From an uncultured Clostridia bacterium (GTDB lineage: Bacteria; Bacillota; Clostridia; Christensenellales; Borkfalkiaceae), in NCBI GenBank assembly GCA_947626935.1, contig CANQUD010000012.1:1-49883 (forward strand): 49,883 nt of DNA. The letters run 5' to 3'. Below the pieces are notes generated by a model that was not told where the DNA came from, did no database searches, and saw only the letters and a program-made list of their open reading frames with translations. Shown one piece after another: positions 1-49,883 of this stretch (positions are counted from its first letter, which is position 1; the number at the start of each line of letters is the position of its first letter). Made by a program: the position numbers and the translations under genes.

Positions 1-50
1 TTCAGAGATGACGACGATGACTGACAAAAACATCTAAAACAAGATATGAG

Positions 51-170
51 AAAAGGCGTGGCTTCACGCCACGCCTACTTCTCTTTGAGCGGCGACTTAC
101 CTAAATTCCCTATGGGAACTACGGTAAACTTCCCCGCCGCTTCATTCGGACCGAAAATTTTTTCCACCGC
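51..170. ncRNA. candidate structured RNA, strand unresolved
   Basis: No gene is visible in the first 197 bases. The stretch folds well on either strand. A GGCGTGGC/GCCACGCC hairpin lies at 55-75. Beside it is a nested three-tier stem made of 89-94 with 135-140 (GCGGCG/CGCCGC), 97-101 with 123-127, and 106-110 with 114-118. On the minus strand the 54-76 hairpin is followed by TTTT like a terminator. On the plus strand TTCGG-A-CCGAA at 145-155 is followed by a T run, and a weak CTGACA lies near 21-26. I cannot assign it to a known RNA family, and it may only be an intergenic structure. Confidence 0.3.
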
Positions 171-199
171 AAAAACTCTCCCTTCGGGGAGATTTTTTT
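171..199. terminator. bidirectional intrinsic terminator
   Basis: The hairpin CTCTCCC-TTCG-GGGAG has an A run on the left and a T run at 193-199, so it can terminate on both strands. Its edge overlaps the stop codon of the minus-strand 64-residue gene, whose transcript it should end. Confidence 0.75.
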
Positions 200-392
200 A
201 CGGCGTATTTTTTTGTTTTTGGGCAAGGCGACGCAGAGCGGCGCGGAACCGCCCCACCCTTGCTCTGCTGTTCGGGTCTCCTTCGAGGCGCCCGATCAGC
301 TCCTTCAATTCCTCTTCATTTGCCGCGCGGAGCGCCGCACGGAAAGCGGGAGAACGCTCCCCTTCAACCATCAACGTCTCAAGGTCCGACAT
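198..392 (-). CDS. small hypothetical protein, 64 aa
   Basis: I do not recognise a family. The product is short, highly charged and probably helical, with alternating Glu/Arg/Ala segments (such as RAANEEELKELIGRLEGD in the middle) and no Cys, signal peptide or membrane segment, so it should be cytosolic. Support for a real gene is contextual. A TTGACA-N17-TAAAAT promoter lies 30-60 bases upstream on the same strand, a purine-rich AGAGAAAGGG precedes the ATG very closely, and an intrinsic terminator overlaps the stop. It is monocistronic and divergent from the XRE regulator gene. Confidence 0.6.
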   Translation of the reverse strand: MSDLETLMVEGERSPAFRAALRAANEEELKELIGRLEGDPNSRARVGRFRAALRRLAQKQKNTP

Positions 393-420
393 CCCTTTCT
401 CTCACTCTGTTTTTATGGAC

Positions 421-449
421 ATTTTATCATAATACATGAGTATTGTCAA
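421..449 (-). promoter_or_regulatory. sigma-A promoter of the 64-aa gene
   Basis: On the minus strand TTGACA (449-444) and TAAAAT (426-421) are separated by 17 bases. This is near consensus and places the start of transcription around 414. Confidence 0.7.
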
Positions 450-536
450 TAAAATATTCATGGTTTCAGAGTGAATGATTCAAAACGTCTTTTTTGCTCA
501 AACTTTATGATAGAATTTCGGAAGAGGAAGAAAGTT

Positions 537-839
537 ATGAGCTTTTCGTTTCGGATCAAAGAATTGCGCGAGGAGCGGGGGCTGTCGCAGGCGCGGCTCG
601 CGCGGGAGCTGGGCGTCGGGACGGGCAGCGTCGGCATGTGGGAAAGCACGTCGGAGATCCCGCCCGTCAAAAAATTGCTCGTCATCGCCGACTTTTTCGG
701 CGTGTCTCTCGATTACCTTGTGGGCAGGAGCGACGTCCGCGCGGGTTCCGCCGCGGAGGACCCCTTTTTTGCGGAATACCGCACCCTCTCTCCCGCCCAT
801 AAGGAGATCCTGAAGGCGCTCGTCAAGAGCTGGAAGTGA
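537..839 (+). CDS. XRE-family transcriptional regulator
   Basis: A DNA-binding regulator of about 100 residues. Its N-terminal half is a canonical HTH_3 domain of the lambda/434 Cro type (start RIKELREERGLSQARLAREL, then a turn and a recognition helix around GVGTGSVGMWES), and it ends with FGVSLDYLVGRSD, which is typical of this family. The C-terminal 30 residues have no recognised sensory domain. I chose ATG 537 because GAGGAAG lies just upstream and the HTH begins five residues in. An upstream in-frame start at 471 would add a low-complexity leader. The gene runs tail to tail with spo0A, with only 9 bases between stops and no obvious terminator, so the transcripts may overlap. Its operator is unknown; the palindromes in the spo0A promoter are one speculative target. 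Confidence 0.85.
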   Translation: MSFSFRIKELREERGLSQARLARELGVGTGSVGMWESTSEIPPVKKLLVIADFFGVSLDYLVGRSDVRAGSAAEDPFFAEYRTLSPAHKEILKALVKSWK

Positions 840-848
840 CTTGCGCGG

Positions 849-1601
849 TCAGACCATGTTCTCGAGGATGAGTTTATCGGCGACGAGGGCGATGAACTCG
901 CTGTTCGTCGGCTTTTCGGAGCCGATGTAGACGCGGGCGCCGAAAATGGCGTTGATGGCGTCCACTCTTCCGCGGTTCCAAGCCACTTCGATGGCGTGGC
1001 GGATGGCGCGTTCGACCTTGCTTGCGCTCGTCTCGAACCGTTCGCCGATGATGGGATAGAGTCCCTTCGTCACATTGTTGATGATCGTCGGCTGTTCGAC
1101 TGCCATCTTGATGCCTTCGCGCAGGTACTTATACCCCTTGATGTGCGGCGGGATGCCGATGGAGATGAAGATGTTGGAGATCCTCTCTTCCAGAGATCCC
1201 GCCCGTTTTCTTTCGACAGATTCCCTGATCGGCGCCGTTTCCGAACAGAGTTCGAGCACTCTGTCCCCCACGAGGAGCGCAGAGACGGGCTTCATGAAAT
1301 AATATCTTGCGCCGAGGGAGATGGCGCGGTTGATGATCTTGTCGTCGGAGAAATTTCCGAGCACGATGAAGTCCGTCTTTTTGCCGAGCCGCTTCGCCTC
1401 TTCGAGCACGGTGAACCCGTCGGCGTTCTGCAGGAATAAACTCACGATCGTCACGGCGGGCGTCTGCGAATCGAGGAGCTTCAGCCCCTCTTCTCCGTCT
1501 CCCGTCACGCCGCAAACTTCAAAATCTTTCCGTCCATCGAAGTACTCCTTCAGTTCCTTTGCAAATGCCTGGTTACTTTCCAAGATCAGAATTCGTTTCA
1601 T
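849..1601 (-). CDS. spo0A: Spo0A-type response regulator with a degenerate receiver
   Basis: The product is 250 residues long, the usual Spo0A length. Residues 1-115 align with the receiver domain and 135-250 with the Spo0A C-terminal domain. The latter is very well conserved: PPHIKGYKYLREGI, the recognition-helix stretch KVERAIRHAIEVAWNRG, and the end KPTNSEFIALVADKL. The receiver is not. By alignment with Bacillus subtilis Spo0A, the acidic-pocket pair D10/D11 is E8/S9, the phosphoacceptor D56 is S54 and T84 is G82; only the conserved Lys (K104) remains. I infer that it binds 0A boxes but is not switched by a normal Asp phosphorelay. The ATG at 1601 has a good AGAGGT site. The gene is monocistronic with an unusual promoter region (see 1639-1735). 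Confidence 0.93.
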   Translation of the reverse strand: MKRILILESNQAFAKELKEYFDGRKDFEVCGVTGDGEEGLKLLDSQTPAVTIVSLFLQNADGFTVLEEAKRLGKKTDFIVLGNFSDDKIINRAISLGARYYFMKPVSALLVGDRVLELCSETAPIRESVERKRAGSLEERISNIFISIGIPPHIKGYKYLREGIKMAVEQPTIINNVTKGLYPIIGERFETSASKVERAIRHAIEVAWNRGRVDAINAIFGARVYIGSEKPTNSEFIALVADKLILENMV

Positions 1602-1638
1602 AGTTACCTCTTTTTTGCCCTTTTCGGAGTGTAATCGA

Positions 1639-1667
1639 ATTATAAATCACAAATTCAGATTTGTAAA
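1639..1667 (-). promoter_or_regulatory. spo0A: spo0A sigma-A promoter
   Basis: On the minus strand TTTACA (1667-1662), a 17-base spacer and a perfect TATAAT (1644-1639) predict a start near 1632 and a 5' leader of about 31 bases. The operator array begins five bases upstream of the -35 box. Confidence 0.8.
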
Positions 1668-1671
1668 GTCA

Positions 1672-1735
1672 TTTTTGTACAAAAATCGGATGAATTTTGT
1701 ACAAAATTCGACTATTTTTGTACAAAAATGTCGAA
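1672..1735. promoter_or_regulatory. three phased TTTTGTACAAAA operators with 0A-box matches
   Basis: There are three perfect palindromes sharing TTTTGTACAAAA: 1672-1685, 1692-1709 (GAATTTTGTACAAAATTC) and 1714-1729. Their centres are 22 and 21 bases apart, two turns of the helix, and lie near -46, -68 and -89 relative to the predicted spo0A start. An exact 0A box, TGTCGAA, is at 1729-1735, and TTCGACT at 1707-1713 differs from the inverted box by one base. I do not recognise the palindrome as the site of a known regulator. The placement fits an activator bound in tandem on one helix face, though a cooperative repressor is possible. Confidence 0.75.
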
Positions 1736-1774
1736 AAAGTGATTTTGTGACTTGTTTATTACAATATATTGAAT

Positions 1775-2644
1775 TTATACATAGAGAAATATGTGATTTT
1801 TGAGCAATTCGACGGAAAGGTCGCCGCTCGGTCCCCTCTCGCCGTCGAGGTCCCAGACGAGGTCGCGGTTTGTCGCGATGTCGATCTTCTTTCCCTGCAG
1901 AAAGAGAACATCCCTCTTCTTGAAGCGGATGCCGAAGAGAAAGAGGGCGCCGATCGAGAAGAGCGCCCCCGCGCGGCGGAAGAAGCCGGGGCGTTTTGCC
2001 TGACGGATGACGGCGACTTCGAGCTTCCCGTCCCGCATGCTCGCGCGTCTGTTGACGGGGAAGCCCGCGACCGACCTTCCGTTGAGCACGAGGACGAGCA
2101 CGGCGTCCGTCTCCAAAGTGGTTCCGTCGCAGACGATCTTGAGGGGAAAGACGGGAAGCGGCAGACCGTGTTTGAGTCCGTGGAGCGCGTAGGCGAGCGG
2201 ACCCAAGAGCCGCTTCTGCGCCTGCGGAGTACGGTAGGTCGTCTCGGTGAAGGCGCCTGCGGCGGCGACATAGGCGGCGAGGGTCTCTCCGACCTTCATG
2301 CAGTCGAGCCGCACGGCATGTCCCTTCAGAATGACGCCGATCGCTCCCTTCACGTTGCGGGGAATGCGGAGGGAACGGGCGACGTCGTTCACCGTGCCCG
2401 ACGGGAGATAGCCGAGCCGCTTGCCTTCCGCCGCCTGCAGGACGCGGTGAAAGGTGCCGTCCCCGCCCGAGAAGATCACGTCGCAGTCGGCGTTCCGCAC
2501 CCGATCTTCGAGATCGTCCCCGCTCTTTGTCGCGACGACCTCGATGCGGGAATAACGCTTTGAGAGCAATTTCCGTATGAGGGGGAGCTTTCTCTCGAGC
2601 TTCCCCTTTCCGCTGTTCGGATTGTAGAGAAAGAGACATTTCAT
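1775..2644 (-). CDS. diacylglycerol kinase / YegS-type lipid kinase
   Basis: A protein of 289 residues of the DAGK catalytic family (DagK, YegS, LCB5 fold), predicted to phosphorylate a lipid such as diacylglycerol on the cytosolic membrane face with ATP. It opens with NPNSGKG at residues 8-14, carries the nucleotide-binding SGGDGT at 59-64, and has PSGTVNDVAR at 81-90, the family PxGTxNDfAR motif. The C-terminal beta-sandwich contains LVLVLNGRSVAGF and an IDIATN/DLDGE stretch typical of the family. There is no signal peptide. The start ATG 2644 begins exactly at the conserved N-terminus, although no clear Shine-Dalgarno sequence precedes it. It follows the SPOR-like gene by 23 bases, so the two are probably co-transcribed. 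Which lipid it uses cannot be told. Confidence 0.88.
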   Translation of the reverse strand: MKCLFLYNPNSGKGKLERKLPLIRKLLSKRYSRIEVVATKSGDDLEDRVRNADCDVIFSGGDGTFHRVLQAAEGKRLGYLPSGTVNDVARSLRIPRNVKGAIGVILKGHAVRLDCMKVGETLAAYVAAAGAFTETTYRTPQAQKRLLGPLAYALHGLKHGLPLPVFPLKIVCDGTTLETDAVLVLVLNGRSVAGFPVNRRASMRDGKLEVAVIRQAKRPGFFRRAGALFSIGALFLFGIRFKKRDVLFLQGKKIDIATNRDLVWDLDGERGPSGDLSVELLKNHIFLYV

Positions 2645-2667
2645 GGGGTAAGTTTTGACAAATTTCC

Positions 2668-3348
2668 TCAAAAATACGACCCCATGTCGAGAAGCATGCA
2701 GCAGAGGGAGATCTGCAGATAGCGGACGTCCTTTGCGAAGAGGATGTCCCTCGACTTCTCCCGTGCGGCGCGGGCGACATTGCGGACGGCGAGATCCCAC
2801 TTCGCAAAGAGAGGTTCGCTGTCCGCTGCGGCGAGTCCTTCCAAGGCGTCTGCCGCTCCCTTGACGTTCCCCTTCGCCGCCTTCTGGTCGGCGGTGCCGC
2901 GCTCCAAGGCATTTGCCGTGTCGTACAGAAGGCGGGCGACACTCTCCGCCGTCGAGGCGGTGTTTTTGACCTTTTCCGCGAATGCCGCGTCCTCTCCGCG
3001 GAGCGTGATACCGTCGAGGGAGCGGCAAAGCACGGAGACCTTCTCTCCCCGCGCTTCCATCAGAGAACACACCCGACGCGCGTCTGCTTTTTGGTAGTAG
3101 CAGGCGAGAATGACCGTATCGCCGTAAAGATAGCCCGCTCCGCCCGACGAATAGACCTCTCCGACGACGGCTGCCGAGGTGCTGTCCTCGCATTCCTTCA
3201 CCAAGAAATAGTAGTCGAGACCGAGACGGACGTCCGCCCGCGCCCGTCCCGTAAAGACGGCGAGCGCGATGAACGCGGCGACGCAGCAGATGAATGCACC
3301 GATGGAGATGAGCAGTCCGCCCAGCCGCAACCGATAAGCGTGATACAT
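2668..3348 (-). CDS. membrane-anchored SPOR-like protein
   Basis: About 226 residues. An N-terminal hydrophobic segment (residues 9-31, LGGLLISIGAFICCVAAFIA) is a signal anchor, so the rest should face outside. Residues about 45-110 resemble a SPOR domain: an aromatic beta-strand start (DYYFLVKE), AAVVGEVYSSGGAGYLY, a second strand VILACYYQKADARRVCSLMEARG, then VSVLCRSL. SPOR domains bind denuded peptidoglycan. The remaining 110 residues are Ala-rich helix and may be coiled. The start is uncertain: ATG 3348 has no good ribosome site and ATG 3378 is an in-frame alternative. It lies between the U32 and lipid-kinase genes on the same strand. The SPOR assignment rests on pattern only. Confidence 0.65.
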   Translation of the reverse strand: MYHAYRLRLGGLLISIGAFICCVAAFIALAVFTGRARADVRLGLDYYFLVKECEDSTSAAVVGEVYSSGGAGYLYGDTVILACYYQKADARRVCSLMEARGEKVSVLCRSLDGITLRGEDAAFAEKVKNTASTAESVARLLYDTANALERGTADQKAAKGNVKGAADALEGLAAADSEPLFAKWDLAVRNVARAAREKSRDILFAKDVRYLQISLCCMLLDMGSYF

Positions 3349-3413
3349 ATTACATTGTATGAAAAAAATCCGTTCCATTTGTCTGCATCGGCAAATGAAA
3401 CGGATCGAACGGT

Positions 3414-4598
3414 CTATTTCTTTCTTCTCAAAATATCGCCGCGGGCGAGCGGGTAGGGACAGGAAAAGGTGTACTTTGCCTGCACGAGCTTGGCGTCGGT
3501 ACACCGCTCTCCCCCTTCGCCCTGAAGGTCCTTCACGGGGAACGTTTTGCGGAAAGTGTCGGACGGAGAGAGGATCTCGAGCTGTTCCCCCTCGAAGAAG
3601 CGTCCGCGCATCTCGACGGTGGGTCTTGTTCCCCCTTCTGTCACGATGGCGATAAAATCGTAGGCGCCGCCCGTCTGCGAGGAATCGGGCGCCTGCGGCA
3701 TGACGCTGCCCAGTTCTTCGGACGTGATGTACGGTCTGTGCGGGCAGGAGAGCAGTTCTTCCCCGAGTTCCTCCGAATATCCCCCGTCCAAGATGCGGCG
3801 GTAGGCGTTGACGACGGTCGCGAGGTAGAATTCCCCTTTCATGCGTCCCTCGATCTTGAAGGAACAGACGCCCGCCCCCTCTAACTCCTTGAGCAGGCGG
3901 CTCATGTTCAGGTCCTTGCTGTTCATGACATAGGAGAGCTTTCCGTCCTCTTCGACGTCATAAAAATCGTCCGATGCCCCCTCTTTGGTCTGCACGCGGT
4001 ACGCCCTTCTGCACGCCTGCACACATGCGCCGCGGTTGGCGGAACGGCTGTCCATGTAGTCGGACATGTAGCATCTGCCGCTGTAGGAGATGCACATCGC
4101 CCCGTGGACGAAGGTCTCCAGCTCGAGGGAAGGACAGGCGGCGTGGATCTCTGCGATCTCGGCGAGGGAGAGTTCCCGCGCGAGCACGACCCTCGACGCG
4201 CCGAGGGACTGCCAGAATTTGGCGGCGGCGAGGTTCAGGGTGTTCGCCTGCGTGGAGATGTGGACGGGAAGGGCGGGCGCCGTCTCCCTGCAGAGGGAGA
4301 ATACGCCCAAGTCGGAGATGAGCACGGCGTCCGCATGCAGACGTTCGAGCAGGCGGAAGTGCTCCTTGAGGCGGGAGAGGTCGGAATTTCGGGCGAAGAT
4401 GTTCGCGGCGACATACACCTTTTTGCCTGCCTCGTGGGCGTAGGCGATCCCCTCTGCCAGTTCCTCTTCCGTAAAATTCTCGGCATAGGTGCGCAAAGAA
4501 AAGGACTTGCCGCCGAGGTAGACCGCATCGGCGCCGTAGCAGAAGGCAAGTTTGAGTTTTGCAAGGTTGCCCGCGGGGGCGAGAAGTTCGGGTTTCAT
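3414..4598 (-). CDS. U32-family tRNA hydroxylation protein (TrhP-like)
   Basis: A protein of 394 residues of the U32 'peptidase' family. It shows the N-terminal LLAPAGNLAKLKLAFCYGAD, the family signature ETFVHGAMCISYSGRCYMSDY around residue 165, and further conserved Cys (GACVQACRR) that in this family supply cluster or metal ligands. Members (TrhP; YrrN/YrrO in Bacillus) are needed for 5-hydroxyuridine at tRNA position 34, using prephenate-derived chemistry, and most are not proteases. That role is supported by the neighbour: the gene overlaps by 4 bases (ATGA) the upstream O-methyltransferase that resembles TrmR, the enzyme for the next step. The C-terminal domain (residues 300-394) is the usual beta-barrel. 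RlhA-type 23S rRNA hydroxylation is the main alternative. Confidence 0.88.
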   Translation of the reverse strand: MKPELLAPAGNLAKLKLAFCYGADAVYLGGKSFSLRTYAENFTEEELAEGIAYAHEAGKKVYVAANIFARNSDLSRLKEHFRLLERLHADAVLISDLGVFSLCRETAPALPVHISTQANTLNLAAAKFWQSLGASRVVLARELSLAEIAEIHAACPSLELETFVHGAMCISYSGRCYMSDYMDSRSANRGACVQACRRAYRVQTKEGASDDFYDVEEDGKLSYVMNSKDLNMSRLLKELEGAGVCSFKIEGRMKGEFYLATVVNAYRRILDGGYSEELGEELLSCPHRPYITSEELGSVMPQAPDSSQTGGAYDFIAIVTEGGTRPTVEMRGRFFEGEQLEILSPSDTFRKTFPVKDLQGEGGERCTDAKLVQAKYTFSCPYPLARGDILRRKK

Positions 4599-5176
4599 CG
4601 CAGTTTTTGTGAGACGGCAAGCCCTTCCCCGAGGTCGAGGATCTCCGTAGAGAGGTCGGGGTCGGTCTCGAGCATCCTTCCGTATTCGCGCAGATGTTCG
4701 GCGAGCATCCTGCGCTTTTTGGGCGCTTCCCCCCTCACCCAGCCGAAGAGCAGGACGTCGTCGGAGAGAAGGTATCCCCCCGTCCTTAACAGCCGTTTGC
4801 AGTCGGGAAGATATTTGATGTACTGGACTTTCGGACCGTCGAGAAAGATGAGGTCGAACTGCCCGCGGAGCATGGGCAGGATCTCTCCCGCATCCCCTTC
4901 GTAGAACGTCACGCGCTCCGAGAGGGAGAAGGCACGGAAGTTCTCCCTTGCACGCGATGCCCTTTGGGGATCCTTCTCGATCGCCGTCGCACGGCGGACA
5001 CCCGAAAGAAGGAGCGCGGCGGAAGTCAGTCCCTCCGCCGCGCCGATCTCCAAAAAGTCAGCCGCGCCGATGCGCTCCGAAAGTTCCAGAAGATATGTGA
5101 GCGTTTCATCCGCGCAGGCGGGATTCCGCCCCTTTTTCGCCTCTTCGCGCAGGGCGGCGATGCGGGGGTCGATCAT
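4595..5176 (-). CDS. SAM-dependent O-methyltransferase, TrmR-like
   Basis: 193 residues of the class I methyltransferase_3 family. The SAM-binding loop FLEIGAAEGLTSAALLL is at about 40-56, the acidic end of strand 2 is TAIEKD, and the metal/substrate strand FDLIFLDGPKVQYIKYL is followed by GGYLLSDDVL. In Bacillus the adjacent TrmR (YrrM) methylates 5-hydroxyuridine-34 to 5-methoxyuridine in tRNA, widening wobble decoding. The 4-base overlap with the U32 gene downstream makes the same job likely here. Start ATG 5176 overlaps the stop of the preceding membrane-protein gene by 4 bases, giving a three-gene translationally coupled run. A small-molecule catechol-type methyltransferase is possible on sequence alone but less likely in this context. 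Confidence 0.87.
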   Translation of the reverse strand: MIDPRIAALREEAKKGRNPACADETLTYLLELSERIGAADFLEIGAAEGLTSAALLLSGVRRATAIEKDPQRASRARENFRAFSLSERVTFYEGDAGEILPMLRGQFDLIFLDGPKVQYIKYLPDCKRLLRTGGYLLSDDVLLFGWVRGEAPKKRRMLAEHLREYGRMLETDPDLSTEILDLGEGLAVSQKLR

Positions 5177-5847
5177 TCTCCCCACTCCGCATGGCTCTTT
5201 GCCGCACGTTCCTCGTACACGCGTCCCAAGACGCGGCTGATGACGGGGAAGGGCGCATCGACGACGGATGCGGGAAGAGGTTCCGCATTGTCCGTCTTGA
5301 GGATTCTGTGGAATACCGCCGTCAGGATCTCGATCTGCTCCCGATAGATCTCCGCATGGGCGCATTGGGTGCGGAAGGACTCATACTCCCCCGCAGCCGT
5401 CTGCAGATCCCCCTCGTCAAGCTTGATGAGGATGAAGAAGAAGGCGGTCATGTATTTCCAGCCGTCGCCGCCGCCGTGGCGGAGACGGTCGATGTAGCGC
5501 TTGGCGGTCGCAATGTCGTCGAGCGCCATGTTGACGCGGACATAGCGGGTGAGCGCAACGGTGCGGATGAGGAAGAAGAAGGGACTCTTCATCTTCCTCT
5601 CGATGAGCGTCTTTTCCTCGTCGTACCGTTTCTCCCCGCACAGCTTGCCGCATTTGATGTTGAGATTGTCCTGTATGACGACCTTGGCGAAAAAGAGGAG
5701 CAGAAAGACAGCCAAAACGAATAAAAAGACGGCGGCAACGATCCCCTGCGGCTTTCCGCCCAAGAAAAGGACGACGATACCGAACGCAAGGAAGATCGCT
5801 GCGCAGATCGGCAATCCGATGTAGACAAACAAATTCCGTTTCATCAT
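5173..5847 (-). CDS. two-TM membrane protein with helical repeat tail
   Basis: About 224 residues, no family recognised. Two hydrophobic segments near the N-terminus (LFVYIGLPICAAIFLAFG and GIVAAVFLFVLAVFLLLFF) are joined by a short turn, giving a hairpin anchor. The remaining 160 residues look cytosolic and are arranged in helix pairs reminiscent of TPR repeats (cycles of about 34 residues around DDIATAKRYIDRL and DEGDLQTAAGEYESF). ATG 5847 is chosen because GGCGGGTG lies just upstream; ATG 5844 follows at once and GTG 5859 is also in frame. It sits between RNase J and trmR and is coupled to trmR by a 4-base overlap, which suggests co-expression but says little about function. Confidence 0.7.
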   Translation of the reverse strand: MMKRNLFVYIGLPICAAIFLAFGIVVLFLGGKPQGIVAAVFLFVLAVFLLLFFAKVVIQDNLNIKCGKLCGEKRYDEEKTLIERKMKSPFFFLIRTVALTRYVRVNMALDDIATAKRYIDRLRHGGGDGWKYMTAFFFILIKLDEGDLQTAAGEYESFRTQCAHAEIYREQIEILTAVFHRILKTDNAEPLPASVVDAPFPVISRVLGRVYEERAAKSHAEWGE

Positions 5848-5873
5848 GACACCCGCCACTTGTTGATTTTGGA

Positions 5874-7820
5874 TCAGATCTCCTGTATCATCGGGACGAT
5901 CATGGGAGATTGCTTGGATTTTTTGAAGATATGGTTGCGGACGGCGCGGCGGACGGCATTCTCGTAGTCCTGCACGGTCGCGCTCGACGGGACGCCCGCG
6001 ATCGCCTTCATGACGACGCTCTTCAGCTCCCGAAGATAGTTCTTTTCGTCGGTGAACACGAAGCCCTTGCTCGTGATGACGGGTTCGCCCAAGACGGCGC
6101 CGTCCGAGAGGCAGATGCCGATGATGAACAGCCCCTCCGCGGAGATGTGGAGCCTGTCTTTGAGCGCTTCGCCGCTCTCAAGGTCCTCAAAGCCGTTGCC
6201 GTCGATGAGAATGGACCCGCCCGAGAAGCTCTCTCCCTGTTTGAGCGTTTCGTCCGTCAGTTCCACGCACGTCCCGATCTCGGGAATGAAGGTGTGCGAG
6301 GGATCCATGCCCATCTCCTGTGCGAGCAGGACATGGCGCTTGAGATGTCTGTATTCCCCGTGTACGGGAATGAAAAATTTGGGTTTTAAGAGGGAATGCA
6401 GGATCTTGTGCTCTTCCTGACAGGCGTGCCCCGAGACATGGATCTTTTCGAGGCTCTCATAGACGACGTCCGCCCCCCGCTTGTAGAGGTTGTTGATGAC
6501 GCGGTAGACCATTCTCTCGTTCCCCGGGATGGGGTTGGCGGAAATGATGATCGTGTCGTTCTGCCCGATCGTCACCTTGTTGAATTCGCCGTCCGCCATG
6601 CGGGTGAGGGCGGACATCGGCTCCCCCTGCGAACCCGTGGAGATAATGACGATCTCTCTGTCGAAATAGTTCTTGATCTTCTCCACGTCGACGAGGACGC
6701 CCTCGGGAATCGTCAATTCCCCGATCTTTGCCGCCGCCTCCGCGACGCCGAGCATGCTTCTGCCCGAAAGGGCGACCTTTCTGCGGAATTTGACGGCGAT
6801 ATCGACGATCTGCTGGAGCCTGTGCACATTGGATGCGAAGGTCGCGATGATGATGCGCCTGTCGGCATTCTCGGCAAAGAGATGCTCGAGGGTGGTGCCG
6901 ACGACTTTCTCGCTCATCGTGTAGCCCGCCCGTTCGATGTTGGTCGATTCGCCGAGGTACAGAAGCACGCCGCGCTTGCCGTATTCGGCGATCTCCTCGA
7001 GGTCGATGGGCTTGCCCGAGACGGGCGTCAGGTCGATCTTGAAGTCGCCGCTGTGGAACACGACGCCGTACGGCGTCTCGACGGCAAGTGCGACCGCCCC
7101 TGCGATGGAGTGGTTGACGTTGACGAAATTGACGGTGAAAGCATTCCCCGCGCGGACTTTCTCCTTGGGAGATACGGTAATCTCCCTGACGTTGTTGAGA
7201 CGGTGTTCGCGGAGCTTGTTGTCGACGAGGGCAAGGGTAAGCTTGGTGCCGTAGACGGGCACGTCGGGAAGGTCCTTCAGAAAATAGGGAACGCCGCCGA
7301 TGTGGTCCTCGTGCCCGTGGGTCAGAAAGAGTCCCTTGATCTTCTGCCTGTTCTTGACGAGATAGGAAATATCGGGAAATACGAGGTCAATGCCCGGCAT
7401 TTCCTCGGTGGGAAAGATGATGCCCGCGTCGATAACGATGATGTCGCTTCCGTATTCGAGGGCGGTCATGTTTTTGCCGATCTCCCCCACGCCGCCGAAG
7501 AATAAGATCTTGAGCGGCTTCTTTTTCTTCTCCGTCCTTTGGGGAGACTTTCCCTTCGGCGCTTTCGGCGCTTCCTTTTCCTTCGGCGGTTGGGGCTTCT
7601 TCTCCGTGCGGGAAGGATCGGCTTTCGTCACGTCGAGCCGCGTCCCCTTTCCCTTTGCGCGGGACTTTTTCTGTGCCTTATAGCCCGCTTCCGCCATTGC
7701 CTCGGGCGTACGGAGTTCCCCCGTGTGCTGTTGTTTTTGTCGGCTGTATGATTCCAGCCCGTTCAGAATGGCAAGTTCGATCGCGTCGCTTGCCCTGTTG
7801 TTGTTCTTTTTGCCTTTCAA
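5874..7820 (-). CDS. rnj: ribonuclease J with long basic N-terminal extension
   Basis: 648 residues. The core from about residue 102 (KILFFGGVGEIGKNM) to the end is RNase J, the 5'-exonuclease/endonuclease of mRNA decay and rRNA maturation: metallo-beta-lactamase ligands HGHEDH at 168-173, a beta-CASP domain with STGSQGEPMSAL, and IHVSGHACQEE near the C-terminus. Residues 1-101 are an added Lys/Pro/Gln-rich, probably disordered arm, absent from Bacillus RNase J1/J2 (about 555 residues). Translation most likely begins at a TTG codon (7820-7818), with AAGGAG eight bases upstream. The rare start may limit expression. It is followed by the membrane-protein gene and trmR on the same strand. I see only one rnj here. 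Confidence 0.95.
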   Translation of the reverse strand: MKGKKNNNRASDAIELAILNGLESYSRQKQQHTGELRTPEAMAEAGYKAQKKSRAKGKGTRLDVTKADPSRTEKKPQPPKEKEAPKAPKGKSPQRTEKKKKPLKILFFGGVGEIGKNMTALEYGSDIIVIDAGIIFPTEEMPGIDLVFPDISYLVKNRQKIKGLFLTHGHEDHIGGVPYFLKDLPDVPVYGTKLTLALVDNKLREHRLNNVREITVSPKEKVRAGNAFTVNFVNVNHSIAGAVALAVETPYGVVFHSGDFKIDLTPVSGKPIDLEEIAEYGKRGVLLYLGESTNIERAGYTMSEKVVGTTLEHLFAENADRRIIIATFASNVHRLQQIVDIAVKFRRKVALSGRSMLGVAEAAAKIGELTIPEGVLVDVEKIKNYFDREIVIISTGSQGEPMSALTRMADGEFNKVTIGQNDTIIISANPIPGNERMVYRVINNLYKRGADVVYESLEKIHVSGHACQEEHKILHSLLKPKFFIPVHGEYRHLKRHVLLAQEMGMDPSHTFIPEIGTCVELTDETLKQGESFSGGSILIDGNGFEDLESGEALKDRLHISAEGLFIIGICLSDGAVLGEPVITSKGFVFTDEKNYLRELKSVVMKAIAGVPSSATVQDYENAVRRAVRNHIFKKSKQSPMIVPMIQEI

Positions 7821-7850
7821 ATGATGTCTCCTTGATACTTGATAAGTGAT

Positions 7851-7884
7851 GAAAAAGAGAGCCGACGGCAGGATCAGCTCTCTC
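7851..7884 (-). terminator. intrinsic terminator of the 492-aa gene
   Basis: On the minus strand AGAGAGC pairs with GCTCTCT across a 14-base loop and is followed by TTTTTC. It lies 13 bases after the stop of the gene at 7897-9375 and upstream of rnj. Confidence 0.7.
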
Positions 7885-7896
7885 GTGTATTACGGA

Positions 7897-9375
7897 CTAA
7901 AAATCCAGATCCGATTTATCGACGATCGCCGTCTTGATGAGTCCCTCCGCGAGGAGTTCCTCGTCCGTGCGGAAGAAGTATTGTGCGGCGTAATCGACCG
8001 CCTCGCGCTCCTCTTTGACGGCGCCGTAGCGCTCCATGCAGAGGTCGATGAGACGGATGGACTTCTTGACTGCCGCTTTTGTCTTGATCTTGACCATCAT
8101 GGGCGTCGACTCGTACATCTTGGTGTCCCCCGCGAACTTCTGATGGTAGACCGTCTCGGGGAATTCGGCGGGATCGAGTGCAAGATACATGACGAGCGTC
8201 TTGCCGCGCATGCCGATCTTGATGACGGACTCGTTGCCGATCGAGAATCTGTCGTTCGTCCAGTTGATCTGCGAACGGACTTTCCCGTACGCGAGAATGG
8301 CGTTTTTGAGGTCGGAATAGTACCCCTTGACATCCTCATCGCTGCCGATGATCTTGGCGACGAAGCTCCGCTTGTAGCGCAGCATCTTGCTCTCATCCTC
8401 GACGACGGGAAGGACGACGGGAGCGACGGGAGAGACCGGCGCCTTCGCTGCCTTCGGGGCTTTTTCTTGTTCTTCCTCTGCGGCATTCTCCGCCGCGGCG
8501 GCAAGCTCCTCGAGCGGGGTCACGGCGCTCTCCTCGACAAGGCGGTCGAGATCTCTGTCGTCTGCGCCCAAGAGTTCGGCGACACGGCGGGCGACGCGGT
8601 CCGCAAATTCGTCGTCGGGCGTAAAGTCATGCTCCTGAAGGGCGGCGGCGAGCTTCTCGCCGATGAGTTCGTAGTCGGTGAGCGGGATCTGGTCGGCGAT
8701 CTCGCTTGCGATCGCCTCGGGATCGTTGCGGATGAGCGCGGCGACCTGTTCGGCGACCGATTCCGCGTCGACATGCGGAAGGGCTGCGACGAGCTTGTCG
8801 ACGACGAGGTCATAGTCGGGTTCGGGCAGGATGGAAGCGATCTTCTCGGCAAGGACGTCGTAGGCGAAGTTGCTGTCATCGAAGTACTCCCCTTCCGCCT
8901 TTTGTTCGGTCTCCGTGCCGTCCGCGGCAGCGGCTTCCCCGACGGTCTCTTCGGGCTGTTCTTCCCCGTGACCGAGGATGGCGGCGACCTTTTCCGCAAG
9001 CAGATCGTAGTCCACGACGGCGGGAACGGGCTGCGGGATCGTCAGAAGGCGGAGCTTTTCGTCGATGCTGTTGAGAAGTGCGGCGTTCTGCCGCTCGATC
9101 TCCTTGAGGAGTTCTTCCTGCATCTTGGCGTGTTCTTTGCGCGTGTAATCGTAGATGTCGATGTTCTGCTGGGCGAGATATTTGATCTCCGTCAGCAATT
9201 TTTCGACCCCCGTCTTGATCTCTTCCGTCAGAGCGTCATGGGAAAAGCCCTGCTGGGAAGCACCGTAGCGGTACTCCTTCTCCAAGGAATCCTGCGCTTC
9301 CTTGATCCTCTTCGTGATGCCTCTGAACATCCCCTCGAGAATATTGGAATATTTTTCGTCTAATCTGTCATCCAT
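7897..9375 (-). CDS. helical-repeat protein with conserved C-terminal domain, function unknown
   Basis: 492 residues, acidic, with no signal or membrane segment. Residues 1-115 are predicted coiled coil (KRIKEAQDSLEKEYRYG, KHAKMQEELLKEIERQ-like). Residues about 118-285 hold at least six imperfect 15-35-residue repeats of the form DYDLLAEKVAAIL, YDVLAEKIASILPEP, DYDLVVDKLVAALP and DYELIGEKLAAAL. After an Ala/Pro/Glu linker, residues about 335-465 form a compact alpha/beta domain starting LRYKRSFVAKIIGSDEDVKGYYSDLKN with GKTLVMYLALDP in its middle. I recall similar unnamed domains in gut Clostridia but no function for them. It has its own promoter and terminator, so it is monocistronic. A cytoskeletal or scaffold role is only a guess. 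Confidence 0.85.
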   Translation of the reverse strand: MDDRLDEKYSNILEGMFRGITKRIKEAQDSLEKEYRYGASQQGFSHDALTEEIKTGVEKLLTEIKYLAQQNIDIYDYTRKEHAKMQEELLKEIERQNAALLNSIDEKLRLLTIPQPVPAVVDYDLLAEKVAAILGHGEEQPEETVGEAAAADGTETEQKAEGEYFDDSNFAYDVLAEKIASILPEPDYDLVVDKLVAALPHVDAESVAEQVAALIRNDPEAIASEIADQIPLTDYELIGEKLAAALQEHDFTPDDEFADRVARRVAELLGADDRDLDRLVEESAVTPLEELAAAAENAAEEEQEKAPKAAKAPVSPVAPVVLPVVEDESKMLRYKRSFVAKIIGSDEDVKGYYSDLKNAILAYGKVRSQINWTNDRFSIGNESVIKIGMRGKTLVMYLALDPAEFPETVYHQKFAGDTKMYESTPMMVKIKTKAAVKKSIRLIDLCMERYGAVKEEREAVDYAAQYFFRTDEELLAEGLIKTAIVDKSDLDF

Positions 9376-9424
9376 GATGCGCCCTCACATGATCGGAAAC
9401 CGACCGCATTCTCTGTCCTTCTAT

Positions 9425-9453
9425 ATTTTACACCAAAAGAATGCAAATGTAAA
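9425..9453 (-). promoter_or_regulatory. sigma-A promoter of the 492-aa gene
   Basis: On the minus strand TTTACA (9453-9448), 17 bases, TAAAAT (9430-9425), about 50 bases before the ATG at 9375. Confidence 0.65.
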
Positions 9454-9540
9454 TGGTTTTTTGGAACTTTCCCGCGATAAACGCAGATTTTTCTCCCCGC
9501 CGAAGCTCCTTTCGGAAGAAGTTGCGGGCAAAAGGCGGCG

Positions 9541-10326
9541 CTACAGCATTTTCTTTTCGAGGCGGCGCCGCCCGAGCCGCACGCGGTTGAAGATGACGCC
9601 CGCGACGAAGCAGAGCATCATCCAGTAGAGCCACAGCAGAAAGATGAAGAGAAAGGCGAGTGCGCCGTACAGTTTTTGCTTGTCGCCGAAGTGCAGATAG
9701 ACGGAGAAGGCACCCGATGCGGCGAGCCACGCGACGGCGGTCAGAAAGCTCCCGAGCGCGGTGTCCGAGGGACGCAGACGGTACGGGCAGATGTAGGAAT
9801 TGAGGATCCATGCGCCGAAAAAGCCGAGTGCGAGCAGGAGCGCATAGAAGGCGGGGTAGGAAATATAGGGCGGAAGAAAGCGGGTAAAGACGCTCGCCGC
9901 AAAGAGCAGGGTCGCCGCGGCGGCGAAGAAGGCGAGAACGGCGAAGGTAAGAAGGATCGCCGAAATTCTTACCCGCCAGCCGTGGCGGAGGCGGCGGGTC
10001 TCATAGATCATTTCCCCGCTCTTGCGGAGATGATAGAAAAAGGCGGAGCACGACCAGAGGGTCGTTGCGAGAAAGAGAACGCTCACCTTTCCCCCCGCAT
10101 AGGCGGCATTCTCCCGAAGGACGGCGAGGAGTTCTTCCGCCCAGCCGAAGAGACCGCTCTGTTCGAGCGGGACCTCAAGGGCGGCGCTGCCGAAGAGCAG
10201 GGTCAGCCAAAAGACAAAGGGCACGAGGGATAGGATGAGGAAGAACACAAGCGTCCCCGCGACGGTGGAATATCGGTGATAGGTCAGCGTTTTTGAGATC
10301 TCTTTCACCCGTGCGATGAGTTTCAT
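9541..10326 (-). CDS. YihY/BrkB-family integral membrane protein
   Basis: 261 residues. Six predicted membrane helices begin with STVAGTLVFFLILSLVPFVFWL, whose aromatic and Ser/Leu/Pro pattern is characteristic of the YihY (Virul_fac_BrkB, once called RNase BN) family. Other segments are VLFLATTLWSCSAFFYHL, ILLTFAVLAFFAAAATLLF and the last LYGALAFLFIFLLWLYWMMLCFVAGVIFNRV. The conserved loop DTALGSFLTAVAWL precedes the final pair. The biochemical role of the family is not established; it is not a nuclease. The basic C-terminus RLGRRRLEKK fits a cytosolic tail. It follows the 30-residue ORF and a hairpin on the same strand and may be read from the ABC-exporter promoter or separately. Confidence 0.87.
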   Translation of the reverse strand: MKLIARVKEISKTLTYHRYSTVAGTLVFFLILSLVPFVFWLTLLFGSAALEVPLEQSGLFGWAEELLAVLRENAAYAGGKVSVLFLATTLWSCSAFFYHLRKSGEMIYETRRLRHGWRVRISAILLTFAVLAFFAAAATLLFAASVFTRFLPPYISYPAFYALLLALGFFGAWILNSYICPYRLRPSDTALGSFLTAVAWLAASGAFSVYLHFGDKQKLYGALAFLFIFLLWLYWMMLCFVAGVIFNRVRLGRRRLEKKML

Positions 10327-10362
10327 GAAAACAGTATGGGGAATTTGTGGAAAAAATAGAAG

Positions 10363-10386
10363 AAACCGTCACATGGGTGACGGTTT
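10363..10386. terminator. hairpin overlapping the end of the 30-aa ORF
   Basis: AAACCGTCAC-ATGG-GTGACGGTTT is a perfect 10-bp stem. The T run is best on the plus strand; on the minus strand the stem ends in TTTCTTCTATTTTTT. Its position just before yihY suggests that it ends or attenuates the marR-exporter transcript. Confidence 0.55.
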
Positions 10387-10461
10387 TTGTTTCTTCAAGA
10401 GGTCTTTGAGATAGGTTTCGTACTCCTCGTCTGTAAGCTTCGGGATCTTCTTCTTTGCCAT
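10369..10461 (-). CDS. 30-residue basic microprotein
   Basis: A short ORF coding for MAKKKIPKLTDEEYETYLKD plus ten more residues ending KKQKPSPM. It has a proper ribosome site (GAGGTG, four bases before the ATG) and starts 45 bases after the ABC exporter stop on the same strand. Its last codons are inside a perfect hairpin, so translation to the end would melt the stem. The Lys-rich start followed by an acidic helix suggests a folded micro-helix or a leader-peptide role. It has no known family. A chance ORF cannot be excluded, but the ribosome site and placement argue for it. Confidence 0.5.
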   Translation of the reverse strand: MAKKKIPKLTDEEYETYLKDLLKKQKPSPM

Positions 10462-10506
10462 AAGCACCTCGCACATTTCCCAAAGTATGCCCATGGCGGG
10501 AAGTTT

Positions 10507-13488
10507 TTATTCCGTCCTGAGCGCGATGACGGGGTCTTTTTTCGCCGCCGCCTGCGCGGGGATGAGTCCCGAGATCAACGTCAGAGCCACGCTGACGCAA
10601 ACCATGATGAATGCCGTCAGGGCGGGCAGCGATGCGATCCCCGAAATGCCCGAGAGCGAATAGATGATGAGGTTGATGATGACGGAGATCGCGTATGTCA
10701 CCCCCACGCCGATGAGTCCCGCGGCAAGCCCGATGATGAAGGTCTCCGCATTGAAGAGATTGCGGATATCCATTTTCCTTGCGCCGAGGCTCCTCAAGAC
10801 GCCGATCTCCTTGACGCGTTCGACGACGGACACATAGGTGATAATTCCGATCATGACCGAGCTGACGACGAGGGAAATGGACGTGAAGGCGACGAGGACG
10901 TATGTAATGACATCGAGCATCGTCTGCATCATGCCCATGAGCAGTCCCACGCGGTCGGTGTAGGTGATCTTGTCCCCTTCCTCCCGATTTTCCATGGTGT
11001 TCCATTTGTCGAGATAGGTCAAGACTTTCTCCTTTGCGTCAAAGTCGGCGGGATAGATGTAGACCCCGTTGGGCGTATCGTTTCCGCCGAGCGGGCGGAC
11101 AATGGTCTCCGCCAACCCATAACTGATGAAAATGGTGCCCGTAAGCGGCATGCCGAGCACGGGTTCCACGTTGCGCGTGACGAGCGGATCCCCGAGCGCG
11201 GCGGCGAGATCTTCGCGCGTGAAGGTCGTGCCGAGGTTTGCTACGTTTGCCTTCATGGCTTCCACCGTTTTCTCATCGAGCTGGGCAACGAGTGCGGGAC
11301 TGTATTGTTCGAGGAAAGCCAGCATGGCGTCACGGGTGAGCAGCAGATCGATGTTGGCACCCATCTGCTCGAGCGTTTCCAAAAAGCCCTCCCCCAAGGA
11401 GTCTGCGATCGCGCTGCGGACGGAGCTGAGGTCGAGCGCCGTATATTCCTCATTGAGCTGTGCGGACGGGGAGCGGTAGCCGACGAGGTCGTCGTATTCC
11501 CCCATGTCGAGCATGGACTTGACCATTTCCGTGAAAGCCTCGGGAAGCTTGGCGGCGTCGCTCTGCATCCACTTCACGATCTCGCTCTCCTTGTTTGCCG
11601 CGAGATAGTGATGCAGCGTTTCCTCGGTGATGTTGAACCCGTTATTGAGACAACCGTAGGTGCGTCCCTCCTTGAGGCGGAGCACAGCGGAAATTTTGAG
11701 GGGGATGCCGACTTCCTTGCCGTCCTTTTGCGTGGCGAGATCCTTCCGCTCGCCGCTATAGACAAACGGCTGCTCGTAGAAATCGGTCGTCTCCCTCTTG
11801 GAATAGACAGCATCGTTGAAGTAGAGGGTGTAATCTTTGTTCAGGATCTCTCCGAAGGGAATTTCCTTGAATTTTTTGTCCCCCGTATAGTCCTCTTCGC
11901 CCATGTTGAAGAGTTCCATAAAGTCCACTTCCGGCAAAAAGCCGAGCTGGGCGAGGGTCAGGTCGGTGGAATCGTTCTTTTCGCCGACGACGAGGACCGC
12001 CTCATTCTCGTTTTGGGGGAAGTGCATGGTCTCGGGGTCGAGAATGTCGTACTGCGACAGGACGTATTCGGAATAGCGTTCGTTGGAAAGTTCCGTCCCC
12101 GGCATGACGCCGAGCACGTCCGTAAAGAAATCCACATAGATGAGGAGAGCCTGATATTCGGGCGCAAGGGAGATGAGTTCATCCGTATAGAACTCCCTCA
12201 ATTCCGACAGCGAGAGATTTTTCCGGACGACGGGCGTGGTGACGTTATTATCACGGTCGAGTACGCCCCCCGTCGTGACAGAGGTGAAGAGATTGTCCGT
12301 AAGGCTCACGCCGTAGGAATACTTGATCGCGGAAAACCAGTCGGGGTGCTCCTTCATTCCCTGCTGCAGGTAGGAGAGATAGTCCTCCGAGAGATTGTTC
12401 GTGACGGCGATGCCCTGTGCGAGCTGCGTCAGGAAGGAATTGACGTACACCTTGTCGCCCAGCTGATCCATGTCGGGCAAGCTGTCGAGAGACTCCGCAT
12501 TCGCCATGACCGCATTGAGGTCGAGCGTGTTTTCCTGTATCTCGACGGGATAATAGGAGAGCATATCCTCTTCCGTCCTGCGGATGTAGGTGTTGAAGCC
12601 CGAGGAGAGCGCCAGAACGAGGCACACCGAGATGATGCCGATCGAGCCTGCGACCGACGTGATGATCGTGCGTCCCTTCTTCGTCAGAAGATTCTTTGCG
12701 GAGAGGGCGAGCGACGTGAGAAAGCTCATCTTCGCGCGGAGCCTTCCCGAAGCTCTCTTCTCTTCCGTCTCCCCCGCCTCTTGCGCGTATTCCTGCGCTT
12801 CCTCTTCCTCGGAATAGGGAGCGCTGTCCGATTCCACAAGCCCGTCCTTCAGACGGACGATGCGGGAAGAATACTTTTCGGCAAGCTCGGGGTTGTGCGT
12901 CACCATGATGACGAGGCGTTCCGAGGCGATCTCCTTGATGAGTTCCATGACCTCGACGCTCGTCTTGGAGTCGAGGGCGCCCGTCGGTTCGTCGGCAAGC
13001 AGGATGTCGGGATCGTTGACGAGGGCGCGGGCGATCGCGACACGCTGCATCTGCCCGCCCGAAAGTTGGTTGGGGCGTTTGTTCAGCTCTTCTCCCAGCC
13101 CCACGCGCTGAAGCGCCTTTTCTGCCCTCTCTCTGCGTTCCGCCTTGCCGACGCCCGCGATCGTGAGCGCCAGCTCCACATTCGACAAGACCGTCTGGTG
13201 CGGAATGAGATTGTACGACTGGAAGATGAAGCCGATCCTGTGATTGCGGTAGACGTCCCAGTCGCGGTCCCTGTAGTCCTTGGTCGACCTGCCCTGAATG
13301 GTGAGGTCGCCCGAAGTGTAATGGTCCAGCCCGCCTATGATGTTGAGAAGGGTCGTCTTGCCGCAGCCCGACGGACCGAGCACGGAGACGAATTCATTCT
13401 TCCGAAAGCAAAGCGTGATCCCCTTCAGCGCATGGACGCTCCCTTGCGCAACTTTGTAGTCTTTTGTGATGTCATTGAGTTTCAACAT
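10507..13488 (-). CDS. fused ABC exporter, ATPase plus FtsX-like permease
   Basis: 993 residues. Residues 1-225 are a LolD/MacB-type ATPase: Walker A GPSGCGKT 38-45, Q-loop FIFQSYNL, signature LSGGQ 142-146, Walker [14 protein letters not shown] 162-174 and switch His in MVTHN. An acidic linker follows. Transmembrane helix 1 (about 274-296, [21 protein letters not shown]) leads to a 500-residue extracytoplasmic domain, and three C-terminal helices ([34 protein letters not shown] ahead of the last two) form the FtsX-like unit. This is a type VII (MacB) mechanotransmission architecture, used for antimicrobial-peptide resistance, lipoprotein or toxin export. It lies 30 bases after a marR gene, so it is probably an inducible efflux or defence system. 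The substrate is unknown. Confidence 0.92.
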
Positions 13489-13518
13489 AAGGCGTTCGTT
13501 CCTTCCTCATGAAAAAGT

Positions 13519-13983
13519 TTACTTCTGCGCTTCTCCCGCCGCCCTCTTTTCGCGGGCGTCCCTGACAAGCGCCATGAAATCGGAGCAGTCGACCGAAAGC
13601 CGCTGCATCCTTTCCCTTCCGAATTTTGCGGCGCATTCCTCGAGGATCGCGTTGAGCGCGGCGCATTGCGCGTCATAGTTTGCCTCTGCATTCCCCGAAA
13701 GACGGATATAGGCGATCTTTCTGTCGTCGGGCGCCGCCGTGCGCACGACGATCTCGCTCTTTTCGAGCTTTGTGACGATCTGGGAGACCGCCGAACGGGT
13801 CACTCCCAATCTTCTCGCAAGTTCCGACGAAATGATGTCCCTCCCTTTTCTTCGCTCGGAAACGACTTCCTTCAGCAGTCTGTACTCTGTCTTGGAAAGC
13901 TTGCCGTAATCCCCGAAAAATTGCAGGCTTTCCAGATCCTCCAACACATTGAGCACCTTGACTGCGTACTCATTCAGTTCCAT
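13519..13983 (-). CDS. MarR-family transcriptional regulator
   Basis: 154 residues. A winged-helix domain occupies about residues 30-110: LSKTEYRLLKEVVSERR, then the recognition region SSELARRLGVTRSAVSQIVTKLEKSEIVVRTAAPDDRKIAYIRLSGNA, where the DDRK wing is typical of MarR. Start ATG 13983 has GGGAGGT six bases upstream; a longer frame to 14031 lacks one. The ABC exporter gene follows 30 bases downstream, so it most likely represses its own operon and is released by a small ligand or by an exporter substrate. An inverted repeat over its -10 box (14018-14030) is a fitting autoregulatory operator. Confidence 0.9.
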   Translation of the reverse strand: MELNEYAVKVLNVLEDLESLQFFGDYGKLSKTEYRLLKEVVSERRKGRDIISSELARRLGVTRSAVSQIVTKLEKSEIVVRTAAPDDRKIAYIRLSGNAEANYDAQCAALNAILEECAAKFGRERMQRLSVDCSDFMALVRDAREKRAAGEAQK

Positions 13984-14017
13984 TTGTACCTCCCATAGAT
14001 TTTCATTCGCTGAACTA

Positions 14018-14052
14018 TGTATATTATACAAAATTTATATTTCTTTTGTCAA
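14018..14052 (-). promoter_or_regulatory. marR-exporter promoter with operator over the -10
   Basis: On the minus strand TTGACA (14052-14047), an 18-base spacer and TATAAT (14028-14023). The sequence TGTATA-T-TATACA at 14018-14030 is a perfect 6-bp inverted repeat around one base and covers the -10, as expected for a MarR repressor site. Confidence 0.7.
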
Positions 14053-14116
14053 TCAACTTGTGCCCATATTTCGTATACGGTCGAAATTTTCACCCAAGAT
14101 ACACCCGAATATCATC

Positions 14117-14161
14117 AAAAAACGCCCCGCATCCGTTGCGGAAGGCAACAGAGGCGGGGCG
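14117..14161 (-). terminator. intrinsic terminator of the CNNM/CBS gene
   Basis: On the minus strand CGCCCCGC pairs with GCGGGGCG around an inner GTTGCC/GGCAAC hairpin and runs into TTTTTT. It lies 18 bases after the stop. Confidence 0.85.
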
Positions 14162-14178
14162 CCGATCGGAAATTGTGT

Positions 14179-15306
14179 TTATTCTTCGGTCTCGTCCACC
14201 GTTTCGGGCGGTTCGGGTTCTGGAATGAAGGGCCGGATGGGCGACGTGTCGGGCGTCAGATCGTACTTGTCGTCGATGTCTGCGCCGAGCAGTTCTTCCA
14301 CCATGTCCTCGCGCGTGATGAGACCGAGGACATTCCCCTCTGCACCGACGAGCGCCATGTGTTCGCGCATGGACTGCATCCGCTTCATGAGGACGGAGAC
14401 TTTTTCGTCGGGCGTCGTGTAGGAGACGGGACGGATGATGTTTTGGAAATCCCGCCTTCCCGCGAGCATGTTCTCATAAAAATCGGCGCGGTAAAGGATG
14501 CCGATGATGTTCTCCTTGCTCCCCTTGTAGACGGGGATACGGGAGAAGTTCGTCTCGCGGAAGATCTTGAACACGAGCCGCGAATTTTCACGGACGTCCA
14601 CCATGACGACGCGCTCGAGGGGGATCATACAGCTCCCGACGTGCAGTTCGTCGTAGCGGAGCGTCCTCTTGATGAGGTCGTGCTCCGTATCGTTGAGGAT
14701 GCCCTCGCTCGTGATGTCCGAGACGATCATTTTGAACTCTTCCTCAGTGAATTTCGGCTTCTTCTTATTGAGACCGAAGATGAGGAAGAGGAGCTTTTTC
14801 CACAGCCCGAACAGCCAGTTCAGGGGCAGAAACAGGTAGGTGAAGAGAGTGAGCGGGTACGCCATCGCGCAGGCGAACTTTTCGGGCGCCTCGCGGGCGA
14901 GCGTCTTGGGAGTGACTTCGCCGAAGATGAGAACGACTGCGGTGAGTACGACTGTCGAGATCGTGGGACCGATCTCCTCGTTGACGAGACGCGTGAAGAG
15001 CAGCGTTGAAATGGTCGCCGCGGCGATGTTGACGATGTTGTTCCCGATGAGAAGGGTCGTCAGGACGCGGTTATAGTCGTCGCTGAGCTTCAGAACTTGC
15101 CGCGCGGAGCGCTTCTTCGCCGCATACCGCCGCATGCGGACGGTGCTGAAGCTCGTATACGCCGTCTCCGTGGCGCTGAAACAGCCCGATAAAAAGACGA
15201 GCACGACCAGCGCGACCGAGAGCGCGATGAGACTTCCGCTGTGCGGGGTTTCCGCGCTCAAAAGGGAAAAAATACCGTGAAAGCAACTACTTGGGTCGCC
15301 GTCCAT
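14179..15306 (-). CDS. CNNM/CBS-domain (CorC/HlyC-type) membrane protein
   Basis: About 375 residues. An N-terminal CNNM (DUF21) domain with four hydrophobic segments begins LIALSVALVVLVFLSGCFSATETAYTS, carries NRVLTTLLIGNNIVNIAAA and ends VLIFGEVTPKTLAREAPEKF, all hallmarks of the family. Two CBS domains follow (MIPLERVVMVDV to GILYRADF, and IIRPVSYTTPDEKVSVLMKRMQ to GLITREDMVEELLG). The usual C-terminal CorC_HlyC domain is missing and is replaced by a short acidic, Pro-rich tail. Relatives are proposed magnesium (Mg2+) efflux or transport factors gated by nucleotide binding to CBS. ATG 15306 has GGAGG thirteen bases upstream. The reading frame extends further upstream, but the extra residues are not family-like. 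It is transcribed away from the flavoprotein gene by 80 bases on the same strand. Confidence 0.88.
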   Translation of the reverse strand: MDGDPSSCFHGIFSLLSAETPHSGSLIALSVALVVLVFLSGCFSATETAYTSFSTVRMRRYAAKKRSARQVLKLSDDYNRVLTTLLIGNNIVNIAAATISTLLFTRLVNEEIGPTISTVVLTAVVLIFGEVTPKTLAREAPEKFACAMAYPLTLFTYLFLPLNWLFGLWKKLLFLIFGLNKKKPKFTEEEFKMIVSDITSEGILNDTEHDLIKRTLRYDELHVGSCMIPLERVVMVDVRENSRLVFKIFRETNFSRIPVYKGSKENIIGILYRADFYENMLAGRRDFQNIIRPVSYTTPDEKVSVLMKRMQSMREHMALVGAEGNVLGLITREDMVEELLGADIDDKYDLTPDTSPIRPFIPEPEPPETVDETEE

Positions 15307-15387
15307 AGGATAAAAATAACCTCCGTTGCGCCGCTTGGGCGCCTGTGATATTTTTATATAAACGCATTTCAAAACGATGAAACACGG

Positions 15388-16248
15388 CTATATCTTTGCA
15401 ATTTCCTTCAAATATTTCTTGGCGGAATGGGCTGCGACAAGCCCTTCCCCCGCCGCCTTCGCGTACTGGTAGGGAAGCCCCGTGACGTCCCCCGCCGCGA
15501 ACAGTCCTCCGATGTTGGTGGAAAGATCCCTTCCGACGAGAATGTGCGCCCCGTCCGTCTTTGCTCCCCCGACGAGGACGTCGGGCGGCACAGCGTTGCG
15601 GAGCAGAAAGACCCCGTCGACATCGTACGTCTTTTCGTCGCAGACGAGACGGCTGACATGCGAATTTCCCTCGATCGAACGGGGTTGATCGCAGCATAAC
15701 TCGATGTTTTTGTGTTCAAACGCCGTGACGGACGGGCAGAACGCGTACACCTTTTCCGCAAAGCCCGCAAGGAATTCGATCTCCTCCGCAAAGGCGGGAG
15801 AGGCCGCAACGGCGGCGATGCGCTTCCCGCGGTAGATCGCCCCGTCGCAGACGGCGCAGTAGCTGACCCCCTTGCCCGTCCATTCCCGTTCGCCCCCGAG
15901 CGTCCCCTTGAGGTCGACGCCCGTGCAGAGAATGACGGCGAAGGCGGAGTACGTTTCTTTGTCCGTCATGAGATCGAATCTGTCGCCGAGGCGGTAGATC
16001 CCGTTGACGCGTCCCTTTGTGAATTTGACCCCCTCTGCCTCTTTTTGGCGTTGGAGCGCTTCGAAAAATTCGACCCCATTCCCCAAAAATGCGGGGTAAT
16101 TGCGGACATACTCGCTTTTTGTCACCTTGTCGCCGAACAGGCTTTCGCCCAGCCAAAGACAGTCGATGTTGAGGCTCTTGAGGGAGAGCGCCGCGGAGTA
16201 GCCCGCGATCCCCCCGCCGACGACGGCGGCATGATAGATGTGTTCCAT
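15388..16248 (-). CDS. thioredoxin-reductase-like flavoprotein, FFTR/DFTR type
   Basis: 286 residues. The FAD-binding VVGGGIAGYSAA is at 9-20, the redox disulfide CAVCDG has C131 and C134, and the second FAD motif is GGLFAAGDVTG near the C-terminus. Unlike NADPH-thioredoxin reductases (about 310 residues), the pyridine-nucleotide domain lacks GGGxxA (here AASPAF, 148-153) and HRRxxxR. Both losses and the short length are features of the ferredoxin-dependent flavin thioredoxin reductases described in Clostridium and of related deep-branching enzymes. I infer that it reduces a thioredoxin with electrons from ferredoxin or another non-NADPH donor. It is transcribed upstream of the CNNM/CBS gene. 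No thioredoxin gene lies in the window. Confidence 0.82.
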   Translation of the reverse strand: MEHIYHAAVVGGGIAGYSAALSLKSLNIDCLWLGESLFGDKVTKSEYVRNYPAFLGNGVEFFEALQRQKEAEGVKFTKGRVNGIYRLGDRFDLMTDKETYSAFAVILCTGVDLKGTLGGEREWTGKGVSYCAVCDGAIYRGKRIAAVAASPAFAEEIEFLAGFAEKVYAFCPSVTAFEHKNIELCCDQPRSIEGNSHVSRLVCDEKTYDVDGVFLLRNAVPPDVLVGGAKTDGAHILVGRDLSTNIGGLFAAGDVTGLPYQYAKAAGEGLVAAHSAKKYLKEIAKI

Positions 16249-16288
16249 GCCTTTCAGTATGAACTCCCTCTGCGAAAGTATATTCCGC

Positions 16289-17197
16289 TCACTTCAAAAA
16301 CTTTCCGTACACCTCTGTCGTGGGCGAGAAGAAGGCGAAGGTGTCGGGATAGCGCTTGATGATGCGCTGGATCTCGGCGATCTGGCGTTTCCGGATGATG
16401 CAGACGAGGACGTCGTGCTCCTCGTGCGTGTACATGCCCGTTGCACGCATCATGGTCGCGCCGTGGTGGGTCTTTTCCATGATCTCCCGCGCGATCTCCT
16501 CGGGATGAGGCGTGATGATCTCGAACTTATACGCGACCTTGAAGCCGTTGATGATGACGTCGCACGTCTTGCTCGTCACAAAGAGGGAGACGAGGGCGAG
16601 GAGCACGGGCACGAGGTTCGCCGCAAAGCCCGCGGACGAATAGTAGACAAAGAAGGACGCAAACACGACGATCGCGTCGAGCAGGGACGTCAGCCAGCTG
16701 ACCGAGATGAATTTCCACTTCTTGTTGACGATGGCAGCGGGAATGGCTGTTCCCCCCGCCGTGCCGCAGCAGCGGAGCATGACGGCGAGCGCGATCCCGA
16801 GGAAGATGCCGCCCGCGACGGCGCCCAGAAGTCCGTAGGCGATGGGTTCGGATGCGGCGGCGTCGAAGAACTTCGGGAAGTTCGGGATCTGGTCAAAGAC
16901 GATGAGAAGTCCCGAAGTCAGGAGCATGGAGAGCGTCGAGAGGATCGCTTCCTTCTTTCCCAAGAGAAAGAATGCGAGAAAGAAGAGCGGGACGTTCAGC
17001 ATGAGAAGGAACCAGCCCGAGTTCCATCCCGTGGCGTACTCGAGGAGCACCGCGGCGCCGTTGACGCCGCCCGGGGCGAACTTGTTGGGCGAGACGAAGG
17101 TGTAGATCCCGAATGCCCGTACAAAGCCCGAAAGGAGCACGGGAAGCACGAATGCCGTCAGAAAAAATTTGATTTTGTGCGCCGTATCTTGTTTCAT
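16289..17197 (-). CDS. YitT-family membrane protein
   Basis: 302 residues. Five or six membrane segments, beginning FFLTAFVLPVLLSGFVRAFGIYTFVSPNKFAPGGVNGAAVLL, match the YitT/DUF161 pattern (PN-x-APGGVsG). Inside is GGIFLGIALAVMLRCCGTAGGTAI, where the usual G-S-x-GG-D is CGTAGGT. The soluble end, from about residue 215 (YEFEIITPHPEEIAREI-like to PDTFAFFSPTTEVYGKFLK), is the DUF2179 domain with the conserved hydrophobic RxxIxxIIxxxDpxAF stretch. The molecular function of the family is unknown; solute export has been suggested for relatives. A near-consensus promoter precedes it, so it is its own unit upstream of the TrxR-like gene by 40 bases. Confidence 0.87.
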   Translation of the reverse strand: MKQDTAHKIKFFLTAFVLPVLLSGFVRAFGIYTFVSPNKFAPGGVNGAAVLLEYATGWNSGWFLLMLNVPLFFLAFFLLGKKEAILSTLSMLLTSGLLIVFDQIPNFPKFFDAAASEPIAYGLLGAVAGGIFLGIALAVMLRCCGTAGGTAIPAAIVNKKWKFISVSWLTSLLDAIVVFASFFVYYSSAGFAANLVPVLLALVSLFVTSKTCDVIINGFKVAYKFEIITPHPEEIAREIMEKTHHGATMMRATGMYTHEEHDVLVCIIRKRQIAEIQRIIKRYPDTFAFFSPTTEVYGKFLK

Positions 17198-17215
17198 GAT
17201 CTTTTGTCCGAGAAG

Positions 17216-17244
17216 ATTGTATCACATCTATGGGAAAATGGCAA
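17216..17244 (-). promoter_or_regulatory. sigma-A promoter of the YitT gene
   Basis: On the minus strand TTGCCA (17244-17239), 17 bases, TACAAT (17221-17216), about 19 bases before the ATG. Confidence 0.65.
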
Positions 17245-17254
17245 TCGTTTTTCC

Positions 17255-17824
17255 CTATTGACCCTTCTTTACCGTGCGGAAAACGAGGACTTCCTCTTCC
17301 TCGAAGAGACCGACGATACAGGCGACCGTAAAGCTGAAGAGAGTCTCTGCGAGCATGACGGCTCCCGTATAGAGGAGAAGCGCCCCCTGCGTCGCGAACG
17401 GATCGCAGCAGGAGACGACCGCCGCCGCGACGAGGAGCACGGAGCACACAAGACGGATGTAGCGCCGCTTTCCGCCGTCATGTCTGAAGGCGTCGAAGAT
17501 GTCCGCCCCCGCCGAGAGCATGATGATCGCCGCCATGGCGATGCAGAAGATGTAGAGGGGCGTATTCACCGTTATGAACATCCAGAGCGCGGCAGAGAGG
17601 CGGCAGACGCCCGCAAGGAGCCGCACGGGGTTGCTGTCGGCGTCGAGAAAGAAGGCGGCGACAGAGACACTCCCCGCGAGGACAAAGAACACCCCCACCG
17701 TCACCGAGCGGGCGAGATAGCTCTTTTCGGGAAATGCCATGACGGCGATCGCAGCCGCGAATGCGAGGACGGTCGGGAACACGACGCTCCAGCGGAAGCG
17801 CTTGAAAAATTCTTTGGCTTTCAT
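17255..17824 (-). CDS. HdeD/DUF308-like six-TM membrane protein
   Basis: About 189 residues with roughly six hydrophobic helices in three pairs: VVFPTVLAFAAAIAVMAFP, VTVGVFFVLAGSVSVAAFFL, LAGVCRLSAALWMFITVNTPL, CIAMAAIIMLSAGADIFDAF, LVCSVLLVAAAVVSCCDPF and LYTGAVMLAETLFSFTVA. The paired, Ala/Gly-rich helices with an 'SAGADIF.AF' turn resemble the HdeD (DUF308) family. The function is unknown and the assignment is by pattern only. ATG 17824 is chosen over a longer frame because the earlier residues run into the terminator region. It lies between the MBOAT terminator and the YitT promoter. Confidence 0.65.
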   Translation of the reverse strand: MKAKEFFKRFRWSVVFPTVLAFAAAIAVMAFPEKSYLARSVTVGVFFVLAGSVSVAAFFLDADSNPVRLLAGVCRLSAALWMFITVNTPLYIFCIAMAAIIMLSAGADIFDAFRHDGGKRRYIRLVCSVLLVAAAVVSCCDPFATQGALLLYTGAVMLAETLFSFTVACIVGLFEEEEVLVFRTVKKGQ

Positions 17825-17864
17825 ACGATGGAGTTTAGCACATTTGCGTGTCCTTGTCAAGCTT

Positions 17865-17899
17865 CAAAAGCCGCCGCGGTCGGACCGCGGCGGCTTTTG
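17865..17899. terminator. strong terminator ending the acylation cassette
   Basis: A perfect 16-bp stem, CAAAAGCCGCCGCGGTC around GGA, flanked by short A/T tracts. On the minus strand it lies 17 bases after the MBOAT stop. Confidence 0.8.
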
Positions 17900-17916
17900 A
17901 CTCAAGGTAAGGATGA

Positions 17917-19398
17917 TCAGAACTGGAAATACAGGAATTCCGAGGCGTTCTCGGACGCGAGCAGGGACAGCCAAAAGACGGCGACCGCGATGACCGTGTA
18001 GAAGTACACGGAGACCCTCTGCGCGTAGACGGAGCGTTCGGCGTTCCCGAGAAGGGACGGCGCTTTGTCGGGCGTCCACTCCTCAAAGTGCCACAAAAAG
18101 CACATGCAGGTCAGGGCGAGTGCGAACTGGACGAGGGTCATCGCCGTGAATCCGAGGCTCCCCGCCGCCCCGACGAAGTAATTGTCGAAGCCGCTGAACA
18201 GGATCCTGAACACTTCCCCGAGCTGCGTCACGGACGAGGCGCGGAAGATGAGTCCGCCGATCGCGATCGTAAATGCAAACGGGATCCGCCGCAGCAGACG
18301 CACGAATTCGCTCTTGCCGTCGATCTTCCACTTTGAAAAGAGCTTTCCGAGCGGCTTGAAGAGGAGAGATTCGAGGCTCTGCATGACGGCGACATAGATG
18401 CCCCAGATCGCGTACGTCCAGTTTGCGCCGTGCCAGAGACCGCAGAGCAGAAAGACGACGAAGATGTTGAAGATCTTGCGGGCTTTCCCCTTCCGATTGC
18501 CGCCGAGCGGGATGTAGACATAGTCGGTGAACCACTTGGTCAGGCTGATGTGCCAGCGTCTGAACCATTCCGACCAGCTGACGGCGGCGAAGGGACGGTC
18601 GAAGTTCTTCATGAGACGAATGCCCATCATGCGGGCGACGCCCATGGCGATCTCCGAGTAGCCCGCAAAGTCGCAATAAATCTGGAGAATGAAGAGGATC
18701 CCCGCAAGCAGGACGGAGAGGCTGTTCGCCGCAGCGAGATTGCCGAACACGTTGGTGACGTAGATCCCGCAGACGTCCGCGATGACACATTTGCGGAAGA
18801 AGCCGACGAGCAGGATACGCATGCCCGCGGAGAGGTCATCGGGGTCAAGTTTGTGCTCTTCCCGAAGCTGCGGGAGAAGGTTCGAAGCGCGTTCGATGGG
18901 TCCCGCAACGAGCTGCGGGAAGAAGCTGACAAAGAGCGCGTAGTAGCCGAGATGCCGTTCGGGCGAGATCGTCCCGCGGTAGACGTCGATGACGTAGGAG
19001 AGGGTCTGGAAGGTGTAGAAGGAGATCCCGACGGGCAGAAGAAGCCCGAGCGCGAAGCCGTCGAGGTGCAGAGAGAAGAGGTTGAGCACATCGACGACGC
19101 TTCGGATCAGGAAGTCGAGATACTTGAACACGACGAGCACGCCGAGGCAGACGACGAGCGTCATGACGAGCCAGAACTTCTTCCACCCCTTCTTCTCCGT
19201 CTTTGCGATCGCAAGTGCGGCGCCGTAGGAGACGAGCGTCGTCCCCGCGATGAGAAAGACGAGCCACGGGTTCCAGCTCATGTAGAAGTAGTAACTTGCG
19301 ACAAGGAGCAGGATCCAGCGGACTTTATGGGGCAAGATCCAATAGAGGAGCAGGACGACCACCAAAAAGACAAGGAAGGCGAGCGAATTGAAATTCAT
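17917..19398 (-). CDS. MBOAT O-acyltransferase (AlgI/DltB type)
   Basis: 493 residues with about 11 membrane helices. The start NSLAFLVFLVVVLLLYWILPHKVRW is standard for AlgI/DltB proteins. SFYTFQTLSYVIDVYRG and DFAGYSEIAMGVARMMGI are the conserved loop regions, followed by FDRPFAAVSWSEWFRRWHISLTKWFTDYVYIPLGGN. The catalytic His is H323 in LLCGLWHGANWTYAIWG. Such proteins take an acyl group from a cytosolic donor and pass it across the membrane, usually to a partner SGNH protein that places it on a polysaccharide or teichoic acid. It is the last gene of the cassette, preceded by the small membrane protein and the acyl-adenylating ligase, which argues for that pathway. Confidence 0.93.
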   Translation of the reverse strand: MNFNSLAFLVFLVVVLLLYWILPHKVRWILLLVASYYFYMSWNPWLVFLIAGTTLVSYGAALAIAKTEKKGWKKFWLVMTLVVCLGVLVVFKYLDFLIRSVVDVLNLFSLHLDGFALGLLLPVGISFYTFQTLSYVIDVYRGTISPERHLGYYALFVSFFPQLVAGPIERASNLLPQLREEHKLDPDDLSAGMRILLVGFFRKCVIADVCGIYVTNVFGNLAAANSLSVLLAGILFILQIYCDFAGYSEIAMGVARMMGIRLMKNFDRPFAAVSWSEWFRRWHISLTKWFTDYVYIPLGGNRKGKARKIFNIFVVFLLCGLWHGANWTYAIWGIYVAVMQSLESLLFKPLGKLFSKWKIDGKSEFVRLLRRIPFAFTIAIGGLIFRASSVTQLGEVFRILFSGFDNYFVGAAGSLGFTAMTLVQFALALTCMCFLWHFEEWTPDKAPSLLGNAERSVYAQRVSVYFYTVIAVAVFWLSLLASENASEFLYFQF

Positions 19399-19401
19399 CC
19401 T

Positions 19402-19650
19402 TTATTTCCCCTCCCTGTGCATGAAATAGACGGTCAGATTGAGCGCAAGAAAGACGAGCGTGACGATGCTCACTTCCGCATACCCCGCGCCGAGCAGGCA
19501 GGCGTAGACCGTCGTGCCGACGAAGAGCGCCGCGGAGAGAATGGGAAAGAAATAGCCCGAGTCACGCTTGACAAGGTCAAAGATGCAGATGAGGAGCGCC
19601 ACGCCGTACAGCGTCAAAAGGAGCGGCGAGGCAAAGATGACGGTTTCCAT
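19402..19650 (-). CDS. small three-TM membrane protein of the acylation cassette
   Basis: 82 residues with three hydrophobic segments: TVIFASPLLLTLYGVALLICIFDLV, FFPILSAALFVGTTVYACLL and VSIVTLVFLALNLTVYFM. No family is recognised. The start ATG 19650 overlaps the stop of the ligase gene (TGATG), and the MBOAT gene starts 3 bases after its stop, so it is translationally tied to both. Its place between ligase and MBOAT recalls the small DltX protein of D-alanylation operons, which helps the MBOAT, but there is no sequence similarity that I can see. A GTG one codon earlier is a second possible start. Confidence 0.7.
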   Translation of the reverse strand: METVIFASPLLLTLYGVALLICIFDLVKRDSGYFFPILSAALFVGTTVYACLLGAGYAEVSIVTLVFLALNLTVYFMHREGK

Positions 19651-21173
19651 CACTCAAACAGTTTTTTGATGTTGACTTTGTCGTGTTTGCCGCTCGACGT
19701 GAGCGGGATGACGTCCGTAAACAGGATGCGGTCGGGAAGTTCGTTCTTGGCGAGCTTTCCCTTCAGCTTTTCGAGAAGTTCTTCCTTTGTCAGGGAACAT
19801 CCCTTCTTGAGCACGACGAGGGCGCAGGGGACTTCGCCGTACGCCTCGTGCTTCGTGCCGACGACGGAAGCTTCCGAGACCTCGGGAAGGCTGCCGATCG
19901 CATTCTCGATCCGCGCGGGGACGAGGTTGATGCCGTTGCGGATGATGATCTCCTTGATCCTGCCCGTGATGTAGAGGTTTCCGTCCCCGTCGAAGCGGGC
20001 AAGGTCGCCCGTGTGGAACCACCCGTCCGCGTCGTACGCCCTCTTGGTCTCCGCCTCGTTGCCGTAATAGCCGACCATGAGCATGGGACCCTTGAGGCAA
20101 AGCTCCCCCTCGCTGCCGACGGGAAGTTCCTTGCCGTTCGCGTCGCGCACGCAGCCCGTGAACCATGCGAAGAAGCGTCCCACGCTGCAGCGGCGGAGTT
20201 CGGCGCTGTCATAGTAGGTCGTGCAGGTGATGCCGTACCCCTCGCTCATGCCGAAGGCATTGATGAGCTTGATGCCGAGATAGCGTTCGATGTAAGAAAA
20301 CTGCTCCTCGGGGACGGGAGAGCCGCCCATGAAGCCCGTGTTGAGGGCGCTCGTGTCGAGACGGAGCGTCTCGTTCTCCTTTGCCATGGCATAGAAGAGG
20401 GACGCGACGCCGACGATGTGCGTGATGCCGTTCTCCGCGATGTCCTTAAGGAGTGGCGCGGGAGAGAGCGAAGCGGGAAAGTAGATGAAATTGCGTCCGA
20501 CGAGCGCCGTCATCGGGCAATAGATCCCGAGGACATGGTTGAAGGGCAAGATCGCGCCGTAGCGGCTGTCGGGCGTGCATTCCCAGCGATGGATGAGGTT
20601 GCGGTTGTGGTTGACGGTCGCAAATTGGGAGATCGCGACGGCTTTTCCGACGCCCGTCGATCCCGAGGTAAAGATGAGCATGGACGGCGCATGGACGTTC
20701 TTCGTGGGGACGAACAGCTCCTTCGGCGCTTCCGTGCGCTTTTCGACCGAAACGACGTCCCTCTTTCCGTCCATCGTGAACACCCATTCCCCCGTTTCAT
20801 CCGTGAGAAGGGCGTCGGGCGTCACGGCGTCATTGCCCGCAAGGAAGGTCGCAAGGTCGGTGTGCGGGTCGCACATCGTGGCGATCCCCCCGAGGAACAT
20901 CAGGGCATAGTAGATGAGAGAGGTCTTGAGCGCACGGGGGCAGCGGAGCGCGACGACCGTCCCCTCGCGCACGCCGAGTTCGCACAGACGGTTCGCGATC
21001 GCCGTCACCGTGCAGTAGGTCTCCCTCGCCGTGAAGCTCTGCGTCTCGTCTGCCAGAAAGCGCTTTTCGCCCTCTTCTTCGGCGAATGCCTTCATCAGCT
21101 CATAGGTGCTGTCCTCGACGAGACCCATCTCCCTGCAGTCACGGTCCAGTCTCATACTTCCTTCGCTCAACAT
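19650..21173 (-). CDS. AMP-forming acyl ligase (ANL superfamily)
   Basis: 507 residues. The P-loop motif A3 is LIFTSGSTGVGKAVAIS near residue 170. The next core motifs are GMSEGYGIT (A5), DGWFHTGDLARFDGDGNLYITGR (A7) with IKEIIIRNGINLVPARIE (A8), and a C-terminal Lys in SSGKHDKVNIKKL (A10). It should adenylate a carboxylic acid and load it on CoA or a carrier. No acyl-carrier protein is encoded nearby, so CoA is more likely. ATG 21173 is preferred because AAGGAG is eight bases upstream; ATG 21179 overlaps the CAT-like stop but is only two bases from that site. It is coupled to the CAT-like gene upstream and to the small membrane-protein gene downstream. Confidence 0.92.
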   Translation of the reverse strand: MLSEGSMRLDRDCREMGLVEDSTYELMKAFAEEEGEKRFLADETQSFTARETYCTVTAIANRLCELGVREGTVVALRCPRALKTSLIYYALMFLGGIATMCDPHTDLATFLAGNDAVTPDALLTDETGEWVFTMDGKRDVVSVEKRTEAPKELFVPTKNVHAPSMLIFTSGSTGVGKAVAISQFATVNHNRNLIHRWECTPDSRYGAILPFNHVLGIYCPMTALVGRNFIYFPASLSPAPLLKDIAENGITHIVGVASLFYAMAKENETLRLDTSALNTGFMGGSPVPEEQFSYIERYLGIKLINAFGMSEGYGITCTTYYDSAELRRCSVGRFFAWFTGCVRDANGKELPVGSEGELCLKGPMLMVGYYGNEAETKRAYDADGWFHTGDLARFDGDGNLYITGRIKEIIIRNGINLVPARIENAIGSLPEVSEASVVGTKHEAYGEVPCALVVLKKGCSLTKEELLEKLKGKLAKNELPDRILFTDVIPLTSSGKHDKVNIKKLFE

Positions 21174-21175
21174 TG

Positions 21176-21844
21176 TCATATCTCCTTATTTTTGGTTTCT
21201 GTTCTGTAAAAATCACACCACTCCGCGGGGCGGTCGAGACGTTCCCCGATGATGCGGAACACTTCCGAAACGTGCCAGCCGTCCGCGACGGCGTGATTGC
21301 CCGCCAGCATGCACGGGAGCTTTTTCTCCCCGTCGTACTTCCCGATCGCGAAGAAGGGCGTATAGTAGGTCGGATCGTGGAAGTGCATCGAGCTTCCCTC
21401 GAAGTGGACGAAGGGAAAAACGGATACCATGCAGGCATTTTCGGGCATGGGATAGGGAAACAGCCTGCATGTGTCCTTGGTCTCCTCTTGCTCCTTCCGA
21501 TAGGCGTCGTAGAAGCTTTCAAAGTTCTCCGTGTAGCGCAAACTGTGGAGGGTGAGGTTTTTGTCGGCATTCAGTGTCGGGAAGATCGGATGGATGATGT
21601 CCCATCTGCCGAGGACCCCGCCGCGGAGAGCGAGCCTGAAATTTTCGCAGCGGTTGAAGGCGTCCGAGACGATCCAGAGGAGCGCGGGGACGAGCTTCAG
21701 CCCGTGTTCCTTCAGATAGGTGACCGTGTTCGCCGCGGGGATGTGCTTCGTCATCGAGAACGTCGTCTGCAGTCTCTCCGCAAACAGCCGATATTCTTCT
21801 CCCCTCTCCCACGTCGCAAGGTCGATCTGTTCGAATGTATCCAT
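21176..21844 (-). CDS. CAT-fold acyltransferase
   Basis: 222 residues of the chloramphenicol-acetyltransferase fold, about the standard length. The catalytic motif GNHAVADGWHVSEVF holds H184 and D188, matching the HHAVxDG motif of CAT. The N-terminal FSMTKHIPAANTVTYLKEHGLKLVPALLWIV and the middle NFRLALRGGVLGRWDIIHPIF fit the family's two-strand and loop pattern. CAT-type enzymes are cytosolic trimers that move an acyl group from CoA to a hydroxyl. Here the upstream surface proteins and the downstream ligase and MBOAT suggest that it acts on a precursor or donor of the surface acylation pathway rather than on an antibiotic, so I would not call it a resistance gene. It is separated from the lipoprotein gene by 11 bases. 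Confidence 0.85.
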   Translation of the reverse strand: MDTFEQIDLATWERGEEYRLFAERLQTTFSMTKHIPAANTVTYLKEHGLKLVPALLWIVSDAFNRCENFRLALRGGVLGRWDIIHPIFPTLNADKNLTLHSLRYTENFESFYDAYRKEQEETKDTCRLFPYPMPENACMVSVFPFVHFEGSSMHFHDPTYYTPFFAIGKYDGEKKLPCMLAGNHAVADGWHVSEVFRIIGERLDRPAEWCDFYRTETKNKEI

Positions 21845-21855
21845 ATCCCCTCTCT

Positions 21856-24072
21856 TCAGGCGCCTTCCGTCAGCGCCTTGAATGCCTCAATGAATTTCTG
21901 CGTGTAATATTCCTGTCCGTATGAATTGACGCGGAAAACGTATTCCGTAAAGTAGTCGTTCGGCAAGATACCGAAGTAGATGTCTCCGATCATCGTCGCG
22001 GGCATATCGAGCTGTGCGAACTTCTCGGAATAGTAGTCGTTGAGCGCCGCGATCGTCCCTTCCGCCTCGGGCATATATTCGAGGACCCAGTCGCTCAACA
22101 TGCCGAACGCATAGAAAATTTCTATCCCCATGTCGGCAAAACTCTGCAAAATTTCCTTGGTACACTCCATGGCGCCGTTTTCCTCGAGCACATCGGGACC
22201 GTAGAATGCGTAGGCTCCGTTGTGCCCCGTCGACGTGCGGAAATTGTCGTTGTCGCCGTACTCGGAGATGTAATAGAGGTAGTCCTCGTACGTGCCGCTT
22301 GCGCCGATCGAAAAGGAGCTGTTCTTGATCGAGAGGTACTCGGTGAGCGCCGTCAGAACATTTGCATATCTGCGCATATCGACAGAGGCGAGAAGGTCAT
22401 AGTTGAACTCGAACATCCTGAAAACGCGGGCGTCGAAGTCGACGTCGTACCCGAGAAGATAGGGAGAGCCGATGTCGCACACATAGATGAGCGTATCTCC
22501 CGCGTGCATGTACTGCCGTATGACGTCGAGCTGGACGAGCGTGCAGGTCTCCCCCTCGACGCCCATGTTGAGAGCGAGCCGTCCCGTCGCATTGCCGAAT
22601 GTTCCCGCGTGCAAGCCGTACCAGATCGAACAGCTCCCGAAGATGACCGTCTTTTGCTCGTCTTCGTGCTCGATAAGCATCTCCGTCTTGTTGGCGAACT
22701 GGGCGGACTCGTTTTCCCCGAAAATGGGCATCTCGACGGCGTTGATGTGCAGGGTCTCGAAGTGCTCCGTAAGGGTCGGATCGCCGAATGCCCCGCCGTC
22801 GACATATGAGATGTTGTCGTACAGATAGATCTCTTTCAGATTTTCGCAGGAGACAAAGGCGCCGTCCATGATGTACTGCATGGAGAGCGGAAAGACGACT
22901 GTTCTGACCCGCTTGTCCCCTTCCAGCGTCCCGCCTGCGACGGCGGCGACGGGCAGTCCCCCGAGCGTTGCGGGAAGGACGAGGGTCTCTTCCGTGCCGC
23001 GGTATCCCGTCACGACGGCACAGCGGTCGTCCGAGTCGGGCGCGGCGGCAAGTTCTTGCAGGAGTTCCGCCTTTCTCTCCTTTTCCCGATAGAGGGAGAG
23101 AATGTCCGCCGTGTCGATGACGACATAGTCGAAGAGGGCGGGGTCCGTCCACTCCTTCCATTCGGCATAGAGCACGAGGGTCTCTCCCTTGACGATGTCG
23201 GCGCGGCTGCCCAGTCCGACATGCGTCCCGTTTCCGTCCGCCCTTGTATTCCAGCCCGTCTGCACATAGCCGTCCCTTGCGATGATGTCCGTCCCGAGAG
23301 AGGTGTTCGGACGGCGGTAATGGAAGAGAGAATAATTGACCGTGTAGTACGTCCCCTCGTTCTCTTCGTGCAGGAATCTTCCCCCGTTCAGCGCATAGCC
23401 GACGACGGCATAGCCCTGCAGGGGCTGCAATTCGATGTGTTCTTCGGGGGGAAGGTCGCCCGTCTCCCGCTCCATGACGGTGAGCGTCATGCTTTCTGTG
23501 ACGTTTTCCACAGTCAGAACGACCCTGCGCTCCCCTTCCTCGTTCACCGTTCCGTCGATGCCCGTCACGCGGTAGGAACCCGTGTAGCCGACGAGGCTGT
23601 CGAAGGTGTATCCCTCTGTGAACCAAAGAGTAAAGACGGCGTCCCCGCCCGACGGCACGGTCAGTTCAGCTTCGTCGCAGCGGAACACGTCCGAATCTGC
23701 GAGGGTGACCGTCCAATATTTGACGGCTTCTTCCACATCGACGGTGACAAAGGTCGGATAGCGCACGTTTTTCAGGGTCAGGGACAGGGTCGTCTTTCCC
23801 TCGCCGTCCACGCCGCCGACGTCCGTTTCATACTCGGAATACGAGGTATCCTTGAACGCATAGCCGCTCTCGATCTTCAGCGTGAAAGAGGCGTCATCGC
23901 CGCGGGAGACCGTCTTGACGTACTCCTCGGCGGTGTAATATTCGCTCTCGGCGAGGACGACCCTGCATTCCCTTTCCCCCGTCTCCGCCTCGGGAGCGCA
24001 TGCGGAAAGGATGATGCAGCCGCAAAGGAGCGCTGCCGTGAGAGAAAATGCAGTTCGTTTTCCGTTCTTCAT
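21856..24072 (-). CDS. SGNH-like lipoprotein with degenerate active site and BspA/InlB-type repeats
   Basis: 738 residues. MKNGKRTAFSLTAALLCGCI followed by LSAC gives a lipoprotein signal and anchor Cys. Residues about 30-200 are two beta-sandwich repeats (TVTL-SD-F/Y type). About 215-330 is an InlB-type repeat region (GYVQTGWNTRADGNGTHV, LVLYAEWKEW). About 355-455 is a BspA-like leucine-rich segment (LVLPATLGGLPVAAVAGGTL, VVFPLSMQYIMDGAFVSCENLKEIYL). From about 475 to the end lies an SGNH-type domain. Compared with the neighbouring SGNH protein, the nucleophile position is Cys (GSCSIWYGL, C481) and the final D-x-x-x-H is E710-R714 (EYVFRVNSYG). The catalytic triad therefore looks lost. It may hold or present the polymer rather than modify it. 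Confidence 0.85.
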   Translation of the reverse strand: MKNGKRTAFSLTAALLCGCIILSACAPEAETGERECRVVLAESEYYTAEEYVKTVSRGDDASFTLKIESGYAFKDTSYSEYETDVGGVDGEGKTTLSLTLKNVRYPTFVTVDVEEAVKYWTVTLADSDVFRCDEAELTVPSGGDAVFTLWFTEGYTFDSLVGYTGSYRVTGIDGTVNEEGERRVVLTVENVTESMTLTVMERETGDLPPEEHIELQPLQGYAVVGYALNGGRFLHEENEGTYYTVNYSLFHYRRPNTSLGTDIIARDGYVQTGWNTRADGNGTHVGLGSRADIVKGETLVLYAEWKEWTDPALFDYVVIDTADILSLYREKERKAELLQELAAAPDSDDRCAVVTGYRGTEETLVLPATLGGLPVAAVAGGTLEGDKRVRTVVFPLSMQYIMDGAFVSCENLKEIYLYDNISYVDGGAFGDPTLTEHFETLHINAVEMPIFGENESAQFANKTEMLIEHEDEQKTVIFGSCSIWYGLHAGTFGNATGRLALNMGVEGETCTLVQLDVIRQYMHAGDTLIYVCDIGSPYLLGYDVDFDARVFRMFEFNYDLLASVDMRRYANVLTALTEYLSIKNSSFSIGASGTYEDYLYYISEYGDNDNFRTSTGHNGAYAFYGPDVLEENGAMECTKEILQSFADMGIEIFYAFGMLSDWVLEYMPEAEGTIAALNDYYSEKFAQLDMPATMIGDIYFGILPNDYFTEYVFRVNSYGQEYYTQKFIEAFKALTEGA

Positions 24073-24076
24073 TTCA

Positions 24077-25531
24077 TCAATACCCCACAAGATAGGCGGC
24101 ATAGCGGGACCAGAAGTAGTCGTTCGTGTAATCGGCGAGCTTCGAACGCGGGACATAGACCATACAGGCGCTTGCCCCCTTCAGCAGATCGAGATAGACC
24201 ATACACTCGGACGGACGGTTGTCCGCGGGCAAGTACAGCCGCTTCAGGGAAGAACAGCCGTCGAAGGAGCTTCCCGCGATCGCATAGATATATTTGCCGA
24301 TGCGGATCTCCTCGATCGACGTGTTCCCCGCAAAGACCGCGGCATCGAAGGAGAGGACCTTTTTGCCCTCATAGAAATCGGGGATCTCGACGGAAGCCGC
24401 CGCCCTGCCCTCTTCGGTCAGTCCCGTGATGTTCCAGCCGTTCCCGCTCTCCTCATAGGTGAAAAGCGCGGCGTCCTTCCCGTTTTCGCCCGCAGCGCCG
24501 TCATCGGGCGGCAGTGGCTTTTCGGGCAGAACGATGTCATCCGCCGAACTGTCCCCGAGGTATGCCTTGAGGTCGCGCACGAGACGGTCAGTGTAGACGG
24601 TCATGCCCGCCGAATTGACATGCACGTTGGAATCGTAAAACCATTCCTTTTCGAGAATGTATTCCTTGGGGTTTCCCAAAATTTCACAGTCCAAAAGTCC
24701 GTCGAGACGGTCATAGAAGGCGTCGATGTCCTCTTCCGCCGTCCCCTCGGCGATCCCCATGACGTTGACGAGCGCAAAGCCGTAGAGGAGCGTCGCGCCC
24801 CGCTTGGAAAGAAATGCGTTGTATTCGTTGACGTAATCCGCGAACTCCTGCGGGAAGAGGGAAAGGTCGAAGGAGACCCGCTCCACCGCATCGTAGCCGA
24901 GCGGGAGAACGTTGTATGCCCGTTCGTAGATCATCTTGCAGTTTTCGTCAAAGGAAGAGGCGGCGTAGACGTCCGTGGGACTGGGCTTGGATCCGCTCGA
25001 ATAGTAGCCGTATTTTCTTCCGACGTACCCCAAGAATCCGCCCACCATCTCGCCCGTGTTCTCGATGTGGGAAAGGATGCCGAAATCGCCGTCCGCGGCG
25101 TTCCAGACATATTCACTGTTGAAGTAGAGGGACATGGACTGCCCCATCTGCTCGGGCGCAAGGATGACGATGTCCCCCTCGCGGATGTTCACGCGGGAGA
25201 GGTCCATCATCGCCTTTGTGCCGATCGCGCCGTACAGCCCGAACGGGCAGACGGTATATCCGTCCGTCTCCCCTTCCAGAAGCAAGGGATCGAGACCGAA
25301 CGCGATCGCGCTGTTGCCGACAACGACGATCTTTTTGCCCTCCGTATTCTCGAGTTTACGGTACATCTTCGGCAAAACGGCGTAATAGGTGTTGTCATAT
25401 TGGGAAGGCAGACAAAAACCGACGCATACCAGACTGACGGGTATCGCCGATAAAAAGAGCAATGTGATGAGAATTGCGCAGATGCTTCGTTTCACGAGAC
25501 CGTTTCTCCGAACACGGGACTTCGGTTCCAT
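24077..25531 (-). CDS. membrane-anchored SGNH acyltransferase-like protein with LRR tail
   Basis: About 484 residues. A signal anchor (SICAILITLLFLSAIPVSLVCVGF) is followed by an extracytoplasmic SGNH domain: IVVVGNSAIAFGLDP with putative nucleophile S74, and the terminal YDSNVHVNSAGMTVYTD with D300 and H304, like the DxxH block. Relatives such as DltD and AlgX/AlgJ accept an acyl group from an MBOAT and set it on a wall polymer or exopolysaccharide. Residues about 370-470 add two BspA-type leucine-rich repeats (VLSFDAAVFAGNTSIEEIRIG, SFDGCSSLKRLYLP). It is the first gene of the cassette, 4 bases ahead of the lipoprotein gene. The start at 25531 is family-plausible but has no ribosome site and may be almost leaderless. 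Confidence 0.83.
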   Translation of the reverse strand: MEPKSRVRRNGLVKRSICAILITLLFLSAIPVSLVCVGFCLPSQYDNTYYAVLPKMYRKLENTEGKKIVVVGNSAIAFGLDPLLLEGETDGYTVCPFGLYGAIGTKAMMDLSRVNIREGDIVILAPEQMGQSMSLYFNSEYVWNAADGDFGILSHIENTGEMVGGFLGYVGRKYGYYSSGSKPSPTDVYAASSFDENCKMIYERAYNVLPLGYDAVERVSFDLSLFPQEFADYVNEYNAFLSKRGATLLYGFALVNVMGIAEGTAEEDIDAFYDRLDGLLDCEILGNPKEYILEKEWFYDSNVHVNSAGMTVYTDRLVRDLKAYLGDSSADDIVLPEKPLPPDDGAAGENGKDAALFTYEESGNGWNITGLTEEGRAAASVEIPDFYEGKKVLSFDAAVFAGNTSIEEIRIGKYIYAIAGSSFDGCSSLKRLYLPADNRPSECMVYLDLLKGASACMVYVPRSKLADYTNDYFWSRYAAYLVGY

Positions 25532-25532
25532 A

Positions 25533-25570
25533 TTTAATGCAAGTTTAATGCAAGTGTTTCGCAAAGTCAA
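25533..25570 (-). promoter_or_regulatory. cassette promoter with an 11-bp tandem repeat
   Basis: On the minus strand TTGACT (25570-25565), 17 bases, TAAACT (25547-25542), ten bases before the ATG. The plus-strand unit TTTAATGCAAG occurs twice in tandem at 25533-25554 with a period of 11, about one helical turn. It covers the -10 and start region and is a possible operator for the divergent DeoR regulator. Confidence 0.5.
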
Positions 25571-25692
25571 TATTTGTCATTTTTTTTGCAAAATTTTCAT
25601 TTTTTGGGGGGAAAGTTGCTCAAGTTTTTTCATGTTTTTTCATTTTTGACGGGCAGAAGAGGGTCGCGCGGGCACGATTTTCGGAAAAGGTC

Positions 25693-25721
25693 TTGTCAAA
25701 TCTTGAATTTTGTAGTATACT
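25693..25721 (+). promoter_or_regulatory. sigma-A promoter of the DeoR-type regulator
   Basis: TTGTCA (25693-25698), 17 bases, TATACT (25716-25721). Transcription should begin near 25728. Confidence 0.7.
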
Positions 25722-25781
25722 GTACCGTGTGAGGTGAACATGAGACAGGAAATGGACGGACAAACTCCACAGGAGGGAAAA

Positions 25782-26534
25782 ATGGCGTTATCCGAACGGC
25801 AAAATGCGATCCTCGAATATCTCGATATGCACAGGACCGCCTCGATCGAGCAGCTTTCGAAGGTGCTGTACGTAAGCGGAGCGACGATCCGCCGCGACAT
25901 CACCGAACTCAAGAAACTCGGTATGCTGGAGAAAACGTACGGCGGCGTCACCGTCATCGACACGGCGAATGAGATGCCGATCTCTGTCCGCTACGTGCGC
26001 GACACGCAGGAAAAGCAGCAGGTGGCGGACCTTGCCTATCTCCATCTCCCCCCGTTCAAGACGGTGTTCATCGACAATAGCTCCACCGCGCTCATCCTCT
26101 CGAGAAAGCTCAATCTCCGCTATAAGACGGTCGTGACGAACGGGCTTGTCGTCGCGCAGGAACTTTCCCGCCGAGAGGACATCGACATCCTGCTCCCGGG
26201 CGGGAATCTGCTCTACAATGCAAACTCGATGGTCGGCGCGTTCACCCAGCGCTGTCTCGCCGATATGCACTACGATCTGATGCTGTGCTCGTGCGCGGCG
26301 GTCAAAGAGGACGGGGTCTACGAAAATTCCCTCGACCAGTCCGAACTGAAGAGGACGGCGCTTAAGAACAGCGCAAAAAAGGTCCTGCTTGTCGATCAGA
26401 CGAAATTCGGGCAGGACGGGATGTTCAAGTCGTTCTCGCTCAATGAGTTCGACACGATCTTCACCAACGCCGACGACAGCAAGCTGAAGCTGTATCAAGG
26501 CATGAATGTAAATTTTTTCAACGGAAAGAAGTGA
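25782..26534 (+). CDS. DeoR/GlpR-family transcriptional regulator
   Basis: 250 residues. The N-terminal HTH_DeoR is complete (ALSERQNAILEYLDMHRTASIEQLSKVLYVSGATIRRDITELKKLGMLEKTYGGV, the family signature). The DeoRC sensor follows, with FIDNSSTALILSRKL, VVTNGLVVAQEL, LLPGGNLLYNANSMVG and VLLVDQTKFGQ, as in proteins that bind a sugar phosphate. Start ATG 25782 sits six bases after AGGAGG; an upstream frame would begin at the transcription start. It is divergent from the surface-acylation cassette across 250 bases, the usual arrangement for a local regulator. The target may be a sugar used to build the polymer, but that is inference. Confidence 0.93.
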   Translation: MALSERQNAILEYLDMHRTASIEQLSKVLYVSGATIRRDITELKKLGMLEKTYGGVTVIDTANEMPISVRYVRDTQEKQQVADLAYLHLPPFKTVFIDNSSTALILSRKLNLRYKTVVTNGLVVAQELSRREDIDILLPGGNLLYNANSMVGAFTQRCLADMHYDLMLCSCAAVKEDGVYENSLDQSELKRTALKNSAKKVLLVDQTKFGQDGMFKSFSLNEFDTIFTNADDSKLKLYQGMNVNFFNGKK

Positions 26535-26540
26535 CGGAGA

Positions 26541-26562
26541 GGACCCTTCGGGTCCTTTTTTT
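26541..26562 (+). terminator. intrinsic terminator of the DeoR-type gene
   Basis: GGACCC-TTC-GGGTCC followed by seven T, seven bases after the stop. Confidence 0.9.
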
Positions 26563-26571
26563 ATATTCTTT

Positions 26572-27166
26572 ATTTCGAACGATTTCTTTTGCTGCGCAAA
26601 AGAAATCGTTCGAGGGGTTAGTCCTGTACATCTCTCTTACTCCGCTGCCACGCCTTCCGCCCTTCGGACAGACATTAAGGTTCCTGTTGGGTACCAAATG
26701 GGGTGCGCTTAGGCGGGGAAACCCCGCTACGCGCAGGGATTTTGAGTGTTCCCCCCCATTCGTCACGGCTACGCCGTGCCACCTGTCTCATGCGGGTAGA
26801 GACCCGCATTCGGTCACCGCTCGCGCGGGACAATGCGCTCGCTCCTGTCGCAACGCGCGAAAAGTTCACTGGACTTTTCGCAGAATGCATTGCTCCACCC
26901 CCAGAGGGGGTCAGGTCAGAGCCTACCCCTTCGGGGGGGAGGCTCCCGCGCAGCGGGTGGTGGGGGGGATCATGTCCACCACTACGTCATGGGACACAAT
27001 GTTCCTCCGCTCGTTTGCTGGGATCCTTCGCTACGCTCTGGATGAACGGCTGCGGTGACCCACCCCCTGTCGCGTTGCGACATCCCCCTCCCACGGAGGG
27101 GGTTCATGCCCACCCTCTCCCATGGAGAGGGTAAGAAAGGGAGCGGAAAACAAAATCGTTCGAAAT
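26572..27166. repeat. dispersed repeat island A with 14-bp terminal inverted repeats
   Basis: A 595-base gene-free block. ATTTCGAACGATTT at 26572-26585 is matched exactly, inverted, by AAATCGTTCGAAAT at 27153-27166. The left end continues into an 18-bp stem (26575-26613) ending in a three-base loop. The inside holds GC-rich hairpin modules shared with the islands at 29047, 33552 and 49370, for example TGCGGGT-AGAG-ACCCGCA (26791-26808) and ACCCTCTCC-CAT-GGAGAGGGT (near 27115-27135). No convincing ORF, transposase or target-site duplication is seen. The frames that cross it have no ribosome site or family similarity. It may be a non-autonomous mobile element or a composite of repeats. Confidence 0.7.
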
Positions 27167-27179
27167 CTAAAATTTTTAC

Positions 27180-27208
27180 TTGCCATTCTTCGGAAAGTAA
27201 TGTATAAT
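27180..27208 (+). promoter_or_regulatory. gpmI: gpmI sigma-A promoter
   Basis: TTGCCA (27180-27185), 17 bases, TATAAT (27203-27208), 14 bases after the end of repeat island A. Confidence 0.8.
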
Positions 27209-27237
27209 GTCGGGGAGACAAAAAGAGGTAAACTGTC

Positions 27238-28791
27238 ATGAAAAAACCTTATGCGATCATCATTATGGACGGCTACGGGCTGAATCCCGAACATGAAGGC
27301 AACGCCATCTACATGGACGGCAGCAAAAACGTCACGAACTACAGAAATACCTATCCTTCCGCGACGCTCGGCGCGAGCGGGCTTTCCGTGGGACTTCCCG
27401 ACGGACAGATGGGAAACTCCGAGGTCGGGCATCTCAACATGGGTGCGGGACGGATCGTCTATCAGGACCTCACCAAGATCACAAAGTCCATTCAGGACGG
27501 CGATTTCTTTGAAAATCCCGCCCTCGTCAAGGCAATGGACAGCGCCCGCGACCACCGTAAAAAACTGCACCTTTGGGGACTGCTGTCCGACGGCGGCGTG
27601 CACAGTCACATCACCCACCTCTTTGCCCTTCTCGAAATGGCAAAAAAGCGCGGCGTGCCCGAGACATACGTGCATGCGTTTATGGACGGGAGAGACGTTT
27701 CCCCCACTTCGGGCGTGGAATATGTCAAAGAACTGCTCGCCGAGATGAAAAAACTCGGGTACGGAAAGCTTGCTTCCCTCTCGGGCAGATATTATTCGAT
27801 GGACCGCGACAACAACTGGGACCGCGAGGAAAAGTCGTATGACATGCTCACGCTCGGCACGGGGATCCATGCAGACGATCCCGTCAAGGCGCTCGAGGAG
27901 AGCTATCAAAACGGCGTGACGGATGAGTTCGTCCTTCCCACCAACATCTGCGAGAACGGCAAGCCCGTGGCGCTCGTGGAAGAGGGCGACAGCATCATCT
28001 TCTTCAATTTCCGTCCCGACCGCGCCCGCGAGATCACCCGTGCCTTTTCGCAGGAGCAATTCGTCGTTCCCAAGGGGACGGCGTTCGAGCGGAAAACGGG
28101 ATTTCTGCACCCCGTATATGTCTGTTTCACCGTCTACGATGCGGAATTCCGCGGCGTGGAGATCGCCTTCCCCAAACAGAAGCTGACGAACACTTTGGGG
28201 GAATACCTTGCAAAGATGGGCAAAAAACAGCTCCGCATCGCCGAGACGGAAAAGTACGCGCATGTGACGTTTTTCTTCAACGGCGGCGTCGAACAGCCCA
28301 ACGAGAACGAGGTCCGCGTGCTCATCAATTCCCCGAAAGTCGCAACGTACGACCTTCAGCCCGAAATGTCGGCGCCCGAAGTCACCGAAAAGGTGCTTGA
28401 GCAGCTCTCCACGGGCGAATACGATGCGATGATCCTGAATTTTGCCAACTGCGACATGGTCGGGCACACGGGCGTCATTCCCGCGGCGGTCAAAGCCGTG
28501 CACACGGTGGACGAATGCGTGAAGAAGGTCGTCGACAAGATCCTGTCGATGGGCGGGGCGGCGCTTCTGACTGCCGACCACGGGAACGCCGACAAGATGC
28601 TTGACGCGGACGGTTCCCCCTTCACGGCACACACGACCAACCCCGTGCCCGTCGTGCTCATCTCCGAGAAATTCAAGGAAGTCACTCTCCGCAAGGACGG
28701 GATCCTCGCCGATCTCGCCCCCACCCTTCTCGAGGTGATGGGACTGCCCATTCCCCCCGAAATGACGGGAAAGAGCTTGATCGTGAAGTAA
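27238..28791 (+). CDS. gpmI: 2,3-bisphosphoglycerate-independent phosphoglycerate mutase
   Basis: 517 residues, the normal length. The enzyme interconverts 3- and 2-phosphoglycerate in glycolysis through a phosphoserine intermediate and two metal ions. D11 in IIIMDGYG and S61 in GQMGNSEVGHLNMGAG are the metal and nucleophile residues. HVHGLLSDGGVHSHITH appears as LWGLLSDGGVHSHITH, and GRDVSPTSG, GRYYSMDRDNNWDR, NFANCDMVGHTG and TADHGNADKM are all intact. GAGGT is ten bases before the ATG. It is transcribed alone from its own promoter and ended by an intrinsic terminator; other glycolytic genes are not in the window. Confidence 0.97.
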   Translation: MKKPYAIIIMDGYGLNPEHEGNAIYMDGSKNVTNYRNTYPSATLGASGLSVGLPDGQMGNSEVGHLNMGAGRIVYQDLTKITKSIQDGDFFENPALVKAMDSARDHRKKLHLWGLLSDGGVHSHITHLFALLEMAKKRGVPETYVHAFMDGRDVSPTSGVEYVKELLAEMKKLGYGKLASLSGRYYSMDRDNNWDREEKSYDMLTLGTGIHADDPVKALEESYQNGVTDEFVLPTNICENGKPVALVEEGDSIIFFNFRPDRAREITRAFSQEQFVVPKGTAFERKTGFLHPVYVCFTVYDAEFRGVEIAFPKQKLTNTLGEYLAKMGKKQLRIAETEKYAHVTFFFNGGVEQPNENEVRVLINSPKVATYDLQPEMSAPEVTEKVLEQLSTGEYDAMILNFANCDMVGHTGVIPAAVKAVHTVDECVKKVVDKILSMGGAALLTADHGNADKMLDADGSPFTAHTTNPVPVVLISEKFKEVTLRKDGILADLAPTLLEVMGLPIPPEMTGKSLIVK

Positions 28792-28803
28792 AGATCTTCA
28801 TAG

Positions 28804-28835
28804 AAAAACCGCCGACCTCGGCGGTTTATTTTTTT
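28804..28835 (+). terminator. gpmI: gpmI intrinsic terminator
   Basis: AAACCGCCGA-CC-TCGGCGGTTT followed by ATTTTTTT, 14 bases after the stop. Confidence 0.9.
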
Positions 28836-28867
28836 GTGGGGAAGTCCGCTCAAATATGAAAAAAATC

Positions 28868-28896
28868 TTGCAAATCTGACGGCATTGTGATATACT
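28868..28896 (+). promoter_or_regulatory. promoter of the orphan RNA
   Basis: TTGCAA (28868-28873), 17 bases, TATACT (28891-28896), pointing into a non-coding structured stretch. Confidence 0.7.
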
Positions 28897-28900
28897 GAAA

Positions 28901-29046
28901 CTGCGTCGCAATTTCATAGAAAACAAGTTATACGATACAACGGCATCGGTGTATCCTTTTTTCCGTATAACTTGGGAAATTGTGACGCAGACAATTACGG
29001 GATACTCAATGCGGGCGCCCGTCATTGTCGGGCGTCCTTATTTTTT
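28901..29046 (+). ncRNA. orphan structured small RNA, about 145 nt
   Basis: No ORF with a ribosome site lies here. From the predicted start near 28902 the transcript closes a 15-bp stem (28901-28915 with 28976-28990, one G-U) and an 11-bp stem (28924-28934 with 28964-28974, CAAGTTATACG/CGTATAACTTG). The two are separated by an 8-nt bulge on the 5' side and 1 nt on the 3' side. A small ATACA/TGTAT hairpin and a T-rich loop are at the tip. After a 22-nt linker, GGGCGCCCG pairs with CGGGCGTCC (29013-29037) and TTATTTTTT ends the RNA. The terminator loop (ATTGTC, 29024-29029) can pair with GACAAT at 28990-28995. It is not tmRNA, SRP RNA or RNase P; a 6S-like RNA is possible but not convincing. 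Confidence 0.65.
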
Positions 29047-29420
29047 GCCCTTTCTACCCTCTCCATGGGAGGGTGGAGCGGCGCAATTCTGCTCAACAGC
29101 CCAGTGGGCTGTGAGCTGCGCCGCGACATGAGGCGTGGCATCGCCGAAGGGCTTTGCGGCGGTCCCTGCCGCCCAAAGACAGGGAGTGGGTCACCACAGT
29201 CGTTCTCCGTACGTCATTCAGAGCGCAGCGAAGAATCCCAGCAAACGAGCGGAGCGACATTGTGCCCCGTGGGTTTAATGGGATCCTTCGCCTACGGCTC
29301 AGGATGAACGGCTACGGTGACCCACCCCCCTACCCCCCACGGAGGGGGCAAGAAGGGGACCCTCTCCCATGGAGTGGGTATGCGCCGCATGAAAAACTTG
29401 ACCTACATTTTGAGTAATCA
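29047..29420. repeat. dispersed repeat island B
   Basis: Gene-free. It contains ACCCTCTCC-type hairpins and the module from GAGCGGCGCA through GCTGTGAGCTGCGCC to the GGCGGTCCCTGCCGCC hairpin region (about 29077-29190). The same module is present inverted in island C (33930-34080) and at the end of island D. The later part (near 29215-29330) shares GGGATCCTTCGC and GGATGAACGGCT(A/G)CGGTGACCCACC with island A. Frames across it are not credible proteins. Confidence 0.75.
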
Positions 29421-29430
29421 GCGGATGTGA

Positions 29431-29472
29431 AAGCCACCCGCCCGCCGACGAATGTCGGCGGGCGGGTGGCTT
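29431..29472 (-). terminator. very strong hairpin ending the tadA transcript
   Basis: A 19-bp stem, AAGCCACCCGCCCGCCGAC around GAAT, lies 28 bases after the tadA stop on the minus strand. The T run is weak (TTT), so it may also act as a barrier or 3' end stabiliser. Confidence 0.7.
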
Positions 29473-29499
29473 CATTTCAGAATAAAAAACAGGAGAAGG

Positions 29500-29955
29500 T
29501 CACTTCTTTTTCTCCCGTTCGCGCATGGCGGTGAAGAAATTCGTCAGGATCGCGGAGCATTCCGCTTCCATGATCCCGCCCGTCACCTCGACGGTGTGGT
29601 TGAGAAGATTCGCTTCCGCAAGTTCCCGCGTCAGGCTTCTCCCCTTCTGTTCGTATGCGCCGAAGTACACCCTCTCGATCCTGCTGTTTAAGATCGCCCC
29701 CATGCACATGGGACAGGGTTCGAGCGTCACATAGATCTCCGCACCCTCGAGGCGCCATGACCCGAGCTTTTTGCATGCCCTGTCGATCGCACGCATCTCG
29801 GCGTGGGCGGTCGCCATCTGCAGTCTGGTGCGAAGGTTGTATCCCCGCCCGATGATCTTGCCGTCGAGCACGACGACGGCGCCGATGGGGACTTCCCCGC
29901 ACGCGTTCGCTTTTTTGGCAAGGCGGAGCGCCTCACGCATGAATTTCTCTTCCAC
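29500..29955 (-). CDS. tadA: tRNA-specific adenosine-34 deaminase
   Basis: 151 residues. The enzyme turns A34 to inosine in tRNA-Arg (ACG). The zinc and proton-relay residues are in TAHAEMRAI (H51, E53) and LEPCPMCMGA (C81, C84), and the N-terminal EKFMREALRLAKKANACGEVPIGAVVV is the TadA pattern. The start is taken as GTG 29955, overlapping the stop of the M14 gene (TAGTG), because residues EEKFMREA match the family start; ATG 29940 with GGAAGAG upstream is the alternative and would cut five residues. It is the last gene of the CPBP-rlmH-M14-tadA run. Confidence 0.93.
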   Translation of the reverse strand: MEEKFMREALRLAKKANACGEVPIGAVVVLDGKIIGRGYNLRTRLQMATAHAEMRAIDRACKKLGSWRLEGAEIYVTLEPCPMCMGAILNSRIERVYFGAYEQKGRSLTRELAEANLLNHTVEVTGGIMEAECSAILTNFFTAMREREKKK

Positions 29956-30755
29956 TAAAACACTTCCGTAAGACGCGAGACCGCGTCGATATTTTTTTGA
30001 AGAATGTCCTCGAGCGCCTCTCTTCCGAGCGGATGGGCGAGCGCGTCGCTCCCGACTTCCACGGTGAAGGCGGGGATCTTGCAGGTCTCGATGCACCAAT
30101 CCTTGTAGCCGCCCGCCGACCCTTTTGCCTCTTTCAAGGGGTAGCCCGTCGCCTGCGAGAGGACCTTTGCGAACTTTTTGTCCCGTTTCAGACGGAGAGG
30201 CGGCTGGTGAAAGCGCCAATAGATCTCCTCTCCCTTCGTGTGCCATGAGAGAGTGAAGCGGGGCTTTGTTTTCAGGGTGAACTCGGCAAGCGCACGGCTC
30301 TCTTTTGCACACAGGGGTGCATTTCCGATAAAACTTTCCGAGGAAGGCTCCCTGCGATTTTGCACCCCATGTCCCCATTTTGCGGGGAAATTGACGTTGA
30401 GGTCCACGCCGTGCGCGTTCGCCTTCCAAAGGGGGAAATTCCCGATCTTGAGAAGAAAGTCCCGCATGTCAGCGGAGACACTTCCGATCCCTTCCGTCGC
30501 GAGCAGGACGCCGTCGGGGTTCGTCAGCGGCAAAAACCAAACGCTCCCCTTTCGCACGCCGCGGCGGATGTGCTCAAGTCCCAAGAGGGTCGTGATCCAC
30601 TCCCGCGCGTGGATGGCGTACTGCGAAATGCCGAGCGTCTCTCCGTGTCCTGCGCGGAGCGCATAGAGCGGTCTCCCCTCTTCGCTGTAGCCGTAGACGA
30701 GTTTTTCGCCGCCGTAACTTTCGTAAAAATTCTCTACCTCTTCAAAAATCCCCAC
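29955..30755 (-). CDS. M14-family zinc carboxypeptidase, cytosolic
   Basis: 266 residues. The zinc ligands are in AIHAREW (H49, E52) and SWHTKGEEIYW, NPDGV and DLNVNFP are substrate-pocket motifs, and the catalytic Glu is in AFTVEVGSDA. There is no signal peptide, so it should work in the cytosol, unlike most secreted carboxypeptidases. Relatives include DL-endopeptidases that trim gamma-D-Glu-diamino-acid bonds of cell-wall peptides, which would suit recycling of muropeptides, but the substrate is not visible. The start is a GTG (30755) without a good ribosome site, 13 bases after the rlmH stop, and its stop is shared with the tadA start. Confidence 0.85.
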   Translation of the reverse strand: MGIFEEVENFYESYGGEKLVYGYSEEGRPLYALRAGHGETLGISQYAIHAREWITTLLGLEHIRRGVRKGSVWFLPLTNPDGVLLATEGIGSVSADMRDFLLKIGNFPLWKANAHGVDLNVNFPAKWGHGVQNRREPSSESFIGNAPLCAKESRALAEFTLKTKPRFTLSWHTKGEEIYWRFHQPPLRLKRDKKFAKVLSQATGYPLKEAKGSAGGYKDWCIETCKIPAFTVEVGSDALAHPLGREALEDILQKNIDAVSRLTEVF

Positions 30756-30768
30756 ATCGCATTGTATG

Positions 30769-31206
30769 CTACTTATGGTATTCGGCGCCGCTGTTGATCA
30801 TGAAGGCGCGGTAGAGCTGTTCGAGGAGCACGACGCGGAACATCTGGTGCGGAAAGGTCATCTTCGAGAAGGAGATCTTTTTGTCCGCCGCCCCCTTCAC
30901 CTCGTCGCAAAGTCCGTGGGAAGAGCCGATGACAAAGGACAGCTCCTTCCCCTCATCCTGCAGATTTTTGATGAGGCGGGCGAATGCCTCGGAGCCGAGC
31001 GTCTCCCCTTCGACCGCGGAAACGAGCACATAACCGCGCAAATTTTTCAGAATGTCGCTGCCCTCTTCGTGCAGAGACGTGCGCTCGGGCAGTTCCTTGA
31101 TCTCGAGTTTGCAGAAGCGGGAAAGACGTTTTTCGTACTCCGCGCAGGCGTCCCGCCAGTACTGCTCCTTGAGCTTCCCCACGCAGATGAGAGAGAGCTT
31201 CATCAT
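30769..31206 (-). CDS. rlmH: 23S rRNA pseudouridine-1915 N3-methyltransferase
   Basis: 145 residues, slightly shorter than the usual 155-159. A SPOUT methyltransferase: MKLSLICVGKLKEQYWRDACAEYEKRL at the start, the SAM-knot IGSSHGL, and the C-terminal SFSKMTFPHQMFRVVLLEQLYRAFMINSGAEYHK, which ends with the typical G-x-x-YHK. It methylates m3-Psi1915 in helix 69 of the large subunit. The start at 31206 overlaps the CPBP stop by 4 bases (ATGA), and AGGGG lies eight bases upstream. The M14 gene follows. Confidence 0.95.
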   Translation of the reverse strand: MMKLSLICVGKLKEQYWRDACAEYEKRLSRFCKLEIKELPERTSLHEEGSDILKNLRGYVLVSAVEGETLGSEAFARLIKNLQDEGKELSFVIGSSHGLCDEVKGAADKKISFSKMTFPHQMFRVVLLEQLYRAFMINSGAEYHK

Positions 31207-32120
31207 AGCATGAACCCCTGAATGAGCGCGGCGATCCATTCGATGGCGCAGATGACGATCCCGACGGACGCCGCGAGGAAGAACTTGCTTCCGTCCCTGA
31301 CGCCGCCCTTGACGTTCCTCTCTTTCATCAGAAGGAGAAGGGTCACGCTTGCGACGAGGCAGGCGCCCGAAACGGCATACAGGACGACCGATCCGACAAG
31401 GGAAAGAGCCGCGAGGTCCACTTTGCAAGATTCAAGGACCAAGATGACGGCGTTGTTGAGAAAATGGGCAAGCATGCCGGGAAGAAGGCTTCCCGCACGC
31501 TGTGCGAGCAAGGCAAAACTTACCCCGCAGAGGAATTGATAGACGGTCTGTTCTGGATTTCCGTGAAAGAGGGAAAAGAGAGCGCCCGAAAGGAGCACGG
31601 CGGGAACTGTTCCCCATCCGTTTTGCTCCATACTGCCGAAGATGGCGCCGCGAAAGACCGTCTCCTCGAAGAGCGCGGGAAGCAGAGCGATGATGAGGAT
31701 CGCGGGGAGCAGATTCCAGCCCGTCAGCGTGGGAACGGAGTCCTGCATCGAGGACGTGTAGCCGAGATGTTCCAAAAAGCCGACAAAGTAGTCGTTGAGG
31801 AAGTTCAGGGAAAAGAGCAGACCGAACTGGAGCATCACCGCGATCGGGAAGAAATACCACTTTGCGGGACGGTAGATGCGGCGCACGGGCTGTTTTGTCC
31901 GTCTGAAATAGAACAAGGCTGTCGCGGCGAACGCAAGCTGTGGCAAGAGAAAGCCGATATATTTGACCCAGTCCGACCCCTGCAGCCCTTCGGTCGGGAT
32001 CATGCCGATGATCAACGAGGCGATGAGCGAAAGGACGACCGAGAGGAGCGCCGCGAGGGAAAAGGCGATGCCGCCTTCTGTCACGGGCGGGCGCTGTAGA
32101 GTTTGTTCTTGCGCTTCCAT
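31203..32120 (-). CDS. CPBP-family intramembrane metalloprotease
   Basis: About 305 residues with eight or so membrane helices. The catalytic signature is ALFEETVFRGAIFGSM (E-E-x-x-x-R), then FSLFHGNPEQTVYQFLCGVSFALL and a third motif AHFLNNAVILVL, all typical of the CPBP/ABI family of Rce1 type. In bacteria these are linked to bacteriocin self-immunity, prenylation-like processing or signalling, and the role here is open. ATG 32120 is six bases after the end of a TATAAT box on the minus strand, so the mRNA may have almost no leader. An upstream start would lie before the -10 and is unlikely. Confidence 0.88.
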   Translation of the reverse strand: MEAQEQTLQRPPVTEGGIAFSLAALLSVVLSLIASLIIGMIPTEGLQGSDWVKYIGFLLPQLAFAATALFYFRRTKQPVRRIYRPAKWYFFPIAVMLQFGLLFSLNFLNDYFVGFLEHLGYTSSMQDSVPTLTGWNLLPAILIIALLPALFEETVFRGAIFGSMEQNGWGTVPAVLLSGALFSLFHGNPEQTVYQFLCGVSFALLAQRAGSLLPGMLAHFLNNAVILVLESCKVDLAALSLVGSVVLYAVSGACLVASVTLLLLMKERNVKGGVRDGSKFFLAASVGIVICAIEWIAALIQGFML

Positions 32121-32126
32121 GCCGTC

Positions 32127-32156
32127 ATTATAGCAGGAAATCGCCGAAAAGTCCAA
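32127..32156 (-). promoter_or_regulatory. promoter of the CPBP-rlmH-M14-tadA run
   Basis: On the minus strand TTGGAC (32156-32151), 18 bases, TATAAT (32132-32127), ending six bases before the ATG. The predicted mRNA is leaderless or nearly so. Confidence 0.65.
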
Positions 32157-32164
32157 GGAATACC

Positions 32165-32193
32165 TTGCAATTTTGCAAAATTCTTTCTATAAT
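32165..32193 (+). promoter_or_regulatory. promoter of the fumarase genes
   Basis: TTGCAA (32165-32170), 17 bases, TATAAT (32188-32193), again ending six bases before the ATG at 32200. It is back to back with the CPBP promoter, eight bases between their -35 boxes. Confidence 0.75.
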
Positions 32194-32199
32194 AGTGGT

Positions 32200-33036
32200 A
32201 TGAGAACGCTCGATACGAAGGAAATTTCAAATGCGGTCTATGCGCTTGCGCTCAAGGCGGGAAGGACGCTCACGGAGAGCTGCCGCCATGCGCTCGCCTG
32301 CGCCGCAGAAAAGGAGACGGGCGCCGCACGGTTCGCCCTCGACACGATCCTCGAAAACGGAGAAGTCGCAAGGGCGGAAGAGATGCCCGTCTGTCAGGAT
32401 ACGGGCATGGCGGTCGTGCTCCTCTCGATCGGACAAGAGGTCTTTTTGACGGGGGATCCCCTGCGGGAAGCGGTGGATGACGGCGTCCGCAGGGCATACG
32501 CGGACGGGTTTTTCCGCAAGAGCATCTGTGATCCTTTGACCCGCAAGAACACGCGAGACAACACCCCCGCCCATCTGCATGTGGAGATCGTCGGGGGAGA
32601 CAGGGTAGAGATCGCTTTTCTCCCCAAGGGGTTCGGGAGCGAAAACATGAGCAGGCTCTTCATGCTCACCCCCGCCGAAGGGAAGGAAGGCATCCTCAAA
32701 GCCATTGTGGATACCGTCAGGGAAGCGGGGTCCCGCCCCTGCCCGCCCGTCTATGTGGGCGTCGGCATCGGCGGCTCCTTCGACGGCTGTGCGCTCCTTG
32801 CGAAGAAGGCGTTGACGCGCGAAGTCGGATCGGTCAACCCGCGGGAAGACGTTGCGGAGATCGAACGGGAAGCGCTTGCACGCATCAACGCGCTCGGGAT
32901 CGGTCCGCAGGGCTTCCACGGAAACACGACGGCGCTCGGCGTCAGCTGCGAGGTCGCTCCGACGCACATTGCGGGACTTCCCGTCGCCGTCAACATCCAA
33001 TGCCACTGCATCCGTTTTGAGAAGGTGACGCTATGA
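32200..33036 (+). CDS. fumA: class I fumarate hydratase, alpha subunit
   Basis: 278 residues. The iron-sulfur ligands of this hydratase family are C in MPVCQDTGMAVV, GIGGSFDGCALLAKKAL and the C-terminal QCHC. RKSICDPLTRKNTRDNTPAHLHVEIVGGDRVEIAFLPKGFGSENMS is the standard alpha stretch. With the beta gene it forms the [4Fe-4S] fumarase that interconverts fumarate and malate; a tartrate dehydratase is the main alternative. The start ATG 32200 is at or next to the predicted transcription start, so translation may begin from a leaderless mRNA. A longer frame (32173) would start upstream of the -10 box. Confidence 0.9.
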   Translation: MRTLDTKEISNAVYALALKAGRTLTESCRHALACAAEKETGAARFALDTILENGEVARAEEMPVCQDTGMAVVLLSIGQEVFLTGDPLREAVDDGVRRAYADGFFRKSICDPLTRKNTRDNTPAHLHVEIVGGDRVEIAFLPKGFGSENMSRLFMLTPAEGKEGILKAIVDTVREAGSRPCPPVYVGVGIGGSFDGCALLAKKALTREVGSVNPREDVAEIEREALARINALGIGPQGFHGNTTALGVSCEVAPTHIAGLPVAVNIQCHCIRFEKVTL

Positions 33037-33551
33037 AAGAATTGACTCTTCCCCTCTCGAAGGAAGAAATTTTATCCCTCCGCGCGGGAGAATGCGTGGA
33101 GCTTTCGGGGACCGTCTACACCGCACGGGACTGCGCTCACAAGCGGTTCCTCGAACTCTTGGAGAAGGGAGAAAAACTTCCCTTTGATCCGAAAGGCGCC
33201 TTTCTCTACTATGCGGGACCTTGCCCCGCGCCTGCGGGAAAGGCTTGCGGTAGCTGCGGACCGACGACTTCGGCAAGAATGAACGCCTATGCGCCGCGGC
33301 TCCTGAAGGAAGGTCTCGGCGGCATGATCGGCAAGGGTGAAATGAGCGCGGAGACACGGAATGCCCTGCAAGAATGCGGAGCGGTGTACTTTGCCGCGAT
33401 CGGCGGTGCGGGCGCCGTCTACGGGAATGCCATCCGAAGAGCGGAGCTTGTTGCTTTCCCCGATCTCTTGAGCGAAGGGGTGTATCGGCTCGAGGTCGAA
33501 CGGTTTCCCCTCGTCGTCGCCTACGACGCCCACGGCGGGAATCTTTATTGA
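33033..33551 (+). CDS. fumB: class I fumarate hydratase, beta subunit
   Basis: 172 residues, the usual length for a separate beta subunit. The start ATG overlaps the alpha stop by 4 bases, so the two should be made in equal amounts. Conserved parts are LRAGECVELSGTVYTARDCAHKRFLELLEKGE, YYAGPCPAPAGKACGSCGPTTSARMNAYAPRLLKEGLGGMIGKG, GAVYFAAIGGAGAVYG and ELVAFPDL. The symbol follows the beta-subunit usage in split fumarases and does not mean the E. coli FumB protein. It is followed at once by repeat island C; I see only the short GGGGG/CCCC hairpin at the island's edge that could terminate it. Confidence 0.9.
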   Translation: MKELTLPLSKEEILSLRAGECVELSGTVYTARDCAHKRFLELLEKGEKLPFDPKGAFLYYAGPCPAPAGKACGSCGPTTSARMNAYAPRLLKEGLGGMIGKGEMSAETRNALQECGAVYFAAIGGAGAVYGNAIRRAELVAFPDLLSEGVYRLEVERFPLVVAYDAHGGNLY

Positions 33552-34130
33552 GGGGGGTGAAACCCCTTTGGCTCGGCTACGCCTCGACATCTCCCCTAAA
33601 CCACCCCGCAAAAATACGTTGTCTTTTTGCGGGGACCCCGAGGGGCGACAAGTGAATGCGGTGTCGCAGAGTCCCCTTGGCGCCCCCTTGAGGGGGAGCT
33701 GCCGAGGCTGAGGGGGTGTTCCGATTCGGGATGACACCCCTTCCGCCCCTGCGGGGCACCCTCGCACGCGGGTAGAGCCCCGCGTTTGGTCGGCATTTGC
33801 CCACGCATATGGGCAACTGCTATAAGAATTTTGCGCCAAAGATTATCAATCTTTGGCAGAATGCAAAATTCTTCCCTCAAGGGGTGGGCAAGAGAGCTGC
33901 GGTGACCCACTCCCCTACCTTTGGGCGGCAGGGACCGCCGCAAAGCCCGTACTTCGCGGCTATGCCGCTCGTGCCGCCCTTCGACGACATAAAGAACGTG
34001 CGGGCGGTCTGCGCCCGCCAGCGCTCCTGTCGCGGCGCAGCTCACAGCCCACCGGGCTGTTGAGCAGAACTGCGCCGCTCCACCCTCCCATGGAGAGGGT
34101 TGGCGCCTACCCCTTCCAGAAATACAAATC
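33552..34130. repeat. dispersed repeat island C
   Basis: Gene-free. About 33680-33950 matches island D (about 49568-49870) almost base for base, including the GATTATCAATC hairpin, and its right part is an inverted copy of the module in island B. It has a private 11-bp hairpin CCCCGCAAAAA/TTTTTGCGGGG (33604-33634) that D lacks. Several frames run across, but they resemble nothing and are read on both strands of the same structure. Confidence 0.8.
33824..33873. repeat. two-tier hairpin module, copy 1
   Basis: AAGAATTTTGC pairs with GCAAAATTCTT as outer stem, and GCCAAAGATT with AATCTTTGGC inside around ATC, with an AGAAT bulge on the 3' side. The same 50 bases recur exactly at 49734-49783. Confidence 0.85.
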
Positions 34131-34133
34131 ATA

Positions 34134-34168
34134 AAAAAATATCCGCTTCGGGGAAGCGGATATTTTTT
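34134..34168. terminator. bidirectional terminator of the large lipoprotein gene
   Basis: A perfect 16-bp stem AAAAAATATCCGCTTC around GGG with A and T runs at its ends, so it serves both strands. It lies three bases after the minus-strand stop. Confidence 0.85.
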
Positions 34169-34171
34169 ATT

Positions 34172-37100
34172 TCAGTCGACTTCTTCGGCTTGGTACCATT
34201 GGATGTCGGAGATCTCTATGCCGATCTCGGACGGCTGTACCCCCTCGAAGTTCGTCCCGGGGAGAATGATCTCGATGGCGTGGACGGTCCCGTTCGTGAA
34301 GAGGACTTCAACGTCGTTGACCTGCCCCGCCTTCAAGGTGACGTCCGTGCCGTTCACTTGAACGGTGAGGTCGGAAGATGCCGTCAACTTGACCTTGAGC
34401 GTCACATAGTACTGCTTCCCCGCGGTAAGGTTCGTGTTGTTGTAGAACAGCTGCACGCTGTAATTGACAGAGCCGCCCGAATAGGTGAAGGAGACCTTTC
34501 CGTCATGATATGCCTGTGCGGCGTCCGAAGGGGTCATCGTGACGACCTCGCCGCGACCCCACTCCGTATCTTGGACCCACCAGAGCTTGAAGGTGTTGCC
34601 TTGCGCCGTCGCGTCGTCCCTTCCGCCGAAGGCGATTCCCTCCGAGGGGGTCCCGCCGACAACTTCGCCCTTTTTCATGGTTCCGACTTCCTTCCATGCG
34701 ATGTTCTTGAAGAGAAGGTCATAGCTCTCCCCCCCTTTTACGACGACCTGCACGTCGAGATAGGAGACTCCCTGATACTCTCCCGTGTAGGAGTAGGTGA
34801 ACACGACGGAGATCGGATTGTCCCCCTCTTTGAGATCAAAGTTTTGGCTGTTGACCGTCACCGTGCATGCCGCTTTTGCGTTGATCGTCATGGAGAGCGT
34901 GTACTGTTTCCCGAGAAGGGGCGCATAGGTTTCGGGATTGTAGAAGAGCTGGAAGCCATAGCCGAGGTCGCCCGTTGCGCTGAAAACGGCGTGAATGTCG
35001 CGCTCCGTTCCGCTCCCCTCTGCGAACTTGACTTCGCCGATCGTGACGACTCCGTCATTCCAATATCTCCAGCTGCCGACGGAAGCGCCCTCTTCGCCGT
35101 AGGAGACTGCGTCGTTCTCCTTGAACGTGACGAGGACGACGATCTCCGCTTTCTGTCCCTCGATGGGGATGGGATAGTCGCCGCTGTCGTCCGCCTTCAG
35201 ATAGACGTCTCCGATCTTGACGTTCTCGACCGTCCGGTTTCCGTTGCATGTGATCGTCAGTTTGACCTGTGCGCCCGCCTGATACTTTCCGCCCTCCGCT
35301 GCAGGTGTGAGCGTATAGCTTCCCTTTTCCGCATCGACGCCCGTCACCGTGACGGTGTATTCCGTCGGTGCGGGAGGTGCGACATAGGTGCGGGTCGCCG
35401 TCGTCATGGCAACGGCTTCGCCCGCCGCGTTGTACCAGACGATCTCAAAGGACTGCTTCCCGCTTCCCTTTGCGCCGATCTCCGCTTGGATCTGGATGAC
35501 CGCCCCGTCGATGAGGTAGCCCTTGCCCGAATTGTGCGGGTACTGGATGCCGTCCGTCTTGACGGAATCGACGTTCTCCTTGATCCACGCGAGGTCGTCC
35601 TCGGAGACGGGAAGTTTGAAATAGTCATCCGCGTAGAAATCGAGGTCGCCTGTCTGCTTGATCTCCTTGAGCTGCGACGTCGCCTTGGTCAGTTCAAGGA
35701 CGGAATGCGCAGACACGAGGAGCGCCGAGAGCTTGTTTGCGGAAGCGCCCGCAGAGAGGACGACGTTCGCCTCTATGATCCCCGCGGCTTGCCCGCCGAC
35801 CTCATAGCAGACGGTGTATTCGCCGACTTCGTAAAGTTCTACGGAAATTTCGGGAGACTGTCCGCCGAGGTCCACCTTGGGCTGTGCGCCGAAGGTCACT
35901 GTGAGCCTGCCTTCGGCATCCGAATAGGCTCCGCTCGCGGGCACATGGAAGGAGCCGAGTTCGGCGGAATGCTCCGAGAGGGTGACCGTTCCGTCCGTGA
36001 CGAGGGTCAGTTTTCCGTCCTCATAGGACAGGGAGCCTTTGTTCTCTCCCGTTTCTCCGTACGAGTTTTCACCCAGTTTCGGATAGTACCATGCCGAGAT
36101 CGGAGCGAGCGTCCCTTCATCCGATCCGCGGAGCACGACAAGATCGACTCCGCCGCCGCGCTTCTTGACGAGAACTTTGTAGAAAAATTCGGGTCCGCTC
36201 TCGTCCGTCTTTGCCTTCCCCGTCCAGACGCCCTCGATGGGATCGGTCACGGCGGGGGTGCCGCCTGCGACGGTGAGGAGAAGTTTCTTCGCACCGCCCT
36301 GCTCTTCGACGGAGAGGCTGTAATCGACCTCTTCGAGCTGGATAGGATCCCAATGCTGTTCGCCGTTCACCGTCGGGAAGTCAAAGACTTCCTCGCCGAC
36401 GACGAGAGAGATCGGATATTTGCCGTCCGAAAGGGACGTGACGGTGACGCTTTCCCCTGCGATGTAGAAGAACAGCGACTTCTCGTTGGATTTTCCGTCC
36501 GCTGCGGGGGAGAACTCGAGCGAGCCGATGCGGAGCTTCGCCGCAAGGATCTCGGAGCCGAGGTAGCCCTGCACGTTGTCTAAATTGATGACGAGGTAGA
36601 TCTTCTGCCCTTCGGGCTGGAATGCGGTGCCCGCGAAGGAGAGCGCCTTTTGGATGTTCTCGTCGATCTCAAAGGCGAGGACGAGGGCGCTGTTTTCGAG
36701 CTTGAGGGTGTATTTCTCCTGCCCGAACGTCACGGTGTTGAGGGTCTCGTCCACCCTCGAGGCGGGAGCGGAATAGTCCCTGCCCGCGGCGGCGGAGCGG
36801 AGCTTGACTTCTGCGCTGCTTCCGTCCGCAATGCCGAGCGCGGAGACGTCGGTGCGGTAGAAGAGGTTGTAGATCAGCCCGTCATCCGCAAGATTTGCGT
36901 CAAAGGCGGCGATCTCCTTCGTGCCGATGAGGAGCTTGACGTCCCCCTTCATCTCCTCTGCGCTCGCATAGCCCGTCGCCCGCACGCGGATGACGATTTG
37001 GACGTTCTTGTCAGCTTCCTGTATCAATGAGGCGTTTTCAAAGGCGGTCAACGTCTTGTTGGAAGGGGTCGAGGTCGATCTCGTCTCAACGGTGATGACG

Positions 37101-37915
37101 ATGTTGCTCGTCCCGACCGTGACGGAATACTTGTTGTCCGACCCAGCCTTCAAGGTCTCGCTTCCGTTCTTGACGGAGACGAGTTCGTACCCCTGTTTTG
37201 CCGTGACGGTGAATTTGACGACCGTTCCCGTCGTGTAGGGACCGTTTTGGTCGAAGGCGACGGTGACGTTGTTCGCATCTCCCCCGACCGTCACGCTGTA
37301 CTGCGTTGCGGGCGGGACGGAAGTGCTCTTCGTCTCGACCGTGATGACGATGTTGCTGTTTCCGACCGTGACGGAATACTTGTTGTCCGACCCGAGCTTC
37401 AAGGTCTCGCTCCCGTTCTTGACGGAGACGACTTCATACCCCTTCTCCGCCGTGACGGTGAATGTGACGACCGTTCCCGTCGTGTAGGGACCGTTTTGGT
37501 CGAAGGTGACCGTGGCATGTTCGCCCGTCGCGGTGACGGTGTACTGCAGGTCATGCGAAGGGACCTTTTCCGTCTCGACCGTGACGACGATGTCGCTGTT
37601 TCCGACCGTGACAGTATACTTATGGTCGGAGCCTTCCGCAAGGTCAGTCCCGTCCGCCTTGACGGAGACGACCCGAAGGTTCGCCCCCGGGGCAATCAGA
37701 ACGGCGAACTTCACGACGGTGCCGCTTTCATACGGTCCCTCTTCGTCAAATTCGACGTCGACCGTGGTGCTCTCGCCGACCACGATGATCTCGTATTTGT
37801 CGGGATCTTCATTCGGGTTCTCTGTGTTTTCCGTATCACCGCAGGCGACGAACAGACATGCGCCGAGGCAGACGGTGAAGAGAACGGCAAGAATGCGCAA
37901 AAGATGGTTTCTCAT
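34172..37915 (-). CDS. large multidomain surface lipoprotein with tandem beta repeats and CBM-like domains
   Basis: 1247 residues. The start ATG 37915 has GGGAGGA upstream. The signal LLRILAVLFTVCLGACLFVACG has two lipobox-type Cys, C20 and C25; C25 is followed by the usual short polar linker. Residues 41-124, 125-205 and 206-287 are three repeats of a beta-sandwich (core FDQNGPYTTGTVV, SDNKYSVTVG). The middle (about 290-880) holds several Ig-like domains of no clear family. The last two regions (about 930-1090 and 1110-1245) resemble carbohydrate-binding modules of the CBM4/9/22 type with repeated YGFQLFYNPETYAPLLGKQYTL and YSVQLFYNNTNLTAGKQYYV. It has no enzyme domain, so glycan binding or adhesion is likely. 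It lies beside an anti-sigma/sigma pair but has its own promoter. Confidence 0.85.
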   Translation of the reverse strand: MRNHLLRILAVLFTVCLGACLFVACGDTENTENPNEDPDKYEIIVVGESTTVDVEFDEEGPYESGTVVKFAVLIAPGANLRVVSVKADGTDLAEGSDHKYTVTVGNSDIVVTVETEKVPSHDLQYTVTATGEHATVTFDQNGPYTTGTVVTFTVTAEKGYEVVSVKNGSETLKLGSDNKYSVTVGNSNIVITVETKSTSVPPATQYSVTVGGDANNVTVAFDQNGPYTTGTVVKFTVTAKQGYELVSVKNGSETLKAGSDNKYSVTVGTSNIVITVETRSTSTPSNKTLTAFENASLIQEADKNVQIVIRVRATGYASAEEMKGDVKLLIGTKEIAAFDANLADDGLIYNLFYRTDVSALGIADGSSAEVKLRSAAAGRDYSAPASRVDETLNTVTFGQEKYTLKLENSALVLAFEIDENIQKALSFAGTAFQPEGQKIYLVINLDNVQGYLGSEILAAKLRIGSLEFSPAADGKSNEKSLFFYIAGESVTVTSLSDGKYPISLVVGEEVFDFPTVNGEQHWDPIQLEEVDYSLSVEEQGGAKKLLLTVAGGTPAVTDPIEGVWTGKAKTDESGPEFFYKVLVKKRGGGVDLVVLRGSDEGTLAPISAWYYPKLGENSYGETGENKGSLSYEDGKLTLVTDGTVTLSEHSAELGSFHVPASGAYSDAEGRLTVTFGAQPKVDLGGQSPEISVELYEVGEYTVCYEVGGQAAGIIEANVVLSAGASANKLSALLVSAHSVLELTKATSQLKEIKQTGDLDFYADDYFKLPVSEDDLAWIKENVDSVKTDGIQYPHNSGKGYLIDGAVIQIQAEIGAKGSGKQSFEIVWYNAAGEAVAMTTATRTYVAPPAPTEYTVTVTGVDAEKGSYTLTPAAEGGKYQAGAQVKLTITCNGNRTVENVKIGDVYLKADDSGDYPIPIEGQKAEIVVLVTFKENDAVSYGEEGASVGSWRYWNDGVVTIGEVKFAEGSGTERDIHAVFSATGDLGYGFQLFYNPETYAPLLGKQYTLSMTINAKAACTVTVNSQNFDLKEGDNPISVVFTYSYTGEYQGVSYLDVQVVVKGGESYDLLFKNIAWKEVGTMKKGEVVGGTPSEGIAFGGRDDATAQGNTFKLWWVQDTEWGRGEVVTMTPSDAAQAYHDGKVSFTYSGGSVNYSVQLFYNNTNLTAGKQYYVTLKVKLTASSDLTVQVNGTDVTLKAGQVNDVEVLFTNGTVHAIEIILPGTNFEGVQPSEIGIEISDIQWYQAEEVD
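37055..37795 (-). repeat. three tandem copies of an 80-residue coding repeat
   Basis: The three copies code for residues 41-124, 125-205 and 206-287 of the lipoprotein. Copies 2 and 3 are nearly identical at base level over more than 150 bases (for example the CCGTCGTGTAGGGACCGTTTT stretch), which points to recent duplication or gene conversion. Copy 1 is diverged. Confidence 0.8.
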
Positions 37916-37996
37916 ACTTTCCTCCCTACTGAATTTGCTTCTTTCTGTCACCTTTCATGCAAGAAACTCGCATAAAATATGGCAATTTCACAATTT

Positions 37997-38024
37997 ATTA
38001 TAGCATCTTTCGCAAAAGTGTCAA
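37997..38024 (-). promoter_or_regulatory. sigma-A promoter of the large lipoprotein gene
   Basis: On the minus strand TTGACA (38024-38019), 16 bases, TATAAT (38002-37997), about 80 bases before the ATG. Confidence 0.8.
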
Positions 38025-38087
38025 GAGGGAAATTCAAAATTCGAAGCCGAGGCGGAAAAGAAGGGACGGAAATCGACCCCCGTCCAA

Positions 38088-38118
38088 CAAAAAAGACCCA
38101 CATGGGGTCTGATTTTTT
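38088..38118 (-). terminator. intrinsic terminator of the anti-sigma operon
   Basis: On the minus strand AGACCCC-ATG-TGGGTCT is followed by TTTTTT. It lies some 20 bases after the anti-sigma stop. Confidence 0.8.
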
Positions 38119-38139
38119 TGATTCGGACTGACGGCACGC

Positions 38140-39105
38140 TCAATCGTCGTCGTCATCGTCATCGTCGTCATGATCGTCACGGTCATCGTCGTCATCGTCA
38201 TCATCATCGTCGTCCCGCTCGAATTTATCCTCATAGATGTCCTCGAGTTCGTCGATGAATTCCCGAAACAGCTCGTCGGTCATCGAGGCGGGGTCGCGCC
38301 CGAGCTTCTCTTTCAGCCGTCTGAACTCCGAAAGCAGTTCTTCCTTGCTCTCGTCGCCGTCCTCAAAGGTCACGTCCTCGCCGAGCTTGAGATATTTGAG
38401 GTTGAACGCCTCGACCGCCGCCCGATCTCTCGTGTCGACGGCTTCCAGCTCTTCCTCATAGCTCTTCAGAAGCGCGTCAATCTCCTCTTTGAACTGCGCC
38501 TGCTGTCCGTCGAACTCGCGGGTGAGCCAGTCCTCAAAGTCCCCCATTTCGCTCTCATTGTAGCCTGCGAGCAGCGCATGAAAGGACGCTTCGTCTAAAT
38601 CCGTCACCGAATATTGCGCATATGTCCGCGAAAGGGACGCGTGAATGGCGCGGACGGCGCCGCCGTCCCTGCCCTCGGCGCGGATCCTGATGCCGTCCGC
38701 TCCGATGAGATGTTTGCTCTCGGCAAGCGCCGCAAAGCGGAGCACTGCCTCCTCGGCGGTTTCTCCCGTGAAGTCCTCATCCTTGATGAGCACGGCGGCG
38801 TCCTTGTTGAGGGAGCGGGTGCCGACGACTTTTCCGTCCTCCAAGGAAAATTCGACGCTCGGGTTGATGCTAACGACGATCTTGAAGGACGAACCGCCCC
38901 AGAGCGTCATGCCGAACACGGCGGCAAGAAGGAGCACGAGAAGGAGCGCCGAAGCCGCCCAGAGAAGCCAGCTCTTGCGCTGCCGCACGCGGACTTCCCC
39001 GCTCTCGAGCATGGCAGCCTCTGCCGCACGGACCCGTTCCCGCACGTCGGGGATATTCTGTTCCGCATCCTCGCGGAGCATTCTGATGATCTCTTCTTCT
39101 TTCAA
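38140..39105 (-). CDS. RsgI-like anti-sigma factor with poly-Asp tail
   Basis: 321 residues. Residues 1-45 are a charged cytosolic region that may hold the sigma factor, 46-69 a membrane helix (WLLWAASALLLVLLLAAVFGMTLW), and the rest is outside. FKIVVSINPSVEFSLEDGKVVGTRSLNKDAAVLI at about 74-107 is the RsgI extracytoplasmic motif. A long Glu/Leu helical region follows, and the last residues are almost only Asp (11 Asp, RDDH, 9 Asp). The DNA is a GTCATCGTC-type microsatellite, so tail length may vary by replication slippage in 3-base steps. It begins 7 bases after the sigma gene and is clearly co-transcribed. A cation-binding or wall-sensing tail is inferred only. Confidence 0.83.
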   Translation of the reverse strand: MKEEEIIRMLREDAEQNIPDVRERVRAAEAAMLESGEVRVRQRKSWLLWAASALLLVLLLAAVFGMTLWGGSSFKIVVSINPSVEFSLEDGKVVGTRSLNKDAAVLIKDEDFTGETAEEAVLRFAALAESKHLIGADGIRIRAEGRDGGAVRAIHASLSRTYAQYSVTDLDEASFHALLAGYNESEMGDFEDWLTREFDGQQAQFKEEIDALLKSYEEELEAVDTRDRAAVEAFNLKYLKLGEDVTFEDGDESKEELLSEFRRLKEKLGRDPASMTDELFREFIDELEDIYEDKFERDDDDDDDDDDDRDDHDDDDDDDDD

Positions 39106-39112
39106 GGGGACC

Positions 39113-39619
39113 TCACTCTTTTAAGGCGTTCTGGAGTTTTTTGACGGCGCAGTTGTACCGCCACGTGACGGTCGGAACGGGAAGGGAAAGCATCCGGGCG
39201 ATCTCTCTCCTTTTATACCCTTCCGCGACGAGCATGATGACGGCAAATTCGCCGTCTTTCAGGACCTTGCGGGCAAGGTCGATGATGTGGAAGGTGTGGT
39301 CGACCCCGTAGCTCGGAAAGAGATATTCGCTCTCGCCCGCGTCGACGGAATGTTCCCTCGCCCGCTTGCGCCGCATGTCGAGCGCCTCGTTCTTTGCGAT
39401 CTTTCCGACCCAAGCCGCCGCGTTCGTCCCCGCCCTGTACTTCCCCGCATGGCGGAGTACTTTATAGTACGCCGTTTGCATTGCGTCCTCGGCAAGGGAA
39501 GGGTCGCGGAGAACGGAGAGCGCGATATAGTAGACGGCGCCCTTGGGCTCCTCGTAGAGGGCGTCAAACGCCGACATATCCCCCGCCGCGATCTTTTGTA
39601 ACTGTTCATCGAGCGACAC
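39113..39619 (-). CDS. ECF-type RNA polymerase sigma factor
   Basis: 168 residues, with regions 2 and 4 only, as in ECF factors. Region 2 runs through AFDALYEEPKGAVYYIALSVLRDPSLAEDAMQTAYYKVLRHAGKYRAGTNAAAWVGKIAKNEALDMRRKRA, and region 4 through LKDGEFAVIMLVAEGYKRREIARMLSLPVPTVTWRYNCAVKKLQNALKE. The anti-sigma gene follows at 7 bases. It has a strong sigma-A promoter of its own. A likely target is the lipoprotein gene upstream (see the AAC/CGT pair at 40813-40837), but this is only a motif match. It is not SigI by length or domain, although its partner is RsgI-like. Confidence 0.9.
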   Translation of the reverse strand: MSLDEQLQKIAAGDMSAFDALYEEPKGAVYYIALSVLRDPSLAEDAMQTAYYKVLRHAGKYRAGTNAAAWVGKIAKNEALDMRRKRAREHSVDAGESEYLFPSYGVDHTFHIIDLARKVLKDGEFAVIMLVAEGYKRREIARMLSLPVPTVTWRYNCAVKKLQNALKE

Positions 39620-39686
39620 GGTCTCGCCTCCGTTGCCGAAAGCCCTCTCCCGCGCGGGGCGGGAAAGGGTCTTTCTTCAACGAAAG

Positions 39687-39715
39687 ATTGTATCACTTCG
39701 TTTGTCCGTTGTCAA
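39687..39715 (-). promoter_or_regulatory. sigma-A promoter of the ECF/anti-sigma operon
   Basis: On the minus strand TTGACA (39715-39710), 17 bases, TACAAT (39692-39687). The -35 box sits three bases past the stop of the lipoprotein gene. Confidence 0.8.
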
Positions 39716-39718
39716 GAA

Positions 39719-40777
39719 TTAACCGTCATAGCGGTCGAAATATCTGTCGTCGGAGCTGTTTTTCGTGTACTTATAGTCGAAATTGCCGTTTTCGTCGCGG
39801 ACGATGACGAAGCTTCCCCTCTCGCCGCCGATGTTGTAGGCGACTTCGAGCCAGACGCTGCCGCCCCGTTCCTTGCGCTCGATCTCATAAAAGCTCCTCA
39901 CGCCGTCCTTGGTGTACTCGAGTTCATACTCGGCTTCCGCATTCTCCGTCTCGAAGTCGACGGAAGTCGATTCGACAAGCTTCCCGTCCCGATAGACGGA
40001 ATAGACGTACTCCGTTTCCGCCTCGTTTTTGCTGCCTTCCGTCTCGGTCTCCGTCTCGTGCTTCATCATGACATAGTTGCGCTTGTCGTTCCTGTCCGCA
40101 TAGGCGCGGATGAGAAGTTCGCTCTTTTCCTCGGACTCTCTGCCCTCAGTCTCCGTCTCCGTCTTGCGGGATCCCGTCATGAAATAGTACAATGGGGTGC
40201 CGTTTTCGTCCGTTCCCATCTCGAGGACGCCCTCGAGCGACCATGCTTCGACGGTCTTGACTTCGTCGTCATCGTCATCGTCGGGGTCGTTGAAAACATC
40301 GAGCTTGGTCTCGGTGTAGTACAGGGTGTGGACGTTCTCCTCGCCGCGCTCGTTCTTGCCCGTGACGATGAGTTTGGTCGTGTAGGCTGCAAGGGACGGG
40401 TCGGAAGCGTCGTTTTCGACTGCCCGCGAGGTCGTTGCGCCCTTTTCGAGGAAGCCCTCGAGCATGTTGAAGTACTTGTTGAAGGTCTCCGCTTCCCCCT
40501 GCGCCCTGTCCGTCGAGGCGTTGCCGCTCTCGGGAAGGTCATAGACGGGATCATTCTCCGCGGGTCCCGTCTCTGCGGCGAGGACGGCGGCGAGGGGCTT
40601 TGCCTCGATGTCCGATTCGCCGAGCAGTTTTGCCGTCGTGACGGCGCCGATGCCGTACAGCGACTCAACGGAAGCCGTTTCCTTCTCCTTTGTTCCGCCG
40701 AAGTCGCAGCCGCAAGAGATCGCGCCGACTGCGAGGATCATGGTGCCTGCAAGGAAGATCGTGGTCAATTTTTTCAT
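39719..40777 (-). CDS. acidic lipoprotein next to the ECF sigma operon
   Basis: 352 residues, no family recognised. Signal TTIFLAGTMILAVGAISCGC with C22 or C24 as the lipid anchor. The mature protein is very acidic. It has repeated beta-strand-like stretches ending in ETETEGRESEEKSELLIRAY, ETETEGSKNEAETEYVYSVY and ETENAEAEYELEYTKDG, and a DPDDDDDDE run near residue 175, all separated by about 40 residues. They look like strands of one large beta-sheet protein. GGAGGG is seven bases before the ATG. The Asp/Glu richness is shared with the anti-sigma tail, and a joint role in the cell envelope is possible but unproven. Confidence 0.75.
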   Translation of the reverse strand: MKKLTTIFLAGTMILAVGAISCGCDFGGTKEKETASVESLYGIGAVTTAKLLGESDIEAKPLAAVLAAETGPAENDPVYDLPESGNASTDRAQGEAETFNKYFNMLEGFLEKGATTSRAVENDASDPSLAAYTTKLIVTGKNERGEENVHTLYYTETKLDVFNDPDDDDDDEVKTVEAWSLEGVLEMGTDENGTPLYYFMTGSRKTETETEGRESEEKSELLIRAYADRNDKRNYVMMKHETETETEGSKNEAETEYVYSVYRDGKLVESTSVDFETENAEAEYELEYTKDGVRSFYEIERKERGGSVWLEVAYNIGGERGSFVIVRDENGNFDYKYTKNSSDDRYFDRYDG

Positions 40778-40812
40778 AGTTTGTCCCTCCGTTTTGATGT
40801 TTTTCACTCATA

Positions 40813-40837
40813 TAACGTGCGGGCTTTCCGTTTTGTT
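40813..40837 (-). promoter_or_regulatory. possible ECF-type promoter of the acidic lipoprotein gene
   Basis: On the minus strand an AAC (40837-40835) and CGTTA (40817-40813) are 17 bases apart, near the AAC/CGT spacing of ECF promoters. No good sigma-A -35 box is present here. Short motif, so weak evidence. Confidence 0.3.
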
Positions 40838-40855
40838 GGAAAAAAATCAAAAAAT

Positions 40856-40894
40856 TTCAAAAAAAATCTCTTCCCCCGAAAAAAGGGAAGAGAT
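40856..40894 (-). terminator. rpoC: rpoBC intrinsic terminator
   Basis: On the minus strand ATCTCTTCCC pairs with GGGAAGAGAT and is followed by nine T. It lies 15 bases after the rpoC stop. Confidence 0.9.
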
Positions 40895-40908
40895 CGCTGT
40901 CTGAAATG

Positions 40909-44691
<3,783 letters not shown>

Positions 44692-44709
44692 GATATCACT
44701 TCCTCCCTC

Positions 44710-47700
44710 TTATTCCTCGTCGTCATCGTCGCCGAAGAGATCGCTGAAGCCCGATTCGTCGATATCTTCCATATCGTCGTCCTCCAGCTCCTCGTCGCCG
44801 AATACTTCCTTGGAGACGAAGTCCTCGTCCTCGCCCGGCTCGTCGAAGATGGATCCGATCGCGTCGTCCTCTTCGTCCTCGTCGGGAAGGCTGAAGTCGA
44901 GTTCCTGCTCGTCCTCGTCGCGGCTCGTCTTGCGCTGTTCCTCTCTGTCGTCGTCGTCAAACTCGCGGATGATGAGTTCTTCGCCCGTTTCGGTGAGCAC
45001 CTTGACGTCGAGCGCCAGCGACTGCAATTCCTTGAGGAGCACCTTGAACGCCTCGGGAATGCCCGGTTCGGAGATGTTGTTGCCCTTGACGATGCTCTCG
45101 TACGTCTTGACACGTCCGACGATATCGTCCGACTTGACGGTGAGGATCTCCTGCAGAATGTGGGCGGCGCCGTATGCTTCGAGCGCCCAGACTTCCATTT
45201 CGCCGAAGCGCTGTCCGCCGAATTGCGCCTTGCCGCCGAGCGGCTGCTGCGTCACCATGCTGTACGGTCCGATGGAACGGGCATGGATCTTATCGTCGAC
45301 GAGGTGGATGAGCTTGATCATGTACATAATGCCGATCGTGACCCTGTTTTCGAAGGGTTCGCCCGTCCTGCCGTCGAATACCTGAAATTTGCCGTCGACC
45401 TTTCCTTCGGGACCCAGAAGATTATTTTCCTTGAAGAGCTGTTCGATGTCCTTCTCGGTCGCGCCGTCAAAGACGGGCGTCGCGATCTTCCAGCCGAGCT
45501 GTCTGCACACATAGCCGAGGTGAACTTCGAGCACCTGCCCGATGTTCATACGGGAAGGGACGCCCAAGGGGTTGAGAAGGATCTGCAGCGGCGTACCGTC
45601 GGGCAGGAAAGGCATATCGCTCTGGGGGAGCACCCTCGAAATGACGCCCTTGTTGCCGTGGCGGCCCGCCATCTTGTCGCCGACCTGAATTTTTCTCTTC
45701 TGCGCGATATACACTCTGACGAGCTTGTTGACGCCGGGAGAAAGTTCATCCTTGTTCTCGCGGGTAAAGACCCTGACGTCCACGACGATGCCGCCTTCCC
45801 CGTGGGGAACGCGGAGGGACGTATCGCGCACCTCTCTCGACTTTTCGCCGAAGATGGCGCGGAGCAGTCTCTCCTCGGGCGTCAGTTCGGTCTCGCCCTT
45901 GGGGGTGACTTTGCCGACGAGGATGTCGCCGCTCTGCACTTCCGCACCGATGCGGACGATGCCGTCCTCGTCAAGGTCCTTCAAAGCGTCGTCGCCGACG
46001 TTGGGAATGTCTCTCGTGATCTCCTCTTCGCCGAGCTTGGTGTCGCGGGCTTCCGTCTCGTGTTCTTCGATGTGGATGGAAGTGAACACGTCGTCCTGCA
46101 CGAGCTTCTCGGAGATGAGGATTGCGTCCTCGTAGTTGTAACCTTCCCACTCCATGAAGCCGACGAGGATGTTCTTGCCGAGGGCAAGTTCGCCGTTCTT
46201 GGTGGAAGGACCGTCTGCGATGATCTCGTCCTTTTCCACTCTGTCGCCCGTGGAGATGATGGGACGCTGGTTGAGACAGGTCCCTTGATTGGACCGCTCG
46301 AATTTCTTTAACTTATATTCTGTTTCGAACCCGCTGTCCTCGCGGATGACGATCCTGTCCGAGGCGACCGCGGTCGCAACGCCCGCTTCCTTCGCCCTGA
46401 CGATGACGCCCGAGTCGCGCGCGATCGCGGCTTCGATGCCCGTCGCGACGATGGAGCTTTCCGTCGTGAGGAGCGGAACGGCTTGCCGCTGCATGTTCGA
46501 TCCCATGAGGGCGCGGTTGGTATCGTCGTTTTCGAGGAAGGGAATGAGCGCCGTTGCGACGGAGACGAGCTGCTTGGGGCTGACGTCCATGTAGTCGATC
46601 GCCTCGCGCGGCATCTCCGTGATGAGTTCCCTGTGGCGGCAGCCGACACGGGCGTGCACGAAGCGCCCCTCTTCGTCGAGCGGCTCGTTTGCCTGCGCGA
46701 CGACGTATCTGTCCTCTTCGTCCGCCGTCAGATAATCGACATGGTCGGTGACGATGCCCGTCTCCTTGTCCACCTTTCTGTACGGGGACATGATGAAGCC
46801 GAACTCGTTGACCTTACTGAACGTCGCAAGGGAAGAGATGAGACCGATGTTCTGACCTTCGGGGGTCTCGATCGGGCACATGCGCCCGTAGTGGGAGTGG
46901 TGAACGTCACGGACTTCGAAGGTCGCCCTGTCGCGGTTGAGTCCCCCGGGACCGAGCGCCGAGAGCTTCCGCTTGTGGGTAAGCTCGGCGATGGGGTTGG
47001 TCTGGTCCATGAACTGGGACAGCTGCGAGGAGCCGAAGAATTCGCGGATGACCGCGGAAATGGGTCTCACGTTGATGAGGGACGAGGGCGTGATCTCCTG
47101 CGGATCCGCCGTCGCCATGCGCTCTTTGATGAGACGTTCGAGACGGGACATGCCGATGCGGAGCTGGTTTTGGAGAAGTTCGCCGACCGAACGCACGCGG
47201 CGGTTGCCGAGGTGGTCGATCTCGTCGATGGAGCCGATGCCGTAGCAGAGGTCGAGGTTGGTCGAGACAGCGGCGACGACGTCGTCCACGGTGATGCACT
47301 TGTGGTTGAGTTTCTCGGCGAGAGGCTTGATGATCTTCCTCTCTTCGGGAGTCAGAAGCCCTGCGATGAGGGTCTGCCTGTCGAGGTCGACGGGAGCGCC
47401 TTCGGTCTCCTGATAGGGCGTCCTCGCGAGGATCTCATGGAAGAGCTTGCACGCCGTGACGAACTTGACGCGGTTGTCTCTCCTCTTCTCGCGGTTGCGC
47501 TTTTCTTCCTGCTTTTCGTCTGCCTCGGGATCGCTCTCGCGGGTGAAGTAAACGGCGTTGATCTCGTCCTTGTACTGCTCGGCGACTTCCTCAACGGAAG
47601 CGTCCGCGCATGCCTCGGCAAGTTTCTTCGAAAAGACGAAATTGGGATAATAGACGGTCTTTAAGATGCCGAGCGCCTTGGTGTCCTTGTCCGAGAGCGC

Positions 47701-48768
47701 GGAGAAGTCCACCGTGTTGTTCGCGATGATCTTGTGCCTGATCTCCCCGTCCTCGGGGTCGTTGACGAGCACATACACCTCGTTGATGCCCGCATTCTGG
47801 ATCTCCCGCGCCTGTTCCTCGGAGATCGTCTGTCCCTTCGTGGCGAGCACCTCGCCCGTCTCGGGATGGATGATGTCGTCGGCGGAGCGGCAGCCCGGCA
47901 GACGGTACGCGAGATTGAGTTTTTTGTTGAACTTATACCGCCCCACCTTGACGACGTCGTATCTTCTCGGATCGAAGAAGAGCATGTTGAGGTGCTGGCG
48001 GACAGATTCCTCGGTGGGAACTTCGCCGGGACGGAGCCTTCTGTAGAGGGCGATGAGACCGTCCGACTCGGAGCGGATGGGCGGATTTTCCTTTTCGTCT
48101 CTCTCGATGGTGGCGGCGATCATCTTGTTCCCGCCGAACAACTCCTCGAGAGCGCGGTTGGAGCCGAAGCCGAGCGCACGCAAAAGCACGGTCGCCGTGA
48201 GCTTTCTGCGTCTGTCGACGCTCACCCAGAGAATGCCCGAGGGATCCTGTTTGAATTCCAGCCATGCGCCGCGGTTGGGGATCACGGTCGTCTCGTAGAT
48301 CTGCTTGCCTGTCTTATCGGTCTCGGCGACGTTGTTCACGCCGGGAGAGCGGACGAGCTGGGAGACAATGACGCGTTCTGCGCCGTTGATGATGAAAGAG
48401 CCGTTCTCGGTCATGAGCGGGAAATCGCCCATAAAGACGTCCTGCTCGAGGATGTCCTGCTTGACCTTGTTGACGAGGCGGACCTTCACGCGGAGCGGAA
48501 GCGCATACGTTGCGTCACGGTTGCGGCATTCCTTCTCGTCGTACTTGGGCGCTTTGCCGAATTCGTGCGAGAGGAAATACAGCTCGAAGTGGTCGGAAAA
48601 GTCGGTGATGGGAGAGTAGTCCTCGAAGATCTCGGAGATGCCCTCGTTGACGAAGGTATCGTAGCTCTCCTTCTGGATGTCGACGAGATCGGGAATGTCG
48701 ATGACCTCATTGATCTTGCCGAACTTTCTTCTGTCGACTTTGCCGTACCTGTAGATTGGTAAGTTCAT
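44710..48768 (-). CDS. rpoB: RNA polymerase beta subunit with acidic C-terminal extension
   Basis: 1352 residues, more than 100 longer than typical Firmicutes RpoB. The core is standard: rifampicin-pocket stretch [38 protein letters not shown] with the usual Asp, His and Ser (so no known resistance change), [38 protein letters not shown] and the C-terminal [29 protein letters not shown]. Two additions stand out: a charged segment of roughly 100-150 residues between about 335 and 488 (with [21 protein letters not shown]), and an 85-residue Asp/Glu tail after LIIREF. No rplJ/rplL gene precedes it; the divergent rqcP is there instead. AAGGAG is 11 bases before the ATG. Confidence 0.98.
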
Positions 48769-48869
48769 CCGTCAAATAACTCCTTATAATGATGTTATCA
48801 TTTGGCGATCTACCGAGTATATCTTTTCATCGATAAAAATCGAAATGTCCGAAATTTTTGCCGTTTCCC

Positions 48870-48898
48870 TTTACAATCGCCGTCGGTTGCGCTATAAT
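48870..48898 (+). promoter_or_regulatory. plus-strand sigma-A promoter toward rqcP
   Basis: TTTACA (48870-48875), 17 bases, TATAAT (48893-48898). It lies inside the rpoB leader on the other strand and would give rqcP a 200-base leader. A second, weaker pair TTGAGC/TATTAT starts near 48964. A hairpin CTCGGGAA/TTCCCGAG-like stem at about 48923-48943 is shared by both leaders. Confidence 0.6.
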
Positions 48899-48986
48899 AT
48901 TTCAGGAGAACGGAACTGCCTTTCGGGAGCGAAAAATTCCCGAGAACGCAGAAAATCGCATTTTGAGCATAGTGATACAGTATGTT

Positions 48987-49015
48987 ATTATAAGCTTTGA
49001 AGCGAAAGATGTCAA
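48987..49015 (-). promoter_or_regulatory. rpoB: rpoBC consensus sigma-A promoter
   Basis: On the minus strand TTGACA (49015-49010), 17 bases, TATAAT (48992-48987), both perfect. The predicted leader is about 210 bases and can hold regulation; I see no ribosomal-protein binding mimic in it. The 49016-49112 stretch holds only A/T-rich spacer and the rqcP ribosome site. Confidence 0.85.
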
Positions 49016-49112
49016 ACGCTTTTGAGCGCCGAAAAAAAATTTTTCATAAAATCGACAAAAAAAGTATTTTTTTGCGGTCTTTCCGTCCCCTCTCTCTTGC
49101 AAAGGAGCCGTT

Positions 49113-49355
49113 ATGCGCATCGATAAATTCTTGAAAGTCAGCCGTATCCTCAAGCGCCGCACGGTGGCGCAGGAAGCCGCGGCGGCGGGAAAGATCTCCG
49201 TCAACGGGAAGGAAGTGAAGCCCGCTTACCGCGTGAAGGTGGGAGACGTCGTCGAGCTTGCCTTCTCGACGGGCGTTCTCCGCTTCCGCGTGCTCGAACT
49301 CAAGGAGACCGTCAAAAAGGATGAGGCGGGCAGTCTGTACGAGATCCTCGCCTGA
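49113..49355 (+). CDS. rqcP: S4-domain ribosome quality-control protein RqcP
   Basis: 80 residues, almost only an S4 RNA-binding domain: MRIDKFLKVSRILKRRTVAQEAAAAGKISVNGKEVKPAYRVKVGDVVELAF, followed by RVLELKETVKKDEAGSLYEIL. The whole length and pattern match Bacillus RqcP (YabO), which helps RqcH add C-terminal alanine tails to stalled nascent chains on 50S subunits. HslR (Hsp15) of Gram-negatives is a longer cousin. AAAGGAG is seven bases before the ATG. The gene runs divergently from rpoBC. No rqcH is in the window. Confidence 0.93.
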   Translation: MRIDKFLKVSRILKRRTVAQEAAAAGKISVNGKEVKPAYRVKVGDVVELAFSTGVLRFRVLELKETVKKDEAGSLYEILA

Positions 49356-49369
49356 AACGGTCGGGATGG

Positions 49370-49883
49370 AATGAAAGCCTACCCCCAACGGGGGGGCAGG
49401 TCTCGCTGCCCCTTTTAGGGGAAGTCCCCGAGCTTGCGAGGGGGAAGGGGTTAAACCCCTCTGTCACTCGCTTTGCTCGTGACATCTCCCCTGTGAGGGG
49501 CGACAAGAGAAAGCGGTGACCCACTCCCTGTCGCGATGCGACATCCCTCTCCCATGGAGAGGGTATTCCTTGGCGCCTCCCTTAAGGGGGAGCTGCCGAG
49601 GCTGCCCTTGCCGAGGCTGAGGGGGGGGTCCCGATTCGGAATGACACCCCTTCCGTCCCTGCGGGGCACCCTCGCACGCGGGTAGAAACCCGCGTTTGGT
49701 CGGCATTTGCCCACGCATATGGGCAAATGCTATAAGAATTTTGCGCCAAAGATTATCAATCTTTGGCAGAATGCAAAATTCTTCCCTCAAGGGGTGGGCA
49801 AGAGAGCTGCGGTGACCCACACCCCTACCTTTGGGCGGCAGGGACCGCCGCAAAGCCCTTCGGCGATGCCACGCCTCATGTCG
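49370..49883. repeat. dispersed repeat island D, cut by the window end
   Basis: Gene-free to the edge. About 49568-49870 repeats island C and the end (49840-49883) is an inverted match to island B. It has CGCGGGT-AGAA-ACCCGCG (49677-49694) and GCATTTGCCCA/TGGGCAAATGC (49703-49730) hairpins. In C the same places read CGCGGG-TAGAGC-CCCGCG and GCATTTGCCCA/TGGGCAACTGC, so the pairing in the first is kept by a paired change. No credible protein is encoded. Confidence 0.8.
49734..49783. repeat. two-tier hairpin module, copy 2
   Basis: Exact 50-base copy of 33824-33873: outer stem AAGAATTTTGC/GCAAAATTCTT, inner stem GCCAAAGATT/AATCTTTGGC, AGAAT bulge. Confidence 0.85.

Follow-up and report, generated by a model that had tools for sequence, protein, structure and literature searches.

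The window, by which we mean the whole 49,883-nucleotide stretch of DNA that was analysed, carries a spo0A gene preceded by a sigma-A-like promoter and by three copies of a short palindrome (Table 1). It belongs to a metagenome-assembled genome (MAG; 1.675 Mb in 55 contigs, 93.7% complete; G000 below) that we take to fall in the family Borkfalkiaceae of the order Christensenellales in the GTDB taxonomy. Its close named relatives are MAGs from the gut; many bear isolate names in Lapin, which we take as rabbit, others come from chicken, sheep or water deer, and four of the relatives are called Candidatus Gallimonas. The open reading frame matches the TIGR02875 (Spo0A) model at 242 bits, which exceeds the curated cut-off of 200, and both domains are found in it, Response_reg at 50.5 bits and Spo0A_C at 130 bits. 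Residues 136-248 of the effector domain align with 1lq1 and 1fc3, and the receiver aligns with the Spo0A receivers 9phz, 1dz3 and 5wq0. The protein has the make-up of a Spo0A orthologue, with a receiver and a Spo0A_C domain over the TIGR02875 cut-off and a predicted DNA-binding domain of known fold, and the statement of a preliminary description of this DNA that the DNA-binding domain has been kept stands.

Table 1. Features of the spo0A locus in window coordinates
Feature	Position	Strand	Basis or remark
spo0A, 250 aa	849..1601	-	start ATG at 1601, stop 849-851
Pseudo-receiver domain, residues 1-120, predicted CheY-like fold intact	1242..1601	-	domain scan and structure prediction
E8 and S9 codons, aligned to metal-binding D10/D11	1575..1580	-	alignment
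S54 codon, aligned to phosphoacceptor D56	1440..1442	-	alignment
G82 codon, aligned to switch Thr, T86 of B. subtilis	1356..1358	-	alignment
K104 codon, active-site Lys kept, K108 of B. subtilis	1290..1292	-	alignment
Spo0A_C DNA-binding (effector) domain, residues 136-250	852..1196	-	domain scan, structures, conservation
-10 hexamer TATAAT, sigma-A-like promoter	1639..1644	-	sequence
-35 hexamer TTTACA, 17-bp spacer to -10	1662..1667	-	sequence
Putative operator palindrome 1 (proximal), TTTTGTACAAAA	1673..1684	.	
Putative operator palindrome 2, TTTTGTACAAAA, 22 bp from palindrome 1	1695..1706	.	
Putative operator palindrome 3 (distal), TTTTGTACAAAA, 21 bp from palindrome 2	1716..1727	.	
Exact 0A-box core TGTCGAA beside distal palindrome (TTCGACA on the gene's strand)	1729..1735	+	

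Set against B. subtilis Spo0A, whose reference sequence matches by eye a stretch of PDB chain 9phz_E, the window protein has E8 for D10, S9 for D11, S54 for D56 and G82 for T86, and retains K108 as K104. The alignment bears out the earlier placement of S54 at the acceptor and of E8/S9 at the metal pocket. G82 does stand at the switch Thr, which is, however, T86 in that reference sequence and not T84 as had been numbered, and K104 is not the sole switch residue to remain, because the protein also keeps Y101, the aromatic member of the Y/T switch pair, and a residue at position 8 that is still acidic. Examined as a phosphorylated response regulator, the protein has neither the acceptor Asp, nor the acidic pair, nor a switch Thr or Ser; it matches an aspartate-less receiver, which has the receiver fold but no acceptor Asp. 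The residues that normal phosphorylation needs are lost and, judging from the sequence, the protein probably cannot be phosphorylated in the usual way.

An AlphaFold2 model based on 41 sequences has a mean pLDDT of 84.9, with receiver blocks at 84-95 and a floppy linker; its pTM is 0.52, and it does not fix how the two domains lie with respect to each other. Foldseek related the effector of the predicted model to 1lq1 and 1fc3 and its receiver to 1qmp and 5wq0. A search of a viral structure library gave receivers, histidine kinases and phage Spo0A_C domains, and an Rfam scan of the window gave no match.

The state of the receiver was followed through a genus set of 79 distinct sequences, 25 of them from the group g1 and 54 from named loci that were taken as belonging to the genus by their identity to the window (at least 64.5%, the lowest being L176); L113 was left out as partial, and the second of the two spo0A copies in L149 was entered. 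The acceptor site is Ser in 76 of the 79, Asn in two (one being the second copy in L149) and Asp in one, while E8, G82 and K104 are each present in all 79 and S9 in 73. In the effector, 74 of 113 columns (136-248) are conserved in at least 98% of the set; the receiver has 20 such positions, among them E8, D61, G82, Y100, Y101, K104, P105 and R114.

Beyond the genus, a family sample of 80 sequences from 78 genomes, with all 18 genera that the search showed, lacks the acceptor Asp in 66 sequences (Ser 32, Gly 13, Glu 12, Asn 8, Ala 1) and has the active-site Lys in 77, with Arg in the other 3. The 14 Asp-bearing sequences are those of g2 (4/4), g15 (1/1), g17 (4/4) and g18 (1/1) and half of those of g8 (4/8). 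The preliminary description had argued that the loss of several residues at once is a pattern and not noise, and the recurrence of Ser across the genus set and the absence of Asp from most of the family agree with it. In the other families of the order, 6 of 73 sequences (29 families) are without the acceptor Asp, a count that may be low because this sample took better-scoring matches first; the replacement is Glu in f10, f11, f19, f28 and f29 and Asn in a second copy in f21. A tree of 138 rows, computed with the pocket columns removed and with 15 of the 25 g1 rows left out, places the family in one clade (SH-aLRT 98). In this quick tree g2, g15, g17 and g18 branch from the family's unresolved base, and the acceptor-site state needs at least 11 changes. 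Taken together, the tree and the Asp counts therefore indicate that the loss is old in the family and has arisen elsewhere too. In f19, the Spo0A proteins of L226 and L325 lack the start of the profile (their matches begin at 18-22) and have the acidic pocket replaced (TI, KL); a full-length Spo0A was not found in G284 and G301, which keep SpoIVA.

A codon model run on 40 of the 79 genus-set sequences, among which synonymous sites are probably near saturation, gave an omega of 0.077 for the receiver and 0.019 for the effector. The corresponding medians of pairwise NG86 estimates (547 pairs with dS of 0.1-1) are 0.25 and 0.09, and the largest receiver value is 0.58; a receiver dN/dS near 1, which the preliminary description had named as grounds for abandoning its reading, is not what is found. 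At matched effector divergence, the receivers of Asp-less family members differ by about as much as the canonical receivers of other families: 0.639 versus 0.632 at an effector divergence of 0.15-0.25, 0.692 versus 0.666 at 0.25-0.35, and 0.472 versus 0.533 in the lowest bin, 0.05-0.15. Over all pairs, unmatched, the ratio of receiver to effector divergence is higher in the Asp-less proteins (3.0 versus 2.2). The Asp-less receiver is under purifying selection, diverges like canonical ones and is not decaying.

Nor does the window genome offer a canonical second spo0A, the other ground that had been named: its whole assembly contains one PF08769 match over the cut-off and no second. Neither relaxed selection nor an intact second copy, the signs expected of a pseudogene or a copy in decay, is seen. 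Elsewhere in the genus set, L149 has two spo0A genes in one locus (5001-5747 and 9842-10585), one with Ser and the other with Asn at the acceptor site, and G145 has two copies on different contigs (L021, L070), both with Ser. Five of the 29 g1 genomes (G111, G160, G165, G190, G200; 93-97% complete) gave no Spo0A match and keep a full-length SpoIVA; the missing gene may reflect an assembly gap or a real loss.

Directly upstream of the spo0A promoter lie the three 12-bp palindromes, two helical turns apart, which are absent from the preliminary description. Their centres fall near -47, -68 and -89, an estimate in which the start was placed from the -10 hexamer. Both promoter hexamers are exact with the 17-bp spacer in 67 of 76 genus upstreams. 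When these are aligned on the promoter (72 of 76, the four without a recognisable promoter being left out of the logo), the array columns are clearly conserved; the promoter itself served as the alignment anchor. The exact 0A core occurs in 44 of the 76, compared with an average of 3.19 and a maximum of 10 in shuffles.

The 1.675-Mb assembly contains no exact TTTTGTACAAAA beyond the three spo0A sites, and its one-mismatch versions, at eight places, are all single sites, several of them inside plausible reading frames. Among 201 family genomes, a strict doubled site is found at 10 places in nine genomes, eight upstream of spo0A and the other two in G178 and G008, and a reversed-pattern control gave none in the same 201. 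When the rule was relaxed, phased arrays were counted in 42 of the 79 family upstreams, made up of 20 of 25 from g1 and 22 of 54 from other genera, set against an average of 0.05 in 40 shuffles and 3 of 72 upstreams outside the family; the array is mostly missing in g5 (0/4) and g3 (1/5). L065 and L205, whose upstream is too short, were left out of this count and of the test for association with Asp loss. Of the 16 palindromes TTTTnnnnAAAA, TTTTGTACAAAA leads with 42, and the next give 25, 19 and 17.

Spo0A contacts G2, C4 and G5 of TGTCGAA, and single changes there cost about tenfold in affinity (PMC3485338). Because TTTTGTACAAAA lacks the C4-G5 contacted by Spo0A, a factor other than Spo0A is likelier to act at the array, and we judged it unlikely that the palindromes are themselves Spo0A boxes; none was seen at nine congener spoIIE promoters either. 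A small XRE/RstR-like repressor gene (537-839) converges on spo0A in the window. As a candidate regulator of the array it was set aside, since it lies beside spo0A in only 4 of 78 named loci, all close relatives (71 of the 78 have at least 900 bp downstream). The sole exact doubled TTTTGTACAAAA found outside spo0A promoters, at 1682-1713 of L291 (G178:C125), precedes a 208-aa open reading frame that resembles the phage RinA regulator family weakly and below cut-off, which is a lead to the array's regulator. L116 and L175 differ from the window locus in having a frame of about 1,100 aa, named by eye as FtsK/SpoIIIE-like, after spo0A on the same strand.

The preliminary description had suggested that control may have moved to transcription of spo0A. 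The phased array at the promoter lends this circumstantial support; an association of the array with the loss of Asp, by contrast, did not emerge. The raw counts (38 of 65 Asp-less against 4 of 14 Asp-bearing upstreams) do not yield a significant association once descent is allowed for by independent pairs within the family, and in g8 they run the opposite way, with the array in 3 of 4 Asp-bearing and none of 4 Asp-less members. We dropped the array as a marker linked to Asp loss accordingly.

Sporulation genes, whose retention the preliminary description proposed to check, are kept. Of 80 genomes tried, 74 have a SpoIVA match, among them 49 of the 51 from the family. The match in the window genome is over its cut-off and covers the full length, and there SpoIIAB (194 bits, cut-off 135) precedes a SigF/SigG-family factor and SigG reaches 375.7 bits, over the NCBI cut-off of 372. 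SigE is over its cut-off and directly before SigG in G042, and a SpoIIGA-like protein scores below cut-off in G123. The generic sigF model matches every genome tried, none over its cut-off. A SpoIIE-like protein is present in 43 of 44 genomes, and none of 37 family matches attains the NCBI cut-off for SpoIIE (241.9 bits in the window genome versus 490.8). Our first guess, a non-sporulating remnant, was demoted because SpoIVA, SpoIIE-like proteins and sporulation sigma factors are present.

In seven of nine congeners, the window genome included, the exact 0A core TTCGACA lies at a fixed distance from the spoIIE -10 hexamer, so that, at the level of sequence, a sporulation promoter does carry an 0A-box core. 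None was found within 76 nt of the spoIIE -10 hexamer in other genera, or in the few spoIIGA and spoIIAA upstreams that were read. Targets in B. subtilis often carry imperfect 0A boxes (PMC3485338).

A search of 30 genomes for HisKA gave no match in two relatives that carry Glu at the acceptor site, G022 (L043; g5, 96% complete) and G052 (L050; g7, 95%). Their HATPase_c matches, five and six respectively, are in each case two GyrB/ParE-like proteins, MutL, HtpG and SpoIIAB, with an MzaB-like ATPase in addition in G052, whose SpoIIAB is named only from its place beside a sigF-like gene; the absence of a sensor kinase from these genomes refers only to HisKA and HATPase_c at the tool thresholds. 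The window genome has five HisKA matches, four of which belong to hybrid frames, 734-1102 aa long and with receivers as well, on contigs C34, C21 and C19. Each of six other g1 genomes examined has two or three HisKA matches. A lack of orphan kinases was rejected as evidence: HisKA genes in f1 lie mostly beside response regulators, but so do those of the Asp-bearing G201 (11/11) and G212 (3/3).

The window protein resembles the Spo0A of B. subtilis and C. difficile in its two-domain order, in an effector 54% identical to the 1lq1/1fc3 chains over about 110 columns and in the exact 0A core that here precedes both spo0A and spoIIE; in those species, spo0A autoregulation and Spo0A binding before spoIIE are known (PMC12090719, PMC3485338). 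It departs from them in the missing phosphoacceptor, in the altered metal pocket and switch Thr, in the palindrome array and in the two relatives without a detected HisKA or HATPase_c kinase. With the aspartate-less receivers RitR, ChxR, HP1043 and FrzS, none of which is to our knowledge a Spo0A protein, it shares a CheY-like fold without the acceptor Asp; unlike in these, the switch Thr of the window protein is Gly, and the loss spans most genera of one family. Aspartate-less receivers are already a described class, whose members keep the Lys-Pro motif, the first acidic residue and the aromatic switch residue, as is the case here (PMC4395418). The same source, citing Spo0A, notes that exchanging Asp for Glu is often not enough to make a receiver constitutive. 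Bypass and truncated forms of B. subtilis Spo0A are laboratory mutants or fragments, whereas the Asp-less Spo0A described here is a natural, conserved state. The sad and sof alleles of B. subtilis are such laboratory bypass forms, whose action is independent of phosphorylation or involves it in a changed form. The isolated DNA-binding domain of Spo0A does without phosphorylation (PMC3485338).

In the open-access literature that was searched, with subscription papers outside the scope, no description of an Asp-less Spo0A came to light. Text look-ups gave no match for D56, Asp56 or phosphoacceptor in the pathway survey PMC6136694, or for these terms and receiver in PMC3533761. Uncultured gut bacteria have been classed as potential spore formers with possession of spo0A as the first criterion (PMC11536998), and published views on sporulation in Borkfalkiaceae conflict: the family has been called spore-forming by annotation (PMC6839795), potentially sporulating (PMC11536998) and non-sporulating by a classifier (PMC12536801).

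We propose the following model, which starts from what can be read in the DNA and its relatives, namely the residue loss, the constraint, the predicted fold, the spore genes, the 0A core at spoIIE and the array. The aspartate-less Spo0A would be a phosphorylation-independent regulator of sporulation set mainly by its own transcription, a reading to which we give a probability of roughly 45%. The receiver, which keeps its predicted fold and K104, would no longer depend on aspartyl phosphorylation and is probably a phosphate-independent dimerisation module. The effector would still read 0A boxes, in particular the fixed one before spoIIE, and Spo0A would then be competent to bind DNA without phosphate and probably still launch the sporulation sigma cascade. 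Control would be exerted mainly on how much Spo0A is made and not on how much of it is phosphorylated, chiefly through the array and 0A feedback: a separate DNA-binding factor would act at the phased palindromes next to the strong promoter of spo0A, while the adjoining 0A box would give Spo0A itself a route of feedback.

Against this model, the receiver is as constrained as canonical ones, more than a mere dimer module need be, and the constraint would fit a new ligand or partner equally well. In the main rival reading, the receiver would have turned to sensing something else: its activity would be set by a ligand, by a partner protein or by a modification of another kind, such as one of S54, and control would still be post-translational. 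We hold this to be rather unlikely; it is nearly as compatible with the constraint data as the model above, and both can be true. The matched divergence of Asp-less and canonical receivers and the 20 receiver positions conserved in at least 98% of the genus set speak for it, as does the retention in other aspartate-less receivers of the Lys-Pro motif and the first acidic residue, for which other modes of control have been discussed (PMC4395418). Site 56, on the other hand, is S, G, N, E or A by genus, which fits loss rather than one new chemistry, and the genes that flank spo0A in the window are found next to it in just 3 to 7 of 78 loci.

That the lineage is losing sporulation, with Spo0A a relict or redeployed to other genes, seems improbable. 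The low SpoIIE scores, the lack of a Spo0A match in five g1 genomes and the classifier's verdict on Borkfalkiaceae MAGs (PMC12536801) would fit, but the SpoIVA, SpoIIE-like, SpoIIAB, SigE and SigG frames are kept, the 0A core at spoIIE is fixed and the effector omega is 0.019; all five genomes without Spo0A retain SpoIVA, so their missing gene may be an assembly gap. More improbable still is normal switching with the phosphate on a different residue: position 8 is still acidic and K104 remains, yet the metal pocket, the acceptor and the switch Thr have all changed, the nearest conserved Asp, D61, belongs to an ordinary Asp-Gly after the acceptor strand that is also found in B. subtilis, and two relatives are without a detected HisKA or HATPase_c kinase. 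Hardly credible at all is a canonical second Spo0A missing from the assembly, with the window gene as a decaying copy. The completeness of 93.7% in 55 contigs leaves room for a missing gene, and second copies do occur in the genus set, on two contigs in G145 and in one locus in L149; these carry Ser or Asn, never Asp, all 25 g1 sequences (24 genomes) have Ser, the window genome has its single PF08769 match, and omega and matched divergence show no decay.

Phosphorylation of Spo0A is the textbook entry to sporulation. Extended to the whole family, the model of a phosphorylation-independent Spo0A set by its own transcription would mean that Spo0A has left two-component signalling, that a dedicated regulator acting at a family-specific array determines how much of it is present and that some members start spores without a conventional sensor histidine kinase, a generalisation that we offer only tentatively and consider more doubtful than the model for the window itself. 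A natural Asp-less Spo0A, together with an 0A box at spoIIE and spore genes, makes the dispensability of phosphorylation for sporulation testable, and with it how the control of such a switch in development could pass from the modification of a protein to transcription.
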